A stretch of DNA of 64,000 nt from Nocardioides marmorisolisilvae. Lineage in GTDB: Bacteria; Actinomycetota; Actinomycetes; Propionibacteriales; Nocardioidaceae. The notes below the pieces were generated by a model. It was not told where the DNA came from. It made no database searches and worked only from the letters and a program-made list of their open reading frames with translations. Below are positions 1 through 64,000 of the stretch, piece by piece (positions within the stretch are counted from its first letter, which is position 1; each line of letters opens with the position of its first letter). The translations under genes and the position numbers were made by a program. The stretch is taken from the NCBI RefSeq assembly GCF_003725775.1, contig NZ_RJSG01000001.1, forward strand, positions 588,746 through 652,745, written 5' to 3'.

Positions 1-14
1 TGGGAGGCAAGGAA

Positions 15-272
15 ATGCTGGTCATCGCTCTGGTGCTCGTGCTGATCGCGGTCGGCTGCGCCGTCCTCATCGCTGAGGCCTCCCGCAGCCTGGTCCCGGT
101 CGTCGGCCCGGACGCCCAGATCCTGACCCACTCCGCCACTCCCGACCAGGCCACCGCGCCGGTCGTCCCGACCCAGCGCACGGCGACCGAGTCCGCCCGC
201 GCCGCGGCCACCTACGGCTTCATCGCCGAGCTGCCCGCCGAGAAGACGAACACCGTCCGGGTCAACCTCTAG
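15..272 (+). CDS. small membrane-anchored hypothetical protein
   Basis: An 85-residue protein. Residues 1-20 are strongly hydrophobic (LVIALVLVLIAVGCAVLIA) and look like an uncleaved signal anchor. The rest is a polar, Ala/Thr/Pro-rich tail predicted to sit outside the membrane. A purine-rich ribosome-binding stretch (ggagg, 3-7) precedes the ATG, and a strong hairpin terminator follows 15 bases after the stop. I do not recognise a family. The window starts just upstream, so it could be the last gene of an operon that begins outside. Confidence 0.6.
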   Translation: MLVIALVLVLIAVGCAVLIAEASRSLVPVVGPDAQILTHSATPDQATAPVVPTQRTATESARAAATYGFIAELPAEKTNTVRVNL

Positions 273-286
273 ACGCACCCAGAAAG

Positions 287-319
287 GAAGCCCGGTCCGC
301 GTGGGGCGGACCGGGCTTC
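287..319 (+). terminator. intrinsic terminator hairpin
   Basis: Perfect 14-bp arms, gaagcccggtccgc (287-300) and gcggaccgggcttc (306-319), enclose a 5-base loop. There is no long T tract, as is usual in high-GC actinobacteria. It lies between the small membrane protein and the convergent rsrR-like gene and could stop transcription from both sides. Confidence 0.85.
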
Positions 320-339
320 ACCCTTTCCGGACAGCAGAG

Positions 340-816
340 TCAGCCCTCGGCCAGCCAACCGCGCAGCGCTGTCAGCGCGGTGCGGCCGCTGTCCTTGTCG
401 ACCGTCACGGCCAGGTCGGCCACGCTGACCTCGCGCAACGAGCTGCGCCAGGCCTGCTCGGCCTTGGCCATCACCCGCGCCACCCCGCAGGGTCGCGTGC
501 ACTCCTCCGGCGGACTCGCCAGCGGTCCGCGCTGACGGATCTCGGTGCACCGGAACGCCGGCTGGTCGCCGTCGATCGCCTGGACCACGTCGAGCACGGT
601 GATCGAGCTCGCTGCGCGGGTGAGCTCGTATCCGCCGTCGCGACCCTCGGTCGCCCGGACGAGCCCGGCCCGCGAGAGCTGCTGGAGGTTCTTGGCGAGA
701 TACGTGCGCGAGATCCCGTGGAACTCGGCGAGCCGCGCCGCGGGGACCGGTTCCTGGGCCTGGCTGAGCACCACGCAGCAGTGCACGCCCCACTCGACGC
801 CGGCGGACATCTTCAT
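340..816 (-). CDS. rsrR: Rrf2-family [2Fe-2S] redox regulator, RsrR-like
   Basis: A 158-residue Rrf2 regulator with an N-terminal winged helix (MKMSAGVEWGVHCC...). With the ATG at 816, Glu8, His12, Cys90 and Cys110 fall at the positions I recall as the unusual cluster ligands of Streptomyces venezuelae RsrR, a redox-sensing [2Fe-2S] Rrf2 protein; Cys106 is also present. That numbering decides the start over an upstream in-frame GTG at 861. The gene is divergent from an NmrA-like NAD(P)-binding protein, the same partner RsrR has in Streptomyces. Expected role: cytoplasmic DNA-binding switch that responds to cluster redox state and controls itself and its neighbour. Other Rrf2 members (NsrR, IscR) use three cysteines with a different spacing. 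Confidence 0.85.
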   Translation of the reverse strand: MKMSAGVEWGVHCCVVLSQAQEPVPAARLAEFHGISRTYLAKNLQQLSRAGLVRATEGRDGGYELTRAASSITVLDVVQAIDGDQPAFRCTEIRQRGPLASPPEECTRPCGVARVMAKAEQAWRSSLREVSVADLAVTVDKDSGRTALTALRGWLAEG

Positions 817-840
817 GGCCGGAAATATACCCGGATGACA

Positions 841-886
841 AGTATCCACGTTGTGTGACACTATCTCGGACAGAACTTATCCACGT
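841..886. promoter_or_regulatory. rsrR / NmrA-like intergenic regulatory region
   Basis: The short gap between the two divergent genes holds a 10-bp exact direct repeat, tatccacgtt (843-852 and 877-886), spaced 34 bp start to start (about three helical turns). Between the copies lies ctcggac (865-871), which resembles the half-site I recall for RsrR (ACTCGGAC). No full inverted repeat is visible. A consensus-like SD (aggag, 888-892) follows for the rightward gene. Calling this the RsrR site is inference. Confidence 0.5.
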
Positions 887-898
887 TAGGAGACAGGG

Positions 899-1633
899 AT
901 GCGTATCGCAGTCGCCGGAGCCACCGGCCTGATCGGGAGCAAGCTCTCCCAGCTCGCCGCGGGCGAGGGGCACGAGGTCGTCGCCATCGCCCGCGAGACC
1001 GGGTTCGACCTGCTGACCGGGGACGGCCTGGACGCCGCCCTCACTGGGGCCGACGTCGTGGTGGACGTGACCCAGAGCCCGACCCTCGACGAGGCCGAGG
1101 CGAGCACGTTCTTCGAGACCGTCGCCCGGAACCTCGGCGAGTCAGCACACCGCGTCGGCGTCCCCCGCACGGTGGCACTCTCGATCGTCGGCGCCGACAA
1201 GTCGCCCGACTACGGGTACTACGTGGCCAAGGTCGCCCAGGAGAACGCGCACCGCAGGTACTCCCCCGAGCCCGTCGTCCTGCGTGCCACCCAGTTCCAC
1301 GAGTTCGCCGGCCAGATGCTCGGCTGGAACCGCTCCGGGAGCACGACGTCGATCATCGACGTCCCCACCCAGCCGGTCGCCACCGCCGAGATCGTCCGCC
1401 TGCTCCTGGACCTCGCGACCGGGGCCCGCACCGGGGACACCGAGCTCGCCGGGCCGAAGGTCGAGCAGCTCGTCGACCAGGTCCGTGAACTGGTCCGCCG
1501 CAGCGGCGAGGACCTCGAGGTCGTCGCCGTGCCGGGACCGCCGAGCATGGCCGGCGGGTCGATGCTGCCCGACGACGCAGCACTGCTGCGCGGACCGGAC
1601 TGGCTGACCTGGCTCGACGAGCAGCAGGGTTAG
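899..1633 (+). CDS. NmrA-like NAD(P)-binding SDR-family protein
   Basis: A 244-residue atypical short-chain dehydrogenase with the Rossmann glycine motif GATGLIG at residues 7-13. It is the length of NmrA/ytfG-type NAD(P)H sensors and quinone reductases. The family includes proteins that bind dinucleotide to sense redox state rather than catalyse a reaction. An aggag SD sits 7 bases before the ATG. It is divergent from the RsrR-like regulator, so it is probably its main target and may report NAD(P)H status. Its stop overlaps the stop of the convergent SDR gene by 4 bp. Confidence 0.8.
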   Translation: MRIAVAGATGLIGSKLSQLAAGEGHEVVAIARETGFDLLTGDGLDAALTGADVVVDVTQSPTLDEAEASTFFETVARNLGESAHRVGVPRTVALSIVGADKSPDYGYYVAKVAQENAHRRYSPEPVVLRATQFHEFAGQMLGWNRSGSTTSIIDVPTQPVATAEIVRLLLDLATGARTGDTELAGPKVEQLVDQVRELVRRSGEDLEVVAVPGPPSMAGGSMLPDDAALLRGPDWLTWLDEQQG

Positions 1634-2451
1634 CCGTTCAGGCGGGCCCGGTACGCCGCCCGCTCCGGGGAGTCGGACCTGAGCGCCCGGTCGTCACGCA
1701 TCAGCCGACGGATCAGGCGCAGTGCAGGCTCCGGCGTGATCGCGGCCGCGTCGGCCAGGGCGCCCACGTATCCCGGCACGGCGATCTCGGCCTTGCGACT
1801 GCTCACCGACGCGACGACCGCATCGGCGATGTCGGCCGGCTGCACCTTCGGGATCGGCTTCATGTCGAGCCCGGAGGCCAGTGCGGTGTCGACCGCCGAG
1901 GGCAGCACCGCGGTCAGGCTCACGCCGCGTGCGGCGTACTCCAGCCGCGCCGCCGCGGTCAGCCCGACCACCGCGAACTTGCTCGCGTTGTAAACGGCGA
2001 GGCCCGGCACCGGGAACTTGCCGGCGAGCGAGGCGACGTTGACCACGTGACCGCGACCGCGCTCGAGCATTCCCGGCAGCACCAGCCGCATCCCGTGCAG
2101 CACGCCGAAGACGTTGATCTCCATCGTCGCCCGGTCGAGCTTCTCGTCGAGCTCCAGGAAGCCTCCGTTCGGCATGATCCCGGCGTTGCTCACCAGCACG
2201 TCGATCGGTCCCAGCTGGTTCTCGACGGCGGCGACGAAGCCCGCGTAGGCATCGCGGTCGGTCACGTCGAGCGGGAAGGCGAACGCTCCCAGGTCAGCGG
2301 CCGTCTTGCCGGCCAGCTCGACGTCGAGGTCGCCGATCGCGACCCGGGCGCCGCGCGCCACGAAGGCCTCCGCGGTCGCCCGGCCGATGCCCTGGGCTCC
2401 TCCGGTGATCGCGACGACGGCGTTGCGCAGGTCGATCTTCGGATAGCTCAA
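1630..2451 (-). CDS. SDR-family oxidoreductase
   Basis: A 273-residue classical short-chain dehydrogenase. The cofactor motif TGGAQGIG is at residues 16-23, followed by SNAG (about 90) and the catalytic Ser plus YNASK. An Asp (IGDLD) after beta-2 favours NAD over NADP. The C-terminus is longer than the core fold. The start ATG overlaps the stop of the epoxide-hydrolase-like gene (ATGA), so the two are co-translated. The substrate is unknown; the pairing suggests oxidation of an alcohol or diol released by the hydrolase. Confidence 0.85.
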   Translation of the reverse strand: MSYPKIDLRNAVVAITGGAQGIGRATAEAFVARGARVAIGDLDVELAGKTAADLGAFAFPLDVTDRDAYAGFVAAVENQLGPIDVLVSNAGIMPNGGFLELDEKLDRATMEINVFGVLHGMRLVLPGMLERGRGHVVNVASLAGKFPVPGLAVYNASKFAVVGLTAAARLEYAARGVSLTAVLPSAVDTALASGLDMKPIPKVQPADIADAVVASVSSRKAEIAVPGYVGALADAAAITPEPALRLIRRLMRDDRALRSDSPERAAYRARLNG

Positions 2452-3317
2452 CGCCGCGCCTTCCGCTTGCCCGCCACCGGGAGGTGCGCCTCGACGAAGG
2501 CGGCGACCTCGGCCGCGATCGTGGCCGGATCCCGCACGACGACCCAGTGGCCGCCGTCGACCTCGCGCACGGTCAGGTCGTCGACCCAGCCCACCGGTGC
2601 GTTGCTGGCGACCGGCGGCGAGGAGAACGCGTCCTCGCGCGGCACGAGCACCAGCGTCGGGACCAGGGTCCGCCGCGGCTCGTCGGAGAACAACTGGCGC
2701 AGCACGTTCGCCCGGTAGATGTTGACGCCGTTCGAGGTCTCGGCGAGCCCGCGGTGCGGGTCGTAGCCGCCGACCTTCTCGGCCCCACGTCGGATCACGC
2801 CGGCGCGGGCCGCCAGCTCCGGCAGCACCGGGAGCTGGAACACCGCCATGTACGTCGAGGTCAGCACCTGGCGCACGCTGGCACCGAGGTGGCCCCGGCC
2901 GCGCAACCAGCGCGACGCGTAGGCGAGCGACGGCCCGGAGATCGAGGTGAAGCTGGCGAACCGGGGAGCGAGATCCGGCGTCGAGACCGCGTCCCAGGAT
3001 TGCATCGAGCCCCAGTCGTGGGCCAGCAGGTGCACCGGCTCGCTCGGGCTGACCGCGTCGAGCACCGCGAGCAGGTCAGCGGTGAGCTGGTCCTGGTGAT
3101 AGGCCTTGCGTCCGCGCGGCTTGTCGGACTCGCCGGCGCCGCGAACGTCGTAGGCGATCACGCGGAACCGGTCGCCGAGCTCGGCGGCGATCCCGTCCCA
3201 GACGTGGTGGCTGTCCGGGAAGCCGTGCACCGCCACGATCGTGGGCGCGTCCGGGCGCCCGAACTCGTGCACGGCTAGCCGCAGCCCGTCGGTCGTCGTC
3301 ACGAAGGAGGTCGTCAT
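2448..3317 (-). CDS. alpha/beta hydrolase, epoxide-hydrolase-like
   Basis: A 289-residue alpha/beta hydrolase starting at the ATG at 3317; the open frame continues upstream without homology-like sequence. HGFPDS supplies the oxyanion hole. HDWGS carries the nucleophile Asp in the SM-x-Nu-x-SM arrangement of epoxide hydrolases and haloalkane dehalogenases. The acid is probably in LVPREDAF, and the catalytic His is in VDGGHW near the C-terminus. It is translationally coupled to the downstream SDR. The nucleophile argues against a simple esterase. Substrate unknown. Confidence 0.82.
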   Translation of the reverse strand: MTTSFVTTTDGLRLAVHEFGRPDAPTIVAVHGFPDSHHVWDGIAAELGDRFRVIAYDVRGAGESDKPRGRKAYHQDQLTADLLAVLDAVSPSEPVHLLAHDWGSMQSWDAVSTPDLAPRFASFTSISGPSLAYASRWLRGRGHLGASVRQVLTSTYMAVFQLPVLPELAARAGVIRRGAEKVGGYDPHRGLAETSNGVNIYRANVLRQLFSDEPRRTLVPTLVLVPREDAFSSPPVASNAPVGWVDDLTVREVDGGHWVVVRDPATIAAEVAAFVEAHLPVAGKRKARR

Positions 3318-3335
3318 GGGACCACCGTCGTGGGT

Positions 3336-3354
3336 TATTGAACTTGTGTCAATA
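3336..3354. promoter_or_regulatory. candidate operator, TATTGA-N7-TCAATA
   Basis: A perfect 6-bp inverted repeat with a 7-bp spacer lies 19 bp upstream of the hydrolase ATG, in the 47-bp gap after the ABM-like gene. Read on the plus strand its inner part also misses the KstR-type consensus TNNAACNNGTTNNA by one base. On the minus strand it contains a TTGACA -35-like hexamer. AT-rich sequence of this kind is unusual for the window. The bound regulator is unknown. Confidence 0.45.
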
Positions 3355-3364
3355 GAGTGTGGGA

Positions 3365-3667
3365 TCAGTCCCAGTTGATGGATTCCGAGACGTCCATCCG
3401 GTCCCAGAACTCGATCGTGGGCGGGCTGGTCGCGCCCGCGGCCGCCATCACGTTCGCGATGTCGGTCTCGGACTCGAAGAACGCCTGGAACGACTCCCGG
3501 TCCGGCCACTCGTCGATGACGAGCACCTCGCCGCCGTTGGTGAAGAACCGGTGCCGGATCGCGCCGGCGGCCTTTCCGCGGTCGGCGACGCCCTGGAGCG
3601 TGGCCGCGTCGAAGGCCTCGACGGCCCTGGGGTCTCCCGAGACTCGCACTGTCACAACAACACTCAT
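3365..3667 (-). CDS. ABM-fold (antibiotic biosynthesis monooxygenase-like) protein
   Basis: A 100-residue protein. The ATG at 3667 is preceded by gaggggag (a good SD) and is preferred to an upstream in-frame start. The alternating beta pattern, GGEVLVIDEWPDRESFQAFFES, is typical of the dimeric ferredoxin-like ABM/EthD folds, which act on or carry small aromatic or polyketide molecules. It is upstream of and co-oriented with the hydrolase-SDR pair. Specific activity cannot be read from the sequence. Confidence 0.6.
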   Translation of the reverse strand: MSVVVTVRVSGDPRAVEAFDAATLQGVADRGKAAGAIRHRFFTNGGEVLVIDEWPDRESFQAFFESETDIANVMAAAGATSPPTIEFWDRMDVSESINWD

Positions 3668-3761
3668 CACTGCTCCCCTCGTGGCGAGAACTCCTCGCCG
3701 GACCATCGTCACTCCGGGGGCTCGGAGCGGGCCATGGCCCGATGTGACGGAACAGTGACGT

Positions 3762-5339
3762 TCAGCGGCGACCGGTCTTGAACATCCCCCGGACGATCTC
3801 CCGGGCCGCGGTGCGCATCACCTGCTTGAAGGCCGTCGAGGTGACCACCTCCTCGACCACGCCCTTCTCCTTCTTCGCCGTACGGCGAGGAGCCGGGGCC
3901 TTCGAGGCCTTCGGCGTCGGGGCCGGAGCCGCGGTCCGCTCGGCCTGAGCCTTCGCGGCGCCGGCCTCGAGCTTGCCCGCCAGGATCTCGCGGGCGGACT
4001 CACGATCGACGGCCGTGGCGTACTTGGCGTGCAGGGCCGAGGACTCGACCGTCTTCTGCATCGCCCCCGCGTCCGCCGCACCCATCAGCGATTCCGGTGC
4101 CCGCAGGCGCGTCCAGGCGACCGGCGTGGGCGCACCCTTCTCGTTCATCACGGTGATCACCGCCTCGCCGATGCCGAGCGTGGTGATCACCTCCCCCAGG
4201 TCGGCGTACCCGCTGGTGGGGTAGGTGTTCACCGTCGCCTTGAGCGCCTTGGCGTCGTTCGGCGTGTGGGCGCGCAGCTGGTGCTGGACCCGCGAGCCGA
4301 TCTGGGCGAGCACCTCGTCCGGGACGTCGGTCGGCGACTGGGTCACGAAGAAGACCCCGACCCCCTTGGAGCGGATCAGCCGGACGGTCTGCGCGATCGA
4401 GTCCAGGAACGCGGGCGAGGCGTCGTGGAACAGCAGGTGCGCCTCGTCGAAGAAGAACACCAGCTTCGGCTTGTCGACATCGCCGACCTCGGGCAGGTCG
4501 TGGAAGAGGTCGGCCAGCAGCCACATCAGGAACGTCGAGAAGATCGCCGGCTTCTCCACCAGCGTGGGCAGCTCGACGAGCGAGATCAGGCCCTTGCCGG
4601 ACGGCGTCGTGCGCAGGAAGTCGCCGGTCTCGAACTCGGGTTCGCCGAAGAACGCGTCGGCGCCCTGGTCGGAGAACGCGATCAGCTCGCGCAGGATCAC
4701 GCCCGCGGTCGCCGAGGACAGCCCCCCGAGGTCCTTGAGGGCGGCCTTGCCCTCGTCGGAGACCAGGTACTTGATCACCTCGCGGAGGTCGGCGAGGTCG
4801 AGCAGCGGCAGTCCCGCCGTGTCGGCGTAGTGGAAGATCAGCCCGAGCGACGACTCCTGGGTCTCGTTGAGGCCGAGCACCTTGGCCAGCAGGGTCGGAC
4901 CGAACGCCGACATCGTGACGCGCAGCGGGATCCCGGTGCCGTCGCCACCGAGCGCGAAGAACTCGACCGGGAACGCGGTGGCCTTCCAGGTCTGCCCGAC
5001 CGAGGCCGTGCGCGCGGTCAGCTTCTCGTTCTCCGCCCCGAAGGTAGACAGGCCGGACAGGTCGCCCTTGATGTCGGCGGCGAAGACCGGGACGCCCGCC
5101 GCGCTGAGCTGCTCGGCCATCAGCTGGAGCGTCTTGGTCTTGCCGGTTCCGGTCGCGCCGGCCACCAGGCCGTGCCGGTTGAGCATCCCCAGCGGGATGC
5201 GGACGTGGACGTCGGAGAGGTGGTCGGCGTCGAGCATCAGCGCACCGAGCTCGAGGGCCGGACCGTCGAACTGGTAGCCGGCGGCAACGGTCGCGGCGAG
5301 GTCTCCTGCAGCGTCCCCGGACGGGTTCTCGTCTGCCAT
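3762..5339 (-). CDS. HerA-like ATPase (DUF853)
   Basis: A 525-residue HerA/FtsK-superfamily ATPase. Walker A GATGTGKT is at residues 61-68, and Walker B is LVFFFDEAHLLF near residue 290. The C-terminal 80 residues are a low-complexity Ala/Pro/Lys linker ending in a basic helix. The length and order match the bacterial DUF853 family, which is related to archaeal HerA DNA-end-resection helicases but usually lacks a NurA partner; none is seen here. It is leaderless: TAGGCT (minus strand, 5351-5346) ends 6 bases before the ATG. It is divergent from a VapB-like gene. Confidence 0.85.
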   Translation of the reverse strand: MADENPSGDAAGDLAATVAAGYQFDGPALELGALMLDADHLSDVHVRIPLGMLNRHGLVAGATGTGKTKTLQLMAEQLSAAGVPVFAADIKGDLSGLSTFGAENEKLTARTASVGQTWKATAFPVEFFALGGDGTGIPLRVTMSAFGPTLLAKVLGLNETQESSLGLIFHYADTAGLPLLDLADLREVIKYLVSDEGKAALKDLGGLSSATAGVILRELIAFSDQGADAFFGEPEFETGDFLRTTPSGKGLISLVELPTLVEKPAIFSTFLMWLLADLFHDLPEVGDVDKPKLVFFFDEAHLLFHDASPAFLDSIAQTVRLIRSKGVGVFFVTQSPTDVPDEVLAQIGSRVQHQLRAHTPNDAKALKATVNTYPTSGYADLGEVITTLGIGEAVITVMNEKGAPTPVAWTRLRAPESLMGAADAGAMQKTVESSALHAKYATAVDRESAREILAGKLEAGAAKAQAERTAAPAPTPKASKAPAPRRTAKKEKGVVEEVVTSTAFKQVMRTAAREIVRGMFKTGRR

Positions 5340-5345
5340 GGCAGG

Positions 5346-5371
5346 AGCCTAACCACCCTCTTCGGTAGCCT
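5346..5371. promoter_or_regulatory. divergent -10 elements for HerA-like and VapB-like genes
   Basis: TAGGCT on the minus strand (5351-5346) lies 6 nt from the ATG at 5339. TAGCCT on the plus strand (5366-5371) lies 6 nt from the GTG at 5378. Both fit the actinobacterial TANNNT -10 of leaderless transcripts. The two hexamers are back to back but do not overlap. Confidence 0.6.
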
Positions 5372-5377
5372 CGACTT

Positions 5378-5674
5378 GTGATCTTCAAGCGCATCGGTGA
5401 CGGGCGCCCGTACCCGGCCCACGCTCTCGGGCCTCAGGACTGGGCTGCGCTGCCGCCGCGCCCGGTGCGCCTGGACGAGCTGGTGACCACCAAGGACACC
5501 CTCCAGCTCGCTGCTCTGCTCGACGAGGACTCCACCTTCTTCGGCGACCTGTTCGCCCACGTCGTGCAGTGGCGCGACGAGCTCTACCTCGAGGACGGGC
5601 TGCACCGCGCGCTCCGTGCGGCGCTCCAGCAGCGGCACGTCGTCCACGCCCGGGTTCACGAGGTTCACGAATGA
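5378..5674 (+). CDS. VapB-family antitoxin-like conserved protein
   Basis: A 98-residue acidic protein (YPAHALGPQDWAALPPRPVRLDEL... LYLEDGLHRALRAALQQR) of a kind conserved in actinobacteria and commonly labelled VapB-type antitoxin in databases. No VapC/PIN toxin is next to it, so an antitoxin role is doubtful. It starts at a GTG 6 nt after a TAGCCT hexamer (leaderless). The constant neighbour is the downstream LytR_C protein. The function remains open. Confidence 0.65.
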   Translation: MIFKRIGDGRPYPAHALGPQDWAALPPRPVRLDELVTTKDTLQLAALLDEDSTFFGDLFAHVVQWRDELYLEDGLHRALRAALQQRHVVHARVHEVHE

Positions 5675-5681
5675 GTCACGC

Positions 5682-6179
5682 GTGAACCCGCGCCTGACCG
5701 CGCCGCTCTCGCTGGCGGCCGCGGCGCTGGCCGTCCTGGTCATGGCGATGTGGGGGATGAACGCGCTGACCGCTCCGTTCGAGGGCGACGACAGCTCCGG
5801 CACCGACACCAGCTCCTGCGGCTCCACCCACCGCACGATCAAGCGGTCGGACGTGACCGTGAGCGTCTACAACGCCGGCAAGCGGCAGGGCCGGGCCGGG
5901 GTCACCCTCGACCGGCTCGAGTCAGCCGGGTTCAACCCCGGCGCGGTCGGGAACGCCCCCAAGGGCACCAAGCTGCACGGCGCCGTCGTGCACACCACGA
6001 AGAAGGACCACCCCGACGCCACGCTCGTCGCGGAGGCTCTGGGGCCGCACGTGTCCGTCGTGGTGACCTCGGTGGACCTCGGCCCCGGCGTCGACGTGCT
6101 CATCGGGGACCGGTTCAACAAGCTGGACCCGAAGGCGCCGCGCTCGATCCGCGTCACCCACACCGTCGGCGGCTGCTGA
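5682..6179 (+). CDS. LytR C-terminal-domain membrane protein
   Basis: About 165 residues from a GTG at 5682, 8 bp after the previous stop; the true start could lie a little upstream, inside the preceding gene. A membrane anchor (LSLAAAALAVLVMAMWG) at residues 9-25 is followed by a short Ser/Thr linker. A LytR_C domain follows (VSVYNAGKRQGRAGVTLDRL through VDVLIGDRFNKL). Such domains occur stand-alone and attached to LCP phosphotransferases of the cell wall; there is no LCP catalytic domain here. Probably extracellular and cell-envelope associated. Confidence 0.75.
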   Translation: MNPRLTAPLSLAAAALAVLVMAMWGMNALTAPFEGDDSSGTDTSSCGSTHRTIKRSDVTVSVYNAGKRQGRAGVTLDRLESAGFNPGAVGNAPKGTKLHGAVVHTTKKDHPDATLVAEALGPHVSVVVTSVDLGPGVDVLIGDRFNKLDPKAPRSIRVTHTVGGC

Positions 6180-6206
6180 GCTCCACCGGACCGGGCCCGG
6201 TCGAGA

Positions 6207-6650
6207 TCACCACTTCAGGTGCTGGCTGAGGTCCCCCATCAGGTCGACGAACAGGGTGCGGGTCGCGAACCACCACTGACCGTCGATCACCTGGAACGTG
6301 TCGTGGTACCGGCCGGCGATGATCGGCTGCAACGGCAGCGCCGGCGTCGCCTGGACGACGCAGTAGTACGACCGGCAGCGGGCGGTGCCGGCCTCGTCGT
6401 CCACCTCGATGATCGGGTTGGTGGTGATGTGCTTGGTCTTCGGGGTGCCGTCGTCCTCGTAGAGCCGGGTCGACATCCCGTACATCTTGCGCGCGCCCTC
6501 GCGGCCGTGGAACTGGGTCTCGGGCGGCCCGTTCTCCTGCCCGAAGATGGTGGCGTGTGTGAACAGCTCGGCGACGCCGTCGAGGTCACCGAGGTCGATC
6601 CGCTCGGCGTAGGTGTAGAGCAGGTTCTCGATCTGGCGGGCGCTGTCCAT
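6207..6650 (-). CDS. SnoaL-like / NTF2-fold protein
   Basis: A 147-residue protein of the SnoaL_4 type (MDSARQIENLLYTYAERIDLGDLDGVAELF... FHGREGARKMY... WWFATRTLFVDL). The fold is a cone-shaped barrel used by small hydratases, isomerases and hydroxylase partners in steroid and polyketide metabolism. It is leaderless: TAGAGT on the minus strand (6662-6657) is 6 nt before the ATG. It shares that promoter core with the divergent sulfotransferase gene, so the two are probably co-expressed. Confidence 0.8.
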   Translation of the reverse strand: MDSARQIENLLYTYAERIDLGDLDGVAELFTHATIFGQENGPPETQFHGREGARKMYGMSTRLYEDDGTPKTKHITTNPIIEVDDEAGTARCRSYYCVVQATPALPLQPIIAGRYHDTFQVIDGQWWFATRTLFVDLMGDLSQHLKW

Positions 6651-6656
6651 GGCGGC

Positions 6657-6666
6657 ACTCTAGGGT
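6657..6666. promoter_or_regulatory. overlapped bidirectional promoter core
   Basis: The 10-bp string actctagggt contains a minus-strand -10 TAGAGT (6662-6657) and a plus-strand -10 TAGGGT (6661-6666). They share the central self-complementary TA. Each lies exactly 6 nt from the start codon of its gene (6650 leftward, 6673 rightward). The whole divergent promoter thus fits in 22 bp between two start codons. Confidence 0.7.
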
Positions 6667-6672
6667 TCGCGC

Positions 6673-7842
6673 GTGGACATCGGTACGGACTTCGCCCCTT
6701 CGTCGCTGGTCGCGGACGCGCAGCGCAAGGAGTCGTTGGAGGACTTCGGACCGGGTGAGTACGCCGGGGCACTCGAGGTGCTGACGGCCGACTACCCGGG
6801 CGCCGGGCTGAGCGAGCTCGGTGCGCACATCATCCGCAGCGGCCTGGTGCACAGCCTGCGGATGCGGCTGCGCGCGACCGAGTGGCGGCGTCTGCACCCC
6901 GAGATCGCCGAGGAACAGATCGAGGCTCCGGTCGTGGTGGTCGGGATGATGCGCAGCGGCACCACGCTGATGCAGCGGCTGCTCGCGGCGGATCCGCGCT
7001 TCACCTGCGCGCACGGCTGGGAGGTCCTCGAAGCCGCCCCGAAGCTGACCTGGGACCCGGACGGCCCGGACCCCCGCATCGACGCGGCGCTGACCCGCCA
7101 GGACCAGACCCAGCAGTTCATGCCGGACCTCTTCGCGATCCACCCGATGTACGCGCTCGAGGCGGAGGAGGAGATCGTCTTCCTCGACCAGGCCTTCCTC
7201 TCGCACGTTCCGGAGTCGGGCGCGCACCTGCCGACGTACCGGTCCTGGTTGAACGACCAGGACTTCACCCCGGCCTACGACCACCTGCACGCGATGCTCC
7301 AGCTGCTGCAGTGGCAGAAGCGGCAGCGCGGCGAGGCGCCCGGGCGCTGGGTGCTCAAGACGCCGGCGCACCTCGGCTACCTCGACGACCTGCGATCCCG
7401 GTTCCCGGACCTGCACGTGGTGCACCTGCACCGCGACCCGGTCGCCTCGATCGGCTCCGGGGCGAGCCTGAACGCGACCCTGCACGCGATGCACTCCGAC
7501 CACGTCGACCTGGTGCGGGTCGGCGCGCAGTGGATCGAGCGGACGGGATGGACCAACGACCGCGCCCTGGCGACCCGGGACCGCTGGGACCTCGAGGCTC
7601 CGGGCCTGGTCACCGACATCGCGTTCGAGGACGCGGTCGCCGATCCGATCGGCTCCGTCGCGCGCGTGTACGCCGCCCTCGGGCTCGACCTCGACGGCAC
7701 GGCCGAGAAGGCGATGCGCGACTGGCTGGCACGACGGCCGCGCGAGGAAGGGCGGCCGGACTATCAACCGGAGACCTACGGACTGAGCGAGGGCCAGATC
7801 CGCGAGCGTTTCCGCGCGTACGAGCAGCGGTTCCGCGGCTAG
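6673..7842 (+). CDS. sulfotransferase-family protein
   Basis: A 389-residue PAPS-dependent sulfotransferase of the Sulfotransfer_3 type. The 5'-phosphosulfate loop GMMRSGTT is near residues 91-98, and the 3'-phosphate-binding segment LHRDPVASIGS is near 255. The N-terminal 80 residues form an extra helical cap. The start is a GTG 6 nt after TAGGGT, hence leaderless. Its partner across the promoter is a SnoaL-like protein. Actinobacterial members act on sterols, lipids and glycans; the acceptor here is unknown. The 3' end overlaps a convergent TetR gene by 4 bp (CTAG). Confidence 0.85.
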   Translation: MDIGTDFAPSSLVADAQRKESLEDFGPGEYAGALEVLTADYPGAGLSELGAHIIRSGLVHSLRMRLRATEWRRLHPEIAEEQIEAPVVVVGMMRSGTTLMQRLLAADPRFTCAHGWEVLEAAPKLTWDPDGPDPRIDAALTRQDQTQQFMPDLFAIHPMYALEAEEEIVFLDQAFLSHVPESGAHLPTYRSWLNDQDFTPAYDHLHAMLQLLQWQKRQRGEAPGRWVLKTPAHLGYLDDLRSRFPDLHVVHLHRDPVASIGSGASLNATLHAMHSDHVDLVRVGAQWIERTGWTNDRALATRDRWDLEAPGLVTDIAFEDAVADPIGSVARVYAALGLDLDGTAEKAMRDWLARRPREEGRPDYQPETYGLSEGQIRERFRAYEQRFRG

Positions 7843-8414
7843 CGGCGCCCGCGGAAGCCGAGCAGCGGACGCACCTTCTCCAGGGCCTGCTCGGTGAGGG
7901 CGCCGAGCACCCGCAGGTCGGGGTCGGGTTCCTCGCTCCACACCGCGACGGCCGCGAAGACCGCGCCGGCGAGTGCCTCCGCACGCACCGCGGCGTCGAG
8001 CTCCCCGACGCCTCGGTCTCCGAGCAGCTGGCGCAGCTCGCGAGCCATCGCCGCCTGCCGGTCGCGGAAGACCCGCTCGATCCGTTCCGGGCTGAGCAGT
8101 GCGCGCCGGAGCCGCGCGATCTCCACCAGGAGCCGGGGGTCGGTGGGGGCTGAGCCGAGCGACTCCAGCACCGAGCTGATCAGGTCCTCGGAGACCGGAC
8201 GCGACCGGATCGCCTGCCGGAACCAGGCCAGCCCCTCGGTCAGGTCGGCGAAGAGCACCTCGTCCTTGGTGGCGAAGTGCCGGTAGAAGGTGCGCTCGGT
8301 GACGCCCGCCTCAGCGGCGATGGCCGGCACGCTGGCCGCTTCGAAGCCGTCAGCCACGAAGTGCTTGAGCGCCGTCGCGCGCAGTGCTGCGCGGGTGCGC
8401 TCGGCCTTCGTCAC
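7839..8414 (-). CDS. TetR-family transcriptional regulator
   Basis: A 191-residue TetR repressor with the N-terminal HTH (VPAIAAEAGVTERTFYRHFATKDEVLFADL). It starts at a GTG 6 nt after TAGTCT on the minus strand (8426-8421), so it is leaderless. It is divergent from the DUF1214-like/SDR/SDR operon, with a perfect palindrome between them, so it most likely represses that operon and itself. The C-terminal ligand domain does not reveal the inducer. Confidence 0.88.
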   Translation of the reverse strand: MTKAERTRAALRATALKHFVADGFEAASVPAIAAEAGVTERTFYRHFATKDEVLFADLTEGLAWFRQAIRSRPVSEDLISSVLESLGSAPTDPRLLVEIARLRRALLSPERIERVFRDRQAAMARELRQLLGDRGVGELDAAVRAEALAGAVFAAVAVWSEEPDPDLRVLGALTEQALEKVRPLLGFRGRR

Positions 8415-8420
8415 GTCGGG

Positions 8421-8470
8421 AGACTATCATTTTGTCAGTACTGACATTTTAGCCGGATCGCTGCTAGCGT
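8421..8470. promoter_or_regulatory. divergent promoters with perfect TetR palindrome
   Basis: tgtcagtactgaca (8433-8446) is a perfect 14-bp palindrome. It overlaps a rightward -35-like CTGACA (8441-8446) that stands 18 bp from the -10 TAGCGT (8465-8470). It lies just upstream of the leftward -10 TAGTCT (8426-8421). Binding here would block the operon promoter directly, the classic position for a TetR operator. The 7 nt from TAGCGT to the ATG at 8478 also make the operon leaderless. Confidence 0.8.
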
Positions 8471-8477
8471 CCCGCCC

Positions 8478-9743
8478 ATGCCCACCACCTACGACGGCCA
8501 CGCCGTCGCGACCGCCGAGCAGCACGAGCACGAGCTCGCAGCGCTCGAGCTGGTCCAGCACCCCATCGTGCGGGCGGCGTACCGGGACGTCGCCGAGACC
8601 TGGCTCGCGCGCGCCAAGCCGAGCGAGGCGATGCGCGAGCGCTTCGAGGCGGCGTACGAGGAGGTGATGTTCTCGGCGGCGGTGTGGTCCAGCAACCAGG
8701 ACCCGCTGCGCCCCAAGGTCACCTGCATCACGCGGCTCGCGCACGAGGTCGAGGGACAGCGGATCCCTGGCACCCGCTGGGGCATCGACAACCCGGACAG
8801 CGTGTACCGGGTGATCCCGATCTCCGGCGAGGAGCGCTACGTCATCCGCGGCCGGGTCGGCGAGCACCGGATGACGGAGAACTACTTCACCCTCTGGAAC
8901 GCGCACATGGGCACGATCGACGTGGTCGACGGCCGGCGGATGGAGGTCGCCGCCGACGGGACCTACGAGATCACCGTCGACAACTCGCCCAAGGACGGCC
9001 GCACGAACCACATCCAGAGCACGCCCGAGGCGCACGAGTTCTACATCCGCGACGTGCTGCTCGACTGGACCCACGACGAGCCGAACCACATCACGGTCGA
9101 GCGGGTTTCGACCGGCTCGAGAACCGGTCGGCCGGCGCTCACGATCGACGAGCAGGCCGAGAAGACCGCGGCCATGATGGCGCACTTCGCGGACTTCACC
9201 GGCAAGCTCTCCTACGGGATGTCGAAGTCGCCCGCCAACCACTTCTCGCTGGCCTGGAACTCGAACCAGCACGGCGCGATGGTCGGCCAGGTCTACGTCG
9301 CCGGCCGCTTCGACCTCGAGCCGGGCCAGGCGTTCGTCGTCGACGTCAGCGACGGCGGTGCCGAGTACTTCACGGTGCCGCTCGGCAACCTCTGGGGCAC
9401 GACGCTGAACATCTACGGCTCGACGAGCAGCCTCAACAAGGCCCAGTCGAAGCCGAACGAGGACGGCACCTACACCTACGTCATCGCGCCGGAGAACCCC
9501 GGCGTGCACAACTGGATCGACTCCGACGGCCTGCGCGAGGGCTTCCTCACCCTGCGGATGGCCGAGTTCGGGCCGAACGGAGCCAGCGAGGACCTGGCCG
9601 CGACCGGCCGGGTGATCGACCTCGACCGGCTCGACGCCGAGCTCCCGCACGTCGAGCGGATCGACGCCGCCGGCCGGGCCGAGCAGCTCGAGGTGCGTCA
9701 GACCGGTTACCTGAACCGCCTCCCCGAAGGAGTGCTCGCATGA
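8478..9743 (+). CDS. DUF1214-like protein of unknown function
   Basis: A 421-residue protein with no signal peptide. The C-terminal third (NEDGTYTYVIAPENPGVHNWIDSDGLREGFLTLR) resembles DUF1214, a domain found with DUF1254 and P450-like operons. The assignment is from memory of the pattern only. It is the first gene of a TetR-controlled operon with two SDRs, joined by ATGA overlaps. Residues about 210-220 (RVSTGSRTGRP) come from a dispersed-repeat copy in frame. A role in handling a hydroxylated lipid or steroid is possible but not shown. Confidence 0.65.
   Translation: MPTTYDGHAVATAEQHEHELAALELVQHPIVRAAYRDVAETWLARAKPSEAMRERFEAAYEEVMFSAAVWSSNQDPLRPKVTCITRLAHEVEGQRIPGTRWGIDNPDSVYRVIPISGEERYVIRGRVGEHRMTENYFTLWNAHMGTIDVVDGRRMEVAADGTYEITVDNSPKDGRTNHIQSTPEAHEFYIRDVLLDWTHDEPNHITVERVSTGSRTGRPALTIDEQAEKTAAMMAHFADFTGKLSYGMSKSPANHFSLAWNSNQHGAMVGQVYVAGRFDLEPGQAFVVDVSDGGAEYFTVPLGNLWGTTLNIYGSTSSLNKAQSKPNEDGTYTYVIAPENPGVHNWIDSDGLREGFLTLRMAEFGPNGASEDLAATGRVIDLDRLDAELPHVERIDAAGRAEQLEVRQTGYLNRLPEGVLA
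9104..9122 (+). repeat. dispersed repeat copy inside coding sequence
   Basis: ggtttcgaccggctcgaga matches the intergenic copy at 33481 (ggtttcgacaggctcaacc) at 16 of 19 positions. It lies in frame within the DUF1214-like gene and encodes a Ser/Thr/Gly/Arg loop. Confidence 0.5.
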
Positions 9744-10570
9744 GTCGCTGGTTGATCACCGGGTGCTCGACCGGCATCGGCCGCGAGATCGCTCGCGTCG
9801 CCCTCGAGGCCGGGCACCAGGTCGTGGCGACCGCCCGCAACGTCGAGGCCGTGCAGGACTTCGTGGCCGACTTCCGCGACCGCGCCGTCGCCGTGCCGCT
9901 GGATGTCACCGACAAGGCGCAGATCCGGGCGGCGTTCGAAGCCGCGGACGCCGCCTTCGGCGGCATCGACGTGCTCGTCAACAACGCCGGCTACGGCTAC
10001 CTGTCGGCGGTCGAGGAGGGCGAGGACAGCGAGATCCGGGCGCTCTTCGACACCAACTACTTCTCGGTCGTCGATGCGATCCAGGAGGCGCTGCCGCGGA
10101 TGCGCGCCCAGGGCAGCGGCCACATCATCAACATCTCCTCGATGACCGGCCTGGTGGCCAACCCACCGAACGCCTTCTACTCCTCGACCAAGTTCGCGAT
10201 GGAGGCCCTCACCGAGGCGCTGTCCAAGGAGGTCGCCGCGTTCGGCATCAAGGTGACCGCGGTCGAGCCGGGCGCGTTCCGCACCGACTGGGCCAAGCGG
10301 TCGATGCACGAGTCCAGCAACCCGATCGACGCGTACGCCGAGGACGTCGCGGTGCGCAAGGACCTGATCAAGCAGTTCGCCGACCACCTTCCGGGAGATC
10401 CGCGCCGGGTCGGGGACGCGGTGGTCATGCTGGCCGGGCTGGAGGAACCGCCGCTGCGGCTGCTGCTGGGGCACGACGTGCTCAAGGCGGTGCGCGAGAA
10501 GATCGCCGCCATGAGCGCCTCGATCGACGCGTGGGAACCCGTCACCCTCGACGTGAATTTCCCGTCATGA
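9740..10570 (+). CDS. SDR-family oxidoreductase
   Basis: A 276-residue classical SDR. Cofactor motif TGCSTGIG is at residues 7-14, with NNAG near residue 80. The catalytic Ser precedes YSSTK. ATARN after beta-2 carries an Arg, which favours NADP. The start overlaps the stop of the DUF1214-like gene (ATGA), and its own stop overlaps the next SDR start in the same way. The three genes therefore form one translation-coupled operon under the divergent TetR. The alcohol or ketone substrate is unknown. Confidence 0.87.
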   Translation: MSRWLITGCSTGIGREIARVALEAGHQVVATARNVEAVQDFVADFRDRAVAVPLDVTDKAQIRAAFEAADAAFGGIDVLVNNAGYGYLSAVEEGEDSEIRALFDTNYFSVVDAIQEALPRMRAQGSGHIINISSMTGLVANPPNAFYSSTKFAMEALTEALSKEVAAFGIKVTAVEPGAFRTDWAKRSMHESSNPIDAYAEDVAVRKDLIKQFADHLPGDPRRVGDAVVMLAGLEEPPLRLLLGHDVLKAVREKIAAMSASIDAWEPVTLDVNFPS

Positions 10571-11541
10571 CCTACACCCGTACGCCGCAGCAGCCGATCG
10601 GCACGGGCTTCGGCCTGCACACCACCGCGGCCGAGGTGCTCGAGGGGATCGACCTGTCCGGCACGCGAGCCCTGGTCACCGGCGGCTACTCGGGGATCGG
10701 CATCGAGATGGTCCGCGCGCTGACGGGCGCGGGAGCCACGGTGCTCGCCCCGGCCCGGCGCCCCGAGCAGGCTCGCGAGGCGCTCGCGGGCATCCCCGGT
10801 GTGATCCACGGCGAGCTCGACCTGGCGGACCAGGCCAGCGTCGCCGCCTATGCCGACGAGGTGCTGCGCGGGGGCCAGCACCTCGACATCGTCATCGACA
10901 GCGCCGGCATCATGGCCTGCCCCGAGCAGCACGTCGGGCCCGGGTGGGAGCTGCAGTTCGCGACCAACCACCTCGGCCACTTCGCCCTGGTGAACCGGCT
11001 GTGGCCACTCATCACCGGTGGTTCGCGGGTGGTCAGCATCTCCTCGGGCGGGCACCAGTTCTCCGGGATCCGCTGGGAGGACCCGTGGTTCGCCGACGGG
11101 TACGACAAGTGGCTGGCGTACGGGCAGTCGAAGTCGGCCAACGTGCTGTTCGCCGTCGAGCTCGACCGACGCGGCGCCGACCACGACGTCCGCGCCTTCT
11201 CGCTGCACCCGGGGGCGATCCTCACCCCGCTGGGTCGTCACCTCGAGTCCGAGGACGTGGAGAAGCTGCTGTCCTACGGCAGCGACGGCAAGCCGCTGAT
11301 GCCGGAGTTCAAGTCTCCCGAGGCCGGCGCTGCGACCGCGGTCCTCGCCGCGACCTCACCGCTGCTCGACGGTCTCGGCGGCGTCTACCTCGAGGACTGC
11401 GAGATCACTCCGGTGGCGAATCCGGAGGGTCGGGTCACCGGTCAGGCACTCGGCGTGATGCCGCACGCCATCGACCCCGACGAGGCCCGGCGCCTGTGGG
11501 CGTGGTCGGCCGATCTCACCGGGCTCGACGCGTTCAGCTGA
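10567..11541 (+). CDS. SDR-family oxidoreductase (long type)
   Basis: A 324-residue SDR of the retinol-dehydrogenase/WW-oxidoreductase-like group. It has a 30-residue N-terminal lead, TGGYSGIG at about 39-46, DSAG in place of NNAG, and the active site YGQSK. It is the last gene of the TetR-controlled operon. The 3' end overlaps the convergent antiporter gene by 8 bp. With the upstream SDR it could run two successive oxidations or act on different positions of one substrate. Confidence 0.85.
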   Translation: MTYTRTPQQPIGTGFGLHTTAAEVLEGIDLSGTRALVTGGYSGIGIEMVRALTGAGATVLAPARRPEQAREALAGIPGVIHGELDLADQASVAAYADEVLRGGQHLDIVIDSAGIMACPEQHVGPGWELQFATNHLGHFALVNRLWPLITGGSRVVSISSGGHQFSGIRWEDPWFADGYDKWLAYGQSKSANVLFAVELDRRGADHDVRAFSLHPGAILTPLGRHLESEDVEKLLSYGSDGKPLMPEFKSPEAGAATAVLAATSPLLDGLGGVYLEDCEITPVANPEGRVTGQALGVMPHAIDPDEARRLWAWSADLTGLDAFS

Positions 11542-13027
11542 CGTCGTCGTTCCACTGCGCCAGCCGGCCACGCAACGAGACCGAGCGCAGCCGCTCCTCC
11601 GTCTTCTCCCGGCCCTTGCGGGTGGTCACGACCAGCAGCTCGTCCCCGTGCCGCAGCGACGTCCGGTCCTGCGGCACCAGCGTGCTGCCGTCGCGCACGA
11701 TCAGCGAGACCGACGATCCCTTGGGCAGGCGCAGCTCGGCCACCTCGACGCCGTGCATCAGCGACTTCGGCGAGATCGTGATCATGAGCAGGTCGGCCGC
11801 GATCCGCTCGAGCGGTGCGGCCTCGACGTCGAGGTCGCGCGGTTCGCTGCGGCGCGCGACCTTGAGCACGCGCGCCACCCACGGCAGCGTCGGCGCCGTG
11901 ATCAGGGTGTCGATCACCACCAGCACGAAGACGACGTTGAACAGCTCGGTCGCCTTGTGCACGCCCGCCGAGAGCGGGATGGTGGCGAGCACGATCGGCA
12001 CGGCGCCGCGCAGGCCCGCCCAGCTGATGAAGCCGAGCTCGGGCAGCGGGATCGGTTGCACCAGTGCGGAGACGAGCACCGAGACCGGCCGCGCGATCAC
12101 GGTCAGCACCAGCACGGCCACCACGGCGATGCCGAGGACCTTCCAGGTGAACCCGCTGGGACTGACCAGCAGACCGAGCATCACGAACAGCCCGATCTGG
12201 GAGAGCCACGCCATGCCCTCGGCGAAGGACCGGGTGGCGGCACGGTGCGGCAGCTCGGAGTTGCCGAGGACCAGTGCGGCGACGTACACCGCGGCGAACC
12301 CGGAGCCGTGCAGCGTCGCGGTTCCCGCGTAGGCGAAGACCGCGAACGACAGCACCGCCAGCGGGTAGAGCCCCGAGGACGGCAGCGCCGCGCGCCGCAT
12401 CAGCCAGGCGCCGGCGAAACCCACGAGCAGGCCGCCGGCCGTGCCGATGAGCAGCTCGGAGACGACCTCGCCGAGGAAGTTCAGGGCACCGTGGTGACCG
12501 CTGGCGCTGACCAGGGTCACCAGGACGACCGTCGGGGCGTCGTTGAGGCCGGACTCTGCCTCGAGGGTGGCGTTGATCCGGCGCGGGAGCGGCACCCGGC
12601 GCAGCACCGAGAACACCGCAGCCGCGTCGGTGGGCGAGGTGAGCGCGCCCAGCAGGACGGCGAGCTGCCAGCTCATCCCGAGCGCGAAGTGCGCGACGAG
12701 CGCGACGATCCCGACGCTGACCGCGACGCCCAGCGTCGCCAGGGACAGCCCCAGCTTGATCACCGGGCGCATCTCGCCCCAGTGGGTCGTCAGACCGCCC
12801 TCGGCCAGGATGATGATGAGGGCAGCGAAACCCAGCGCGTTGGCCAGCTCGGCGTCCGAGAAGCTGACGCCCAGACCGGCATCGCCGAGGCCGACTCCGA
12901 TCAGCAGGTAGAGCAGCAGGCTCGGCAGGCCCGCGCGCACGGAGGCGCGGACGGCCACGATCGCTACCAACAGCACGCCAGTACCTGCCAGGAGACCCTG
13001 GTTGAGCGTGTGGACGTCGAGTGTCAT
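11534..13027 (-). CDS. potassium/proton antiporter (CPA1, NhaP2-like) with RCK_C domain
   Basis: A 497-residue integral membrane protein with about 12 helices. LLGALTSPTDAAAVFSVLR holds the ion-binding TD of CPA exchangers, followed by ESGLNDAPTVVLV. Residues from about 410 on form a cytoplasmic TrkA-C/RCK_C domain (VAELRLPKGSSVSLIVRDGSTLVPQD) that gates such exchangers by ligand. Length and architecture match K+/H+ antiporters. An SD (gaggtg) precedes the ATG. The 5' leader carries a short hairpin (13042-13064). Confidence 0.9.
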   Translation of the reverse strand: MTLDVHTLNQGLLAGTGVLLVAIVAVRASVRAGLPSLLLYLLIGVGLGDAGLGVSFSDAELANALGFAALIIILAEGGLTTHWGEMRPVIKLGLSLATLGVAVSVGIVALVAHFALGMSWQLAVLLGALTSPTDAAAVFSVLRRVPLPRRINATLEAESGLNDAPTVVLVTLVSASGHHGALNFLGEVVSELLIGTAGGLLVGFAGAWLMRRAALPSSGLYPLAVLSFAVFAYAGTATLHGSGFAAVYVAALVLGNSELPHRAATRSFAEGMAWLSQIGLFVMLGLLVSPSGFTWKVLGIAVVAVLVLTVIARPVSVLVSALVQPIPLPELGFISWAGLRGAVPIVLATIPLSAGVHKATELFNVVFVLVVIDTLITAPTLPWVARVLKVARRSEPRDLDVEAAPLERIAADLLMITISPKSLMHGVEVAELRLPKGSSVSLIVRDGSTLVPQDRTSLRHGDELLVVTTRKGREKTEERLRSVSLRGRLAQWNDDVS

Positions 13028-13041
13028 GTCGGCACCTCGGC

Positions 13042-13064
13042 GGTAGACGAATCCGAAGTCTACC
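13042..13064 (-). promoter_or_regulatory. inverted repeat in antiporter leader
   Basis: GGTAGAC (13042-13048) and GTCTACC (13058-13064) are perfect 7-bp arms with a 9-bp spacer, ending 15 bp before the antiporter ATG, next to its SD. It could be an RNA hairpin controlling translation or a protein operator. No known riboswitch fold is visible. Confidence 0.4.
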
Positions 13065-13077
13065 TAAGATCCGAAAC

Positions 13078-13100
13078 GGTCCCTGAGCCTGTCGAAGGGT
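13078..13100 (-). repeat. dispersed short repeat (TTCGACAGGCTCA core)
   Basis: The plus-strand string holds tgagcctgtcgaa (13084-13096), the exact reverse complement of the 13-bp core at 33484-33496, flanked here by ccc/ggg. It sits in the antiporter/flavoprotein divergent gap and touches the KstR-type operator that begins at 13100. Confidence 0.7.
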
Positions 13101-13113
13101 AGAACTTGTTCTA
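13100..13113. promoter_or_regulatory. KstR-type operator upstream of flavoprotein gene
   Basis: TAGAACTTGTTCTA is a perfect palindrome and fits TNNAACNNGTTNNA, the motif known for the mycobacterial/rhodococcal cholesterol regulator KstR. It covers the -35 region of a promoter whose -10 TACCCT (13123-13128) ends 7 nt before the flavoprotein ATG. No kstR gene lies in the window, so the regulator identity is inferred from the motif. Confidence 0.7.
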
Positions 13114-13135
13114 GTTTGGCCGTACCCTGAGGTCC

Positions 13136-14587
13136 ATGACCACGGCTCTTCCCGACGTCCTGCCTGCCTCGACCCTGCCCGAGGGTGCCGAGCAGACCGA
13201 CGTGCTCGTCATCGGCTTCGGCATCGCCGGCGGCTGCGCGGCCCTGGAGGCCGCCCGCGCGGGCGCGAAGGTGGTGCTCCTCGAGCGGGCCGCGACCTAC
13301 GGCGGCACCAGCGCGATGTCCGGTGGCCACTTCTACCTCGGCGGCGGCACCGCCGTGCAGCAGGCGACCGGCCACGAGGACAGCGCCGAGGAGATGTACA
13401 AGTTCCTGATCGCTGTCAGCGAGGACCCGGAGCCGGACAAGATCCGTGCGTTCTGCGACGACAGCGTCGAGCACTTCGACTGGGTCGAGGCCCTCGGCTT
13501 CCAGTTCGAGCGGTCCTACTTCCCGGGCAAGGCGGTGATCCAGCCCAACACCGAGGGCCTGATGTTCACCGGCAACGAGAAGGTCTTCCCCTACCGCGAC
13601 GCCGCGATCCCCGCGCCGCGCGGCCACAAGGTCCCGGTCCCGGGCGACACCGGCGGCACCCAGATGGTGATGGACCTGCTGGCGAAGCGCTGCGAGGAGG
13701 CCGGCGTCGAGGTCCGCTACGAGACCGGCGCCACCAACCTGATCACCGACGAGTCCGGGGCGGTCCTCGGCGTCGCCTGGAAGAAGTTCTCCGAGACCGG
13801 CGTGCTGGCCGCCAAGGCCGTGGTCGTCGCTGCCGGCGGCTTCGTGATGAACCCCGACATGGTCCAGGAGTTCACCCCGGCCCTCGGCGAGAAGCTGTTC
13901 GTGCTGGGCAACACCTACGACGACGGGCTGGGCCTGCGCCTGGGCCGGTCGGTCGGCGCGCAGCTGAAGTTCATGGACGAGCCGTTCATCACCGCGCCCT
14001 TCTACCCGCCGTCCCAGCTGGTCACCGGCATCGTGGTCAACAAGGACGGCAAGCGGTTCGTCGCCGAGGACAGCTACCACTCGCGCACGTCGTACCACGT
14101 GATGCACCAGCCCGAGCAGATCGCGTACCTGATCGTCGACTCGGCCCACATCGAGCACCCGACGATGCCGCTGTGCCCGTTCATCGACGGCTGGGAGACG
14201 GTGGAGGAGATGGAGGCCGCGCTCGGCATCCCGACCGGCAACCTGGTGCAGACCCTCGGCGATTACAACAAGTACGCGCACGAGGGCGACGACCCGGAGT
14301 TCCACAAGCATCCGGACTGGATCGCGCCGCAGGACCACGGCCCGTGGGGCGCCTACGACCTGACCCTGGGCAAGGCCCTGTACGCCGGCTTCACCCTCGG
14401 CGGGATGCGCTGCTCGGTCGACGGCCAGGTCCAGCGCGAGGACGGTTCGGTGATCGACGGCCTGTACGCCGCCGGTGCCTGCGCCGCGAACATCGCGCAG
14501 ACGGGCGCCAGCTACGCCTCGGGCACCCAGCTCGCGGAGGGTTCGTACTTCGGCCGTCGCGCCGGGCGCCACGCAGCCTCCCGGTGA
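13136..14587 (+). CDS. FAD-dependent oxidoreductase, KstD/fumarate-reductase-like
   Basis: A 483-residue FAD_binding_2 protein. The dinucleotide motif GFGIAGGCAALEAARAGAKVVLLE is near residues 24-47, followed by GGTSAMSGG. A second FAD-contacting segment lies at the C-terminus (GLYAAGACAANIAQTGASYASGTQL). The fold is shared by 3-ketosteroid delta-1-dehydrogenases and fumarate reductases. The KstR-type operator in front supports a steroid role, but the substrate is not fixed by the sequence. It is leaderless (TACCCT, 7 nt). It is about 30-80 residues shorter than typical KstD. Confidence 0.8.
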   Translation: MTTALPDVLPASTLPEGAEQTDVLVIGFGIAGGCAALEAARAGAKVVLLERAATYGGTSAMSGGHFYLGGGTAVQQATGHEDSAEEMYKFLIAVSEDPEPDKIRAFCDDSVEHFDWVEALGFQFERSYFPGKAVIQPNTEGLMFTGNEKVFPYRDAAIPAPRGHKVPVPGDTGGTQMVMDLLAKRCEEAGVEVRYETGATNLITDESGAVLGVAWKKFSETGVLAAKAVVVAAGGFVMNPDMVQEFTPALGEKLFVLGNTYDDGLGLRLGRSVGAQLKFMDEPFITAPFYPPSQLVTGIVVNKDGKRFVAEDSYHSRTSYHVMHQPEQIAYLIVDSAHIEHPTMPLCPFIDGWETVEEMEAALGIPTGNLVQTLGDYNKYAHEGDDPEFHKHPDWIAPQDHGPWGAYDLTLGKALYAGFTLGGMRCSVDGQVQREDGSVIDGLYAAGACAANIAQTGASYASGTQLAEGSYFGRRAGRHAASR

Positions 14588-14605
14588 GCCGGATACCGTG
14601 ACCTG

Positions 14606-15790
14606 GTGAGCAGACTCCAGGTCGCGGCGCGGGCCAACGTCCCGCCCTTCCACGTGATGGACCTGCTCGCTGCCGCCCAGGCGCGTCAGGCCAGCCACGG
14701 CGACCTGGTGAACTTCGTCGCCGGCCAGCCCTCGACCGGGGCGCCCAAGGCCGTCCGCGCCGAAGCCGTGCGGCTTCTGGAGGAGGACCTGCTCGGCTAC
14801 AGCGTGGCCACCGGCATCCCCGAGCTGCGCACCGCGATCGCCGAGCACCACCGCACGGCATCCGGCATCGACGTCGGCGCCGATGACGTCGTGGTGACCA
14901 CCGGGTCCTCGGGCGGCTTCCTGCTCGCCTTCCTGGCGGCGTTCTCGCCCGGCGACCGGGTGGTGATGGCCCGGCCGGGCTACCCCTGCTACCGCAACGT
15001 GCTCACCGCGCTGGGTTGTGAGGTCGTCGAGATCGACTGCGGTCCCGAGACCCGGTTCCAGCCGACAGTCGAGCTCCTCGAAGCGGTGCCCGGTCCGGTC
15101 GCGGGCCTGGTGATCGCCTCGCCCGCGAACCCGACCGGCACGATGATCCCGGCCGAGGAGCTGGCCGCGCTGGCTGCGTGGTGCGAGCAGAACGGCGTCC
15201 GGCTGATCTCCGACGAGATCTACCACGGCATCACCTACGGGGTTTCGGCCAGCCCAACCAGTACGGAATCCGGGACGTCCAGCGCGTGGCAGACCTCGCG
15301 CACCGGGGTCATCTTCGGGTCGTTCTCGAAGTACTTCTCGATGACCGGCTGGCGGCTCGGCTGGATGGTCGTCCCCGAGGACCTGCGCCGTCCGGTGGAC
15401 GTGCTGACCGGCAACTTCACGATCTGCCCGCCGGTGCTCTCGCAGTACGCCGCCCTCGCGGCGTTCACCCCCGACGCCTACGCCGAGCTCGACGGCCACG
15501 TGGCCCGCTACGCGCAGAACCGCTCGATCCTGCTCGACGGGCTGCCCCGTCTCGGCATCGACCGGCTCGCCCCGGCCGACGGCGCCTTCTACGTCTACGC
15601 CGACATCGGCCACCTCACCGATGACAGCTACGGCTGGTGCCAGCGGCTGCTCGCCGAGACCGGGGTGGCCATGGCGCCGGGTATCGACTTCGACACCCGT
15701 CGCGGCCACGAGTTCGTGCGGTTGTCGTTCGCCGGCACGGCAGCCGAGATCGAGCTCGGGCTGGACCGGCTGGCCGGTTGGCTGGCGTGA
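14606..15790 (+). CDS. PLP-dependent class I/II aminotransferase
   Basis: A 394-residue fold-type I aminotransferase. ASPANPTG binds PLP, DEIYHGITY carries the ring-contacting Asp and Tyr, and the Schiff-base Lys is in SFSKYFSMTGWRLGW. A GTG start lies 6 nt after TACCGT (14594-14599), so it is leaderless. After DEIYHGITYG comes a 14-16 residue Ser/Thr-rich insertion (VSASPTSTESGTS) that maps to a dispersed-repeat copy; relatives go straight from Tyr-Gly to the AWQTSR segment. The amino-acid substrate is unknown. The next gene overlaps its stop. Confidence 0.85.
   Translation: MSRLQVAARANVPPFHVMDLLAAAQARQASHGDLVNFVAGQPSTGAPKAVRAEAVRLLEEDLLGYSVATGIPELRTAIAEHHRTASGIDVGADDVVVTTGSSGGFLLAFLAAFSPGDRVVMARPGYPCYRNVLTALGCEVVEIDCGPETRFQPTVELLEAVPGPVAGLVIASPANPTGTMIPAEELAALAAWCEQNGVRLISDEIYHGITYGVSASPTSTESGTSSAWQTSRTGVIFGSFSKYFSMTGWRLGWMVVPEDLRRPVDVLTGNFTICPPVLSQYAALAAFTPDAYAELDGHVARYAQNRSILLDGLPRLGIDRLAPADGAFYVYADIGHLTDDSYGWCQRLLAETGVAMAPGIDFDTRRGHEFVRLSFAGTAAEIELGLDRLAGWLA
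15241..15260 (+). repeat. dispersed repeat copy inside aminotransferase
   Basis: ggtttcggccagcccaacca matches the intergenic 20-mer at 33481-33500 at 16 of 20 positions. It is in frame and encodes VSASPT within an extra loop of the aminotransferase. Confidence 0.5.
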
Positions 15791-16641
15791 GCGACCCCGC
15801 GATAGCCCGGGTCGCCGGGCTGGGCATCCACCCGGTCAAGAGCACCGCGATCCGCCCGGTCGAGCGCGCCACCGTGCACCCGTGGGGTCTGGCCGGGGAC
15901 CGGCGCTGGATGGTGGTGGACGCGGACGGGACCCTGGTGAGCGCCCGGGAGCTGCGCGAGCTGTTCCTGGTCACGGCCGACACCCCGGAGACCGAACCTG
16001 GCCTGGGCGCACCCCTGCGACTGCGCGCCCGCGGGTTCGACCCGATCGACGTCGTCGAGCCGGACACCGACCTGATCGACCTGCGGATGCACAGCAACGA
16101 CCTGCAGGGACGGCCCGCGGCCGAGAGCGCGAACACCTGGATCCGGGACGTCACCGGACGTCGGGACCTGCGGTTGATCTGGTGCGACGACCCGACCCGG
16201 CGCACGTTCGACCGCGACTGGGCGCTCCCGAGCGACCACGCGCCGTACACGGACAGCTGTCCGGTCACCCTGGCGTCGCTGTCGTCGCTGCGGCAGCTCA
16301 ACGACTGGATCGCGCAGGACGCCGTCGAACGCGGCGACGAACCGCCGGCGCCGCTGCCGATCGGACGCTTCCGCGCCAACGTCGTGGTCGACGGCGCCGA
16401 GGCGTTCGCCGAGGACGGCTGGGCACGGCTGCGCATCGGCGACGTCTGGTTCCGACAGCCCAAACGGGTCGACCGCTGTGTGATGACGACGATCTCGGCC
16501 ACCGACCTCAGCTCGACCAAGGAGCCGATCCGCACACTGGCCCGCTACCGGCTCGCGGACCAGAAGACCTGGTTCGCGGTGCACCTGGTCCCCGAGGGAC
16601 CCGGGACCATCGTGGTCGGCGACGAGGTCGTCGTCGACTGA
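15787..16641 (+). CDS. MOSC-domain protein (YcbX/mARC-like)
   Basis: A 284-residue protein with an N-terminal MOSC beta-barrel (VAGLGIHPVKSTAIRPVERATVHPWGLAGDRRWMVVD) and a MOSC domain. DRCVMTTI carries the Cys that ligates molybdenum in mARC/YcbX enzymes, which reduce N-hydroxylated compounds. The GTG start overlaps the aminotransferase stop (GTGA), so the pair is coupled. No [2Fe-2S] ferredoxin domain is fused at the C-terminus, so a separate electron donor would be needed. Confidence 0.82.
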   Translation: MSDPAIARVAGLGIHPVKSTAIRPVERATVHPWGLAGDRRWMVVDADGTLVSARELRELFLVTADTPETEPGLGAPLRLRARGFDPIDVVEPDTDLIDLRMHSNDLQGRPAAESANTWIRDVTGRRDLRLIWCDDPTRRTFDRDWALPSDHAPYTDSCPVTLASLSSLRQLNDWIAQDAVERGDEPPAPLPIGRFRANVVVDGAEAFAEDGWARLRIGDVWFRQPKRVDRCVMTTISATDLSSTKEPIRTLARYRLADQKTWFAVHLVPEGPGTIVVGDEVVVD

Positions 16642-17697
16642 TCAGCGACCGTGGTGCCGGCGCAACGGCACCTTGGTGGCCAGGTCGCGCAGATAGGCGG
16701 AGAGGTTCATCCGCAGCGCGGCCCGCGAGGTGAACAACAGCAGCGCCTGCTCGCGGCGCTCGGCCTTGGTCTCGGTGCGCGTGGGAGCCGCCGCGGCGCG
16801 GACGGCGGTCGTCGACGACGAAGTAGCGGTGGAGCCGGCCGGGACGATGCGCTTCGCGGTCCTCGGGGCACCGGCGCCGCCGACGCCGCCGTTCCAGCTC
16901 AGGCGCGTGAAGCAGTAGCCGCGAGCTCGGGCGCGCTTCACCACGATCGGGACGGCCGCGAGCGACGCCGGGGAGTTGTCGACCCCGTCGTGCTGGAGGA
17001 CGAGGTTGGTCCGGTGCGGGCGGAGCGAGTCGAGGATCCGCGCGGCGATCGTCGAGGAGCCGCCGCCGGCCCAGTCGCGGGAGTCGATGGTCCACAGCAC
17101 CGGGATCAGCCCGGCGTCGCGGATGACCTTGCGGACCCGTCCGTTGATGGCCCCGTACGGCGGCCGCATCAGGTGCGACACCGCGATGTGGTGGTGCCGG
17201 AACGCTGCGGCCGTGGCGTGCAGCTGGTGACGGATCTGCTTGGCGGTCAGGTCGGTCATCACCGGGTGGTTCCAGGTGTGGTTGCCGATCGTGAAGCCGT
17301 GGCTCGCGACGTACCGGGCCAGTGCCGGGTGGGCGTCGACGTGCTCACCGATCATGAAGAAGGTCGCGGGCACCTTGAGCTTCAGCAGGGTCCGGACCAG
17401 CTTCGCGGTCACGGCGGGGTTGGGGCCGTCGTCGAAGGTCAGGGCGATCTGGCCGGCGCGGCACGAGCCGCTGCTCGCGTTCCGGGCGACGGCGGTCCGC
17501 ACGGCCGCGTTCCCGTCCACCGGCGTGGTGGCCACGCGCGCGTGCACCGGCTTCACGACAGCCACCGGACGCAGGGCGACAGGGCGCTTCGCGGCGTGCG
17601 ACGGCTGCTCGGCGGGTGCGACGGAGACGAACGCCAGCCCGAGCAGCACGCAGGCAGCGAGAAGTCCGGAGGCCCATGCAGGGGTGAAACGGCCCAT
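16642..17697 (-). CDS. secreted polysaccharide deacetylase (CE4, NodB)
   Basis: A 351-residue protein with a signal peptide (residues 1 to about 36). The NodB domain starts near residue 82: TFDDGPN gives the catalytic base and a metal Asp, HTWNH gives the two metal His, and MRPPYG and the LQHDG segment are also present. A basic, Thr/Ala-rich C-terminal tail of about 90 residues follows and may bind wall polymers. It removes acetyl groups from peptidoglycan or another wall glycan outside the cell. It lies directly downstream of a TetR gene in the same orientation. Confidence 0.9.
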   Translation of the reverse strand: MGRFTPAWASGLLAACVLLGLAFVSVAPAEQPSHAAKRPVALRPVAVVKPVHARVATTPVDGNAAVRTAVARNASSGSCRAGQIALTFDDGPNPAVTAKLVRTLLKLKVPATFFMIGEHVDAHPALARYVASHGFTIGNHTWNHPVMTDLTAKQIRHQLHATAAAFRHHHIAVSHLMRPPYGAINGRVRKVIRDAGLIPVLWTIDSRDWAGGGSSTIAARILDSLRPHRTNLVLQHDGVDNSPASLAAVPIVVKRARARGYCFTRLSWNGGVGGAGAPRTAKRIVPAGSTATSSSTTAVRAAAAPTRTETKAERREQALLLFTSRAALRMNLSAYLRDLATKVPLRRHHGR

Positions 17698-17709
17698 CCG
17701 GCAATGATT

Positions 17710-18309
17710 TCAGGCCGAGAGGCCTCCACTGAGCACATTCACCAAGTGGTCGACAAAACGTTCGTGTCCGAGCCGCTGCCGGGTGCCGTTCTCGCGGGCG
17801 CGGGCCCTCTCGGCCAGAGCAGCGGTGAGGAAGGTCACCAGCAGTGCACCCCGTTCCCGGGCGATCGTGGTGCCCAGACGGGGCTCGATCAGCGCGTGCA
17901 GGCGTTCCAGCTGGGCGCCGATCACCGTCCCGGAGAGCACCTCGTTGGGGTGCCCGGTGCCCACCCCGGACCACCCGGCGAGCTGCTCGATGATCCGCAG
18001 GAAGTCGCGGCCGTCCTCGGTCGCGAGCAGCGCTGCGGTCGGCGCGACGATCAGCCGGACCACCTCCACCAGGTCGTCGTCGGCGCCGGGCACCTCGCGC
18101 TGCGCCTCCATCGCCCCCATGTGCTTGGCGACGATCGCGGTCAGCAGACCCTGCCGCGAACCGAAGTGGTAGCCGACCGCGGAGTCGTTGCGCTGCCCGG
18201 CGTCGCGCACCACGGCGCTCAGCTTCGCTCCGGCGACACCGTCCCGGGCGAAGCGCTGCTCACCGGCACGGAGCAGCCGTGCGCGGGTTTCCGTTGCGTC
18301 TCGAGCCAC
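17710..18309 (-). CDS. TetR-family transcriptional regulator
   Basis: A 199-residue TetR protein (HTH: AKLSAVVRDAGQRNDSAVGYHFGSRQGLLTAIV). The GTG start lies 8 nt after a minus-strand TAGTAT (18323-18318). It is divergent from a P450 gene across two inverted repeats, so P450 control and autoregulation are the simplest reading. The polysaccharide deacetylase follows 12 bp downstream and may be co-transcribed. Confidence 0.87.
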   Translation of the reverse strand: MARDATETRARLLRAGEQRFARDGVAGAKLSAVVRDAGQRNDSAVGYHFGSRQGLLTAIVAKHMGAMEAQREVPGADDDLVEVVRLIVAPTAALLATEDGRDFLRIIEQLAGWSGVGTGHPNEVLSGTVIGAQLERLHALIEPRLGTTIARERGALLVTFLTAALAERARARENGTRQRLGHERFVDHLVNVLSGGLSA

Positions 18310-18317
18310 AGTTGCCC

Positions 18318-18352
18318 ATACTAGGGATCAACCCTATTAACAAAGAATGTTA
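18318..18352. promoter_or_regulatory. double operator between TetR and P450
   Basis: Two adjacent 15-bp inverted repeats of the same geometry: TAGGG-N5-CCCTA (18322-18336) and TAACA-N5-TGTTA (18338-18352). The first overlaps the leftward -10 TAGTAT; the second ends 16 bp before the P450 ATG. Sharing a 5-5-5 layout but not sequence, they may bind two regulators or one dimer pair. Confidence 0.6.
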
Positions 18353-18368
18353 GAACGGTGATTCCCGG

Positions 18369-19592
18369 ATGATGCTCTACGACCCGCTCGACCCGGCGTT
18401 CAACGCCGACCCCTACGCGGGGTACGCGGTCCTGCGCGACAGCGATCCGGTGCACCACCGTGCGGCCGACCACCGGGCACCGGGGTTCTGGGCGTTGTCG
18501 CGGTTCGAGGACATCTGGAACGCGGTCCGCGAGCCCGAGACGTTCTCCTCGGCCCAGGGCATGACGTTCTTTGGGGACGAGATCGGCAAGCTCGGCCTGC
18601 CGCCGAACCTGGTGATGCTCGACCCGCCCGTGCACACCCGGCTCCGCGGCCTGATCGGTCGCGGCTTCACCCCCAAGCACGTGACCCGCCTGGAGGACCG
18701 CATCCGTGCGTTCGTCCGGGCCCGGCTCGCCGAGATGGGTGAACGCGCCGCCGCCGGCGAGACGGTCGACCTGCACCAGGAGTACTCCGCGACCGTGCCG
18801 ACCTTCGTGCTCTCCGAGCTCTGGGGCGTCCCCGAGTCCGACCGGCACCGGTTCGGGCCGTGGGTGCAGCAGGTCACCGCCCTCCAGGACCTGACCCTCA
18901 ACGGAGCCGGTGTCGAGTCCGCCGGAGCGGACGGGCTGACGGCGGTGACCGAGCTGCTCGGCTACTTCACCGAGGTGATCGCCGAGCGCCGCCGCAACCC
19001 GAGCGACGACGACCTGATCGGCGCCCTGGTCAACGCCGAGCTCGACGGTGAACGGCTCACCGACTGGGACATCCTCGGCTTCTGCTTCGTCGTCACGGCC
19101 GGCGGCAGCGACACCACCGCCGGGCTGATCTCGCACGCGGTGCTGCTGCTCGGGGACGCACCCGACCAGCGCAAGCTGCTGCACGACGACCCGGCACTGA
19201 TCGGGCCGGCGCTGCTGGAGTTCCTGCGGTTGGAGTCCTCGGTGCAGGGTCTGGCGCGCACCACCACGCGCGACGTCACCCTGCACGACGTCACCATCCC
19301 CGCCGGGGAGAAGGTGATGATGCTCTACGGCTCGGGCAACCGGGACCCCCGCGAGTTCGGCTCGGGCGCCGACGAGCTCGACGTCCGGCGCGACGTACGC
19401 CGGCACCTGGCGTTCAGCAGCGGACCGCACTTCTGCATCGGCAGCCACTTCGCCCGCCTGCAGGCGCGGATCGCGGTAGAGGAGCTGCTGGCCGCGCACC
19501 CGTGGATCGAGGCGGACGCCGCGGCCGGGACCCGGCACCCGTCCGCGTTCGTCCGGGCCTGGCAGACGCTCCCGGTCGCGTCCTGGGGCTGA
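18369..19592 (+). CDS. cytochrome P450
   Basis: A 407-residue soluble bacterial P450. The I-helix oxygen-activation motif is AGGSDTT (about 255), the K-helix E-x-x-R is EFLR, and the heme loop FSSGPHFCIGSHFAR holds the axial Cys. It is of the CYP105/125-like class length, but I cannot assign a subfamily. It is controlled by the divergent TetR. No ferredoxin or reductase gene is adjacent. Confidence 0.9.
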   Translation: MMLYDPLDPAFNADPYAGYAVLRDSDPVHHRAADHRAPGFWALSRFEDIWNAVREPETFSSAQGMTFFGDEIGKLGLPPNLVMLDPPVHTRLRGLIGRGFTPKHVTRLEDRIRAFVRARLAEMGERAAAGETVDLHQEYSATVPTFVLSELWGVPESDRHRFGPWVQQVTALQDLTLNGAGVESAGADGLTAVTELLGYFTEVIAERRRNPSDDDLIGALVNAELDGERLTDWDILGFCFVVTAGGSDTTAGLISHAVLLLGDAPDQRKLLHDDPALIGPALLEFLRLESSVQGLARTTTRDVTLHDVTIPAGEKVMMLYGSGNRDPREFGSGADELDVRRDVRRHLAFSSGPHFCIGSHFARLQARIAVEELLAAHPWIEADAAAGTRHPSAFVRAWQTLPVASWG

Positions 19593-19593
19593 C

Positions 19594-20340
19594 CTACTTC
19601 TTCGACAGGAACGCGAGCATCGCGTCCTTGGCCTCGTCGGAGGAGAACAGCTGGGCGCTGAGCGCGATCATGTCGTCGGCGTGCTGCTCGAGGTAGGCGA
19701 GCATGTCGCGAGACAGGATCTTCTTGGTCTCGCGGAGCCCCTGCGGGTGCGCCTTGAGCAGCTCGGCGCAGGCGGCGTCGACCGCCGCGTCCAGCTCGGC
19801 CGCCGGCACCGCTCGGGTGACCAGGCCCATCGCGGCGGCCTCGGCGGCGTCGAAGGTCCGGCCCGAGAGGAACACGTCGTACGCCGCCCGGCTGGTCAGC
19901 CGCGGCATCAGCGTCAGCGAGATCACCGCCGGCGCCAGCGCCAACCGCGACTCGGTGAGGGCGAAGGTGACGTCGTCGCCGCAGATGACCAGGTCGCTGG
20001 ACGCGACGATGCCCAGGCCACCGGCTCGGACCGGACCACCGAGCCGGGTGACGATCGGCTTCGGGAAGGTGAGGATGTTCCGCTGGAGCTCGACGAGTGC
20101 GCCCGCTCCCTCGGTCATCGACCCGGACGCCGCCTCGGAGAGGTCCGCCCCGGAGCAGAAGACCCGGTCGGCCGACCGCAGCACGACCACCCGGACGTCG
20201 TCGTCGGCAGCCGCCTCCTCGAGCCGCTCGAACAGCTCGGAGATCAGCTGGCGTGACAGCGCGTTCCGGTTGTGCGGTGAGTCCAGGGTGATGGTGCCGA
20301 CGCCGTTCTCGGCGCTGTAGTGGACCAGTTCGTCAGTCAT
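19594..20340 (-). CDS. enoyl-CoA hydratase/isomerase family protein
   Basis: A 248-residue crotonase-fold enzyme. FCSGADLSEAASG and GGPVRAGGLGIVASSD supply the oxyanion-hole amides; TESRLALAP carries the likely catalytic Glu, while the first Glu of classical hydratases is not evident. It is last in the operon with acyl-CoA dehydrogenase and the biotin carboxylase subunits. This set is used in leucine (Liu) and acyclic terpene (Atu) catabolism, where the hydratase adds water to the carboxylated glutaconyl-CoA intermediate. Confidence 0.87.
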   Translation of the reverse strand: MTDELVHYSAENGVGTITLDSPHNRNALSRQLISELFERLEEAAADDDVRVVVLRSADRVFCSGADLSEAASGSMTEGAGALVELQRNILTFPKPIVTRLGGPVRAGGLGIVASSDLVICGDDVTFALTESRLALAPAVISLTLMPRLTSRAAYDVFLSGRTFDAAEAAAMGLVTRAVPAAELDAAVDAACAELLKAHPQGLRETKKILSRDMLAYLEQHADDMIALSAQLFSSDEAKDAMLAFLSKK

Positions 20341-20362
20341 GCGTGCTCCTTGCGGAGATCGG

Positions 20363-21529
20363 CTAGTAGGACTTGGGCAGGCCGAGCGAGTGCATGGCCA
20401 CGAAGTTCAGGATCATCTCGCGGCTCACCGGGGCGATCCGACCGAGGCGGGCAGCGATCAGCAGGTTGCCCAGACCGTACTCCGAGGCCAGGCCGTTGCC
20501 GCCGTGGGTGTGCACCGCGGTGTCCAGGGCGTTGCAGGCGACCTCGCCGCCGGCGTACTTGGCCATGTTGGCGAACTCGCCGGCACCGGCGTCGTCGCCG
20601 GCGTCGTACAGCGCCGCGGCCTTCTGCATCACCAGGCGGGACATCTCCAGCTCGATCTTCACCTTGGCCAGCGGGTGCGCGATGCCCTGGTGGGTCCCGA
20701 TGACGTCCTTCCAGACCTGGCGGGTCTTGGCGTAGTCGACCGCCTTCTCCAGGGCGTACCGGGCCATGCCGTTCGAGAACGCGGCGCCCATGATCCGCTC
20801 CGGGTTCAGGCCGGCGAACAGCTGCCAGATGCCGCCGTCCTCGTCCCCGACCAGCGCGTCGGCCGGCAGCCGGACGTCGTCGATGAACACCTGGAACTGC
20901 TTCTCGGGCGCGTGGAAGTCCATCGGGATGTGCTGCCAGGTCAGGCCCTTGGCGTCGGTCGGCACCAGGAACAGCGCCGGCTTCAGCTTGCCAGTCTTGG
21001 CATCGGCGGTGCGCGAGACGATCAGCACCACGTCGGCCTCGTCGATACCGGAGATGAACACCTTCTGGCCCTTGAGCACCCACTCGTCGCCGTCCTTGGT
21101 GGCGGTGGTGGTGATCAGGTGGCTGTTCGACCCGGCGTCCGGCTCGGTGATGGCGAACGCGGCGATCGTCGAGCCGTCCGCGATGCCCGGCAGCCAGCGC
21201 TGCTTCTGCTCCTCGGTGCCGCAGCGGGTGATGATCGTGCCGACGATCGCCGGGCTGACGACCATCATCAGCAGCGGGGCACCCGCCGCGGCCGCCTCCT
21301 CGAGCACGGCCGAGAGATCGCCCATGCCGCCGCCACCGCCGCCGTACTCCTCGGGGATGTTCACGCCGAGGAAGCCGTGCTTGCCCATGTCCTGCCAGAG
21401 CTCGGTGAGCTTCTCGCCCTGGGTGGTCTTCTCCGCCACGTAGGTGTGCCCGTAGCTGCCGGCGAGCTTGGCGACGGCCTCGCGCAGGGCGGTCCGCTCG
21501 TCCGGCTCGGTGAAGGCGGTGGTGCTCAT
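20363..21529 (-). CDS. acyl-CoA dehydrogenase
   Basis: A 388-residue flavoenzyme with the ACD signatures AFAITEPDAGSNSH (FAD/substrate) and THGGNGLASEYGLGNLLIAARLGRIAP near the C-terminus. It introduces the alpha-beta double bond into an acyl-CoA and passes electrons to ETF. The start overlaps the stop of the carboxylase alpha gene (4 bp), and the hydratase follows 22 bp later. In Atu/Liu pathways the dehydrogenase makes the substrate for the carboxylase. The chain specificity cannot be read here. Confidence 0.9.
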   Translation of the reverse strand: MSTTAFTEPDERTALREAVAKLAGSYGHTYVAEKTTQGEKLTELWQDMGKHGFLGVNIPEEYGGGGGGMGDLSAVLEEAAAAGAPLLMMVVSPAIVGTIITRCGTEEQKQRWLPGIADGSTIAAFAITEPDAGSNSHLITTTATKDGDEWVLKGQKVFISGIDEADVVLIVSRTADAKTGKLKPALFLVPTDAKGLTWQHIPMDFHAPEKQFQVFIDDVRLPADALVGDEDGGIWQLFAGLNPERIMGAAFSNGMARYALEKAVDYAKTRQVWKDVIGTHQGIAHPLAKVKIELEMSRLVMQKAAALYDAGDDAGAGEFANMAKYAGGEVACNALDTAVHTHGGNGLASEYGLGNLLIAARLGRIAPVSREMILNFVAMHSLGLPKSY

Positions 21530-23490
21530 TCGGTTGACTCCTCGTCGGTCGAAACCACAGCGAGCACGTCGCCCGCTGCTACCTGCTGGCCCACGGTGAC
21601 GGCGATCTCGACGATGCCGTCGCCCGGGGCGTTGATCGAGTGCTGCATCTTCATCGCCTCGAGCACGAGCAAGGTCTGCCCGCTCTCGACGGCGGAGCCG
21701 TTCTCGGCCTGGACGGCGATCACGGTGCCGGGCATCGGCGCCAGCAGCGAGCCGGCACTGACCTGCTCGGCCGGGTCGACGAAGCGCGGGACGGCACGGA
21801 AGCTGGCCGAGCCTCGTCCTGAGTCGACGTGCACGACATCCCCGCTGCCGCCGATCCGGTACGACGCCTGCACGCCGTCCACGACCAGCACGACCTGCTC
21901 GGTGCTCGCCTCGAGGACCTCGAGTCCGTCGACCTGGTAGCCGTCGCGCCCGCCGAACCAGTCGACGCTGACCTCCTCACCACCGGCGGTGGCGAGCACG
22001 GTGCGCTGCGGCTGGGAGACCACGTTGCGCCAGGCGACCGGGATCGCCTGCTGGACGACGCGGGCCGCACGGTCGCGCTCGGCGAGCGCGACCGCCGCGG
22101 CCACCGCGGGGCCACGCAGGTCGGGGGCATCCCCGGCGAGGTCGTAGCTGCCCAGGAAGTCGGTGCTGACCTCACCGGCGAGCACCTTCTCGTCCCGGAG
22201 CAGCCGGACCAGCAGGTCGCGGTTGGTGACCAGGCCGTGGATCCGGGACCGCTCGAGCAGGCCGGCCAGGGTGCGGAACGCGGAGGTGCGGTCCGGGCCC
22301 CAGGCGATCACCTTGGCGAGCATCGCGTCGTAATGGGTGCTCACCTCGCTGCCGGAGACGAACCCCGAGTGCAGCCGGGTGCCGTGCAGCGCCAGCTGCT
22401 CGAAGCCGCCGTCCGCCGGGATCTCGAAGGTGTCCAGGCGTCCGCTCTGCGGATGGTAATCGGCGGCCGGGTCCTCGGCGTACAGGCGCACCTCGACGGC
22501 ATGACCGCGCGGGTGCGACGGCGCGCTCGGGACCTCCCCGCCCTCGGCCACGCGGATCTGGGCCTCCACCAGGTCGATGCCGAAGACCGCCTCGGTGACC
22601 GGGTGCTCGACCTGGAGCCGGGTGTTCATCTCCAGGAAGGAGACTCGATCGCCGGACACCATGAACTCGACCGTTCCGGCACCGACGTAGCCGATGGCGA
22701 GCGCAGCGAGCCGAGCGCCGTCGTGAAGACGCTCCTGCACTCCCTCAGGCAGGAACGGCGCCGGTGCCTCCTCGACGACCTTCTGGTGACGACGCTGGAG
22801 CGAGCAGTCCCGCTCGCCGAGAACCAGCACGTTCCCGTGGGTGTCCCCGACGACCTGGACCTCGACGTGCCGTCCGTTCTCCAGGTACGGCTCGCAGAAG
22901 ACCGTCGGATCGCCGAACGCCGAGGCTGCCTCGTCGCTGGCGAGCTTGACCTGGTCGGCGAGCTCCGCGAGGTCGCGGACGATGCGCATGCCGCGCCCGC
23001 CGCCACCGGCGCTGGCCTTCACCAGGATCGGCAGGTCCGCCTCGGTGACCGCGGCCGGGTCCAGCTCGGCGAACACCGGGACGCCGGCATCGCCCATCAG
23101 CTTCTTGGCAGCGACCTTCGAACCCATCGCGTCGATCGACTCGGGGGTCGGACCGATCCAGGTCAGACCGGCCTCGAGGACCGCGCGCGCGAAGCCCGCG
23201 TTCTCCGACAGGAAGCCGTAGCCGGGGTGGATCGCGTCCGCGCCCGCCTTCTTCGCGGCCTCGATGATCAGGTCAGCCCGCAGGTAGGTCTCGGCCGGGG
23301 TGTTCCCGGGCAGCCGGACGGCGAGGTCGGCCTCGGCGACGAAGGGCAGCCCGGCGTCGGCGTCGGAGAACACCGCGACGGTGCCGATCCCGAGACGGCG
23401 GGCGGTGGTGAAGACGCGGCGTGCGATCTCGCCGCGGTTGGCGACGAGGATGCGGTTGATGGTCGTCATCTCTCCAGTCATTCCTGGCAT
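21526..23490 (-). CDS. acyl-CoA carboxylase alpha subunit (biotin carboxylase + BCCP)
   Basis: About 654 residues: biotin carboxylase (ILVANRGEIARR; ATP-grasp KASAGGGGRGMR; EMNTRLQVEHPVTE), a linker domain, and a C-terminal biotinyl domain with the biotin Lys in VLEAMKMQHS. It carboxylates biotin with ATP and bicarbonate and works with the adjacent beta subunit. The ATG at 23490 overlaps the upstream stop (TGATG). In-frame ATGs at 23481 and 23469 are alternatives, the last aligning best with relatives. Methylcrotonyl- or geranyl-CoA carboxylase is the likely class, given the hydratase and AtuA-family neighbours. Confidence 0.9.
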   Translation of the reverse strand: MPGMTGEMTTINRILVANRGEIARRVFTTARRLGIGTVAVFSDADAGLPFVAEADLAVRLPGNTPAETYLRADLIIEAAKKAGADAIHPGYGFLSENAGFARAVLEAGLTWIGPTPESIDAMGSKVAAKKLMGDAGVPVFAELDPAAVTEADLPILVKASAGGGGRGMRIVRDLAELADQVKLASDEAASAFGDPTVFCEPYLENGRHVEVQVVGDTHGNVLVLGERDCSLQRRHQKVVEEAPAPFLPEGVQERLHDGARLAALAIGYVGAGTVEFMVSGDRVSFLEMNTRLQVEHPVTEAVFGIDLVEAQIRVAEGGEVPSAPSHPRGHAVEVRLYAEDPAADYHPQSGRLDTFEIPADGGFEQLALHGTRLHSGFVSGSEVSTHYDAMLAKVIAWGPDRTSAFRTLAGLLERSRIHGLVTNRDLLVRLLRDEKVLAGEVSTDFLGSYDLAGDAPDLRGPAVAAAVALAERDRAARVVQQAIPVAWRNVVSQPQRTVLATAGGEEVSVDWFGGRDGYQVDGLEVLEASTEQVVLVVDGVQASYRIGGSGDVVHVDSGRGSASFRAVPRFVDPAEQVSAGSLLAPMPGTVIAVQAENGSAVESGQTLLVLEAMKMQHSINAPGDGIVEIAVTVGQQVAAGDVLAVVSTDEESTE

Positions 23491-25097
23491 CACATCCGGA
23501 AGACACCGAAGCGGTCGGTGCCTTCGATCGGGTTGTTGGCGATCACGGAGAGGCAGATGCCGAGCACCGTGCGGGTGTCGCGTGGATCGATCACGCCGTC
23601 GTCGTAGACCATCCCGGAGAGGAAGAACGGCAGGCTCTGCTCCTCGATGCCGGCCTCGACGAAGCCGCGCATCGCGGCGTCGGCCTCCTCGTCGAACGGC
23701 TGTCCCTTCGCCTCGGCGGCCGCCCGGGACACGATGCTCAGCACGCCGGCCAGCTGGGCGGGGCCCATCACCGCCGACTTGGCGCTCGGCCAGGTGAACA
23801 GGAACCGCGGGTCGTAGGCACGACCGTTCATGCCGTAGTTGCCGGCACCGTAGGAGGCCCCCATGATCACCGAGATGTGCGGGACCCTCGAGTTGGAGAC
23901 CGCGTTGATCATCTGGGCGCCGTGCTTGATGATCCCGCCCTGCTCGTACTCCGCGCCGACCATGTAGCCGGTCGTGTTGTGCAGGAACAGCAGCGGGGTG
24001 TCGTTCTGGTTCGCGAGCTGGATGAACTGGGTCGCCTTGTTCGCCTCCTCGGAGAACAGCACGCCCTGGGCGTTGGCGAGGATGCCGACCGGGTGGCCGT
24101 GGATCCGCGCCCAGCCGGTCACCAGCGAGTTGCCGTAGAGCGGCTTGAACTCGTCGAAGACCGCGCCGTTGCCCGCGGAGCGCCCGTCGCAGATCCGGGC
24201 GATCACGTCGCGCGGGTCGAACGGTTCCTTCAGGTCGGTCGGGATCAGGTCGAGCAGCTCACCGGCGTCGGCCTCGGGCTCGGCGAACGTCGTGTGGATC
24301 CGGCCGCCGTGGTCGGCCTTGCGGCGGTTGAGCCGCGCCACGATGCGCCGGCCGATCCGGATCGCGTCCTGCTCGTCCACCGCCAGGTAGTCGGCCAGGC
24401 CGGAGATCCGGGCGTGCATCTCGGCACCACCGAGCGACTCGTCGTCGGACTCCTCACCGGTGGCCATCTTCACCAGCGGCGGACCGCCGAGGAACACCTT
24501 GGCCTGCTCCTTCACGAAGACCGTGTAGTCGCTCATGCCGGGGATGTAGGCACCGCCGGCAGTCGAGTTGCCGAAGACCAGTGCGATGGTCGGCTGCTTT
24601 CGGGCGCTCGCCCGGGTCAGGTCGCGGAACATCTTGCCGCCGGGGATGAAGATGTCCTTCTGCGTCGGCAGGTCGGCGCCGCCGGACTCGACCAGCGAGA
24701 TCGTCGGCAGGTCGTTCTCCTCGGCGATCTGCGCCGCCCGGAATCCCTTCTTCAGGGTCCACGGGTTCGAGGCGCCACCCTTCACGGTCGGGTCGTTCGC
24801 GGTGATCATGCACTCGACACCTTCGACCACGCCGATACCGCAGACCACGCTCGCGCCGACGGTGAAGTCCGAGCCCCAGCCGGCCAGGGGCGAGAGCTCG
24901 AGGAATGCCGAGCCCGGGTCGATGAGCAGCTCGATGCGCTCGCGGGGCAGCAGCTTGCCGCGCTTGCGATGGCGCTCGATGCTGCGCTCGCCGCCTCCGG
25001 CGACGGCCAGCGCGTGCTGCTCGCCGAGATCGGACAGCTTGGCGAGCATCGCGTCACGGCGTCCGAGATCGGGCCCGCTCTCCTGGGTCTGGGTCAC
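23490..25097 (-). CDS. acyl-CoA carboxylase beta subunit (carboxyltransferase)
   Basis: A 535-residue carboxyltransferase with paired crotonase-like N and C domains (GGGERSIERHRKRGKLLPRERIE... NTTGYMVGAEYEQGGIIKHGAQM... MGASYGAGNYGM). This is the MccB/AtuC type that transfers CO2 to a gamma carbon of a branched enoyl-CoA. The GTG at 25097 is chosen because ggagg lies 8 nt upstream; a TTG at 25124 is less likely. It is first in the four-gene operon, behind the 28-bp promoter/operator shared with the TetR operon. Confidence 0.9.
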   Translation of the reverse strand: MTQTQESGPDLGRRDAMLAKLSDLGEQHALAVAGGGERSIERHRKRGKLLPRERIELLIDPGSAFLELSPLAGWGSDFTVGASVVCGIGVVEGVECMITANDPTVKGGASNPWTLKKGFRAAQIAEENDLPTISLVESGGADLPTQKDIFIPGGKMFRDLTRASARKQPTIALVFGNSTAGGAYIPGMSDYTVFVKEQAKVFLGGPPLVKMATGEESDDESLGGAEMHARISGLADYLAVDEQDAIRIGRRIVARLNRRKADHGGRIHTTFAEPEADAGELLDLIPTDLKEPFDPRDVIARICDGRSAGNGAVFDEFKPLYGNSLVTGWARIHGHPVGILANAQGVLFSEEANKATQFIQLANQNDTPLLFLHNTTGYMVGAEYEQGGIIKHGAQMINAVSNSRVPHISVIMGASYGAGNYGMNGRAYDPRFLFTWPSAKSAVMGPAQLAGVLSIVSRAAAEAKGQPFDEEADAAMRGFVEAGIEEQSLPFFLSGMVYDDGVIDPRDTRTVLGICLSVIANNPIEGTDRFGVFRM

Positions 25098-25115
25098 CCG
25101 TTCATCCTCCGGTCT

Positions 25116-25143
25116 CCGCAACAAACAGTCAAGACTGACTTTA
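25116..25143 (-). promoter_or_regulatory. carboxylase-operon promoter/operator (28-bp twin site 1)
   Basis: These 28 bp are identical to 30751-30778 upstream of the TetR gene. On the minus strand they hold a -10 TAAAGT (25143-25138), then the inverted repeat CAGTC-AA-GACTG (25126-25137) straddling the expected start of transcription. The leader to the GTG is about 35 nt with a strong SD. An operator over the start site fits repression by the TetR protein encoded at 30114. Confidence 0.85.
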
Positions 25144-25216
25144 TGTTGGAATGACTACTCGGATCGGGCGAAACGGTCGGTTGTGCACCGTTCTCCGGCG
25201 GTCCTACGCTGCGGCC

Positions 25217-26449
25217 ATGTCACGCCGTACGCCGGGAATCCTCGCCACCTTCGCGCTGATCGTCGCCGGGCTGGTCGCCCTCGGTGCCAGCACCGCTCCG
25301 CCGGCCCTCGGCGCGGAGCCGGTGGTTCCCTACTGCAGCGCCCCGGCAGCACCGCCGTGCATCGTGCGCCTGACCCGGGCTGCGGTGGACGTGGACCCCA
25401 ATCTCTACCGGGTCGTGTGGAACGAGAAGGCGCCGTCCTCGGGCTTCTACAGCTGGTACTTCGAGACCTTCACCGGTGGTGCGTGGCGGGCTGACATGAG
25501 CGCCGACGGCACCGACGAGACGACGCAGGTGTTCAAGCTCGTCCTCGACTTCGGAAGTTTCAATCCGGTGACCTATGCCGGCCAGGGCAGCTCGGACTTC
25601 GAGAACCCGGTGTACCGCAGCGTGGTCGACGGCCACTACCGGATCAGCATCACCGCCTCACCGATCAACCGCCTCACCGGGTGCGACTTCAACGTCGACC
25701 CGCCGAGCTGCCCGACGTACGGAACCGCCGACGACGACGTGGAGGGCTACCTCGACGGCGTGGTCAACGATGCGCGCTGGTTCGGGGAGACGGCCGCCGA
25801 GCACCGGATCATCGGCGGCTTCTCCGATCTCCACAACACCGAGTACACCGGCGGCCCTCCGGTGATCGTCACCGATCCAGTCACCGGCAGCAGCACCATG
25901 ACCTTCACGTTGCGCAACACCCACGCCTACGCGGACCACACCACCGTCTTCCACGGGAATCAGCAGCTGCGGCTGCCGAACAGCATGCTGCGCGAGGTGT
26001 ACGGGATCCCGGACCCCGACACGATGTCGCCTGGCAGCCTCGCGACCAGCCTGGGCGGAAGCGGCACCGGCACGATCACCGTGCACCCCGAGGCCGATCA
26101 CACCGGGGTGGTCGTCTACGTCACCGGCGTCACGTTCTCGACCCGGACCGTGCGGATCAAGCGCGGCATCATCGTCCCGCTCGCCCCGACGCACCTGTCG
26201 AGCTGGCGGATCAGCGCGGCCAGCGGCCGGATCTACTTCACGAAGGCCACCCCCCGCGGTTCCCGGGTGACCAGCTACCTGGCGCGCTGCCAGCACGGGA
26301 GCTCGGTGAAGACCGCGAACGGCTACAGCACCGGTGTCACCTTCTCCAACCTCGCCAGGAACACCTCGTACAGCTGCCGGGTAAGGGCCAGGTCGAAGGC
26401 CGGTTACGGACCGTGGAGCGCCCTGGTCCACCTCAACTCGGCGCCCTAG
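25217..26449 (+). CDS. secreted protein with C-terminal fibronectin type III-like domain
   Basis: A 410-residue exported protein. The ATG at 25217 follows TACGCT (25205-25210) by 6 nt (leaderless) and starts a clear signal peptide (MSRRTPGILATFALIVAGLVA...AEP). The middle is a Tyr/Asp/Thr-rich beta-type region with paired Cys. The last 90 residues (SSWRISAASGRIYFTKATPRGSRVTSYLARC... SYSCRVRARSKAGYGPWS) look like FN3. Function unknown. It is inserted between the two catabolic operons on the opposite strand and overlaps the convergent ACD gene by 4 bp (CTAG). Confidence 0.7.
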   Translation: MSRRTPGILATFALIVAGLVALGASTAPPALGAEPVVPYCSAPAAPPCIVRLTRAAVDVDPNLYRVVWNEKAPSSGFYSWYFETFTGGAWRADMSADGTDETTQVFKLVLDFGSFNPVTYAGQGSSDFENPVYRSVVDGHYRISITASPINRLTGCDFNVDPPSCPTYGTADDDVEGYLDGVVNDARWFGETAAEHRIIGGFSDLHNTEYTGGPPVIVTDPVTGSSTMTFTLRNTHAYADHTTVFHGNQQLRLPNSMLREVYGIPDPDTMSPGSLATSLGGSGTGTITVHPEADHTGVVVYVTGVTFSTRTVRIKRGIIVPLAPTHLSSWRISAASGRIYFTKATPRGSRVTSYLARCQHGSSVKTANGYSTGVTFSNLARNTSYSCRVRARSKAGYGPWSALVHLNSAP

Positions 26450-27588
26450 GAGGCGTAGCCGAGCAGCCGGGCCGCCAGGTCGGTGAGCACCTCGGTGGCA
26501 CCGCCGCCGATCGGCAGGATCCGGCTGTCCCGGTAGTGCCGCTCGACCTCGGTGCCGTGCATGTAGCCGGTGCCGCCGTGCAGCTGGACGGCCATGTCCA
26601 CGACTGCTTCGCACGCCTCGACCGCGGTCTGCTTGGCGAGGCAGGCCTCGGCGATCACGTTCTCGCCCGCGACGTGCCGCGCGATCACCTCGTGGGTGTA
26701 GCTGCGGGAGATCTCGACCAGGCGGCGCATCTCCACGAGCTTGTGGCGCACGACCTGGTTGGCGATGAGTGGCTTGCCGAACGTCTCGCGGTCACGGCAG
26801 TACTGCGCGGTGAGCTCGAGGGCGCGGCCGGCGACTCCGTAGCCGTGCACCGCGAGGCCGATCCGCTCGACGACGAACTGCTCGGCGATGTAGTAGAAGC
26901 CCTGGTTCTCCTCACCCACCAGGTTCGAGGCCGGGACCCGTACGTCGACGTACGAGAGCTCGGCGGTGTCCGAGCAGTGCCAGCCCATCTTCTGGAGCGA
27001 ACGGTCGACGGTGAAGCCGGGCGTGCCCTTGTCGACGACGATCAGCGAGAGGCCTGCGTGGCCCGGACCGCCGGTGCGGACGGCCGTGGTCACGAAGTCC
27101 GCGCGCACGCCTGAGGTGATGAAGGTCTTGGCACCGTTGATCACGTAGTGGTCGCCGTCGCGGACCGCGGTCGTGGTGATGCCGGCGACGTCCGAGCCGC
27201 CGTTCGGCTCGGTCACGCCGAGCGAGCCGATCAGGTCACCCGCCAGCGTCGGCCGCACGTAGGTGTCGATGAGCTCGGCGCTGCCGTTGGCGACGATGTG
27301 CGGCAGCGCGATGCCGTGGGTGAAGAGCCCGGCCATCAGCCCGGACGACGCCCCGGCGGCGAAGAACGCCTCCTGCATCGCGGTCGCGTCGGCGAGGTCA
27401 CCGCCGTCGCCCCCGGCTTCCTCCGGGAAGCCGAGCGCCAGCAGGCCGCCCTTCGCTGCGGCCTGGTGCAGCGCGCGCGGGATCTCGCCGCTGTCCTCCC
27501 AGTCCTGGAGGTGCGGGGTGATCTCGCGCTCGACGAAGGTGCGGGTGCTCGCCTGCAGGGCGAGCCGTTCCTCGGTGTAGAAAGTCAC
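26446..27588 (-). CDS. acyl-CoA dehydrogenase
   Basis: A 380-residue ACD. Signatures are GVTEPNGGSDVAGI and LHGGTGYMHGTEVERHYRDSRILPIGGGATEV; the catalytic Glu of the main ACD group lies in HGTEVERHYRD or its neighbourhood. The GTG start at 27588 overlaps the AtuA-family stop (GTGA), discarding a longer open frame. It belongs to the TetR-TIGR03084-AtuA operon. With the second ACD at 20363 there are two dehydrogenases for the predicted pathway, as with citronellyl-CoA and shorter intermediates in Atu. Confidence 0.9.
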   Translation of the reverse strand: MTFYTEERLALQASTRTFVEREITPHLQDWEDSGEIPRALHQAAAKGGLLALGFPEEAGGDGGDLADATAMQEAFFAAGASSGLMAGLFTHGIALPHIVANGSAELIDTYVRPTLAGDLIGSLGVTEPNGGSDVAGITTTAVRDGDHYVINGAKTFITSGVRADFVTTAVRTGGPGHAGLSLIVVDKGTPGFTVDRSLQKMGWHCSDTAELSYVDVRVPASNLVGEENQGFYYIAEQFVVERIGLAVHGYGVAGRALELTAQYCRDRETFGKPLIANQVVRHKLVEMRRLVEISRSYTHEVIARHVAGENVIAEACLAKQTAVEACEAVVDMAVQLHGGTGYMHGTEVERHYRDSRILPIGGGATEVLTDLAARLLGYAS

Positions 27589-29306
27589 AGCAGCTCCTCG
27601 GGGATGTGCACGTGCCGGGAGCGCAACCACTCGCCGACGGCCTTGGCCTGGGGGTCGAAGCGGGTGCTCGCGGCGACGCCGTCGCCGAGCAGTCCGCGGA
27701 TGAGCACGTTGACGCCGCCGAGGTTCGGCAGCGGGTAGACCTCGACGGGCAGGTCCTTCGTCTCGGGGAGCAGCTGGCGGATCGCGTCCGGTGTGATCAG
27801 CCGGAGCAGCCAGCCGACCCGCTGGTCGCGTAGCTCGGAGTTCTCTCCGCCGACCCAGAGCCCGACGTTGGCGTCACCGCCCTTGTCGCCCGAACGCGCG
27901 TGCACGAAGGTGCCGAGCGGCAGGTTCACCGCCGGCGCGTCCTCGGCCGGACCGATCGGGTCGACCGGATCCGCCTCCACCTCGGCACCGGGCGGCACGC
28001 GCGTCGCACCCACCGGCTGCGGGATCTCGATCGTGGTGCCGTCCCACAGGTGCACGGTCTCGGTCACCTCGTCGCGGGCGACGTACTCCGGCCGGTAGAT
28101 CCCGTACGGCGAACCGCGACCCGGAGGTGCGGTCAGGGTGAAGCCCGGGTAGGAGGCCAGCGCCAGCTCGACGGCCGCGGCGGTGAAGTTCTTGCCGACC
28201 ACGTCGGCCGAGGGGTCCTTGACCGTGACCCGCAGCAAGCAGGAAGCGCCTTCCTCGGTGTCGGCGTCCGCGACCGGGAGCGCTCCGCGCGACCAGGTGA
28301 TCGACGCCGGCGGGTTGCTCGCGAGCCGGGCGTCGAGCTGGGTGCGGATCCAGGCCTCCTTGGCGTCGATGTCCAACCCGGTGAGCACGAACTCCATCTG
28401 GTTGCGCATGCCGCCGAGCTCGTTGACGCAGACCTTGAGCTGCTCGGGCGACTCGGAGCCCCGGATGCCGCTGACCCGGACCCGGTCAGGCCCGTCCGCG
28501 GCCAGGCGGATGGATGCCAGGTCGGTGGTCACGTCGGGGCCGAGGTAGAGCGTCGACTGGATCTCGTAGACCAGCTGCGCGGTGACGGTGTCGACCGAGA
28601 CCACGCCGCCCGTGCCGGCGGGCTTGGTGACCACGAACGACCCGTCGGCGTCGACCTCCGCGAGCGGGAAGCCCAGCGGGGTCGCATCGCGCGGCAGGTC
28701 GAGGAAGCCGGAGAAGTTGCCCCCGGTCGCCTGCGTGCCGCACTCGATGATGTGGCCCGCGACCACGGCGCCGGCCAGCTCGTCGTACGAGGTCGGGGTC
28801 CAGCCGTGGTGCGCGATCGCGGGACCGACGACGACCGAGGCGTCGGTGACCCGCCCGGTCACCACGATGTCGGCGCCCTCGGTCAGCGCCCGGGCGATCC
28901 CGAACGCACCGAGGTAGGCGTTCGCGGTGAGCGCCCCGGTGAAGCCGAGCTCGGCGGCGCGCGGCGCCAGGTTGTCGCCGTCGACCCAGGCGATCTTCGG
29001 GCTCAGCCCGAGCCCGCCCGCGACCTCCTCGAGCTTGGCCGCCAGGCCGGCGGGGTTGAGGCCGCCGGCGTTCGCGACGATCTTCACGCCCTGCTCGAGC
29101 GCGAGACCGAGGCCGTCGGCGATCTGGGCGACGAAGGTGCGCGCGTAGCCGAGCGTCGGGTCCTTCAGCTGGTCCTTGCCGAGGATGAGCATGGTCAGCT
29201 CGGCCAGGTAGTCACCGGTGAGGTAGTCGAGCTCGCCGTGCTCCAGCATCTCCCGCATCGCGGTGAGCCGGTCGCCGTAGAAGCCGGAGCAGTTGCCGAT
29301 CCGCAC
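27585..29306 (-). CDS. AtuA-family protein (acyclic terpene utilization, DUF1446)
   Basis: A 573-residue protein: DUF1446 domain (VRIGNCSGFYGDRLTAMREML... NAGGLNPAGLAAKLEEVA... VVTGRVTDASVV) followed by a C-terminal ferredoxin-fold segment with the hallmark FVHARSGDKGGDANVGLW. AtuA is required for growth of Pseudomonas on citronellol/geraniol, but its reaction is not established as far as I know. The start GTG at 29306 lies 4 nt after the upstream stop. Its operon partners (TIGR03084, ACD, TetR) and the linked carboxylase operon make a terpenoid acyl-CoA pathway the best reading. Confidence 0.88.
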   Translation of the reverse strand: MRIGNCSGFYGDRLTAMREMLEHGELDYLTGDYLAELTMLILGKDQLKDPTLGYARTFVAQIADGLGLALEQGVKIVANAGGLNPAGLAAKLEEVAGGLGLSPKIAWVDGDNLAPRAAELGFTGALTANAYLGAFGIARALTEGADIVVTGRVTDASVVVGPAIAHHGWTPTSYDELAGAVVAGHIIECGTQATGGNFSGFLDLPRDATPLGFPLAEVDADGSFVVTKPAGTGGVVSVDTVTAQLVYEIQSTLYLGPDVTTDLASIRLAADGPDRVRVSGIRGSESPEQLKVCVNELGGMRNQMEFVLTGLDIDAKEAWIRTQLDARLASNPPASITWSRGALPVADADTEEGASCLLRVTVKDPSADVVGKNFTAAAVELALASYPGFTLTAPPGRGSPYGIYRPEYVARDEVTETVHLWDGTTIEIPQPVGATRVPPGAEVEADPVDPIGPAEDAPAVNLPLGTFVHARSGDKGGDANVGLWVGGENSELRDQRVGWLLRLITPDAIRQLLPETKDLPVEVYPLPNLGGVNVLIRGLLGDGVAASTRFDPQAKAVGEWLRSRHVHIPEELL

Positions 29307-29310
29307 AGTC

Positions 29311-30117
29311 CTAGCCAACGCTCGGCGCCCGTCCCTCGCCCGACGGACCGGCGAACGCCTGCGCGATGTCGAGCCAGGCGTTGGCGTCCTCGCCGACCGC
29401 GACCAGGTCGAGGTCGTCACGGTGGCGACGCTGGGTCACCAGCAGGCAGAAGTCGTACGCCGACCCGGTGACGGTCTGCGCCGCGTCCTCGGGACCCCAG
29501 CTCCACTGCTCGCCGGACGGGGAGACCAGGTCGATCCGGAACTCCTCCGTCGGCGGCTCGAGGCCGCGGTTCACGTAGGCGTAGTTGCGGGTCCGCACGC
29601 CCAGGTGCGCGACGTGCTTGAGCCGGTCGGTCGGTTCGAGGCTGACGCCGAGCGCGTCGGCGACGTCGAGGGCGTGCGCCCAGGTCTCCATGAACCGAGC
29701 GGTACCCATCGAGGCCGGGCTCATCGGCGGCCCGTACCAGGGCAGCTTCTGACCCTCGGGGTAGTCACGCAGCATCGTCACCAGTGCCGGGCGACCGGCC
29801 TGCCAGCGGGCCAGGATCTCCGCGGCGCTCGCCTTCGCGCCCGCAAACGCCTCGGCGTCGACGAACCCGTTCGGGTCGTCGAAGGCCTTGAGCACCAGCG
29901 CGTCCCAGGCCTCCTTGTCGGTGCCTGCGGCGATCGCGCACTCGTCGGTCCAGGCGAGGTGCACGATCGTGGTCGCGATGTCCCAGCCCTCGGCCGGGGT
30001 CATCCGGCGCCAGCCGGCCTCGTCCAGCCCGACGACGAGCGCCTCCAGGGCGTCACCCTCCGCGGCCAGGTCGGCGAGCACCTGCTCGAGCACTGCGCTT
30101 CTCGACGGCTCAGTCAT
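29311..30117 (-). CDS. TIGR03084-family DinB-like metal-binding protein
   Basis: A 268-residue protein with an N-terminal DinB/mycothiol-maleylpyruvate-isomerase-like bundle. Conserved His (TIVHLAWTDE) and WAHALDVADALG give a possible metal site, and a C-terminal domain follows. The TIGR03084 family recurs next to AtuA-family and acyl-CoA genes in actinobacteria. A mycothiol-dependent isomerisation or thiol adduct step is an inference from the fold. The ATG overlaps the TetR stop (ATGA). Confidence 0.8.
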   Translation of the reverse strand: MTEPSRSAVLEQVLADLAAEGDALEALVVGLDEAGWRRMTPAEGWDIATTIVHLAWTDECAIAAGTDKEAWDALVLKAFDDPNGFVDAEAFAGAKASAAEILARWQAGRPALVTMLRDYPEGQKLPWYGPPMSPASMGTARFMETWAHALDVADALGVSLEPTDRLKHVAHLGVRTRNYAYVNRGLEPPTEEFRIDLVSPSGEQWSWGPEDAAQTVTGSAYDFCLLVTQRRHRDDLDLVAVGEDANAWLDIAQAFAGPSGEGRAPSVG

Positions 30118-30731
30118 GGGTTCTCCTTGTTCCTGCGGGGAAGTTCGTCCTCCAGCACGGCGGCCCAGCGGTCCAGGATCCGTGCCCGGCGCGCGTCGTC
30201 GTTGCTGATCGTGTTGGCGAGTCCGAGACCGCGGATCAGGTCGAGGGTCGCCTGCACCAGCTCGCGGGCGCCGGGCTGGGACTCGTCGGCGTCGAGCATC
30301 TCGACGGTGAGCTTGTGGGTCTCGCGGCCGGTGACCCGTTCGAACGGGACCAGCGCGGCCAGCAGCGCCTCGTCGCTCCGGGCCGCCACCCAGAGGTCGA
30401 GAGCGGCGGCGAAGACGTCGGAGGTGAAGTGCTCACCGAGCATCTGCAGCACCGCGCGGGTGCGCCCCGGCCCTTCCGGGAGTGCGGCGGCGGCTGCGGA
30501 GAGCTCGTCGCGTCGGACCCCGGCCAGGTGCTCGACCGCGGCGACCACGAGGTCGTTCTTGGTCGGGAAGTGGTGCAGCTGGGCACCGCGGCTGACGCCG
30601 GCGACCTGCGAGATCAGCGTGGTCGACGTGCCGCTCCAGCCGTGCTCGGCGAGGCACTGCACGGTCGCCTCGAGCAGCCGCTGCCGCATGGCACGCGTCC
30701 GCTCCTCCTGCGGCACCCGGATGGTCGTCAC
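30114..30731 (-). CDS. TetR-family regulator of the acyl-CoA/Atu-like regulon
   Basis: A 205-residue TetR protein (HTH: SGTSTTLISQVAGVSRGAQLHHFPTKNDLVVAAV). The start is set at a GTG (30731), giving VTTIRVPQEERTRAMRQ; a longer TTG frame would run into the operator. It is first in its operon, so it is self-regulated. The same 28-bp element lies before the carboxylase operon, which makes that operon its second target. An acyl-CoA or terpenoid-CoA is a likely inducer by analogy with AtuR/LiuR-type regulators. Confidence 0.88.
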   Translation of the reverse strand: MTTIRVPQEERTRAMRQRLLEATVQCLAEHGWSGTSTTLISQVAGVSRGAQLHHFPTKNDLVVAAVEHLAGVRRDELSAAAAALPEGPGRTRAVLQMLGEHFTSDVFAAALDLWVAARSDEALLAALVPFERVTGRETHKLTVEMLDADESQPGARELVQATLDLIRGLGLANTISNDDARRARILDRWAAVLEDELPRRNKENP

Positions 30732-30750
30732 GACGTCATCGTGTCCCCCG

Positions 30751-30778
30751 CCGCAACAAACAGTCAAGACTGACTTTA
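30751..30778 (-). promoter_or_regulatory. TetR-operon promoter/operator (28-bp twin site 2)
   Basis: Identical over 28 bp to 25116-25143. The minus-strand -10 TAAAGT (30778-30773) precedes CAGTC-AA-GACTG (30761-30772); the expected leader to the GTG at 30731 is about 35 nt. Sequence outside the 28 bp differs, so identity is confined to the regulatory core. Confidence 0.85.
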
Positions 30779-30864
30779 AGTTCTTCGCGTTTCTGTGGAG
30801 AGCTCCGGTGCAGGCGGGGTAGCTCCCCTAGGGTCTGGCGTACCCGGCTCTTGGAGGATCCTCG

Positions 30865-31533
30865 GTGTCCGACCCCAACGCTCCCTACCCGCCCCACGAT
30901 CCCACGCAGGGATACCCGCCACCGGCGTACCCGCCGCCGCCCCCGGCATCTCCGCTGCCGCCGAGGTTCGAGCACCCGCAGGCTCCGCCCGTACCGCCGG
31001 CCGGCTCCGACCCGACGTGGGGTGGCCAGCCGCCGTACACCTACGGGCAGCCGGAGCCCGAGCCCTACGCGAGCTGGGGACGGCGGGTGGCCGCGACGCT
31101 GCTCGACACCCTCATCCTGCTGCCGGGCTACGTGGTGATCGTGATCGGCAACGTGCTCGTCAGCGACTCGATCGTGAAGAACCCGGACGGCACGGCCAGC
31201 GTGACCGACGGCGCGAACCTGGGCCTCGGCCTCGCGCTCGCCGGGATTGCGGGCTTGGCCACGCTCATCTTCAGCATCTGGAACCAGATCTTCCGCCAGG
31301 GACGTCGCGGCGCGACCCTCGGCAAGCAGATGATGGGCATCCTGGTGATCAGCGAGGAGAACGCCCGGCCGATCGGGGCGGCCCTGACCTTCGTCCGCTC
31401 CATCGTGCACTTCCTGGACGCCATCTCCTGCTACATCGGCTACCTGTGGCCGCTGTGGGACCCGAAGAAGCAGACCTTCGCGGACAAGATCATGAAGACC
31501 GCGGTGCTGCACCTGCCCGACGTCCGGTTCTGA
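30865..31533 (+). CDS. RDD-family membrane protein with proline-rich N-terminus
   Basis: A 222-residue protein: residues 1-70 are Pro/Tyr-rich (YPPHDPTQGYPPPAYPP...), followed by an RDD domain. WGRRVAATLLDTLILLPGY carries the Arg and Asp for which the family is named; a GATLGKQMMGI segment and three predicted helices follow. RDD proteins are membrane proteins of uncertain function, sometimes linked to ion transport. The GTG start has a clear SD (ggagga, 7 nt). The next gene is more than 100 bp away with its own control region. Confidence 0.85.
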   Translation: MSDPNAPYPPHDPTQGYPPPAYPPPPPASPLPPRFEHPQAPPVPPAGSDPTWGGQPPYTYGQPEPEPYASWGRRVAATLLDTLILLPGYVVIVIGNVLVSDSIVKNPDGTASVTDGANLGLGLALAGIAGLATLIFSIWNQIFRQGRRGATLGKQMMGILVISEENARPIGAALTFVRSIVHFLDAISCYIGYLWPLWDPKKQTFADKIMKTAVLHLPDVRF

Positions 31534-31556
31534 CGAGGTTCACCGCGCCGGTCCCC

Positions 31557-31589
31557 CGGTGAAACCGCCGTGAAGCCACGGTGAAACCG
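31557..31589 (+). promoter_or_regulatory. three direct repeats with 11-bp period (SARP-type boxes)
   Basis: cggtgaaaccg (31557-31567), ccgtgaagcca (31568-31578) and cggtgaaaccg (31579-31589) follow each other with exactly 11-bp spacing. The first and third are identical; the middle one matches at 8 of 11. Direct heptamer repeats one helical turn apart, next to the -10, are how AfsR/SARP regulators bind. A -10-like cagtgt (31598-31603) follows, and the ABC transporter starts at 31650. A SARP gene lies just beyond the transporter. Confidence 0.7.
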
Positions 31590-31649
31590 GGTGCCTCCAG
31601 TGTTGCTCCCGTGACCGACCACCAGCGTCGGTCCGGAAGGGAGCACACG

Positions 31650-32663
31650 ATGCCCACCAACAACCTGCCCTCGAATCTGCACAGCGCTGTCCACGCGACC
31701 GGCCTGATCAAGAACTTCGGCGAGTTCACCGCGGTCGACGCGATCGACCTCGACGTCCGCCAGGGCGAGATCTTCGGTGTCCTCGGCCCGAACGGCGCCG
31801 GCAAGACCACCATGCTGAAGATGCTCGCCACCCTGCTGCCGATCGACGGCGGCGAGGCCGAGATCTTCGGTGTCGACGTCCGCAAGGAACCGCACCGGAT
31901 CCGCCAGCTGCTCGGCGTCACCGGCCAGTACGCCTCGGTCGACGAGAACCTGACCGCCAACGAGAACCTCTGGTTGTTCGCCCGGCTCCAGGGCGTCTCG
32001 TCCAAGGACGCCCGCACCACCGCCTCCCGGCTGCTCGAGCAGTTCGCCCTCCAGGAGGCGGCCGACAAGCCGATCTCCCAGTTCTCCGGCGGCATGCGCC
32101 GCCGGCTCGACCTGGCCGCGAGCCTGATCACCCAGCCGCCGCTGATCTTCCTGGACGAGCCGACCACCGGGCTCGACCCGCGCACCCGCGGCCAGATGTG
32201 GGACACCATCCGCAGCCTGGTCGACAACGGGAGCACGATCCTGCTGACCACTCAGTACCTCGACGAGGCCGACCAGCTGGCCGACCGGATCGCGGTCATC
32301 GACCGCGGCGCCAAGGTCGCCGAGGGCACCCCGGACCAGCTGAAGACCTCGGTCGGCGACTCGACCCTGCAGCTGCAGCTGGCCGACGGCGCCGACCAGT
32401 CGCTGGCGTCCGACGTCGTCCGCCGCGTCGTCGGCGAGGCACCGGTGCTCACCCCCGAGTCCGGGCGCATGAACGTCGCCCTCGACAACGCCAACCGCGC
32501 CGCCGACGTGCTGATCGGCCTGCGTGAGGCTGGCATCGGCATCACCTCGGTCAGCGTCGACAAGCCCACCCTCGACGAGGTCTTCCTGGCCCTCACCGGT
32601 CACGACACCGGCGAGAGCAACGACCCGTCCACCGACGAGCGAGAGCTGGAGGTAGCCCGATGA
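31650..32663 (+). CDS. DrrA-like ABC exporter ATP-binding protein
   Basis: A 337-residue ATPase: Walker A GPNGAGKTT, signature FSGGMRRRLD, Walker B LIFLDEPTTGLD, and the daunorubicin-resistance-type C-terminal extension (VSVDKPTLDEVFLALTGH). The ATG at 31650 follows an aaggga SD; an upstream in-frame start is discarded. The stop overlaps the permease start (ATGA). The pair should form a two-component ABC-2 exporter for a hydrophobic drug or lipid. Confidence 0.92.
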   Translation: MPTNNLPSNLHSAVHATGLIKNFGEFTAVDAIDLDVRQGEIFGVLGPNGAGKTTMLKMLATLLPIDGGEAEIFGVDVRKEPHRIRQLLGVTGQYASVDENLTANENLWLFARLQGVSSKDARTTASRLLEQFALQEAADKPISQFSGGMRRRLDLAASLITQPPLIFLDEPTTGLDPRTRGQMWDTIRSLVDNGSTILLTTQYLDEADQLADRIAVIDRGAKVAEGTPDQLKTSVGDSTLQLQLADGADQSLASDVVRRVVGEAPVLTPESGRMNVALDNANRAADVLIGLREAGIGITSVSVDKPTLDEVFLALTGHDTGESNDPSTDERELEVAR

Positions 32664-33478
32664 GCACCATCGTCCTCGAGCGGAGCGAGATCCTCGCCCG
32701 CACCACCCCGCGCAACAGCCTGCGCGACACCGCGAGCCAGACCCTGACCCTGGCCTGGCGGTCGCTGACCAAGATGCGCCGCAACCCGGAGCAGTTCTTC
32801 GACGTGATCATCCAGCCGCTGCTGTTCACCGCGATGTTCACCTACATCTTCGGTGGCGCGGTCTCCGGCAGCGTCGCCAACTACATGCCGCTGATCATTC
32901 CCGGCATCCTGGCCCAGACCGCCCTCACCGCCTGCATGGCGATGGGCACCCAGCTGCGCGAGGACATGGACAAGGGCGTCTTCGACCGCTTCAAGTCCTT
33001 GCCGATCGCCCGGATCGCCCCGCTGGCCGGCCCGGCGCTGGCCGACGTGATCCGCTACGTCATCGCCGCGACGCTGACCATCCTGGTCGGCCTGGCGATG
33101 GGCTACCGGCCCGGCGGCGGCTTCGTGGGTGTCCTGGGCGGCTGGACGCTCACCATCGTGGCCGCGTGGTCGCTGGCCTGGATCTTCACCTGGCTCGGCA
33201 CGATCGCCCGCTCCGCCCAGGCGGTGCAGGGCATCTCGATGATGATCATGTTCCCGCTGTCGTTCATGTCGAACGCGTTCGTGGACGCGAAGACGATGCC
33301 GGACTGGCTGCAGACCTTCGTGAAGTTCAACCCGGTCTCGCACGTCGTCACCGCGGTCCGCGACCTGATGAACGACGGCAAGGTCACCGCCGACGTCGGC
33401 TGGGCCCTGTTCGGCTGCCTGGTGGTCGTCGCGATCTTCGCGCCGCTGTCGGTGCGCAGCTACAAGCGGCACCTGTAG
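32660..33478 (+). CDS. DrrB-like ABC-2 transporter permease
   Basis: A 272-residue permease with six predicted helices and the ABC-2 motif FVKFNPVSHVVTAVRDLMNDG before the last helix. The N-terminal 45 residues are cytoplasmic. It is coupled to the ATPase gene by an ATGA overlap. The operon ends 3 bp before a dispersed repeat, with the SARP regulator convergent. Confidence 0.92.
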   Translation: MSTIVLERSEILARTTPRNSLRDTASQTLTLAWRSLTKMRRNPEQFFDVIIQPLLFTAMFTYIFGGAVSGSVANYMPLIIPGILAQTALTACMAMGTQLREDMDKGVFDRFKSLPIARIAPLAGPALADVIRYVIAATLTILVGLAMGYRPGGGFVGVLGGWTLTIVAAWSLAWIFTWLGTIARSAQAVQGISMMIMFPLSFMSNAFVDAKTMPDWLQTFVKFNPVSHVVTAVRDLMNDGKVTADVGWALFGCLVVVAIFAPLSVRSYKRHL

Positions 33479-33480
33479 AA

Positions 33481-33500
33481 GGTTTCGACAGGCTCAACCA
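33481..33500 (+). repeat. dispersed short repeat, reference copy
   Basis: ggtttcgacaggctcaacca, 3 bp after the permease stop and 10 bp before the convergent SARP stop. The core ttcgacaggctca (33484-33496) recurs exactly, inverted, at 13084-13096. Diverged copies lie inside three coding sequences. I recall the same string as common in intergenic DNA of several high-GC actinobacteria. Confidence 0.75.
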
Positions 33501-33509
33501 GCGATAGAG

Positions 33510-36500
33510 CTAGCCGGCGAGCGTCGCCACGAAGGCCCGGGCCTCCTCCAGGAGGTCCGGGCCGCGGCGTTCGTCGTACCCGGCCTCGATCTCGGCCCGC
33601 ACGCCGGGTGCGTTCTCCTCGATGACCGGCAGCATCCGCGACCACGCCATCGTCGGCACGCTGCGGTTGTACGCGAAGCGATCGGCGAGCACCAGGAGGC
33701 GGACCGCGTCCTGCGCCGGCATGGTCCCGCGGCGCAGCCCCCAGGCGCCGAGGCCGAACAGCGCCAACCCGCACACCGGGAAGTCCAGGAACGGGAACGA
33801 CGGGTCGAGCACCCGGCGCAGCCGGTCCAGCAGCTGCCGGAACAGGTCCGGCCCCTCCGGGTCGTCTGCCTCCCCGTACTCGGCGTGCGCCGCCAGCGCG
33901 GTCGCCTCCCCGAAGAGGATCCAGGGCTCGAGACCGGTGATCGGGATCCCCGGGAACTTGAGCGTGCGCACCTTGTGCACCGCCCCCGCGTACGCCGCCA
34001 GGCCGGCCTCGACCTCGCCACGGGCCAGGTGCAGCTCGGCCCGCGCCAACGTCACCACCAGCAGGCCGCCGAAGACGATCTCAGGCTCCGGCCGGCTCTC
34101 CAGCAGGGTCAGCTCGGCGGAGGCGGCCTCGAGGTCGCCCTCGGAGATCGCGAACATCACCAGCAGCGCGCGCAGCTGGAGGGTGTCGTCGCGCGCGCCG
34201 AGCCGCTCGAGCACCGGCAGCGCGGCACGGGCGTGCCGGACCGCGTCCTCGCGGCGACCCAGCTGCATGCCGAACTGGGCGACCTGGGTGTGCAGGATCG
34301 CCTGGTGCCACGGGCCCTCCGAGGCGTCGGCGCGTTCGAGGGCCTGCTCGGCGGCCACCAGACTCCCCGCCGGGTCGCCGTCGTTCTCCAGCACGTAGCT
34401 GAGCCACTGCAGCGCACTGATCGCCAGGTGCCGGTCCTCGGACTTCGCGAACTCCCGCAGCTTGTCGGCGAAGGCGCTGCCGGTCTGCGGCTCGTAGGCG
34501 ATCATGATCCGCACCAGCGCGGCGATCCGCGGGTCGCTGGAGTCCGGGCCGATCTCGCGCAGCGAGGCGCGCAGCCGCTCGGCGTTCTCGTCACTGGCGA
34601 TCATCGCGTTGTTGACCGTGAGCGAGAGCGCGATCCGGGCGGCGTCGCGGTGCTCCTCGGCCGGCTTCCATCCGCCGAGCACGTCGGCGACCGCGTCGGC
34701 CAGCACGAAGACGCGGGCGTGGTCGCCCAGGATCGTCCAGTAGCTGCCCAGCCCCGCCAGGATGCGCGTCACCGCCTCCGGGTCGGACTCGGCGAGCGAT
34801 CGGCGCAGCACGTCGGCGAGGTTGTTCTCCTCGTTGCGCAGTGCGTCGACGGCGTCGAACTGCAGCGGGCTGAACAGTGCCTGGGTGTAGAGGTCGCTGT
34901 AGCTGAGCGCCCACTGCCGCTGGGCGGCGTGCGCCTCGGCGTCCTCCCCGGACTCCTCGAGCTGCACCCGCCCGAACTCGCGCACGGTCTCGAGCATCCG
35001 GTAACGCACGCCCCCCGGCGCCTCGAGCACCGAGAGCAGGGACTGGTCGGACAGGTTCTGCACCGCGTCCAGGGCTTCCGGGCCGAGAACGGCCTCGGCC
35101 GCACCGAGGGTGAAGCCGTCGTGGAAGACCGAGAGCCAGCGCATCGAGCGACGCTCCGTCTCGGCGAGCAGGCTCCAGGACCACTCGATCACCGCAAGCA
35201 GGGTCTGGTGGCGCTCGGGCGCGCTGCGGTCGCCACCGCGGAGCAGCGTGAACCGGTTCTCCAGGCGCTCGGCGATGTCGGCGACCCCCATCACCCGCAC
35301 CTTCGCCGCGGCGAGCTCGATCGCCAGCGGCAGCCCGTCCAGCCGGGCGACCACGCTGGCCACCTCGTCCGGGTCGAGCCGGACGTCGGGCCGGGCCGCG
35401 ACCGCACGCTGCTCGAACAAGGTCACCGAGTCCGCGGTGCCGAGCTCGCCCAGCGGGTAGACGCGTTCGGCCGCGATCGCCAGCGGCGCGCGCGTCGTGG
35501 TGAGGACCCGCAGGTCGCGGGTGGTCGCGACCAGGTAGGCGACCAGGTCGGCGACGGCATCGACGATGTGCTCGCAGTTGTCGAGGATGAGCAGGCTCGG
35601 CGAGGCGTCGAGGTGCTGCGCGATCCGGGCGCGGACATCCGCCCGCTGCTCGGGCGTGAGCGTCCGGCGCCCGCTCACCGAGTCCCGCACGCCGAGCGCC
35701 GATCCGACCTCCCCGACCAGGTCCTCGGCCGCGGTGACGCCGACGAGCTCGACGAAGTGCACGGTCGGCACCGCGAACTCGCGGCCGATGACGTGGGCCA
35801 GCCGGGTCTTGCCGAGGCCACCCGGGCCGAGCACCGAGACCACCCGGGACGCGCCCAGCAGCCCGTGCAGCCGTCGCACGTCCTCGTCGCGCCCGAGCAG
35901 CGCGGTGGCGTCGTACTGGACGCCCTCGCGCACCGGGCTGTCGAGGGCGAGCAGCTCGGAGTACGCACGCTGCAGCTCGGGACCCGGATCCGCGCCGACA
36001 CGGTCGCTGAGGTCGGAGCGGTAGGACTCGTAGCGCTCCAGCGCAGCGCCGGGCCCCAGCACCGCAGCCTCGCTGCGCAGCAGGTCGACCAGCAGTCCCT
36101 CGTCGCCGGGACGCGAACCCCAGGCACCGATCAGCGCCGGCAGGGCGATCGCGTGCGCCCCGGTCCGCGAGTCCGCCTTGGCGCGCAGCAGCGCCGCCTC
36201 GGCCAGCCAGCCCCGCGCGGCTGCACGCAGCTCGGCGAGCGGGCCCTCCTCCGCGGGAGCCACCGAGCCGCCGACGGCGACCGCCTCCGCGGCGAGCTTT
36301 CCCGCCGCCCCCGGGTCGCTGTCGAGCAGGTCCCGGGCACCGGTGACCAGGTGCCGGACCTGGAGCGCGTCCACCTCGTCGGGGCCGAGCCCGAGCCGGT
36401 AGCCGTCGCCCTCGCGGACGACAGCCTCGGGCCCGCAGGCGGTGCGCGTCCGGGAGACGAGCACCTGCAGGGCCTTGCCCGGGTTCGCGGGGACCTCGTC

Positions 36501-36644
36501 CCCCCAGACCGCTTCGACCAGGCTCTCCGCGCCCACGGCGCGACCACTCAGGGCGAGCGCTGCCAGCAACGCCTGCGGACGGTCCCCGACCACCGGCTCG
36601 CCGTACCAGCGCACGCCATCGAGGAGAGTGAGGGCGAGCGGCAC
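33510..36644 (-). CDS. AfsR/SARP-family regulator (BTAD, NB-ARC, TPR)
   Basis: A 1044-residue regulator: winged-helix OmpR-like domain (about 1-90), BTAD (about 95-240, LERYESYRSDLSDRVGADPGPELQRAYSELL), then an NB-ARC/STAND ATPase with GPGGLGKT at 273-280 and LLILDNCEHI as Walker B. About 450 residues of TPR-like helices follow. The GTG start lies 6 nt after a minus-strand TAGACT (36656-36651), so it is leaderless and shares a promoter core with the divergent membrane protein. The 11-bp-period repeats before the neighbouring DrrAB-like operon make that exporter a probable target. Confidence 0.9.
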   Translation of the reverse strand: MPLALTLLDGVRWYGEPVVGDRPQALLAALALSGRAVGAESLVEAVWGDEVPANPGKALQVLVSRTRTACGPEAVVREGDGYRLGLGPDEVDALQVRHLVTGARDLLDSDPGAAGKLAAEAVAVGGSVAPAEEGPLAELRAAARGWLAEAALLRAKADSRTGAHAIALPALIGAWGSRPGDEGLLVDLLRSEAAVLGPGAALERYESYRSDLSDRVGADPGPELQRAYSELLALDSPVREGVQYDATALLGRDEDVRRLHGLLGASRVVSVLGPGGLGKTRLAHVIGREFAVPTVHFVELVGVTAAEDLVGEVGSALGVRDSVSGRRTLTPEQRADVRARIAQHLDASPSLLILDNCEHIVDAVADLVAYLVATTRDLRVLTTTRAPLAIAAERVYPLGELGTADSVTLFEQRAVAARPDVRLDPDEVASVVARLDGLPLAIELAAAKVRVMGVADIAERLENRFTLLRGGDRSAPERHQTLLAVIEWSWSLLAETERRSMRWLSVFHDGFTLGAAEAVLGPEALDAVQNLSDQSLLSVLEAPGGVRYRMLETVREFGRVQLEESGEDAEAHAAQRQWALSYSDLYTQALFSPLQFDAVDALRNEENNLADVLRRSLAESDPEAVTRILAGLGSYWTILGDHARVFVLADAVADVLGGWKPAEEHRDAARIALSLTVNNAMIASDENAERLRASLREIGPDSSDPRIAALVRIMIAYEPQTGSAFADKLREFAKSEDRHLAISALQWLSYVLENDGDPAGSLVAAEQALERADASEGPWHQAILHTQVAQFGMQLGRREDAVRHARAALPVLERLGARDDTLQLRALLVMFAISEGDLEAASAELTLLESRPEPEIVFGGLLVVTLARAELHLARGEVEAGLAAYAGAVHKVRTLKFPGIPITGLEPWILFGEATALAAHAEYGEADDPEGPDLFRQLLDRLRRVLDPSFPFLDFPVCGLALFGLGAWGLRRGTMPAQDAVRLLVLADRFAYNRSVPTMAWSRMLPVIEENAPGVRAEIEAGYDERRGPDLLEEARAFVATLAG

Positions 36645-36650
36645 CCCTGA

Positions 36651-36660
36651 AGTCTAGGAT
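36651..36660. promoter_or_regulatory. overlapped bidirectional promoter core
   Basis: agtctaggat holds a minus-strand -10 TAGACT (36656-36651), 6 nt from the SARP GTG (36644). It also holds a plus-strand -10 TAGGAT (36655-36660), 7 nt from the ATG at 36668. The two share the central TA, exactly as at 6657-6666. Confidence 0.7.
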
Positions 36661-36667
36661 TCCCGAC

Positions 36668-37246
36668 ATGGGGAGCAACCGGACACAGGTGTCCGACGGG
36701 AGGCGGTTCGCGCTGTCGATCGTCGGCTTCTGCGTGCTCTTCCTCGCCGCGGGCCGGTTCCTGGGCGAGGACATCGCCGTCCAGCTGCAGAAGACGCCCA
36801 CCACCCGGGAGGGCTACCAGTTCTTCGGCTGGCTGGTCGGCGGGCCGCCGTTCCTGCTCTCGGTGCTGCTCTGGAACGCCCGCGCCCGGGTGCAGCCGAG
36901 CCAGCTGCGCAACCGCACCTACGCCCTCGCGGCGTGGATCGGTCTAGGCATGTTCATCCTCCCGGCGAAGCTCGACAGCGTGGACCAGCAGTTCGGCACC
37001 GGAGCCCTGGTCGGGGACCCGCTGAGCGGGGGTTGGGCGTGGGCGATGCTGGCCAATCTGGTCGCCTTCGCATTCGCCGGCGCGGTGCTCCTCGTCCTGC
37101 ACAAATCCGTGCCCCAGGGGCCGAATCAGGCGCAGCGGGAGCTCACCGCGACCTTCCTGGAACGAGCCTGGTTGGTGGTCCTCGTGGCCGGCCTCGGGTT
37201 CGCCCTCTACGGCGGGGCCACGGGACTGTTCAGCACCACGACCTAG
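36668..37246 (+). CDS. membrane protein of unknown function
   Basis: A 192-residue protein with four to five hydrophobic helices (FALSIVGFCVLFLAAGRFL, FLLSVLLWNA, YALAAWIGLGMFIL, MLANLVAFAFAGAVLLVL, AWLVVLVAGLGFALYG). No catalytic motif or recognised family. It is leaderless (TAGGAT, 7 nt) and fired from the same promoter core as the SARP regulator, which suggests linked expression. Confidence 0.7.
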   Translation: MGSNRTQVSDGRRFALSIVGFCVLFLAAGRFLGEDIAVQLQKTPTTREGYQFFGWLVGGPPFLLSVLLWNARARVQPSQLRNRTYALAAWIGLGMFILPAKLDSVDQQFGTGALVGDPLSGGWAWAMLANLVAFAFAGAVLLVLHKSVPQGPNQAQRELTATFLERAWLVVLVAGLGFALYGGATGLFSTTT

Positions 37247-37258
37247 GTCACAGCCGCA

Positions 37259-37332
37259 GTGTCCCCTGGGGCACACAATCCACCGACGCGCGGCCCAACG
37301 GTGGACACGCGTGCTCCCCGGGGCCCACAATC
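37259..37332. promoter_or_regulatory. two similar palindromic boxes before the cNMP-binding gene
   Basis: Box 1 (37259-37280) and box 2 (37311-37332) are 22 bp each, identical at 18 positions, and 52 bp apart (about five turns). Each has a cccc/gggg dyad flanked by gtg and cac and ends in cacaatc. They lie between the membrane protein and the cNMP-binding/cyclase operon. They look like a pair of operators, binder unknown. Confidence 0.6.
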
Positions 37333-37367
37333 GCGGCAGGGGTGGGGAACAACCAGAGGAGCAATGC

Positions 37368-37796
37368 ATGCGCGGCAAGGGTTCCGACGACAACGCCAGG
37401 ATCGAACAGCTCGCGAAGATCGACCGGTTCAGCGGCTTCAGCGACGACGAGATCAGCCTCGTGGTCGACAAGGCCACGTACCTCACGGTCCCCGAGGGCT
37501 GGGCGATGATGGCGGAGAACACCCCGGCCGACAAGGCGTACCTGATCCTCTCGGGCGAGGTCTCCGTACGTCGTCACGGCGAGGAGGTCGCCCGCGTCGG
37601 CGCCGGTGACCTGGTCGGCGAGATGGCGCTGGTCAACCACAAGCTGCGCTCGGCGACCGTGGTCAGCGTGACCCCGATCGAGGCCCTGCACTTCACCGCG
37701 GAGACCGTGTCTGAGCTCAACGCTCAGATCCCGCACTTCTCAGAGGCACTCACGGGGGCCACCGAGGAGCGTCTCTCGCACGATTCAGGTGACTGA
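37368..37796 (+). CDS. stand-alone cyclic-nucleotide-binding domain protein
   Basis: A 142-residue protein made of one CNB domain (LAKIDRFSGFSDDEISLVVDKATYLTVPEGWAMM... AYLILSGEVSVRR... VGAGDLVGEMALVNHKLRSATVVSVTPIEALHF). The phosphate-binding cassette is GDLVGEMALVNHKLRSATV, with Glu and Arg at the usual ligand positions. There is no HTH or other output domain. SD agagga lies 7 nt before the ATG. The class III cyclase follows 12 bp later, so it is an obvious receptor for that enzyme's product. Confidence 0.88.
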   Translation: MRGKGSDDNARIEQLAKIDRFSGFSDDEISLVVDKATYLTVPEGWAMMAENTPADKAYLILSGEVSVRRHGEEVARVGAGDLVGEMALVNHKLRSATVVSVTPIEALHFTAETVSELNAQIPHFSEALTGATEERLSHDSGD

Positions 37797-37808
37797 CCGA
37801 GGTCATTG

Positions 37809-39239
37809 ATGACCAGGCCTGACGGATGGCCGGTCGTTTCGGAGCTCACCTCTCCGGAGACGCACTGGGGGCTGCGTTTCACCGACACGTCGGTCGAGAG
37901 CGACTACCGGACGTGGCGGCGCGAACACGTGCGCTCGTTCACGCAGCTGGCGATGTACGGCGCAGCGGGCGCGGCGTTCTGCGCCTTCGTCGCGGTCATC
38001 TTCGGCGCACTCGGTGACGGACACCTCAAGACCATCGCGCTGCTGCTGATCCCGGCGATGATCGGGCTGATGCTGGCCGGCGCCTGGGTCATCGGCGACG
38101 AGGAGCGCGCCCACCTGGCGATGCCGTGGAGCGCGATCGCGAACCTGATCGGCGGGATCCTCGCGGTCACGCTCACCTACCCGCGCCACGACCCGTCGCT
38201 GACCGGGGCCTGCGTGACGATGTCGGCGTACGTCGGGCTGACGATGTTCCGGCTGACCCCCAAGCTCGCGCTGGTCGCGGTCGCGCCGTACTGCCTGATC
38301 GCCGCGGGTGCCGCGGTGCGGATGCACTCCGCGACCGCCGACGTCAGCGACGCGGACCTGGCGGTCGGGCTGTTCATCCCGCTCACCGCGCTGCTCGTCG
38401 GGATGGTGCTGAACCTGTCGGTGGAGTGGCTGACCCGCCAGACCTACGTCGACCACCTGATCATCGAGACCCAGCAGGAGGCGCTCTTCGAGGAGCGCTC
38501 CAACATGGCCCGCTTCGTCTCCCCCGACATCGCCGAGACCGCGCACCTCTCCGGCCTGGGCATGGAGATCCGCACCGAGATATACAGCCTGACGGCGGTC
38601 AGCATCGACCTGCGCGGCTTCACCACGTTCACCCAGCGGCACGGCGCCGAGTTCATGGTCCAGGTGCTGCACGAGTACTACGCGGTGGTCATCGACTCCG
38701 CCGCCGAGTACGGCGCGACGGTCAAGGACTTCGCCGGCGACGGTGCCCTCATCCTGGTCGGTGCGCCGTTCCCGCGCCCGGACCACCCGCGCATCGGCCT
38801 GCGGCTGGCGCGGCACATGATGTCCCAGGTCCGCGCGGTCACCGACAAGTGGTCGACCCCGGAGACCCCGCTCGGCATCGGCATCGGGCTGTCGTCGGGA
38901 GAGTGCGCCGTCGGCGCGATCGGCACCGACGCCCAGCTCGAGTACGCCGCCATCGGCACCACGGTGAACCTCTCCGCCCGCCTGTGCAGCATCGCCCAGG
39001 ACGGGCAGATCCTGATGGGCCCGGGAACCGCCCGGGCCCTGGAGGAGGCGCCCGGTTGGAGCCGGGAGGTCCTGAACCTGGCCGGCATCCCGGAGCCGGT
39101 CGAGGTCACCATCGAGGACACCCGGGTCGCGCCGCCGGTGCTGACCACCCCGGGCACCGTGCCGTTCCAGCGGCCGCACGCCAGCGCGGACTACGGCGAC
39201 GACGAGCAGCCCGAGCCGGTCGAGGCCCCGGCCGACTAA
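37809..39239 (+). CDS. membrane-bound class III adenylate/guanylate cyclase
   Basis: A 476-residue protein: a cytoplasmic lead, about six membrane helices (residues 45-205), a short linker helix, then a class III catalytic domain. Metal Asp residues are in VSIDLRGFT and KDFAGDGALILVG; the transition-state Asn and Arg are in TTVNLSARL; all needed residues appear intact. The tail ends in an acidic Pro-rich stretch. The purine-specifying positions (LEYAAIG) do not settle ATP versus GTP for me. The ATG at 37809 is chosen over a TTG three bases earlier. Confidence 0.9.
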   Translation: MTRPDGWPVVSELTSPETHWGLRFTDTSVESDYRTWRREHVRSFTQLAMYGAAGAAFCAFVAVIFGALGDGHLKTIALLLIPAMIGLMLAGAWVIGDEERAHLAMPWSAIANLIGGILAVTLTYPRHDPSLTGACVTMSAYVGLTMFRLTPKLALVAVAPYCLIAAGAAVRMHSATADVSDADLAVGLFIPLTALLVGMVLNLSVEWLTRQTYVDHLIIETQQEALFEERSNMARFVSPDIAETAHLSGLGMEIRTEIYSLTAVSIDLRGFTTFTQRHGAEFMVQVLHEYYAVVIDSAAEYGATVKDFAGDGALILVGAPFPRPDHPRIGLRLARHMMSQVRAVTDKWSTPETPLGIGIGLSSGECAVGAIGTDAQLEYAAIGTTVNLSARLCSIAQDGQILMGPGTARALEEAPGWSREVLNLAGIPEPVEVTIEDTRVAPPVLTTPGTVPFQRPHASADYGDDEQPEPVEAPAD

Positions 39240-39249
39240 CCTCGGCTCC

Positions 39250-39774
39250 GTGCATCTCTTCGAGTTCGAGGGCAAGCGCCCCACGGTCCACCCCGAGGCC
39301 TTCGTGGCCCCCACGGCGACGCTGATCGGCGACGTCACCATCGAGAAGGGCGCCAGCGTCTGGTACGGCGCGGTGCTGCGCGCCGACATCTGCCGGATCG
39401 TGGTCCGCGAGGGCGCGAACGTGCAGGACAACTCCGTGCTGCACGGAGCCCCGGACGCCCTGGTCGAGGTCGGCCCCGGCGCCACCGTCGCGCACAGCTG
39501 CATCGTTCACGGAGCGGTGCTGGAGGAGAGGGCGCTGCTCGGCAACGGGAGCACCATGCTCGACGACACCCGGCTCGGCGCCGGCTCGATGGTCGCGGCC
39601 GGCTCGTTGGTCAGCCCCGGCACCCAGATCCCGGCAGGGGTGCTGGCGGCCGGCGCACCGGCGCAGGTGAAGAAGCCGATCGAGGGCACGGCCGCGCAGT
39701 TCTGGGTCGAGGCCAACCCGCCGTACTACGCCGAGCTGGCGCAGCGGCACCGCACCGGCATCACAGCCGTCTGA
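39250..39774 (+). CDS. gamma-carbonic-anhydrase-like hexapeptide protein
   Basis: A 174-residue left-handed beta-helix protein (PaaY/YrdA/gamma-CA group). NVQDNSVLHG and VAHSCIVHG carry the three His expected as zinc ligands between neighbouring subunits of a trimer. The GTG start lies 7 nt after TAACCT, a -10 that begins with the TAA stop of the cyclase gene (39237-39239). Its 3' end overlaps the convergent flavoprotein gene by 14 bp. Some family members hydrolyse CoA thioesters instead. Confidence 0.87.
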   Translation: MHLFEFEGKRPTVHPEAFVAPTATLIGDVTIEKGASVWYGAVLRADICRIVVREGANVQDNSVLHGAPDALVEVGPGATVAHSCIVHGAVLEERALLGNGSTMLDDTRLGAGSMVAAGSLVSPGTQIPAGVLAAGAPAQVKKPIEGTAAQFWVEANPPYYAELAQRHRTGITAV

Positions 39775-41197
39775 GCGCAGCCTCGGCGGCGTAGTAGCCG
39801 CTCATCCCGTGCACCCCGCCACCGGGGGGCGTCGAGGAGGAGCACAGGTAGTGACCGGGGATCCCGAGCGAGTAGGGGTTCCACGTGATCCGCGGCCGGA
39901 AGAGGATCTGGCGCGCGTTGTTCGCGCCGGCGCTGATGTCGCCGCCGATGTAGTTCGCGTTGTACGCCGCCATGTCGGTCGCGCTGCGCACGAAGGTGCC
40001 GACGATCCGGTCGCGGAACCCGGGCGCGAACCGCTCGATCTGCGCGGTCAGCGCTTCGGTGGCGTCACCGGTGAAGCCGGCCGGCACGTGCGCGTAGGCC
40101 CAGACTGGGTTGATCGTCCGTCCCTCCGAGACCGTGCTGCGGCTCGGGTCGGCGAGGTACTGCTGGCCGATCAGGGCGAACGGCCGGTCCGGCATCTCCC
40201 CGCGCGCGGTGGCGGCCTCGGTCGCGAAGACCTCCTCCGCGGTGCCGCCCAGGTGCAGGGTGCCGGCCTGCCGGCAGTCCTCGTTGGTCCACGGGACGTC
40301 GCCCTCGATCGCGTAGTCGACCTTGTGCACGGCCGGGCCGTACTGGTAGCGGTGAAAAGCCCGGCTGATCCGTCCCGGCAGGTCGTCGCCGAGGATCTCG
40401 AGCGCCCCGGCCGGGGCGACGTCGAGCAGGACCACCTCCGGGTCGTGCCCGAGGACCTCGCGCAGCTGGGCGCGGGAGGTGACGCGCACCCCGGTGCGCA
40501 CCGAGCCGCCGAGCTTCTCGAGCAGCCGGACGAGCGCTCCGGAGATCGAGCCGCTGCCGCCCTCGGCGACCGGCCAGCCGACCGCGTGGCCCGCGGCGGC
40601 GAGCATCAGCCCGACCGAGCCGCTCAGCGGGGTGTCCAGCCGCCCGAAGGCGTGCGCGGCGACGCCGGAGTACAGCGCGCGCGCCGGGTCGTCCTTCCAG
40701 TGCCGCACCGTGACCGTGGCCGGCAGCAACGCCTGCGGACCGAAGCGTCCGAAGGCGATCGGGTGCTTCGGAACGTGCACCGGCGGACGCATCGCGTCGA
40801 CCGCGATCTTGTCGAAGGTCCGCGCCAGCGGTTCGAAGACCCGGTGCCAGCTGCGGGCGTCCGCGCCCAGGGTGCGGTCGCTGTCGCTCATCGTGCGGGT
40901 GATGATCCCGGCCCGTCCGTCGTCGAGCGGGTGCGCCAGGTCGATCTGGGGCCACAGCCAGCGCAGGCCGTGCTCCTCCAGCCCGAGGGTGCTCAGGTAC
41001 GGCGACGCGGCCCCGGTCGGGTGGAACGCCGAGCAGTCGTCGTGCAGCAGACCCGGCACGATCCGCTCGCTGGTCCGGGTGCCGCCGCCGTAGGTCTCGG
41101 CCGCCTCGAGCACGGTGACCTCGAGCCCGGCCTGGGCCAGGCGGACCGCCCCGGCCAGCCCGTTGGGGCCGCTGCCGACCACCACGGCACGTCTCAT
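39761..41197 (-). CDS. phytoene-dehydrogenase-like FAD oxidoreductase
   Basis: A 478-residue flavoprotein with the N-terminal dinucleotide motif [28 protein letters not shown]. The C-terminal FAD segment ([28 protein letters not shown]) is typical of the CrtI/NAD(P)-binding FAD superfamily. The ATG at 41197 has aggtg 5 nt upstream and is preferred to a GTG at 41203. It is 7 nt after the DUF3556 stop, so co-transcribed. No carotenoid genes are nearby, so a different lipid or isoprenoid substrate is likely. Confidence 0.85.
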   Translation of the reverse strand: [478 protein letters not shown]

Positions 41198-41204
41198 CGG
41201 CACC

Positions 41205-43055
41205 TCACCCGGTCGGCTGACCGGACGTCAGCGTCTGCTGACGAACGTACCCAGGTGCGGTCCAGGTGGCCGCCAGCGGGATCGGGCCGTTGGGCAGCCA
41301 CGGCTGCTCGGCCACGCAGTCGGCCACGTTCCAGGTGCCGCGCTCGACCACGCCGAGGGCAGCGTCGATGACCCGGTACTCCTGCGGCGGGTTCAGCCAC
41401 GGCGTCGCCTGCGACTCGCAGTACATGACCACCAGGTCGCCCGGTGCCAGACCGAGACGCTTCTGCACCGCGGCGATCATCCGGTCGTCGTGCAGGTGCC
41501 CGTCGCCGAAGTTCCAGCCGAGGACGGCGTTGCAGACGAACTCCCCGTCGCGGATCGTCCGGGTCTCGATGTCGTCGAGGTGGGCGTAGGCCGCCGAGAA
41601 GAGCCCGCGCCCCTGGCTGTGCAGCGCCCGCCACGAGGTCACCTTCTGCAAGGTCATCTCGGCGTCGTCCTTCTCGTACGGCGTCGGGGCCATCCGCTGG
41701 AGCTGGTCGACCTGGTTCTCCACCAGCGGCAGCTCGTTGAGCCGTTCCTCGACGCCCGGCTTCATCAGCCAGATCGCCGAGGCCCAGTTGCCGGCGTACT
41801 GACGCATCGAGGGCAGGAACGAGACCAGGTCGGGGCGCAGGTTGCCGAGGATCGGCCCGAAGGTGAGCAGCGCGAAGATCGGGATCAGCAGCAGCGGCTG
41901 GTGGAAGTCCCAGATGTTGTAGACCGAGGCGTCGAAGCCGTCACCGAAACCACCCCACAGCACGATCGCGATGTAGCCGAAGTAGACGTTCCACTCCAAC
42001 GGCACCGCGAGCGGGAAGGTCGAGGTGATGAAGATGTGGAAGGCGAGCATCGCGACCGCGCCCAGCAGGGCGATGGTGTTGTTGGTGGTCAGCAGCAGCG
42101 TCACCGGGATGATGATCTCGACCGTCGTCCCGCCCACGTGCGCCATGAACCAGGCCAGCCGGCTGGGGCGCAGGTCGTCGGGGAAGTTCCGGTAGTGCAT
42201 CCGCTTCACGAAGCCGGGCTGCCCGGGCTGGTTGGAGACCATCGGGGGCACCACGTTCACGAAGTGCAGCCCGAGCTTGGAGGTACCGGCACCGATCCAG
42301 ACGATGCAGATGATGATCTTGAAGGCGACCACCAGGTCCAGGAAGTCGCCGGCGTTCGCTCCGTCGCGCAGCACGAGCGCGCCCAGGGTCGCGGAGAACA
42401 GCATGATCGGCAGGTACTGCTCGGAACGGCCCGCCAGGAAGATCACCTTGTCGCGCAGGCCCATCAACGGCATCGTCACCAGGATCGGGATGAACGCGTA
42501 CGCCGGCACCAGCTCCTGCGGCCCGGTGCCCACCGGGACGTGCTTCACCAGGTCGGCGTGGATGGCCAGCGGGTAGACGAGGCTGGCGAGCACGGCCAGG
42601 AACAGCACCACGTCACCGACGGTGCGCTCATCCCCTCCGGTGCCCGGGACGTGCCGGCCCCACGGCGCCATCCGCAGCGTGCCGGGGCGGATCCAGAAGC
42701 GGACGTTGCCGAGCATCGGGGCGAAGTGCCCGCACAGCGGGCCGAACGCACCGCCGAGGCCGAGGACCTCGAGCAGCATCAGCCAGATGGCCAGCTTCTG
42801 GTAGACGACGATGTTGTCGAACCAGGTGCCCGGGTCGGAGAAGTGCACGCCGACCGTGGTCCACGAGGTGATCGCCAGGCCGACGCCGAAGTACAGGCCG
42901 AGCATCTTCAGGACGTAGACGACGTGCAGCACCCGCGGGGTGCCGAAGCCGTCGTCGACCCAGTGCGTGGCCAGGATCCGGATCCGCTCGCGCAGCGGGA
43001 GCTGGAGGAAGACCTGGGGTTCGACGGGTTGCTCGCTCGGGGTGATGAATCCCAT
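41205..43055 (-). CDS. DUF3556 multi-pass membrane protein
   Basis: A 616-residue protein with roughly eight to ten helices between residues 40 and 420 and a soluble C-terminal domain of about 200 residues (AEMTLQKVTSWRALHSQGRG... DGEFVCNAVLGWNFGDGHLHDDRMIAAVQKRLGL). The pattern matches what I recall of DUF3556, a family of mycobacteria and relatives with unknown function. It is leaderless: minus-strand TAGCCT (43067-43062), 6 nt. It forms an operon with the downstream flavoprotein and is divergent from a PucR/CdaR regulator. Confidence 0.75.
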   Translation of the reverse strand: MGFITPSEQPVEPQVFLQLPLRERIRILATHWVDDGFGTPRVLHVVYVLKMLGLYFGVGLAITSWTTVGVHFSDPGTWFDNIVVYQKLAIWLMLLEVLGLGGAFGPLCGHFAPMLGNVRFWIRPGTLRMAPWGRHVPGTGGDERTVGDVVLFLAVLASLVYPLAIHADLVKHVPVGTGPQELVPAYAFIPILVTMPLMGLRDKVIFLAGRSEQYLPIMLFSATLGALVLRDGANAGDFLDLVVAFKIIICIVWIGAGTSKLGLHFVNVVPPMVSNQPGQPGFVKRMHYRNFPDDLRPSRLAWFMAHVGGTTVEIIIPVTLLLTTNNTIALLGAVAMLAFHIFITSTFPLAVPLEWNVYFGYIAIVLWGGFGDGFDASVYNIWDFHQPLLLIPIFALLTFGPILGNLRPDLVSFLPSMRQYAGNWASAIWLMKPGVEERLNELPLVENQVDQLQRMAPTPYEKDDAEMTLQKVTSWRALHSQGRGLFSAAYAHLDDIETRTIRDGEFVCNAVLGWNFGDGHLHDDRMIAAVQKRLGLAPGDLVVMYCESQATPWLNPPQEYRVIDAALGVVERGTWNVADCVAEQPWLPNGPIPLAATWTAPGYVRQQTLTSGQPTG

Positions 43056-43101
43056 GGGTTGAGGCTAGGGCCCGCAGGAGCAGGGCGGCATTGTGCTCGC
43101 G

Positions 43102-43160
43102 GACCAAGGTTTGCACCGGAAAACCAAGAGTCGCTGACAGTTACGCGATGATCTTTGGTC
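43102..43160. promoter_or_regulatory. ACCAAG half-sites between DUF3556 operon and PucR-type gene
   Basis: accaag occurs at 43103-43108 and 43123-43128 (20 bp apart), and its near-inverse ctttggt at 43153-43159. The set lies in the divergent gap, just before the PucR-type start, and could be the operator of that regulator. AT-rich islands of this kind are otherwise rare here. Confidence 0.5.
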
Positions 43161-43175
43161 TGCCACCATGAAGCC

Positions 43176-44432
43176 GTGCAGAAGGCTGACACCGACTTCA
43201 TCACCCGGACGACGACCCGGGTGACGGCCACGGCCGATCGGATGATCGAGACCGTCGCCGACCTGACGGGTGAGCTGCTCGGTGTGCTGATCGAGACGAT
43301 CACCGACCTCCAGGGCGATCCGAAGATCGTCGAGCTGCTCGAGGCGAGCATCGACGGCAACCTGAAGACCATCGCCGAGGTCATCCGCTACGACATGCCG
43401 GTCGCCGAGATCACTGCGCCACCGACCGCTGTCGAGTACGCCCGCCGGCTCGCCCAGCGCGGTGTCTCCTCCAGTGCCCTGCTCCGCGCCTACCGCCTCG
43501 GGCAGGAGACGGCGACGGCCTGGGCGCTGGAGCGGATCAGCGAGGAGGAGGCCGATCCGCGCGTCGCGTACGCCGCCGGCCAGGCCTTCGTCGCGATCAC
43601 CTTCCGCTACATCGACGCCGTCTCGGAACAGGTGCTCACGGTCTACGAGGTCGAGCGGGAGCGCTGGCTGGCCAACCGCAACACCGTGCGCGCCGAGGTG
43701 CTGGCCGACCTGCTGGCCGGCGAGAGCATCGACGCGACCACGGCCGAGAACGCCCTGGGGTACCGGTTCCGGCAGACCCACGTCGGCGTGGTGCTGTGGA
43801 GCACCGGCGAGCCGACGACGGGCGACCTCGCCGACCTGGAGCGACACCTCGGCCGGCTGGCCAAGGCGCTCGGCGGCACCGGGCAACCGCTGTTCGTGGC
43901 GCAGGACCGTGCCACCGCCTGGGGCTGGGTGCCGCTGGGCAACGCCAAGGTGCGGATCGGCGCGCTGACCGACCTCGAGGACGTCGGCATCCGGGTCGCG
44001 ATCGGCGTCCCGGCGCCGGGTGTCGAGGGCTTCCGCAACTCCCACCTCGACGCCTTGGCTGCTCAGTCCGTGGCGCTGGTCGCGCAGGACCGCGCGCAGG
44101 CGGTGACGGCGTACTCGGACCCCGAGGTGCGCGCCGCCGCCCTGCTGTCCGCCGACCTGGACTCGACCCGACGGTTGGTCCGCTCCGCCCTCGGCGGGCT
44201 CGCCGAGGACAGCGACGGGGCCGAACGGCTGCGCGAGACGCTGCGGGTCTTCCTCTCCACCCGCAACAGCTTCGCCGCCACCGCCGAGCTGGTGCACCTG
44301 CACAAGAACACGGTGAAGTACCGGGTCGACCGCGCCGTCGAGCTGCGCGGTCGCAGCGTCGACGAGGACCGCCTCGACCTCGAGCTCGCGCTCATCGCGT
44401 GCCGCTGGCTGGGCCCGGCCGCGGTCTCTTGA
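43176..44432 (+). CDS. PucR/CdaR-family transcriptional regulator
   Basis: About 418 residues from a GTG at 43176 (a TTG 21 bp earlier is possible). An N-terminal RsbR-like/alpha-helical sensory region is followed by a GGDEF-like CdaR domain around 190-300. The C-terminal PucR HTH_30 is TRNSFAATAELVHLHKNTVKYRVDRAVEL. Regulators of this type control nearby operons in response to small metabolites. The divergent DUF3556-flavoprotein operon is the natural target. Confidence 0.87.
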   Translation: MQKADTDFITRTTTRVTATADRMIETVADLTGELLGVLIETITDLQGDPKIVELLEASIDGNLKTIAEVIRYDMPVAEITAPPTAVEYARRLAQRGVSSSALLRAYRLGQETATAWALERISEEEADPRVAYAAGQAFVAITFRYIDAVSEQVLTVYEVERERWLANRNTVRAEVLADLLAGESIDATTAENALGYRFRQTHVGVVLWSTGEPTTGDLADLERHLGRLAKALGGTGQPLFVAQDRATAWGWVPLGNAKVRIGALTDLEDVGIRVAIGVPAPGVEGFRNSHLDALAAQSVALVAQDRAQAVTAYSDPEVRAAALLSADLDSTRRLVRSALGGLAEDSDGAERLRETLRVFLSTRNSFAATAELVHLHKNTVKYRVDRAVELRGRSVDEDRLDLELALIACRWLGPAAVS

Positions 44433-44454
44433 GCAGCCCCGCTACCTTGGCGCC

Positions 44455-44784
44455 GTGACCGACCCCTTGCGTGTCCGCTCCTGGTTCCGTGCGATCGCCC
44501 TGGCCGAGGCCTGCTCGTGGCTCGGTCTCCTGATCGGGATGTACCTCAAGTACGTGCCCGAGACGACCGAGGCCGGCGTCCACGTGATGGGGCCGATCCA
44601 CGGCTGCATCTTCCTGGCCTACGTGCTCTTCATCCCGACCGCGCGCACGACCTTCGGCTGGTCGGCCCGGACCACACTGCTGGCCCTGGTCTCCAGCATC
44701 CCGCCGTTCGCGACGGCGGTCTTCGAGGTCCTCGCCGACCGTCGCGGTCTGCTGTCGGTGGTCGAGGCGGTCGAAACCCGCTGA
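44455..44784 (+). CDS. DUF3817 membrane protein
   Basis: A 109-residue protein with three helices and the DUF3817 pattern (FRAIALAEACSWLGLLIGMYLKYVPE... GPIHGCIFLAYVLF). The family is common and uncharacterised in actinobacteria. The GTG start lies 6 nt after TACCTT (44443-44448), so it is leaderless. The last residues (VVEAVETR) are encoded by sequence loosely resembling the dispersed repeat. Confidence 0.82.
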   Translation: MTDPLRVRSWFRAIALAEACSWLGLLIGMYLKYVPETTEAGVHVMGPIHGCIFLAYVLFIPTARTTFGWSARTTLLALVSSIPPFATAVFEVLADRRGLLSVVEAVETR

Positions 44785-44861
44785 CACCGGCGCAGACCCG
44801 GGCGAAAACGACTTCCCGGATACCCGGGTAACCACCGGCATCGCACGTGCCACAGTGCCCC

Positions 44862-46304
44862 ATGCTCACCAGGCTGAAGAAGGGGACCGCGGTGCTCGCC
44901 GCCGTCGCCGCCGCGCTGTTCGCACCGACCTCGATCGGCACCTCCGAGGCTGCGACCCCCTCCCCGACCGCGCCGTGCGACGCGATCAGTCCGATCGCCA
45001 TCCCGTGCGTGGCGCTCGGCAAGACCTTCGACGCGGTCGCGGCCGAGTGCCGGCGGGTCGGCATCCCGGACAAACTCTGCACGCTGCCGCTGGCCCACAA
45101 CGTGACCCAGGCAGCCCGCGATGCCTACCTGGCTTCGTGGGTGCACCGCACCGCGCAGTTCCAGTACACCCTCGGTGACCCGCTCGCACTGCGGGACGCG
45201 CAGTGGATCGGCACCCACAACTCGTTCAACTCCCTGAGCAGCTCGTTCACGCTGTCGCACGCCGACTCCAACCAGCAGCTCTCGCTGACCCAGCAGCTCG
45301 ACATCGACGTGCGCTCGATCGAGCTGGACCTGCACTACATCCCGCAGCTCCTCGGGCTCCTCGGCACCAAGGCCGTCACCGTCTGCCACGGCCAGGGACC
45401 GGAGGTGCACGACCTCGGCTGCACCACCGAGCCGACGTTCGCGAAGGTGTTGCCGGAGGTGGCGACCTGGCTCAACGCGCCCGGTCACGGCAACGAGGTG
45501 GTCCTGCTCTACCTGGAGGACAACCTGCAGAACGCGGCGGCGTACGCCTCGACGATCGCCACCCTGGACCAGGTCCTGCGCCGACCTGACGGCAGCAGCC
45601 TGATCTACAAGCCGAACCCGGCGCAGAAGGCGGCGAACGGCTGCACGCCGCTCCCGCTGGACAAGTCCCGCGACGACGTCCGCGCCGCCGGCGCCCAGGT
45701 CGTCCTGGTCGGCTCGTGCGCTCCCGGTTGGTCGGCCGACGTCTTCGACTGGAACCCGGCACACGTCGAGAGCGGCTCGACCTCGGCGTACCAGCCCTAC
45801 CCGGCGTGCGACGCGACCTACGGTCCGTCGGTCTACGCGAACCAGATGGTCCGCTACTACGAGGACAGCACGCTGGTCTCGACGCTGCTCAACCCGACGC
45901 GTCCTCCGGTCGACCCCGAGGCGCTGACCCCGGAGAAGGTCGCCGCGATGACGTCCTGCGGCGTCAACCTGTTCGGGTTCGACCAGCTGTTGCCCGAGGA
46001 CGGCCGGATCCAGTCCACCCTGTGGAGCTGGGCGCCGGACGAGCCGGTCGCGGGCAACGGGGCCTGCACCCGGCAGGCCGCGGACGGGCGCTGGCACGCC
46101 GCAGCGTGCACCGACCTGCACCCCGCTGCCTGCAAGAACGGCGACACCTGGACGGTGACCGCGCCGGTCGCGGAGGCAGCGGCACCCGCGGCCTGCGCGG
46201 CGATCGGGAGCACCTTCGCAGTCCCGCGATCGGGTGAGCAGAACACCCGGCTGCGCGCTGCGGCAGGCTCGACAGACGTCTGGGTCGACTACCTGATCAG
46301 CTGA
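44862..46304 (+). CDS. secreted PI-PLC-like phosphodiesterase
   Basis: A 480-residue protein from the ATG at 44862 with a signal peptide (to about residue 32). A PLC-like TIM-barrel follows: GTHNSFNS and VCHGQG place the two catalytic His, and SIELDLHYI resembles the metal/substrate strand. Residues about 385-480 form a Cys-rich domain (W-containing, CTDLHPAACKNGDTWTV) that resembles C-type-lectin-like carbohydrate binders. It probably cleaves phosphodiesters of lipids outside the cell. A long hairpin terminates it. Confidence 0.78.
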   Translation: MLTRLKKGTAVLAAVAAALFAPTSIGTSEAATPSPTAPCDAISPIAIPCVALGKTFDAVAAECRRVGIPDKLCTLPLAHNVTQAARDAYLASWVHRTAQFQYTLGDPLALRDAQWIGTHNSFNSLSSSFTLSHADSNQQLSLTQQLDIDVRSIELDLHYIPQLLGLLGTKAVTVCHGQGPEVHDLGCTTEPTFAKVLPEVATWLNAPGHGNEVVLLYLEDNLQNAAAYASTIATLDQVLRRPDGSSLIYKPNPAQKAANGCTPLPLDKSRDDVRAAGAQVVLVGSCAPGWSADVFDWNPAHVESGSTSAYQPYPACDATYGPSVYANQMVRYYEDSTLVSTLLNPTRPPVDPEALTPEKVAAMTSCGVNLFGFDQLLPEDGRIQSTLWSWAPDEPVAGNGACTRQAADGRWHAAACTDLHPAACKNGDTWTVTAPVAEAAAPAACAAIGSTFAVPRSGEQNTRLRAAAGSTDVWVDYLIS

Positions 46305-46317
46305 ATCGCTGACCGCA

Positions 46318-46364
46318 CATCGAACCTGCCGGACGTGGGGGGACGTGGTCCGGCAGGCTCGATG
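46318..46364. terminator. bidirectional hairpin terminator
   Basis: catcgaacctgccggac (46318-46334) pairs with gtccggcaggctcgatg (46348-46364): 17-bp arms with a single G-U type mismatch and a 13-base loop. It sits between the PLC-like stop (46304) and the convergent lamin-tail-protein stop (46373). Confidence 0.85.
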
Positions 46365-46672
46365 CGGGGGCTTCAGAGGAGCGGCGTCAGGCCCGTCGCC
46401 GTGCCGCCGAGGTAGTTCGACGACTCCGCGGCGGTGGCCGTGAACGGCGACAGGATCGCGATCACGATCGGGCCCGCGGTGCAGGTCGCGACGCCGGACG
46501 CGTTGGTGACCGCGGTGCAGCCGGTCACCGCCGATCCGCCGTTGAGCTTCGTGGTGACCGGGACGCCTGCGGCCGGCAGGCCGGTGACGGCCGACTTCAC
46601 CGTGGTCGTGTAGGTCACCCGCAGCGTCAGCAGGCTGAGCACCGACGAGGTCGCCTTGGTGGTGACGGTGAC

Positions 46673-47170
46673 CGGCGCCTTCGCGACCGTCAGTGAGCGG
46701 CTCACCGGGGTGGCCGCGACGTAGTTGCCGTTTCCGCCCTGGCTGGCCGTGATCGTGCAGGTGCCGGCGGCGACCGGGTGCGCCGAGGTGCCGACCACCG
46801 TGCAGACGCCCGGGGTCTCCGAGGTCAGCGTCACTGCAAGGCCCGAGCTGGCGCTCGCCGTGAGGGCGACGTCCGCGCCGCCGTACACCGTGTTGCCGGG
46901 CTGGGCGAAGGTGATCGTCTGCGCGGCCTTGGCGACGCTCAGCGAGCGGCTCACGGGGGTCGCGGCGTTGAACACGTCGTTGCCGAGCTGCGTGGCGGTG
47001 ATCGTGCAGGTGCCTGCCGAGACCGGATGCACTGACGTGCCGACCACCGAGCAGACGCCCGGGGTCTCCGAGGTCAGGGTCACGTCGAGACCCGAGCTCG
47101 CAGTCGCGGTCAGCGCCACGTCGGAGCCGCCGAAGCCGGTGTCACCGGGCTGGGCGAAGGTGATCGACTG
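46673..47170 (-). repeat. two tandem 249-bp (83-residue) Ig-like repeats
   Basis: Unit A (47170-46922) and unit B (46921-46673) both read Q-S/T-ITFAQPG, then TSETPGVC-VVGTS-HPV-AGTCTITA, then ATPVSRSL-VAKA. The 249-bp period is exact. They lie downstream of the in-frame TAG and would be the stalk of the full-length secreted protein. Confidence 0.85.
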
Positions 47171-47497
47171 GTCGGCCTTGCTGACCGCGAACGACTGGCT
47201 CGCGTGACCGGCGTTGAAGCCCTGCGCCGCGGCCTGGTCGGCGTTCAGGGTGCAGGTGCCGACGCCGTTGAGGCTGACGATGCCCACCGTGATCGAGCAG
47301 ACGCCGGCCGAGGTCGGGTCGACGCTGATGACCACCGGGTTGGCCGAGCCGCCACCGGTCGCGGCCGGCACGTAGGTCTGGCCGATCCGACCGTCCGTCG
47401 GTGCGTCGGTCGTGAAGGTGACGGTCTGGGCGGCCGGCGGGGTGCAGTTGATCGTGCCGCGGCGGATCGAGTGCCCGTCGGTGTCGCCGTCGTCGGA

Positions 47498-49984
47498 CTA
47501 GAGGACCTCCTTCTTGCCGGAGACGCAGCGCGACTGCGGCGCCACGGCCAGGCCCTCGTTGTTCAGGTTCGGCATCCCGGCCGGTCGGTCGTAGGCCGCG
47601 ACCGGCACGAAGTTCCCCGACCCGTCCACGTTCAGCAGGATCGTGGTGCCGTCCCAGGTGTCGTCCGCGACCGCGCGGAGCCGGTTCAGCTCCGGGTCCC
47701 AGTCGACGTCGGCGAGCTGGGCCAGGCCGCTGGCCACGGTCGCGATCTTGTGGGGCGTGCCATCGCTGTCCAGGGCGAACCCGACCAGCGAGCCGTCCGC
47801 CTCGACCGCGACGAAGAACAGGCCCGAACCGTGCAGCGGGTAGTTCGCCGGGTCGTAGGCCTGGCCCGTGCTCTGGTCCTTGAAGCCGCTCGCGACCAGG
47901 TAGCTGTCCGGCACGAAGGTGACGCCCTCGAGCCCGAGGTTCGCCCCGACCGTCGGCAGGAACGAGTTCAGGTCCCACTCGGTGGTCGGCGAGATCGTCG
48001 GGCCGGCGGGTGCGTTCGGGTCGAAGCGCAGGATGGTGTTCCTGCTGACCCCGCTGTTGTCGTTGTCGCGCTCGGAGGTCTCGTAGACGAAGCCGTCCGG
48101 GCCGATGGTCAGGCCCTCGGTGTCCGGGCTGCCGGTGCCGCCGAGGAACTTCGGGTCACGCGGCCAGCCGTCGGCCGGGACCCAGTTGTTGTTGGCGTCG
48201 CGGACGAGCTTGAACAGCGTGCCCTTCTTGTTCTGCGCGCCCCACAGCACGTCCGGGTTCGACGGGTCGAAGACCAGGCCGGAGAGGTCCTGCACGAAGG
48301 TGTCGGTGTTGTCGGCGGTGGTCACCGTCGGGCCGCCCGGCCACGGCTGGGTGTCCAGGCCGGGGCAGGAGTTGGCCGCACCCTTGGTCGGCGCCTTGGT
48401 GTCGACGAAGTTGCCGAGCCCGTCCTTGCAGCGCCCGTAGGTCTGGGTGGCGTGGGCCGTCCAGGTGTAGGAGTCGATGAGCTTGGCGCTGTTGTCGTAC
48501 AAGCGCGCGGAGTCCGAGCTGCCGAGCCCGAAGACGAAGTCCGCCACGTTGAGCACGTAGTAGCCGCCGCCGGCGATCGAGGTCCCGGTCGGGACTGTGT
48601 AGATGTCGGCGTCCTGGTTGTCCTTGAACACCCAGCCGCTGATGTCGACCGACGCGCCGCTGATGTTCTTCAGCTCCACCCAGTCACCCGGGACGCCCTG
48701 GTCGGACTCGATCTCGTTGATCCGGATCGGGCTGCAGGCGTTCCCGGCGTTGCGGGTCGGGGTCGTGGTGGTCACGAACGGGCCGGTGCCGTCGGGGCAG
48801 CGGCCGTAGGTGGTCGCCGCGTGCGCCGTCCAGCTGTAGGTGTCGACCAGCGTGGTGCCGTCGGGCAGGTAGAGGTTGGCGCTGTCCGCCGTACCCAGTC
48901 CGAAGCCCGGCGCCGGGGTGAACTCGGTGTAGATCGAGTAGTAGCCGCCCGGCTGCAGCGTGGTGTTGGCCGGCACGACCTCGGGGTTCGCGGCGTGCGC
49001 GGGGTCGTTGTCGAGGACCTTCCAGCCGGAGATGTTCACCGCGGTGGTACCGGTGTTCTTCAGCTCGACCCAGTCACCGATCGCGTCTCCGTTGGACTCG
49101 ACCTCGTTGATCACGACGCTCGGCAGTGCCGGCGCCGGGCAGGCGTTCGCGGCGTTCTGGGTGGTGCTGGTGTTGGCCACGAAGTCGCCGGAGCCGTTCG
49201 GACAGCGCCCGTACGACGGGGTGCGGTGCGTGGTCCAGGAGTAGGTGTCGACCAGCGTGGTGCCGGAGCGGATCGTCGCGGCATCCGCCGAGCCGAGGCC
49301 GAAGCCGCCGGGCAGCGTGTTCGGGTCGAAGGTGTAGTAGCCGCCCGGCTGGATGAGCGTGCTGGCCGAGACGATCGCGATCGGCGAGTGGTCGGAGTCG
49401 GCGAAGGTCCAGCCGAGCAGGTCGATCGCGGCGCTGCCGGTATTGATCAGCTCGACGAAGTCGTTCGGGTTCGAGGAGACCTCGTTGATCTTGATCGCCG
49501 ACGGCGACGGTCCTCCGCAGGCGTTCGCCGCACCCGGCGTCGCCGCGGTCTGCAGCACCTGCGGTCCGGTGCCCTCCGGGCAGCGCCCGTACGACGGGGT
49601 GCGGTGCGAAGTCCAGTTGTCGCTGTCGATCGCCGTTCCGCTGGCGTTGAAGACGTTCGCCGCGTCCGTCGCGCCGAGGCCGAAGCCGCCGGTCAGCGCG
49701 TTCGGGTCGAAGCTGAAGCGCGCGCCCGGCTGGATGACCGTGCTGGTCGTGACGATCGGGATCGGCGCGTGGTCGGAGTCCGCGAACTTCCAGCCGTTGA
49801 TGTCGATCGGCGCCAGGCCGGTGTTGATCAGCTCGACGAAGTCGTTCGGGTTCGAGGAGACCTCGTTGATCCGGATGTCGCTGTCCGCGGCGCTCGCGGG
49901 CGCGGCCAGAACGAGGCCGGCGGCGAGGACTGCCAGGAGCCCGATCAGTGCGGTCAGAACGTTTCGGGTACGGGCGACGTGCAT
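47498..49984 (-). CDS. truncated product: lamin-tail-domain/propeller protein
   Basis: The 828-residue translatable part: signal peptide MHVARTRNVLTALIGLLAVL...ASAA, then LTD repeats at about 33-150, 155-270, 275-400 and 405-525. An esterase-like-activity-of-phytase/SdiA-regulated type propeller fills about 530-825. Extracellular; LTDs are linked to surface nucleases and adhesion. Without the C-terminal Ig-like tail, surface display or binding could be lost while the N-terminal domains stay complete. Confidence 0.7.
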   Translation of the reverse strand: MHVARTRNVLTALIGLLAVLAAGLVLAAPASAADSDIRINEVSSNPNDFVELINTGLAPIDINGWKFADSDHAPIPIVTTSTVIQPGARFSFDPNALTGGFGLGATDAANVFNASGTAIDSDNWTSHRTPSYGRCPEGTGPQVLQTAATPGAANACGGPSPSAIKINEVSSNPNDFVELINTGSAAIDLLGWTFADSDHSPIAIVSASTLIQPGGYYTFDPNTLPGGFGLGSADAATIRSGTTLVDTYSWTTHRTPSYGRCPNGSGDFVANTSTTQNAANACPAPALPSVVINEVESNGDAIGDWVELKNTGTTAVNISGWKVLDNDPAHAANPEVVPANTTLQPGGYYSIYTEFTPAPGFGLGTADSANLYLPDGTTLVDTYSWTAHAATTYGRCPDGTGPFVTTTTPTRNAGNACSPIRINEIESDQGVPGDWVELKNISGASVDISGWVFKDNQDADIYTVPTGTSIAGGGYYVLNVADFVFGLGSSDSARLYDNSAKLIDSYTWTAHATQTYGRCKDGLGNFVDTKAPTKGAANSCPGLDTQPWPGGPTVTTADNTDTFVQDLSGLVFDPSNPDVLWGAQNKKGTLFKLVRDANNNWVPADGWPRDPKFLGGTGSPDTEGLTIGPDGFVYETSERDNDNSGVSRNTILRFDPNAPAGPTISPTTEWDLNSFLPTVGANLGLEGVTFVPDSYLVASGFKDQSTGQAYDPANYPLHGSGLFFVAVEADGSLVGFALDSDGTPHKIATVASGLAQLADVDWDPELNRLRAVADDTWDGTTILLNVDGSGNFVPVAAYDRPAGMPNLNNEGLAVAPQSRCVSGKKEVL

Positions 49985-50076
49985 CGGAGGCGACCTCGGG
50001 TTCTGCTGGGAGGCAAGGGCAGGTCGAACGTCGCAGCGTCAGGAGAACACTGGTTGAACGAGTGACGAAAGTTCGG

Positions 50077-50289
50077 TCACATGTCCTTGAAGCGGTCGTC
50101 CTTGGTGATGTCTTCGCCGGGTTTGTCCTCGTCCTCGGCCGCCCGGGCCCGATCGGTGGCAATCAGGCTGACCACCGCGAGGATGCCGCCGAGCGCGACA
50201 CCGAGGATGTCCCGGGCCCACAGGCCGAGCGCGATGATGACCAGTCCGGCCCACGCGCCGATCGGAATGGTCTTGAGGTACTCGCGCAC
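50077..50289 (-). CDS. small membrane protein
   Basis: A 70-residue protein with two hydrophobic helices (IGAWAGLVIIALGLWA, ILGVALGGILAVVSLIA) and a highly charged C-terminal tail (RARAAEDEDKPGEDITKDDRFKDM). GTG start with a weak CAGACT hexamer 6 nt upstream. Family not recognised; the helix/tail split makes a real gene more likely than the overlapping alternative frames. Confidence 0.6.
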   Translation of the reverse strand: MREYLKTIPIGAWAGLVIIALGLWARDILGVALGGILAVVSLIATDRARAAEDEDKPGEDITKDDRFKDM

Positions 50290-50334
50290 GGATCGAGTCT
50301 GTCACCCCGACCTTCCCGGCATCGGTCCGGCTAC

Positions 50335-50348
50335 TAGAACCTGTTCCA
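50335..50348. promoter_or_regulatory. KstR-type operator upstream of ALDH operon
   Basis: TAGAACCTGTTCCA fits TNNAACNNGTTNNA with one imperfect outer pair. It overlaps the -35 region of the promoter whose -10 TACCGT (50367-50372) lies 6 nt before the ATG at 50379. It is the second such site in the window, after 13100-13113. Confidence 0.62.
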
Positions 50349-50378
50349 CTTTCCCGCGTCCGCGACTACCGTGAGCCC

Positions 50379-51872
50379 ATGACCCAGACCATCGCCGACA
50401 CCTTCACCGTCACCAATCCGGCGACCGGTGAATCGGTGGGAACCTTCCCGATCCACACCGCCGAGGACATCGCCGAGCGGGCCGCTGCCGGGCGCGAGGC
50501 ACAGCTGTGGTGGGCCGGCCTCTCCTTCGCCGAGCGCAAGCGCCGGATCAACCGGTGGATCGCCGCGATCGGGCAGATGTCCGACGAGCTGTGCGAGCTG
50601 GGCTACCGCGAGACGGGTCGTCCGCGCGGCGACGTGCAGTTCGAGCTCATCGCCGGGCTGGAGGACCTGCGCTGGGCCGCCGCCCACGCGAAGCGGGTGC
50701 TCAAGCCGCGCAAGGTCGCGCCCGGCATGGCCCTGTTCAACTTCGGTGCCGAGGTCTCCTACCCGCCGCTCGGGGTGGTCGGCGTGATCGCGCCCTGGAA
50801 CGTGCCGATCTACACGGTGCTCTGCGGCCTGGCCTACGCGCTGGCTGCCGGCAACGCCGCGATCGTGAAGCCGAGCGAGTACGCCGCGGCGAGCTCGGTG
50901 CAGGTCATCGACGCCTTCTACACCGCCAACCCGGATGCCCCGAAGGGGCTGATCACCTGGGTGACCGGCTTCGCCGAGACCGGGTCCGCGCTCTGCAAGG
51001 CGGGGCTCGACAAGATCGCCTTCACCGGGTCGGTCCCGACCGGTCGCAAGGTGATGGCCGCCTGCGCCGAGAACCTGACTCCGGTGCTGCTGGAGCTCGG
51101 CGGCAAGGACGTCACGATCATCGCCGAGGACGCTGACCTCGACGCGGCCGCGCGGGCCGTCGTGTGGGGCGGGTTCTTCAACGGCGGCCAGGCCTGCGTC
51201 GGCATCGAGCGGGTCTACGTCGTGCAGGCGGTGCGCGACGCCTTCCTCGGCAAGGTCAAGGAGATCGCCGACCAGGTGACCGCCGGCCTGGACGAGAACG
51301 ACGCCTACGGCCCGATGATCGTGCCCTCGCAGATCGACGTCGTGCGCCGGCACGTGACCGCCGCCATCGAGGGCGGCGCGATCGCGCTGGTCGGAGGCGT
51401 CGACTCGATCCGTGCGCCGTTCGTCGACCCGGTCGTGCTCGTCGACGTCCCGGAGGACAACGCGGCGGTGCAGGAGGAGACCTTCGGGCCGGTGATCGTG
51501 ATCAACACGGTCGCGGATACGGCCGAGGCGATCCGCCGCGGCAACGCCACCAGGTTCGGCCTCGGCTCCTCGGTCTTCTCCAAGGGCCGCGGCAAGGAGA
51601 TCGCCCGCCAGCTCAAGGCCGGCGGCACCACCATCAACTCGGCGCTCACCTTCGTCGGCATGCCGTCGGTCCCGTTCGGCGGCATCGGCGACTCCGGCTT
51701 CGGTCGCTTCCACGGCGACGACGGCCTGCGGGAGTTCTCGGCGCCGAAGGCGACCACGAACAAGCGCTTCCAGATGGGCCCGGACATGCAGTCGTTCCCG
51801 CGCCGCCCGGACGACTTCGAGCAGGTCCGGAAGATGGTGAAGTTCCGGTACGCCAAGCGGCGCGGCGCGTGA
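50379..51872 (+). CDS. aldehyde dehydrogenase family protein
   Basis: A 497-residue NAD(P)-dependent ALDH: APWNVPIY (Asn for the oxyanion), KPSEYA (cofactor), FTGSVPTGR, general-base Glu in LELGGKD, and catalytic Cys in NGGQACVGIERVYV. ETFGPVI follows near the C-terminus. It oxidises an aldehyde to the acid. It is leaderless and first in the operon with the CMD-family and 3-hydroxyacyl-CoA dehydrogenase genes (GTGA and TGATG overlaps). The KstR-type site suggests a sterol side-chain or ring-fragment substrate. Confidence 0.92.
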   Translation: MTQTIADTFTVTNPATGESVGTFPIHTAEDIAERAAAGREAQLWWAGLSFAERKRRINRWIAAIGQMSDELCELGYRETGRPRGDVQFELIAGLEDLRWAAAHAKRVLKPRKVAPGMALFNFGAEVSYPPLGVVGVIAPWNVPIYTVLCGLAYALAAGNAAIVKPSEYAAASSVQVIDAFYTANPDAPKGLITWVTGFAETGSALCKAGLDKIAFTGSVPTGRKVMAACAENLTPVLLELGGKDVTIIAEDADLDAAARAVVWGGFFNGGQACVGIERVYVVQAVRDAFLGKVKEIADQVTAGLDENDAYGPMIVPSQIDVVRRHVTAAIEGGAIALVGGVDSIRAPFVDPVVLVDVPEDNAAVQEETFGPVIVINTVADTAEAIRRGNATRFGLGSSVFSKGRGKEIARQLKAGGTTINSALTFVGMPSVPFGGIGDSGFGRFHGDDGLREFSAPKATTNKRFQMGPDMQSFPRRPDDFEQVRKMVKFRYAKRRGA

Positions 51873-52690
51873 CCGGACGCAGCGCGCTCACGACGCACGG
51901 AGGCGAAGCCGCCGTCGCCTTCGAGCGGGTCGCAGCGATCCCGGCGCCCGACCTCGGCCACGACGCCGTCGCCGAGTTCGCCGAGCAGCTCGCGCTGGAC
52001 GTGGCCTCGATGGACGACGTCCAGCGCGGCGCGTTCTTCGCCGCCGTCGGGGACCAGGCGTTCGCCGTCGTGCAACGCATCTACGTGCACGACTTCGTGC
52101 CGCGGGTCGAGCGTGTGCTCGACGACGTCTTCGGCGCTTCCGACTGGGCCGGTCCCCCGCTGGTTGAGCCCTTCGAGACGGTTGCTGCGCAACCTCCTCA
52201 GGAACCACCTGTCGAAACCCCTGCCGACACCTGGGCACTCCTCGAGGAGTTCATGGTGGTCGTGGCGCGTCTGCGTTCCCTGGACCCCCGGACCACCGAG
52301 CTCGTCCGGCTGCGCGGGGCGCGGCTGCACGACTGCGCGGTCTGCAAGTCCCGGCGCAGCCAGGACGCGATCGATGCCGGTGCCACCGGCGACGAGTTCG
52401 CCGCGGTCGACGCCTGGGACTCCAGCGACCTTCCCGCGTCGGCCAAGGCAGCCCTCGCCCTGACCGACGCGATGGTGCTCGGCGCCGCCGTTCCTGCCGA
52501 CGTACGGGAGCACCTCACGGACGCGCAGGTCGTCGAGGTCGTGCTGGACGTGATGCGCAACGCCGCGAACAAGATCGCGGTGTCGCTCGGCGCCGATGCG
52601 GCGACCGTGACCGAGGGCGTCGAGCTGTTCACAACCGATGCCGACGGCAACCTTGAAGTGGTGGGGACGGCCGGGTCTAACCTGGGTTGA
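51869..52690 (+). CDS. carboxymuconolactone-decarboxylase (AhpD-like) family protein
   Basis: A 273-residue all-helical protein with the AhpD/CMD signature LRGARLHDCAVCKSRRSQDAIDAG, whose CxxC and His mark the peroxidase/thiol-active subgroup rather than true decarboxylases. GTG start within the ALDH stop. Between about residues 98 and 118 it contains LVEPFETVAAQPPQEPPVET, encoded by a dispersed-repeat copy, forming an extra Pro/Glu-rich linker between the N-terminal helices and the catalytic domain. Confidence 0.8.
   Translation: MTGRSALTTHGGEAAVAFERVAAIPAPDLGHDAVAEFAEQLALDVASMDDVQRGAFFAAVGDQAFAVVQRIYVHDFVPRVERVLDDVFGASDWAGPPLVEPFETVAAQPPQEPPVETPADTWALLEEFMVVVARLRSLDPRTTELVRLRGARLHDCAVCKSRRSQDAIDAGATGDEFAAVDAWDSSDLPASAKAALALTDAMVLGAAVPADVREHLTDAQVVEVVLDVMRNAANKIAVSLGADAATVTEGVELFTTDADGNLEVVGTAGSNLG
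52160..52220 (-). repeat. composite dispersed repeat within coding sequence
   Basis: ctggttgagcccttcgag at one end and cacctgtcgaaacc at the other each match the reference repeat (33481-33500) in reverse complement. Between them lies a small dyad, ggttg-ctgcg-caacc (52180-52194). The 61-bp unit is in frame inside the CMD-family gene. Confidence 0.65.
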
Positions 52691-53547
52691 TGGGAGACAT
52701 CACACGGGTAGGAGTCATCGGCTGCGGCCTGATGGGAGCCGGCATCACCGAGGTCTGCGCACGCGCCGGTCTCGACGTCGTGGTCATCGAGTCGTCGGAC
52801 GACGCGGCGAAGGCAGGGACCGCGCGCCTTGAGTCGTCGCTGAACCGGGCGGTCGAGCGGGGCAAGCTCGACAACGCCCAGGAGGTGCTCGACCGGATCC
52901 GCGTGGTGACCGACATGGAGCAGCTCGCCGAGCGTGAGCTCGTCGTCGAGGCGATCGTCGAGGACGAGGCAGCCAAGACCGCGGTCTTCCGCGAGCTGGA
53001 CCGGATCGTCACCTCACCGGACGCGATCCTCGCGTCCAACACCTCGTCCATCCCGATCATGAAGCTGGCGGTCGCCACGTCGCGGCCCGCCCAGGTGATG
53101 GGCATCCACTTCTTCAACCCGGTACCGGTGCTCAAGCTCGTCGAGCTCGTGCCCAGCCTGCTGACCGCCGAGGAGACGACCGAGCGCGGCCGTTCCTTCG
53201 TGCAGGACCAGCTCGGCAAGAACTCGATCGACTGCCAGGACCGGGCCGGCTTCGTGGTGAACATGCTGCTGGTGCCGTTCATCCTCTCGGCCATCCGGAT
53301 GATGGAGTCCGGCTTCGCCACCCCCGAGGACATCGACCAGGGCCTGGTGCTCGGCGCCGCGCACCCGCAGGGGCCGCTCGCCCTCGCCGACCTGATCGGG
53401 CTCGACACCATCAAGGCGATCGCGGAGTCCCTGTACGACGAGTTCAAGGAGCCGCTCTACGCCTCGCCGCCGCTGCTCGAGCGGATGGTGAGCGCAGGCC
53501 TGCTCGGTCGCAAGACCGGGCGCGGGTTCTACACCTACGCGAAGTAG
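52690..53547 (+). CDS. 3-hydroxybutyryl-CoA dehydrogenase (3-hydroxyacyl-CoA dehydrogenase)
   Basis: A 285-residue soluble HAD. The NAD motif GVIGCGLMGAGITEV is at residues 8-22; ASNTSS precedes the catalytic His in GIHFFNPVPVLKLVELV, and the Glu partner follows in that segment. The C-terminal domain ends GLLGRKTGRGFYTY. Its ATG overlaps the previous stop by one base, yet TAACCT (52678-52683) 6 nt upstream could give it a separate leaderless transcript. It is third in the operon, completing beta-oxidation of a short acyl-CoA. Confidence 0.92.
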   Translation: MGDITRVGVIGCGLMGAGITEVCARAGLDVVVIESSDDAAKAGTARLESSLNRAVERGKLDNAQEVLDRIRVVTDMEQLAERELVVEAIVEDEAAKTAVFRELDRIVTSPDAILASNTSSIPIMKLAVATSRPAQVMGIHFFNPVPVLKLVELVPSLLTAEETTERGRSFVQDQLGKNSIDCQDRAGFVVNMLLVPFILSAIRMMESGFATPEDIDQGLVLGAAHPQGPLALADLIGLDTIKAIAESLYDEFKEPLYASPPLLERMVSAGLLGRKTGRGFYTYAK

Positions 53548-53550
53548 CCG

Positions 53551-54129
53551 ATGACCAGCCCGAGCAAGCCTGCCGGACTCTTCGCCGGCATGCTCGGCCT
53601 CTGGGTGTTCCTGGTGCTGACGGCGCCGGTCATCTACTTCTTCGGTGGCTCCGTGCTCCCTCGCTACCAGTGCGACCAGGAATGCACGGTGAACGACTCG
53701 GCCGGCCTGCTGACGAGTCTTGCCTTCCTGGTTCTCGTCACCGCTCTCGCCTTCGGACTGCCGTTGCTCGCCCAAACCCGGTCGCAACGCCGAGATACCA
53801 CACGGACCCCCCAGCACAGGCCGATCGTGCTCCGACGGATCCACGAACCCGCGCGGCCGACCGGATCTCCGAACGTGTTCGTCCGGGTCCTGCTCTACGG
53901 TCTCCTGGCCGTGGCCGGCGGGTTCGTTGCCATGGTCGTCGGAGAAGGTCACTTCGAGGCCACCGTCTGCGGCGGTCCGGATTTCCAAGGCGAGTGCGAC
54001 ACCGGATTCACCGAGGGCTTCCTCTGGTCCACCGCGTGGATCGTCGTCGTTCTGATCGGAGGGTTCTGCATCGAGCTCCAGCTGATCGTGAACGGGATCC
54101 TGCGTCGCCGGGGCCGGCTGTCAACGTGA
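53551..54129 (+). CDS. four-helix membrane protein of unknown function
   Basis: A 192-residue protein with helices near residues 8-32, 50-72, 108-130 and 150-172. Two extracytoplasmic loops contain paired Cys (YQCDQECTVND; VCGGPDFQGECDTGF) that probably form disulfides. A basic cytoplasmic loop (RSQRRDTTRTPQHRPIVLRR) lies between. It starts 3 bp after the dehydrogenase stop. No family recognised; GC at third positions looks slightly lower than in neighbours. Confidence 0.65.
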   Translation: MTSPSKPAGLFAGMLGLWVFLVLTAPVIYFFGGSVLPRYQCDQECTVNDSAGLLTSLAFLVLVTALAFGLPLLAQTRSQRRDTTRTPQHRPIVLRRIHEPARPTGSPNVFVRVLLYGLLAVAGGFVAMVVGEGHFEATVCGGPDFQGECDTGFTEGFLWSTAWIVVVLIGGFCIELQLIVNGILRRRGRLST

Positions 54130-54174
54130 TCCGTCAGACAGACCGGTGAGAGCAGCCACGACTACCGTGCCGGC

Positions 54175-55023
54175 ATGACTTCGGAACGTGAGCTGTGGTC
54201 GCTCGTCGAGCCGGTGCACGCGATCGTCTACTTCGCGCCACCGGTCTCGGGCTGCCTCGCCGACCTGGGCCTGCACGGCTTCTGGAACGGGTACTTCGCC
54301 GGCCGGGCTGCCCCGATGGGTGCCGTGGGTCCGGGCCCGGTGACAGCGACCTTCTTCGGGTTCTCGCCGGCGATGGTGGCCAAGGCCGTGCCCAAGGTGT
54401 GGGGCCGGGTCGCTCCCGAGGCTGCCCTGGCGCACCGGATCGCTGCCGCCGGGTCCTTCCTGGCTCCACTCCTCGCCGAGCTCGAGCCGACGACGGTCGC
54501 CCGCGGGACCGACGCGCTCACCGCGGCAGCGCTCACCGCACCCACCAACGGCCGAGCCCTCGCCGCCGCCTGGCAGGCGATCGAACCGCCCACGGATCCG
54601 GCCGCACGCCTGTGGTGGGCGACCACCGTCATCCGTGAACAGCGCGGCGACGGACACGTGCTGGCGGCGACGCACGCCGGTCTGAGCGGACTGGAGACGA
54701 CGCTGACGCACATCGCGTCCGGGGTCGTGACACGGGAGACCATGCAGCCCAACCGCGGGTGGACCGACGAGGAATGGGACGCGGCGACAGCCCGGCTCGT
54801 CAGGGACGGCGTACTGGCGAACGGGAGCCTGACCGACCGCGGCCAACGGCTGCGGGAGGCGGTCGAGACCGACACCGATCGACTGGCTCGGCCGGTGCTC
54901 GAGTCCCTGAGCGACGATATGCCAGCGATCCGCGAAATCCTCGGGGCCCTCGGCCGCGCGATCGCGGCCGGCGGCAACCTGCCAGCGGGCAACCCGATGG
55001 GCGTGCCCTTCCCGAGCCGGTAG
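54175..55023 (+). CDS. SCO6745-family protein
   Basis: A 282-residue protein matching the actinobacterial SCO6745/SalK-like pattern: LWSLVEPVHAIVYFAP, GFWNGYFAGRAAPMG, VVTRETMQPNRGWTDEEWDAA, followed by a winged-helix-like end (LVRDGVLANGSLTDRGQRLREAVE). Function unknown; the HTH-like part suggests a MarR-type DNA- or ligand-binding fold. It is leaderless: TACCGT (54163-54168) is 6 nt before the ATG. Confidence 0.8.
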   Translation: MTSERELWSLVEPVHAIVYFAPPVSGCLADLGLHGFWNGYFAGRAAPMGAVGPGPVTATFFGFSPAMVAKAVPKVWGRVAPEAALAHRIAAAGSFLAPLLAELEPTTVARGTDALTAAALTAPTNGRALAAAWQAIEPPTDPAARLWWATTVIREQRGDGHVLAATHAGLSGLETTLTHIASGVVTRETMQPNRGWTDEEWDAATARLVRDGVLANGSLTDRGQRLREAVETDTDRLARPVLESLSDDMPAIREILGALGRAIAAGGNLPAGNPMGVPFPSR

Positions 55024-55140
55024 CCGTCCACACCCCTGACGCACACGGGTCGTTTCCACAGCCGTCAGACGGCTTCGTCACCGCGCCTCCCAACGCTCCT
55101 AGCTTGGGACGAGCAGCCGCCAAGAAGGAGGAGGTGCGGG

Positions 55141-56364
55141 ATGCTCGACCTCGAGGTCAAGGCCCTGACTGCGGCACCCCTGCCATCGGACGCCACGGGC
55201 ATCATCGACGAGCTCCGCGCCCTGGAGGAGCTCAAGTGCGCAGCCGAGGCCAGGCAGGCACGCCTCGCGAACGCTCTGGACCACATCCGTCAGACCGAGC
55301 TCGCCGAGCGCTCGCGGCTCGACGCCTCCCCTCCACCGGTGGCACCGCACCTGGAGGTGGCGCTGGCGCGACGAATCTCCCCGCACCGTGGACGTCAGGC
55401 ACTTTCCCTGGCGCGCTACCTGGCCAAGGACCTCCCGCACACCAAGGCTGCGTTCGATACCGGCCGTATCAGCGAATGGCGCGCGACCCTCATCGCACGG
55501 GAGACGAGCTGTCTCGAACGCGAGCACCGAGCCACGGTCGACGAGCTGGTGGCCGCCGACGCGGAAGCACTCTCCGCGCGGGGCGATCGCGAGATCGTCG
55601 CCACCTGCCGACGTGAAGCGGCTCGTTTGGATGCGGCCGCCGTCGCCGCGCGCCGGCGCAGAGCAGAGTCCGAACGCCGTGTGAGCATCCGGCCGGCGCC
55701 CGACGCCATGGTCTACCTGACCGCGTTGCTCCCGGTCGCCCAGGGCGTCGGCGTCTTCGCCGCCCTGAAGGCGGCCGCGGACCGCGCCGTCGGGGTCGGG
55801 GAGGCGACGAGCGTTGGCAACGCCATGGCGGACGAGCTCGTCCGGCGTGCGACCGGCCGCGACAACGTCTCGGCACAGCCCGTCGCGGTCCGACTGACCA
55901 TGTCGGCCGATGCTCTGCTCGGTCACGCCGACGACCCAGCGTTCCTGGACGACTACGGTCCGATCCCCGCAGAAGCGGCTCGCGCGCTCGTCGCCGACAA
56001 CCTCGATGCAGGACTGAAGGTTTGGCTGAAGCGACTCTTCGTCCGGCCGGAGGCTGGTGCGCTCATCTCGATGGATTCGAAGGGCCGGTACTTCCCGAAG
56101 GCTCTCGCCGAGTTCATCGAGCTCCGCGACCGCTGGTGTCGCAACTCCTACTGCGGCGCCCCGATCCGAAACCTGGACCACGTCACGCCGCACTCCCAGG
56201 GAGGCGCCACCTCTGTCGAGAACGGACAAGGGCTGTGCGCCGACTGCAACCAGTCCAAGGAGGCAGCGGGCTTCAGCAGCAGAACTGTCCCGGGGGACCG
56301 ACACTCGGTGGAGCTCGTCACTCCGACCGGGCACTCGTACCAGACGGGCCCGCCGGCAGCCTGA
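55141..56364 (+). CDS. DUF222-HNH endonuclease-domain protein
   Basis: A 407-residue protein with a DUF222 (13E12-type) helical region (about 20-300) and a C-terminal HNH domain. Zinc/active-site elements are in CRNSYCGAPIRNLDHVTPHSQGGATSVENGQGLCADCNQSKEA. The family is highly repeated in actinobacterial genomes, and in some species is linked to mobile insertions; no intein or mobile flanks are seen here. A strong SD (ggaggaggtg) precedes the ATG. The 117-bp gap upstream shows no other clear element. Confidence 0.88.
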   Translation: MLDLEVKALTAAPLPSDATGIIDELRALEELKCAAEARQARLANALDHIRQTELAERSRLDASPPPVAPHLEVALARRISPHRGRQALSLARYLAKDLPHTKAAFDTGRISEWRATLIARETSCLEREHRATVDELVAADAEALSARGDREIVATCRREAARLDAAAVAARRRRAESERRVSIRPAPDAMVYLTALLPVAQGVGVFAALKAAADRAVGVGEATSVGNAMADELVRRATGRDNVSAQPVAVRLTMSADALLGHADDPAFLDDYGPIPAEAARALVADNLDAGLKVWLKRLFVRPEAGALISMDSKGRYFPKALAEFIELRDRWCRNSYCGAPIRNLDHVTPHSQGGATSVENGQGLCADCNQSKEAAGFSSRTVPGDRHSVELVTPTGHSYQTGPPAA

Positions 56365-56373
56365 CCTCCGGGC

Positions 56374-56955
56374 CTAACGCAGCGCCGGCGCCAGCCAGCG
56401 TTGGAGGTACGCCCGTACCTGGTCCCCCGACCGCGGCGGATTGCCGGGGTCGAGGACGAGGGTCTGCAAGGTGCGCAGCAGGTGCTCGACGAGCTCTCGC
56501 TGAGCGGCGTCGTCCAGCCCGAGTGCGACCCAGTCCAGGCCGAAGCCGGTGAGCAGCTCACGCCCGAGCGCGATCGACTCGGGGGCGGTCAGGCCCGCGA
56601 CGGTGCTGCTCAGCCGGCCGGGAGCCACCATCCGGTCGAGCGCCGGGTCGCCGCGCAGGTGCTCGTAGACGAAGGCCACGACCTCGACCGCCGCGTCGCC
56701 GGCATCGCCGCCGGTGCGCGCCAGGTAGCCGCGCACGTGCTCCCCGAGCTGGTCGGTCATCTCCGAGATGGCGTCGAGCGCGGCCGCGTCGACCAGGTGC
56801 TCACTGGTCGGGAAGTAGCGGTACACGGTCTGCCGCGTGACCCCCAGGTCCTCGGCGACCTCCGAGATGTTCGTGCTGCCGGCCTCGGCCAGCCGCGACC
56901 GGGCCGCGGCAAGGATCTGGACGCGGGCTTCGTCGGCACTGGCAAACCTCGGCAT
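56374..56955 (-). CDS. TetR-family regulator divergent from CYP125-like P450
   Basis: A 193-residue TetR protein (HTH: TNISEVAEDLGVTRQTVYRYFPTSEHLVDAAAL). The ATG at 56955 is used; a GTG at 56964 would place the start inside the operator. Divergent from the P450 with an inverted repeat across the P450 -10, so it very likely represses that gene and itself. Not KstR by sequence pattern. Confidence 0.87.
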   Translation of the reverse strand: MPRFASADEARVQILAAARSRLAEAGSTNISEVAEDLGVTRQTVYRYFPTSEHLVDAAALDAISEMTDQLGEHVRGYLARTGGDAGDAAVEVVAFVYEHLRGDPALDRMVAPGRLSSTVAGLTAPESIALGRELLTGFGLDWVALGLDDAAQRELVEHLLRTLQTLVLDPGNPPRSGDQVRAYLQRWLAPALR

Positions 56956-56958
56956 TCG

Positions 56959-56980
56959 ATACACTTTGCCAGATGTGTAT
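56959..56980. promoter_or_regulatory. TetR operator ATACAC-N10-GTGTAT over P450 promoter
   Basis: Perfect 6-bp arms (56959-56964 and 56975-56980) with a 10-bp spacer. The right arm overlaps the P450 -10 TATGGT (56978-56983), which lies 7 nt before the ATG at 56991. The left arm lies 4 bp from the TetR ATG. Binding would block both genes. Confidence 0.75.
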
Positions 56981-56990
56981 GGTCGGGTCT

Positions 56991-58235
56991 ATGACCGCCA
57001 CCCTTCCGCAGGACTTCGACTTCACCGACCCGGACCTGAACCTGGACCGGATCCCGCACGAGGAGTTCGCCGAGCTCCGCTCGGCCGAGCCGATCCGCTG
57101 GGTCGAGCAGCCCGCGAGCGCACGGGCCGGCATGCTCGAATCGTCAGGCACCGGCTACTGGGCGATCACCAAGCACGCCGACGTGCTCGCGGTCTCCAAG
57201 AACAGCAAGGTGTTCAGCAGCCACGTGAACGGCGTGATCATCCGCAACCCGGAGACCTCCACCGTCGACAGCGTCGAGATGTCGAAGGTCGTGATCATCA
57301 ACCAGGACGCTCCGGACCACACCCAGCTCCGCTCGATCATCAGCCGCGGTTTCACCCCGCGCGCGATCGGCGCCCTCGAGGAGGGCCTGGAGGAGGTCGC
57401 CCGCCGGATCGTCTCGGACGCGGTCGCCGCCGGCAGCGGCAACTTCGTCGACCAGGTCGCCTCGCAGTTCCCGCTGGAGGTCATCGGCGACATGCTCGGC
57501 ATCCCCGCGGAGGACCGTCAGAAGATCTTCGACTGGACCAACCAGATGACCGGCGCCGAGGACGAGGACCTCGCCCGCGAGGACAACGACCCGGCAGCCG
57601 CTGCCGCCGAGGTGCTCATGTACTCGATGGTGCTCGCCGCCGACCGTCGTGAGAACCCGCGCGACGACATCGTCACCAAGCTGGTCAACGCCGACCTGGA
57701 CGGCCGCGGCCTGACCGACGACGAGTTCGGCTTCTTCGTGATCGCCCTGGCGGTCGCCGGCAACGAGACCACCCGCAACGCCACCACCCACGGCATGAAG
57801 GCGTTCCTGGAGAACCCCGACCAGTGGGAGCTCTGGGTCAAGGAGCGTCCCGCGACGATGGTCGACGAGGTCATCCGCTGGGCCACCCCGGTCACCTCGT
57901 TCCAGCGCACCGCCCTGGAGGACATCGAGCTTGGCGGCGTCCAGATCAAGGCCGGTCAGCGGGTCGGCCTCTTCTACGCCAGCGCGAACCACGACACCGA
58001 GGTCTTCACCGACCCGGGCACGTTCGACATCACCCGCGAGAACAACCCGCACCTGGCTTTCGGCGGGCACGGCGCGCACTACTGCATCGGCGCCAACCTG
58101 GCCCGCACCGAGATCCGGATGATCTTCGACGCCCTGGCCGACATGGCGCCCGACATCAAGGCCACCGGCGACGTGAAGCGGCTGCGCTCCGGCTGGCTCA
58201 ACGGCATCAAGGTGCTGCCGGTCAGCTACACCTGA
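56991..58235 (+). CDS. cytochrome P450, CYP125-type steroid C26/27 hydroxylase
   Basis: A 414-residue P450 closely resembling CYP125 as I remember it: FDFTDPDLN...RIPHEEFAELRSAEPI, MSKVVIINQDAPDHTQLRSIISRGFTPRAIG, I-helix AVAGNETTRN, ExxR EVIR, heme loop FGGHGAHYCIGANLAR, and the C-terminus LRSGWLNGIKVLPVSYT. CYP125 oxidises the cholesterol side-chain terminus, the entry step of side-chain degradation. The ATG at 56991 is leaderless (TATGGT); the longer frame is ignored. It has its own TetR rather than a visible KstR site. Confidence 0.88.
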   Translation: MTATLPQDFDFTDPDLNLDRIPHEEFAELRSAEPIRWVEQPASARAGMLESSGTGYWAITKHADVLAVSKNSKVFSSHVNGVIIRNPETSTVDSVEMSKVVIINQDAPDHTQLRSIISRGFTPRAIGALEEGLEEVARRIVSDAVAAGSGNFVDQVASQFPLEVIGDMLGIPAEDRQKIFDWTNQMTGAEDEDLAREDNDPAAAAAEVLMYSMVLAADRRENPRDDIVTKLVNADLDGRGLTDDEFGFFVIALAVAGNETTRNATTHGMKAFLENPDQWELWVKERPATMVDEVIRWATPVTSFQRTALEDIELGGVQIKAGQRVGLFYASANHDTEVFTDPGTFDITRENNPHLAFGGHGAHYCIGANLARTEIRMIFDALADMAPDIKATGDVKRLRSGWLNGIKVLPVSYT

Positions 58236-58268
58236 GATCCCGTCGGTCACCGCTGACATGATCAGCGC

Positions 58269-58619
58269 GTGCCCTGCGAGATCGCCGACTTCCTCGACCT
58301 GGTGGCCCAGCTGCCCGAGGTCGGGTCGGCCGACGCCCAGAGCTGGACGCGCTTCGACGTCTCCGGGCGCGCCTTCGGCTACCTGTGGCCGCGCACCTGC
58401 ACGGTCGGGCTCAAGCAGACGATCGTCGAACAGCTCGCCCTGGTCGCCGAACGCCCGGACGTCTTCGAGGTGCAGTTCACCTCGGGCGGGTTCGGCTGGG
58501 TGGTGGTCTACCTGGAGCGGATCGAGCGCGACGAGCTCGCGGAGCTGACCTTCGAGGCCTGGCGCCTGACCGCTCCCGAGTCCCTCGTCGACCTGCGCGG
58601 GGACGAGCTCCCGAGCTGA
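58269..58619 (+). CDS. MmcQ/YjbR-family protein
   Basis: A 116-residue protein of the MmcQ/YjbR fold (double-wing, CyaY-like): IADFLDLVAQLPEV... GRAFGYLWPRTCTVGLKQTIVEQLALVAERPDVFEVQFTSGGFGWVVVYLERI. Family members are called DNA-binding on weak evidence; the function is open. GTG start with a CATGAT hexamer 6 nt upstream, a near-consensus leaderless arrangement. Confidence 0.8.
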   Translation: MPCEIADFLDLVAQLPEVGSADAQSWTRFDVSGRAFGYLWPRTCTVGLKQTIVEQLALVAERPDVFEVQFTSGGFGWVVVYLERIERDELAELTFEAWRLTAPESLVDLRGDELPS

Positions 58620-58733
58620 GGGGTGTCCGCAGCACCCTGGTGAGGAAGTGGCGTGCGGGACCCTTGGTGCTCGCCGTACGAGGGCAGATCTGGCCGGAAC
58701 CTGGACCCGCGCCCGACCTCGAAACACACCCTG

Positions 58734-58739
58734 TAACCT
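58734..58739 (+). promoter_or_regulatory. candidate pckG -10 element
   Basis: TAACCT in the 160-bp gap before pckG would give a leader of about 34 nt. No convincing -35 or operator is seen. The rest of the gap (58620-58779) shows nothing else I can support. Confidence 0.35.
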
Positions 58740-58779
58740 CAGTCGCGCCCGTCCGTCTTACGCAGAGAAACGAGCAGCA

Positions 58780-60618
58780 ATGGTCGACATCGACACCGCC
58801 CTGGACGCCGGAGGCGTCACGAACCCGCAGGTCCGCGAGTACATCGCGTACTGGGCCGAGCTGACCGGGGCGGCCCGGATCGAGGTCGTATCCGCTGCTG
58901 ACGACGCCCGCCTGATCGCCGAGTGCCTCGAGGCCGGCGAGCTCGAGCCGGCCGGCGACGGTCGTTACTACTCGCGCAGCTACCACAAGGACACCGCCCG
59001 CTCCGAGGAGCGCACCGTCGTCGCTACCAGCCGTCCGACCGACAAGGGCGAGTACAACAACTGGAAGCCGGCAGCGGAGATGGTCGCCCTCCAGAAGGAG
59101 CGGATGGCCGGAGCCTCCGCCGGCAAGACCATGTACGTGATCCCGTACCTGATGGCGCCGGTCGGCAACGCCCTGGCTCCCTGGGCCACCGGCGTCGAGC
59201 TGACCGACTGCCGCACGGTCGTCCTGCACATGATCCGGATGGCTCGGGTCGGCGTGCAGTACGTCAACGACCTGGAGGACCCGAACAGCTTCGTCCGCGC
59301 CGTGCACGTCACCGGCGACCTGGAGAACCTGGGCCAGGGCACCCCGGACGACCAGCGCTACTTCGTCACCGTCGCCGACGAGCGGACGATCCTGCACTAC
59401 GGCTCGTCGTACGGCGGCAACGCGCTGCTCGGCAAGATCGCCCACGGCCTGCGTCAGGCGGCGTACGACGGCTGGGTGTCGAAGAAGTTCCTCGCCGAGC
59501 AGTACATGCTGATCGGTATCCACGACAAGCAGACCGGCAAGGACTACCACATCTGCGGTGGCTTCCCGAGCGCCTCGGGCAAGACCAACCTCGCGATGAT
59601 GCTGGCCCCCGACGCCCTCGGCGACCGGTACCACGTGTCCTTCTACGGCGACGACATCGCCTGGCTCTGGGTCGACGAGGCCAGTGGCCGCCTGTACGGC
59701 ATGAACCCGGAGTACGGCGTCTTCGGTGTCGCCAAGGACACCAACGAAGGCACCAACCCGACCGCCCTCGATTCGATCGCCCCGGGCACCGGCACGATCT
59801 TCACGAACATCGCCTACAAGCCGGAGACCGGCGAGGTCTGGTGGGAGGGTCGCACCAAGAACCCGCCGGCCGACCCGCACGGCTGGCTGGACTGGCTGGG
59901 CAAGCCGATCGCGGACCGCGAGGAGGGCGACGACTCCCCGTGGGCGCACCCGAACAGCCGGTTCACCACCACGCTCGACAACGTCCCGAACATCGCCAAG
60001 GACTACGACGAGCCGGCGGGCGTGCCCATCGACGCGATCATCTTCGGCGGCCGCACCCGTGACCGCGAGCCGCTGGTGCGCGCGATCCACGACCTGGCCG
60101 AAGGCGTCTACGACGGCCTGACCCTGGGTGCCGAGGCGACCGCCGCGGCCGAGGGCAAGGAGGGCGTGCTGCGCTACGACCCGATGTCGAACCGGCCGTT
60201 CATGGCCTACGGCGAGGGCGACTACGCGCGCCACTACCTCGACGTCGTCGGTGCCGCCAAGGAGCAGCCGATCTTCGCGCACGTGAACTGGTTCCAGCGC
60301 GACCCGGAGGACGGCCACTTCCGCTGGCCCGGCTACCGCGACAACCTGCGCCCGCTGCTCTGGCTGCTCCAGCTGAAGAACGGCGAGGTCAAGGGCCAGG
60401 AGACCGCGGTCGGCATCATCCCGACCCGCGAGGAGCTGAACCTCGACGGCGTCGACATCAGCGACGCCGACCTCGAGGCGATCCTCAGCATCGACGTGAA
60501 CCGCTGGAAGCAGGAGATGGAGCACCGCGAGGAGCACCTCTCGAGCTTCGAGCGCCTGCCCGAGGAGATCTGGGTGGCCCACCGCCGCGTGGCCGCGGCC
60601 CTGGACCAGCAGGACTGA
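58780..60618 (+). CDS. pckG: phosphoenolpyruvate carboxykinase (GTP)
   Basis: A 612-residue GTP-dependent PEPCK converting oxaloacetate plus GTP to PEP, the first step of gluconeogenesis and needed for growth on fatty acids or sterols. The ATG at 58780 gives the usual family length; an upstream in-frame start is rejected. The P-loop reads GGFPSASGKTNLAMM, where most GTP-PEPCKs I recall have PSACGKTN with a reactive Cys; here it is Ser. The metal segment FYGDDIAWLW and NRPFMAYGEGDYA (guanine site) are intact. A strong terminator follows. Confidence 0.95.
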   Translation: MVDIDTALDAGGVTNPQVREYIAYWAELTGAARIEVVSAADDARLIAECLEAGELEPAGDGRYYSRSYHKDTARSEERTVVATSRPTDKGEYNNWKPAAEMVALQKERMAGASAGKTMYVIPYLMAPVGNALAPWATGVELTDCRTVVLHMIRMARVGVQYVNDLEDPNSFVRAVHVTGDLENLGQGTPDDQRYFVTVADERTILHYGSSYGGNALLGKIAHGLRQAAYDGWVSKKFLAEQYMLIGIHDKQTGKDYHICGGFPSASGKTNLAMMLAPDALGDRYHVSFYGDDIAWLWVDEASGRLYGMNPEYGVFGVAKDTNEGTNPTALDSIAPGTGTIFTNIAYKPETGEVWWEGRTKNPPADPHGWLDWLGKPIADREEGDDSPWAHPNSRFTTTLDNVPNIAKDYDEPAGVPIDAIIFGGRTRDREPLVRAIHDLAEGVYDGLTLGAEATAAAEGKEGVLRYDPMSNRPFMAYGEGDYARHYLDVVGAAKEQPIFAHVNWFQRDPEDGHFRWPGYRDNLRPLLWLLQLKNGEVKGQETAVGIIPTREELNLDGVDISDADLEAILSIDVNRWKQEMEHREEHLSSFERLPEEIWVAHRRVAAALDQQD

Positions 60619-60625
60619 GCTGGAG

Positions 60626-60657
60626 CGAAGCCCCCGACCGCAAGGTCGGGGGCTTCG
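60626..60657 (+). terminator. intrinsic terminator after pckG
   Basis: cgaagcccccgacc (60626-60639) pairs perfectly with ggtcgggggcttcg (60644-60657) around a gcaa tetraloop. It lies between pckG and a convergent gene whose stop starts at 60658, so it can serve both. Confidence 0.92.
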
Positions 60658-61038
60658 TCATTTCTCCGGGTCGACGTACGGCGGGAGCCCGGCCAGCCCG
60701 GCCGCGATGAGCGCGGCCATGCTGACGACGTAGGCCTTGCGCCGCACGCCCGTGCCGGCTTCCTCGCCCGTGGTCTCCTCGACGGCTGCGCGCAGCTGCG
60801 AGCCGCGCACCTTGAGCCGCTTGCCGTGCACGCGGTCCACCTCGGGAAGCGCGACCAGTGCCGGGAGCACCCGGTGGCTGAGGCCCTCGAGCATCTCGTA
60901 CCGGCCGTAGCCGCCCAGGTCCTGCCAGACCTGCTCGACATCGAGCCGCCCCTTGCGGATGTCCTTGGACTGCGCGGCGAGGGTCGCCAGCGCGACGCCC
61001 TTGAGCACGTTGGTGAGCTCGGCCTCGGTGAACTGCAT
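60658..61038 (-). CDS. hypothetical protein
   Basis: A 126-residue protein starting at the ATG at 61038 (MQFTEAELTNVLKGVALATLAAQSKDIRKG...); a longer open frame upstream overlaps the permease promoter. A mostly helical, charged body is followed by a hydrophobic C-terminal stretch (YVVSMAALIAAGLAGLPPYV) that could be a tail anchor. No family recognised. Divergent from an APC permease, 31 bp between starts, with a near-consensus CATGCT 6 nt before its ATG. Confidence 0.6.
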   Translation of the reverse strand: MQFTEAELTNVLKGVALATLAAQSKDIRKGRLDVEQVWQDLGGYGRYEMLEGLSHRVLPALVALPEVDRVHGKRLKVRGSQLRAAVEETTGEEAGTGVRRKAYVVSMAALIAAGLAGLPPYVDPEK

Positions 61039-61069
61039 GCGCACAGCATGCCCTGGGTACCCCACCGGG

Positions 61070-62734
61070 ATGACCCTCACGGCGAGCAAGCCCGAGCACG
61101 GGACCGAACTCAAGCGGCACGTCGGTGTCGTCGGGCTGCTCTTCGCGAGCGTCGGCTCGATCATCGGCTCGGGCTGGCTGTTCGGTGCGCTGAACGCCTC
61201 CCAGCAGGCCGGCCCGGCGGCGATGATCTCCTGGCTGCTCGGCGGAGTGATGATCCTGCTGATCGCGCTGACCTACGCCGAGCTGGGCACGATGTTCCCG
61301 CTCTCCGGCGGCGTCGTCCGCTACCCGCACATGGCCTTCGGCCACCTGGCCAGCTACACCGGCGGGTGGATTACCTGGGTCGCGGTGGTGACGACCGCAC
61401 CCATCGAGGTCGAGGCCGCGCTGCAGTACGGCACCAAGTACGCCGCGTTCACCAATCAGCACACGGTCAACGGCGAGGAGGTGCACACGCTGACCGCCCT
61501 CGGCTACGGAGCCGCGGTGGTGCTGATGGCCCTGTTCGTGCTGATCAACTACTACGGCGTTCGCTGGTTCGCGCGGATCAACAACACCCTGGTCTGGTGG
61601 AAGCTGGCGATCATCCTGCTCGTCGTCGCGTCGTTCTTCCTGACGGCCTTCCACGGCTCCAACTTCAGCAGCCACGACTTCGCGCCGTCCGGCGTGCACG
61701 GGATCTTCACCGCGATCTCGACCAGCGGCATCATCTTCAGCTACCTCGGCTTCCGGCAGGGCATCGAGCTGGCCGGCGAGACCGACAACCCGCGCCGCAA
61801 CGTGCCGATCGCGGTGATCGGCTCGGTGCTCATCACCGGCGTGATCTACGTGCTCCTGCAGATCGCCTTCATCGGGGCGCTCGACCCCGGGACGCTGGCG
61901 CACTCCGGCAGCTGGGCCAAGCTCTCCTTCGCGAACGACTTCGGTCCGCTCGCGGCTCTCGCCACCGGCCTCGGTCTGAGCTGGCTGGCCGTGCTGCTCT
62001 ACATCGACGCTGTGGTCTCCCCCGGCGACACCGGTCTGATCTACACGACGATCGCGTCGCGACTCTCGTTCGCGATGGCCCGCAACGGCAACGCCCCGAA
62101 GTCCTTGGCGAAGACCAACGACAACGGCAGCCCGATGATCGGCCTCGTGCTGGCCTTCGTGGTCGGCCTGGTCGCCTTCCTGCCCTTCCCGAGCTGGCAG
62201 CAGCTCGTCGGCTTCATCACCTCGGCGACGGTGCTCTCCTTCGCCTCGGGTCCGCTCGTCCTCGTGGCACTGCGCAAGCAGGTGCCGGACCAGCCGCGGC
62301 CGTTCCGCCTCCCGGGCGGGCACGTGATCCCGTTCCTGGCCTTCTGGAGCGCGAACATGATCGTGTACTGGTCCGGCTGGACCACGGTCTGGAAGCTGAT
62401 GGTCGCCGTGCTGATCGGGTTCGTGCTGCTCGCGGTGTTCGTCGCCTCCGGCAAGCTCGAGCAGCCCTCGATCGACGCCCGCGCCGGCGCGTGGGTGCTC
62501 CCCTGGCTCGCCGGTCTCACGCTGATCTCCTACATCGGCAACTATCCCGAGCCCGCCGCGGGCAACCTGGACTCGCTGAGCTTCGCCTCGGCCACCGGAC
62601 TGCTCCTGCTGCTCTCGGCGCTCGTCTACGTGATGGCCTACCGGCTGCGGCTCTCGCCTGAGGAGGCCCAGGCCTACATCGGCGAGAGCGAGGACGAGGC
62701 GAAGGTCGAGGAGGGCGAGCTCACCTCCGCCTGA
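61070..62734 (+). CDS. APC-superfamily amino acid permease
   Basis: A 554-residue transporter with about 12 helices. GLLFASVGSIIGSGWLFGAL is the conserved helix-1 substrate motif of APC carriers, and FRQGIELAGETDNPRRNVPIA is the loop typical of the family. The C-terminus is an acidic cytoplasmic tail (EAQAYIGESEDEAKVEEGEL). The ATG at 61070 is chosen because it sits just before the first helix. The substrate is likely an amino acid or amine; not determinable here. Confidence 0.87.
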   Translation: MTLTASKPEHGTELKRHVGVVGLLFASVGSIIGSGWLFGALNASQQAGPAAMISWLLGGVMILLIALTYAELGTMFPLSGGVVRYPHMAFGHLASYTGGWITWVAVVTTAPIEVEAALQYGTKYAAFTNQHTVNGEEVHTLTALGYGAAVVLMALFVLINYYGVRWFARINNTLVWWKLAIILLVVASFFLTAFHGSNFSSHDFAPSGVHGIFTAISTSGIIFSYLGFRQGIELAGETDNPRRNVPIAVIGSVLITGVIYVLLQIAFIGALDPGTLAHSGSWAKLSFANDFGPLAALATGLGLSWLAVLLYIDAVVSPGDTGLIYTTIASRLSFAMARNGNAPKSLAKTNDNGSPMIGLVLAFVVGLVAFLPFPSWQQLVGFITSATVLSFASGPLVLVALRKQVPDQPRPFRLPGGHVIPFLAFWSANMIVYWSGWTTVWKLMVAVLIGFVLLAVFVASGKLEQPSIDARAGAWVLPWLAGLTLISYIGNYPEPAAGNLDSLSFASATGLLLLLSALVYVMAYRLRLSPEEAQAYIGESEDEAKVEEGELTSA

Positions 62735-62753
62735 GGCGACCTATGCTCGGTCC

Positions 62754-64000
62754 ATGACCGATCGCGCGGCACCCGAGCAGACCCCGCTGCTGCAACGCAT
62801 CCGCGATGCCGTGATCGGCGACGACCAGGTCATGCACGGGCCGTTCGGACCGCGCCGGGTCACCTACGCCGACTACACCGCGTCCGGTCGCGCGCTGGGC
62901 TTCCTCGAGGACTTCATCCGCGACGAGGTGCTGCCCAGCTACGCCAACACCCACACCGAGTCCAGCGGAACCGGGCTGCAGACCACGCGCCTGCGCGCGG
63001 ACGCCCGCGCGATCATCCACCAGGCGGTCGGTGCCGACGAGAACTCGGTCGTCATCTTCGCGGGCTCCGGCTGCACCGGGGCGATCGACAAGCTGATCGG
63101 CGTCCTCGGTCTGCGCATCCCCTCCGGACTGGAAGACACCTACGAGCTCAGCAAGCAGATCCCGGCCGAGCAGCGGCCGGTCGTGTTCATCGGCCCCTAC
63201 GAGCACCACTCCAACGAGATCCCGTGGCGCGAGTCGATCGCCGACGTCGTGGCGATCGGGTCCGACCCCGACGGCCACATCGATCTCGCCCGGCTCGAGG
63301 AGGAGCTGGTCGCCCACGCCGACCGGCCCCTGAAGATCGGCAGCTTCTCCGCGGCCAGCAACGTCACCGGAATCCTGTCGGACACCGCGGCGATCTCCTC
63401 GCTGCTGCACCGCCACGGCGCGCTGTCGTTCTGGGACTTCGCCGCCGCCGGTCCGTACGTCGGCATGGAGATGAACGGACCGAACGTCGACGACCCGCTC
63501 TGCTACAAGGACGCGCTGTTCCTCTCCCCGCACAAGTTCATCGGTGGTCCGAGCACGCCGGGCGTCCTTGTCGCACGGCGCGAGCTGCTGACCAACCGCG
63601 TCCCGCACGTGCCCGGCGGCGGGACTGTCGCGTACGTGAATCCCGACGACCACCGCTACCTCGAGGATCCCGAGCACCGCGAGGAGGGCGGCACCCCCGC
63701 CATCGTCGAGTCGATCCGCGCCGGCCTGGTCTTCCAGCTCAAGGAAGCCGTCGGCATCGACGTGATCCGCAGCCACGAGGAGCACTACCTCCAGCAGGCC
63801 GTCGAGCGCTGGGCCGACGAGCCGGCGATCGAGATCCTGGGGAACCTGGCCGCCAAGCGCCTCTCGATCATCTCCTTCGTGATCCGCGCCCCGAGCGGCA
63901 AGTACCTGCACCACAACTACGTGGTGGCGCTCCTCAACGACCTCTTCGGCATCCAGTCGCGCGGCGGCTGCTCGTGCGCCGGCCCGTACGGCCACCGACT
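62754..64000 (+). CDS. class V aminotransferase / cysteine desulfurase-like protein (3' end outside window)
   Basis: At least 415 residues, cut by the window end. PLP fold type I: the Schiff-base Lys is in LFLSPHKFIGGPSTPG, His and Asp ring contacts are in YEHHSNEIPW and FWDFAAAGPY, and GCSCAGPYGH near the end holds Cys residues like the SufS active-site loop. MTDRAAPEQ... is leaderless: TATGCT (62742-62747) is 6 nt before the ATG. Whether it mobilises sulfur or transaminates is open; no Suf/Isc partners are in the window. Confidence 0.85.
   Translation, partial: MTDRAAPEQTPLLQRIRDAVIGDDQVMHGPFGPRRVTYADYTASGRALGFLEDFIRDEVLPSYANTHTESSGTGLQTTRLRADARAIIHQAVGADENSVVIFAGSGCTGAIDKLIGVLGLRIPSGLEDTYELSKQIPAEQRPVVFIGPYEHHSNEIPWRESIADVVAIGSDPDGHIDLARLEEELVAHADRPLKIGSFSAASNVTGILSDTAAISSLLHRHGALSFWDFAAAGPYVGMEMNGPNVDDPLCYKDALFLSPHKFIGGPSTPGVLVARRELLTNRVPHVPGGGTVAYVNPDDHRYLEDPEHREEGGTPAIVESIRAGLVFQLKEAVGIDVIRSHEEHYLQQAVERWADEPAIEILGNLAAKRLSIISFVIRAPSGKYLHHNYVVALLNDLFGIQSRGGCSCAGPYGHR

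Follow-up and report, generated by a model that had tools for sequence, protein, structure and literature searches.

The two gene clusters that flank an opposite-strand gene in the stretch of Nocardioides marmorisolisilvae DNA analysed here (the window, 64,000 nucleotides) probably form a single catabolic operon under a TetR-family repressor; an insertion would have divided this operon, and a second operator copy would have restored joint control of its halves. We put the probability of this reading at about 0.7. Read along the gene strand, the arrangement is element–tetR–TIGR03084–atuA–ACAD2–[opposite-strand gene]–element–beta–alpha–ACAD1–enoyl-CoA hydratase. Operator copy 1 (30751–30778, minus strand) precedes the gene of a 205-residue TetR-family regulator (30114–30731, minus; PF00440; GTG start codon inferred). 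It is followed on the same strand by a TIGR03084 metal-binding protein with the MDMPI fold (29311–30117), AtuA (27585–29306; PF07287 and PF23544 domains; start codon inferred) and acyl-CoA dehydrogenase 2 (ACAD2, 26446–27588; PF00441, PF02770, PF02771). The inserted gene, 25217–26449 on the plus strand (PF00041; start codon inferred), encodes an fn3 domain and, by eye, an apparent signal peptide. Beyond it, operator copy 2 (25116–25143, minus) adjoins this divergent fn3 gene and precedes the carboxyltransferase (beta) subunit with a GCC-type pocket (23490–25097, minus; PF01039; start codon inferred). The remaining minus-strand genes encode the biotin carboxylase/BT/BCCP (alpha) subunit (21526–23466; PF00289, PF02786, PF02785, PF21139, PF00364; start approximate), acyl-CoA dehydrogenase 1 (ACAD1, 20363–21529; PF00441, PF02770, PF02771) and an enoyl-CoA hydratase of the crotonase family (19594–20340; PF00378, 155.9 bits; NF005879, 282.1 bits against a cut-off of 283). 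For both halves, profile matches and ORF products agree with the gene content listed in an earlier note on this DNA. By profile matches, no acyl-CoA ligase, alcohol dehydrogenase or aldehyde dehydrogenase was identified among the operon's proteins. A cytochrome P450 gene (18369–19592, plus strand; profile match) adjoins the hydratase gene. Operator copy 2 sits between divergent genes (25143–25217), so the fn3 gene could also come under TetR.

The reported 28-bp identity between 25116–25143 and 30751–30778 was borne out; over a longer stretch of 32 bp the two sites still agree at 97%. In the 3.83-Mb genome there are exactly two occurrences of the 12-mer CAGTCAAGACTG (control, 0), and the genome-wide search that the earlier note had proposed placed a 21-mer at these two positions only, with up to three mismatches allowed. 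We then compared the window with relatives, taken as the best 80 of 353 loci from an AtuA scan and mostly Nocardioides. Six of these 81 loci have no tetR match and two have too little upstream sequence; in the 73 eligible loci the element lies before tetR without exception, with zero (67 loci), one (5) or two (1) mismatches to CAGKCTTGACTG. The conserved stretch spans ∼27 bp, A.WAAAAGTCAGGCTTGACTGTTTGTT, and upstream of it conservation drops to near zero. It contains the dyad AGTCA-N4-TGACT, flanked by the outer arms AACAAAC/GTTTGTT, of which the left is degenerate. The inverted repeat originally proposed, CAGTC-AA-GACTG, whose centre lies 2 bp from that of this dyad, is not the conserved one, because its CAGTC arm, read on the gene strand, varies at the fourth base: among 72 relatives, 61 have G there, 10 have T and 1 has A. 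TAAAGT had been read as a −10 box, which conservation does not support: its first base is T in 13/72 relatives and A in 59/72. No conserved −35 was found upstream of the element in the 72 relatives, nor any sigma-70-type site in a promoter scan of 24900–31000.

Across 1.555 Mb of loci there were 81 element matches with up to two mismatches (reversed control, 0): 72 before tetR, two before beta (the window and L058), two before atuA (L067 and L082) and five tetR operators matched on the opposite strand. Extending the search to related genomes, as had been suggested, gave a site in 105 of 149 family genomes (control, 0), four of which carry two sites each (G000, G047, G090 and G102). A wider regulon was rejected: 101 of the 105 genomes with a match have a single site. 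The extra site in G047 (L164:5593) is a near-perfect dyad before what appears by eye to be a thiolase/crotonase-like fusion, and that in G090 (L162:5395), also near-perfect, lies near other genes. A literature search brought up no paper on this actinobacterial operator, which is no proof that none exists.

The relatives do not support two separate operons. The order tetR–TIGR03084–atuA–ACAD2–beta–alpha–ACAD1 holds in 63 of the 65 loci, the window among them, that span 18 kb or more; the other two, L043 and L048, are without ACAD2 in place. The nearest relatives (L005–L010) have ACAD2–beta gaps of 9–63 bp, with no second element and no room for an fn3 gene. Among the 71 of 80 relatives in which this gap could be measured (nine were not counted), it is at most 140 bp in 34, 227–290 bp in two, 441–600 bp in 30 and more than 600 bp in five. 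Given the undivided gene order and the short ACAD2–beta gaps of the relatives, we regard the two units of the window as one operon broken by the opposite-strand fn3 gene at ∼25217–26449. Homologues of this gene occur in six of 60 other family genomes, all of them distant (26–33% identity). The second element is absent from loci with 441–600-bp gaps; four such gaps were read for ORFs, and L021 and L033 carry an SRPBCC-type gene whereas L017 and L074 show no such ORF. Same-strand additions, namely the SRPBCC-type gene and an extra dehydrogenase in L083, likewise come with no second element before beta. L043 carries a ∼156-residue SRPBCC/Polyketide_cyc2 (Pfam) gene on the same strand inside the operon, and those of L021 and L033 are similar; the gene lies between ACAD2 (or atuA) and beta.

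The downstream part of each of the three broken operons that we saw bears its own copy of the element. Besides the window, these are L058, where the opposite-strand insert is an unrelated ion-channel gene and the copy lies before beta, and L082, where atuA stands apart from tetR–TIGR03084 and has the copy before it. With three events at most, the association is suggestive. L067 also has a copy before atuA, but its contig ends too close for tetR to be visible. A site in G080 falls inside the ∼150-bp TIGR03084–atuA gap, the position of tetR there not being seen; an operator copy can thus occur where no break is visible. The copy in the window abuts the inserted fn3 gene, which is what would be expected if the 28-bp repeat were a mobile or structural element without regulatory role that arrived with that gene. 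We consider this very improbable: the element lies before tetR in every eligible locus, no copy in the 81 loci precedes any gene other than tetR, carboxylase beta or atuA, and L058 has its copy although the insert is unrelated.

The proposal that one TetR serves both units stands, given the operator kept before tetR, the copies in broken operons and the joint change of recognition helix and operator. A conserved operator before its own gene (73/73) is a putative autorepressor arrangement, and we infer with good support from these sequences that TetR binds AGTCA-N4-TGACT, repressing itself and both halves. Of 74 near TetRs, 72 share the recognition helix SRGAQLHHF, one has SRGAQVHHF and one is not covered. 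Among 26 far TetR matches, three (L144, L165 and L166) have SRGAQLHH(F/Y) together with the GACTG element (0, 2 and 2 mismatches), and 22 have SRGA(A/T)QHHF with a half-site of GCTTG type ahead of the operon's first gene in 22/22 cases, a count that is descriptive because the pattern was written after viewing the same upstream regions. A stricter dyad pattern is found in 19 of these 22 regions; random windows gave 71/4000 for the half-site and 63/4000 for the stricter dyad. The helix change thus tracks the operator change. The regulator of L158 (TWGVIQYHF, 32% identity) we take for a different TetR. InbR, tried as a lead, led to nothing.

AtuA matches PF07287 over the full profile (488.4 bits). 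Sequence searches of the PDB were unproductive with the single sequence and with a narrow profile; a broader profile found 9erq, the citramalate lyase CmlA, with a shared fold at 16% identity. The statement that AtuA has no assigned reaction is therefore not quite right, since an acetate-lyase role has been proposed (according to PMC4847356 and PMC9973270) and a family member in the PDB is a citramalate lyase. One review assigns this lyase reaction to LiuE rather than AtuA (PMC4097962). CmlA (9erq, 9evf) is subunit A by name and has ADP bound, whereas the AtuA of the operon is one chain with PF23544 and another substrate. Members of the AtuA family are also found in retrieved stretches that contain no carboxylase (L125, L126, L216 and L219–L222), so AtuA alone does not indicate carboxylation. 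In L218–L221 the family is split into separate PF07287 and PF23544 genes; these lie beside citrate or tricarboxylate transporters in L219 and L221, and near carboxyltransferase, dehydrogenase and hydratase genes in L218, a haloarchaeon.

The gene set probably serves the breakdown of branched, terpene-like acids; its substrate and ligand we infer. TetR would repress both halves until a presumed acyl-CoA ligand, or a later intermediate, releases it. By analogy with Atu chemistry, the dehydrogenases would produce a 3-methyl-2-enoyl-CoA bearing a long or branched tail, the E and Z forms of which TIGR03084 may interchange using mycothiol. The biotin carboxylase would then carboxylate the gamma methyl, the crotonase would hydrate the carboxylated product, and AtuA, as a citramalate-lyase-type enzyme, would cleave the tertiary 3-hydroxy-3-alkylglutaryl-CoA to acetate and a 3-oxoacyl-CoA destined for beta-oxidation. 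Any 3-methylcrotonyl-CoA made further down would enter a separate Liu cluster.

The gene types overlap with Liu, as they would in a second operon for leucine/isovalerate (methylcrotonyl-CoA) governed by a BkaR-like regulator, and the alpha subunit matches the MCC-alpha BT domain PF21139 (33.4 bits, cut-off 31). Clustering of beta with plain MccB had been named beforehand as evidence against terpenoid chemistry; the whole-chain score indeed lies nearer MCC beta (516.8 bits, against 462 bits for GCC beta), but beta has a GCC-type specificity site, and a separate MCC is encoded in the genome. According to the guideline set out in PMC4673880, MCC beta has a Phe after a three-residue insertion and GCC beta has Gly. 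With residues matched by sequence alignment, the insertion and Phe are absent and Gly present in 74/74 near sequences (73 relatives and the window). The insertion is also absent from 38/38 far sequences, 35 of which have Gly and three Ala (L123, L158 and L159). The same genome encodes a paralogue with the MCC motif (L086), beside a biotin carboxylase and a hydroxymethylglutaryl-CoA lyase (347.6 bits, cut-off 246), and this cluster has its own SACE_7040-family TetR; such a lyase was not identified among the operon's proteins, which have AtuA instead. BkaR itself was rejected as the regulator, its operator being given as GTTA(N)T(N4)A(N)TAAC in the regulon description of PMC3920632 and thus differing from AGTCA-N4-TGACT. 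We regard the leucine/isovalerate assignment as improbable.

Considerably more weight attaches to the possibility, which we rate at a little under even, that the same chemistry acts on a 3-methyl-branched acyl-CoA other than those from plant monoterpenes, with isoprenoid lipid tails, rubber or sterol side-chain fragments and methyl-branched fatty acids as candidates. The operon's proteins include no identified dehydrogenase for terpene alcohols or aldehydes, the gene set occurs in actinobacteria of varied sources, and the Streptomyces-like locus L140 has, by eye, an AMP-ligase-like gene (15673–17265) between ACAD1 and the hydratase. DSF is a branched enoic acid. Its degradation in Pseudomonas nitroreducens via an atu-like cluster is described in PMC9973270. 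Against this, the open pocket is the sole feature here that bears on chain length.

The TIGR03084 protein gave no match by sequence against the PDB. It has the full-length fold of mycothiol-dependent maleylpyruvate isomerase (MDMPI; 2nsf) at 13% identity and an invariant His-Glu-His triad, H53/E144/H148. These positions fit the presumed metal triad of MDMPI, H52/E144/H148, of which H52 is named in the title of 2nsg. A gene for MshA is present. Judged by fold and metal triad, the TIGR03084 step may be mycothiol-linked; that the protein is not an isomerase but a mycothiol S-transferase or an enzyme detoxifying reactive enoyl or epoxy intermediates is a possibility that we hold at rather less than even. 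TIGR03084 is absent from 38 of 179 AtuA genomes, provided that both searches covered the same 344 genomes, for which the listed genome handles agree. In L209 and L210, on stretches with neither atuA nor carboxylase, TIGR03084 is paired with ACAD2, hinting that the two act together.

The hydratase is more loosely attached: just 10 of 63 ordered loci have it no more than 400 bp away from the operon. Its membership of the regulon as a separate unit was mostly rejected, because none of the 30 hydratase loci read, unlinked ones included, has the element within 400 bp upstream, although L163 (G102, a cut contig) has a site before a partial 64% hydratase. Against the gamma-carboxygeranoyl-CoA hydratase model NF004227, the crotonase of the operon scores 122.8 bits (cut-off 426).

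The regulon is real, as one operon with a duplicated operator and Atu-like chemistry, and by its defining parts it is not the Atu system. Pseudomonas atuRABCDEFGH shares the AtuA, biotin carboxylase alpha/beta, acyl-CoA dehydrogenase, crotonase and TetR repressor classes and the GCC-type pocket residues; the sequence comparison concerned GCC beta alone (5ikl; a 100-residue comparison and a score). TIGR03084 is an addition here and there are two dehydrogenases, whereas no counterparts of the citronellol/citronellal dehydrogenases and ligase (AtuB, AtuG and AtuH) were identified among the operon's proteins, and we therefore file the operon as Atu-like. The label Atu-like used in the earlier note finds support in the geranyl-CoA-type pocket and the AtuA fold. 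The AtuR operator, given in PMC9973270 as two 13-bp inverted repeats, AGCAAGCGCTTGG/CCAAGCGCTTGCT, differs from AGTCA-N4-TGACT; it is the GCTTG-type half-sites of other actinobacterial orthologues that resemble its AGCAAGCGCTTGG. The Liu pathway shares the carboxylation–hydration–lyase logic but has an MCC pocket and HMG-CoA lyase, and sits elsewhere in this genome. The mycobacterial BkaR regulon, as described in the same report on BkaR, is likewise a TetR autorepressor of an acc–fadE operon with repeated palindromic operators; it differs in operator sequence and in its enzymes.

The gene set, or most of it, occurs in Nocardioidaceae, Nocardia and Tsukamurella, and in loci that we take for Streptomyces, Gordonia, Pseudonocardiaceae and Mycobacterium. 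Nine g31 loci (L127–L131 and L147–L150), presumably Mycobacterium, have the order AtuA–ACAD2–beta–alpha–ACAD1–ECH. By published gene lists only (PMC9283954, PMC4564863), this matches mycobacterial echA7–fadE12–accA2–accD2–fadE13–Rv0976c (Rv0971c–Rv0976c), described as a single operon in PMC9283954. The main text of PMC4347857 reports that AccD2 and MCC are unlike in the Phe segment, contains neither 'geranyl' nor 'terpen' and leaves the AccD2–AccA2 substrate open, a view repeated in PMC9283954. In this comparison we take Rv0975c to be fadE13, and Rv0976c, from its place in the order, would be AtuA. The predicted steps, regulator and operator open the substrate question to testing in harmless strains, and the gene set hints at a function for enzymes of unexplained role in related bacteria. 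The window itself offers a case of an operon broken by insertion whose orphaned half carries an operator copy, and the wider comparison shows recognition helix and operator changing together. Unlike the operon here, the nine g31 loci have no linked tetR, TIGR03084 or element. In G301, a second AtuA (53%) stands beside a second TIGR03084. Seven of the nine g31 loci (L128, L130, L131 and L147–L150) have a dyad like CTAACCTACCGGTTGGTTG upstream of atuA, suggesting a different regulator.
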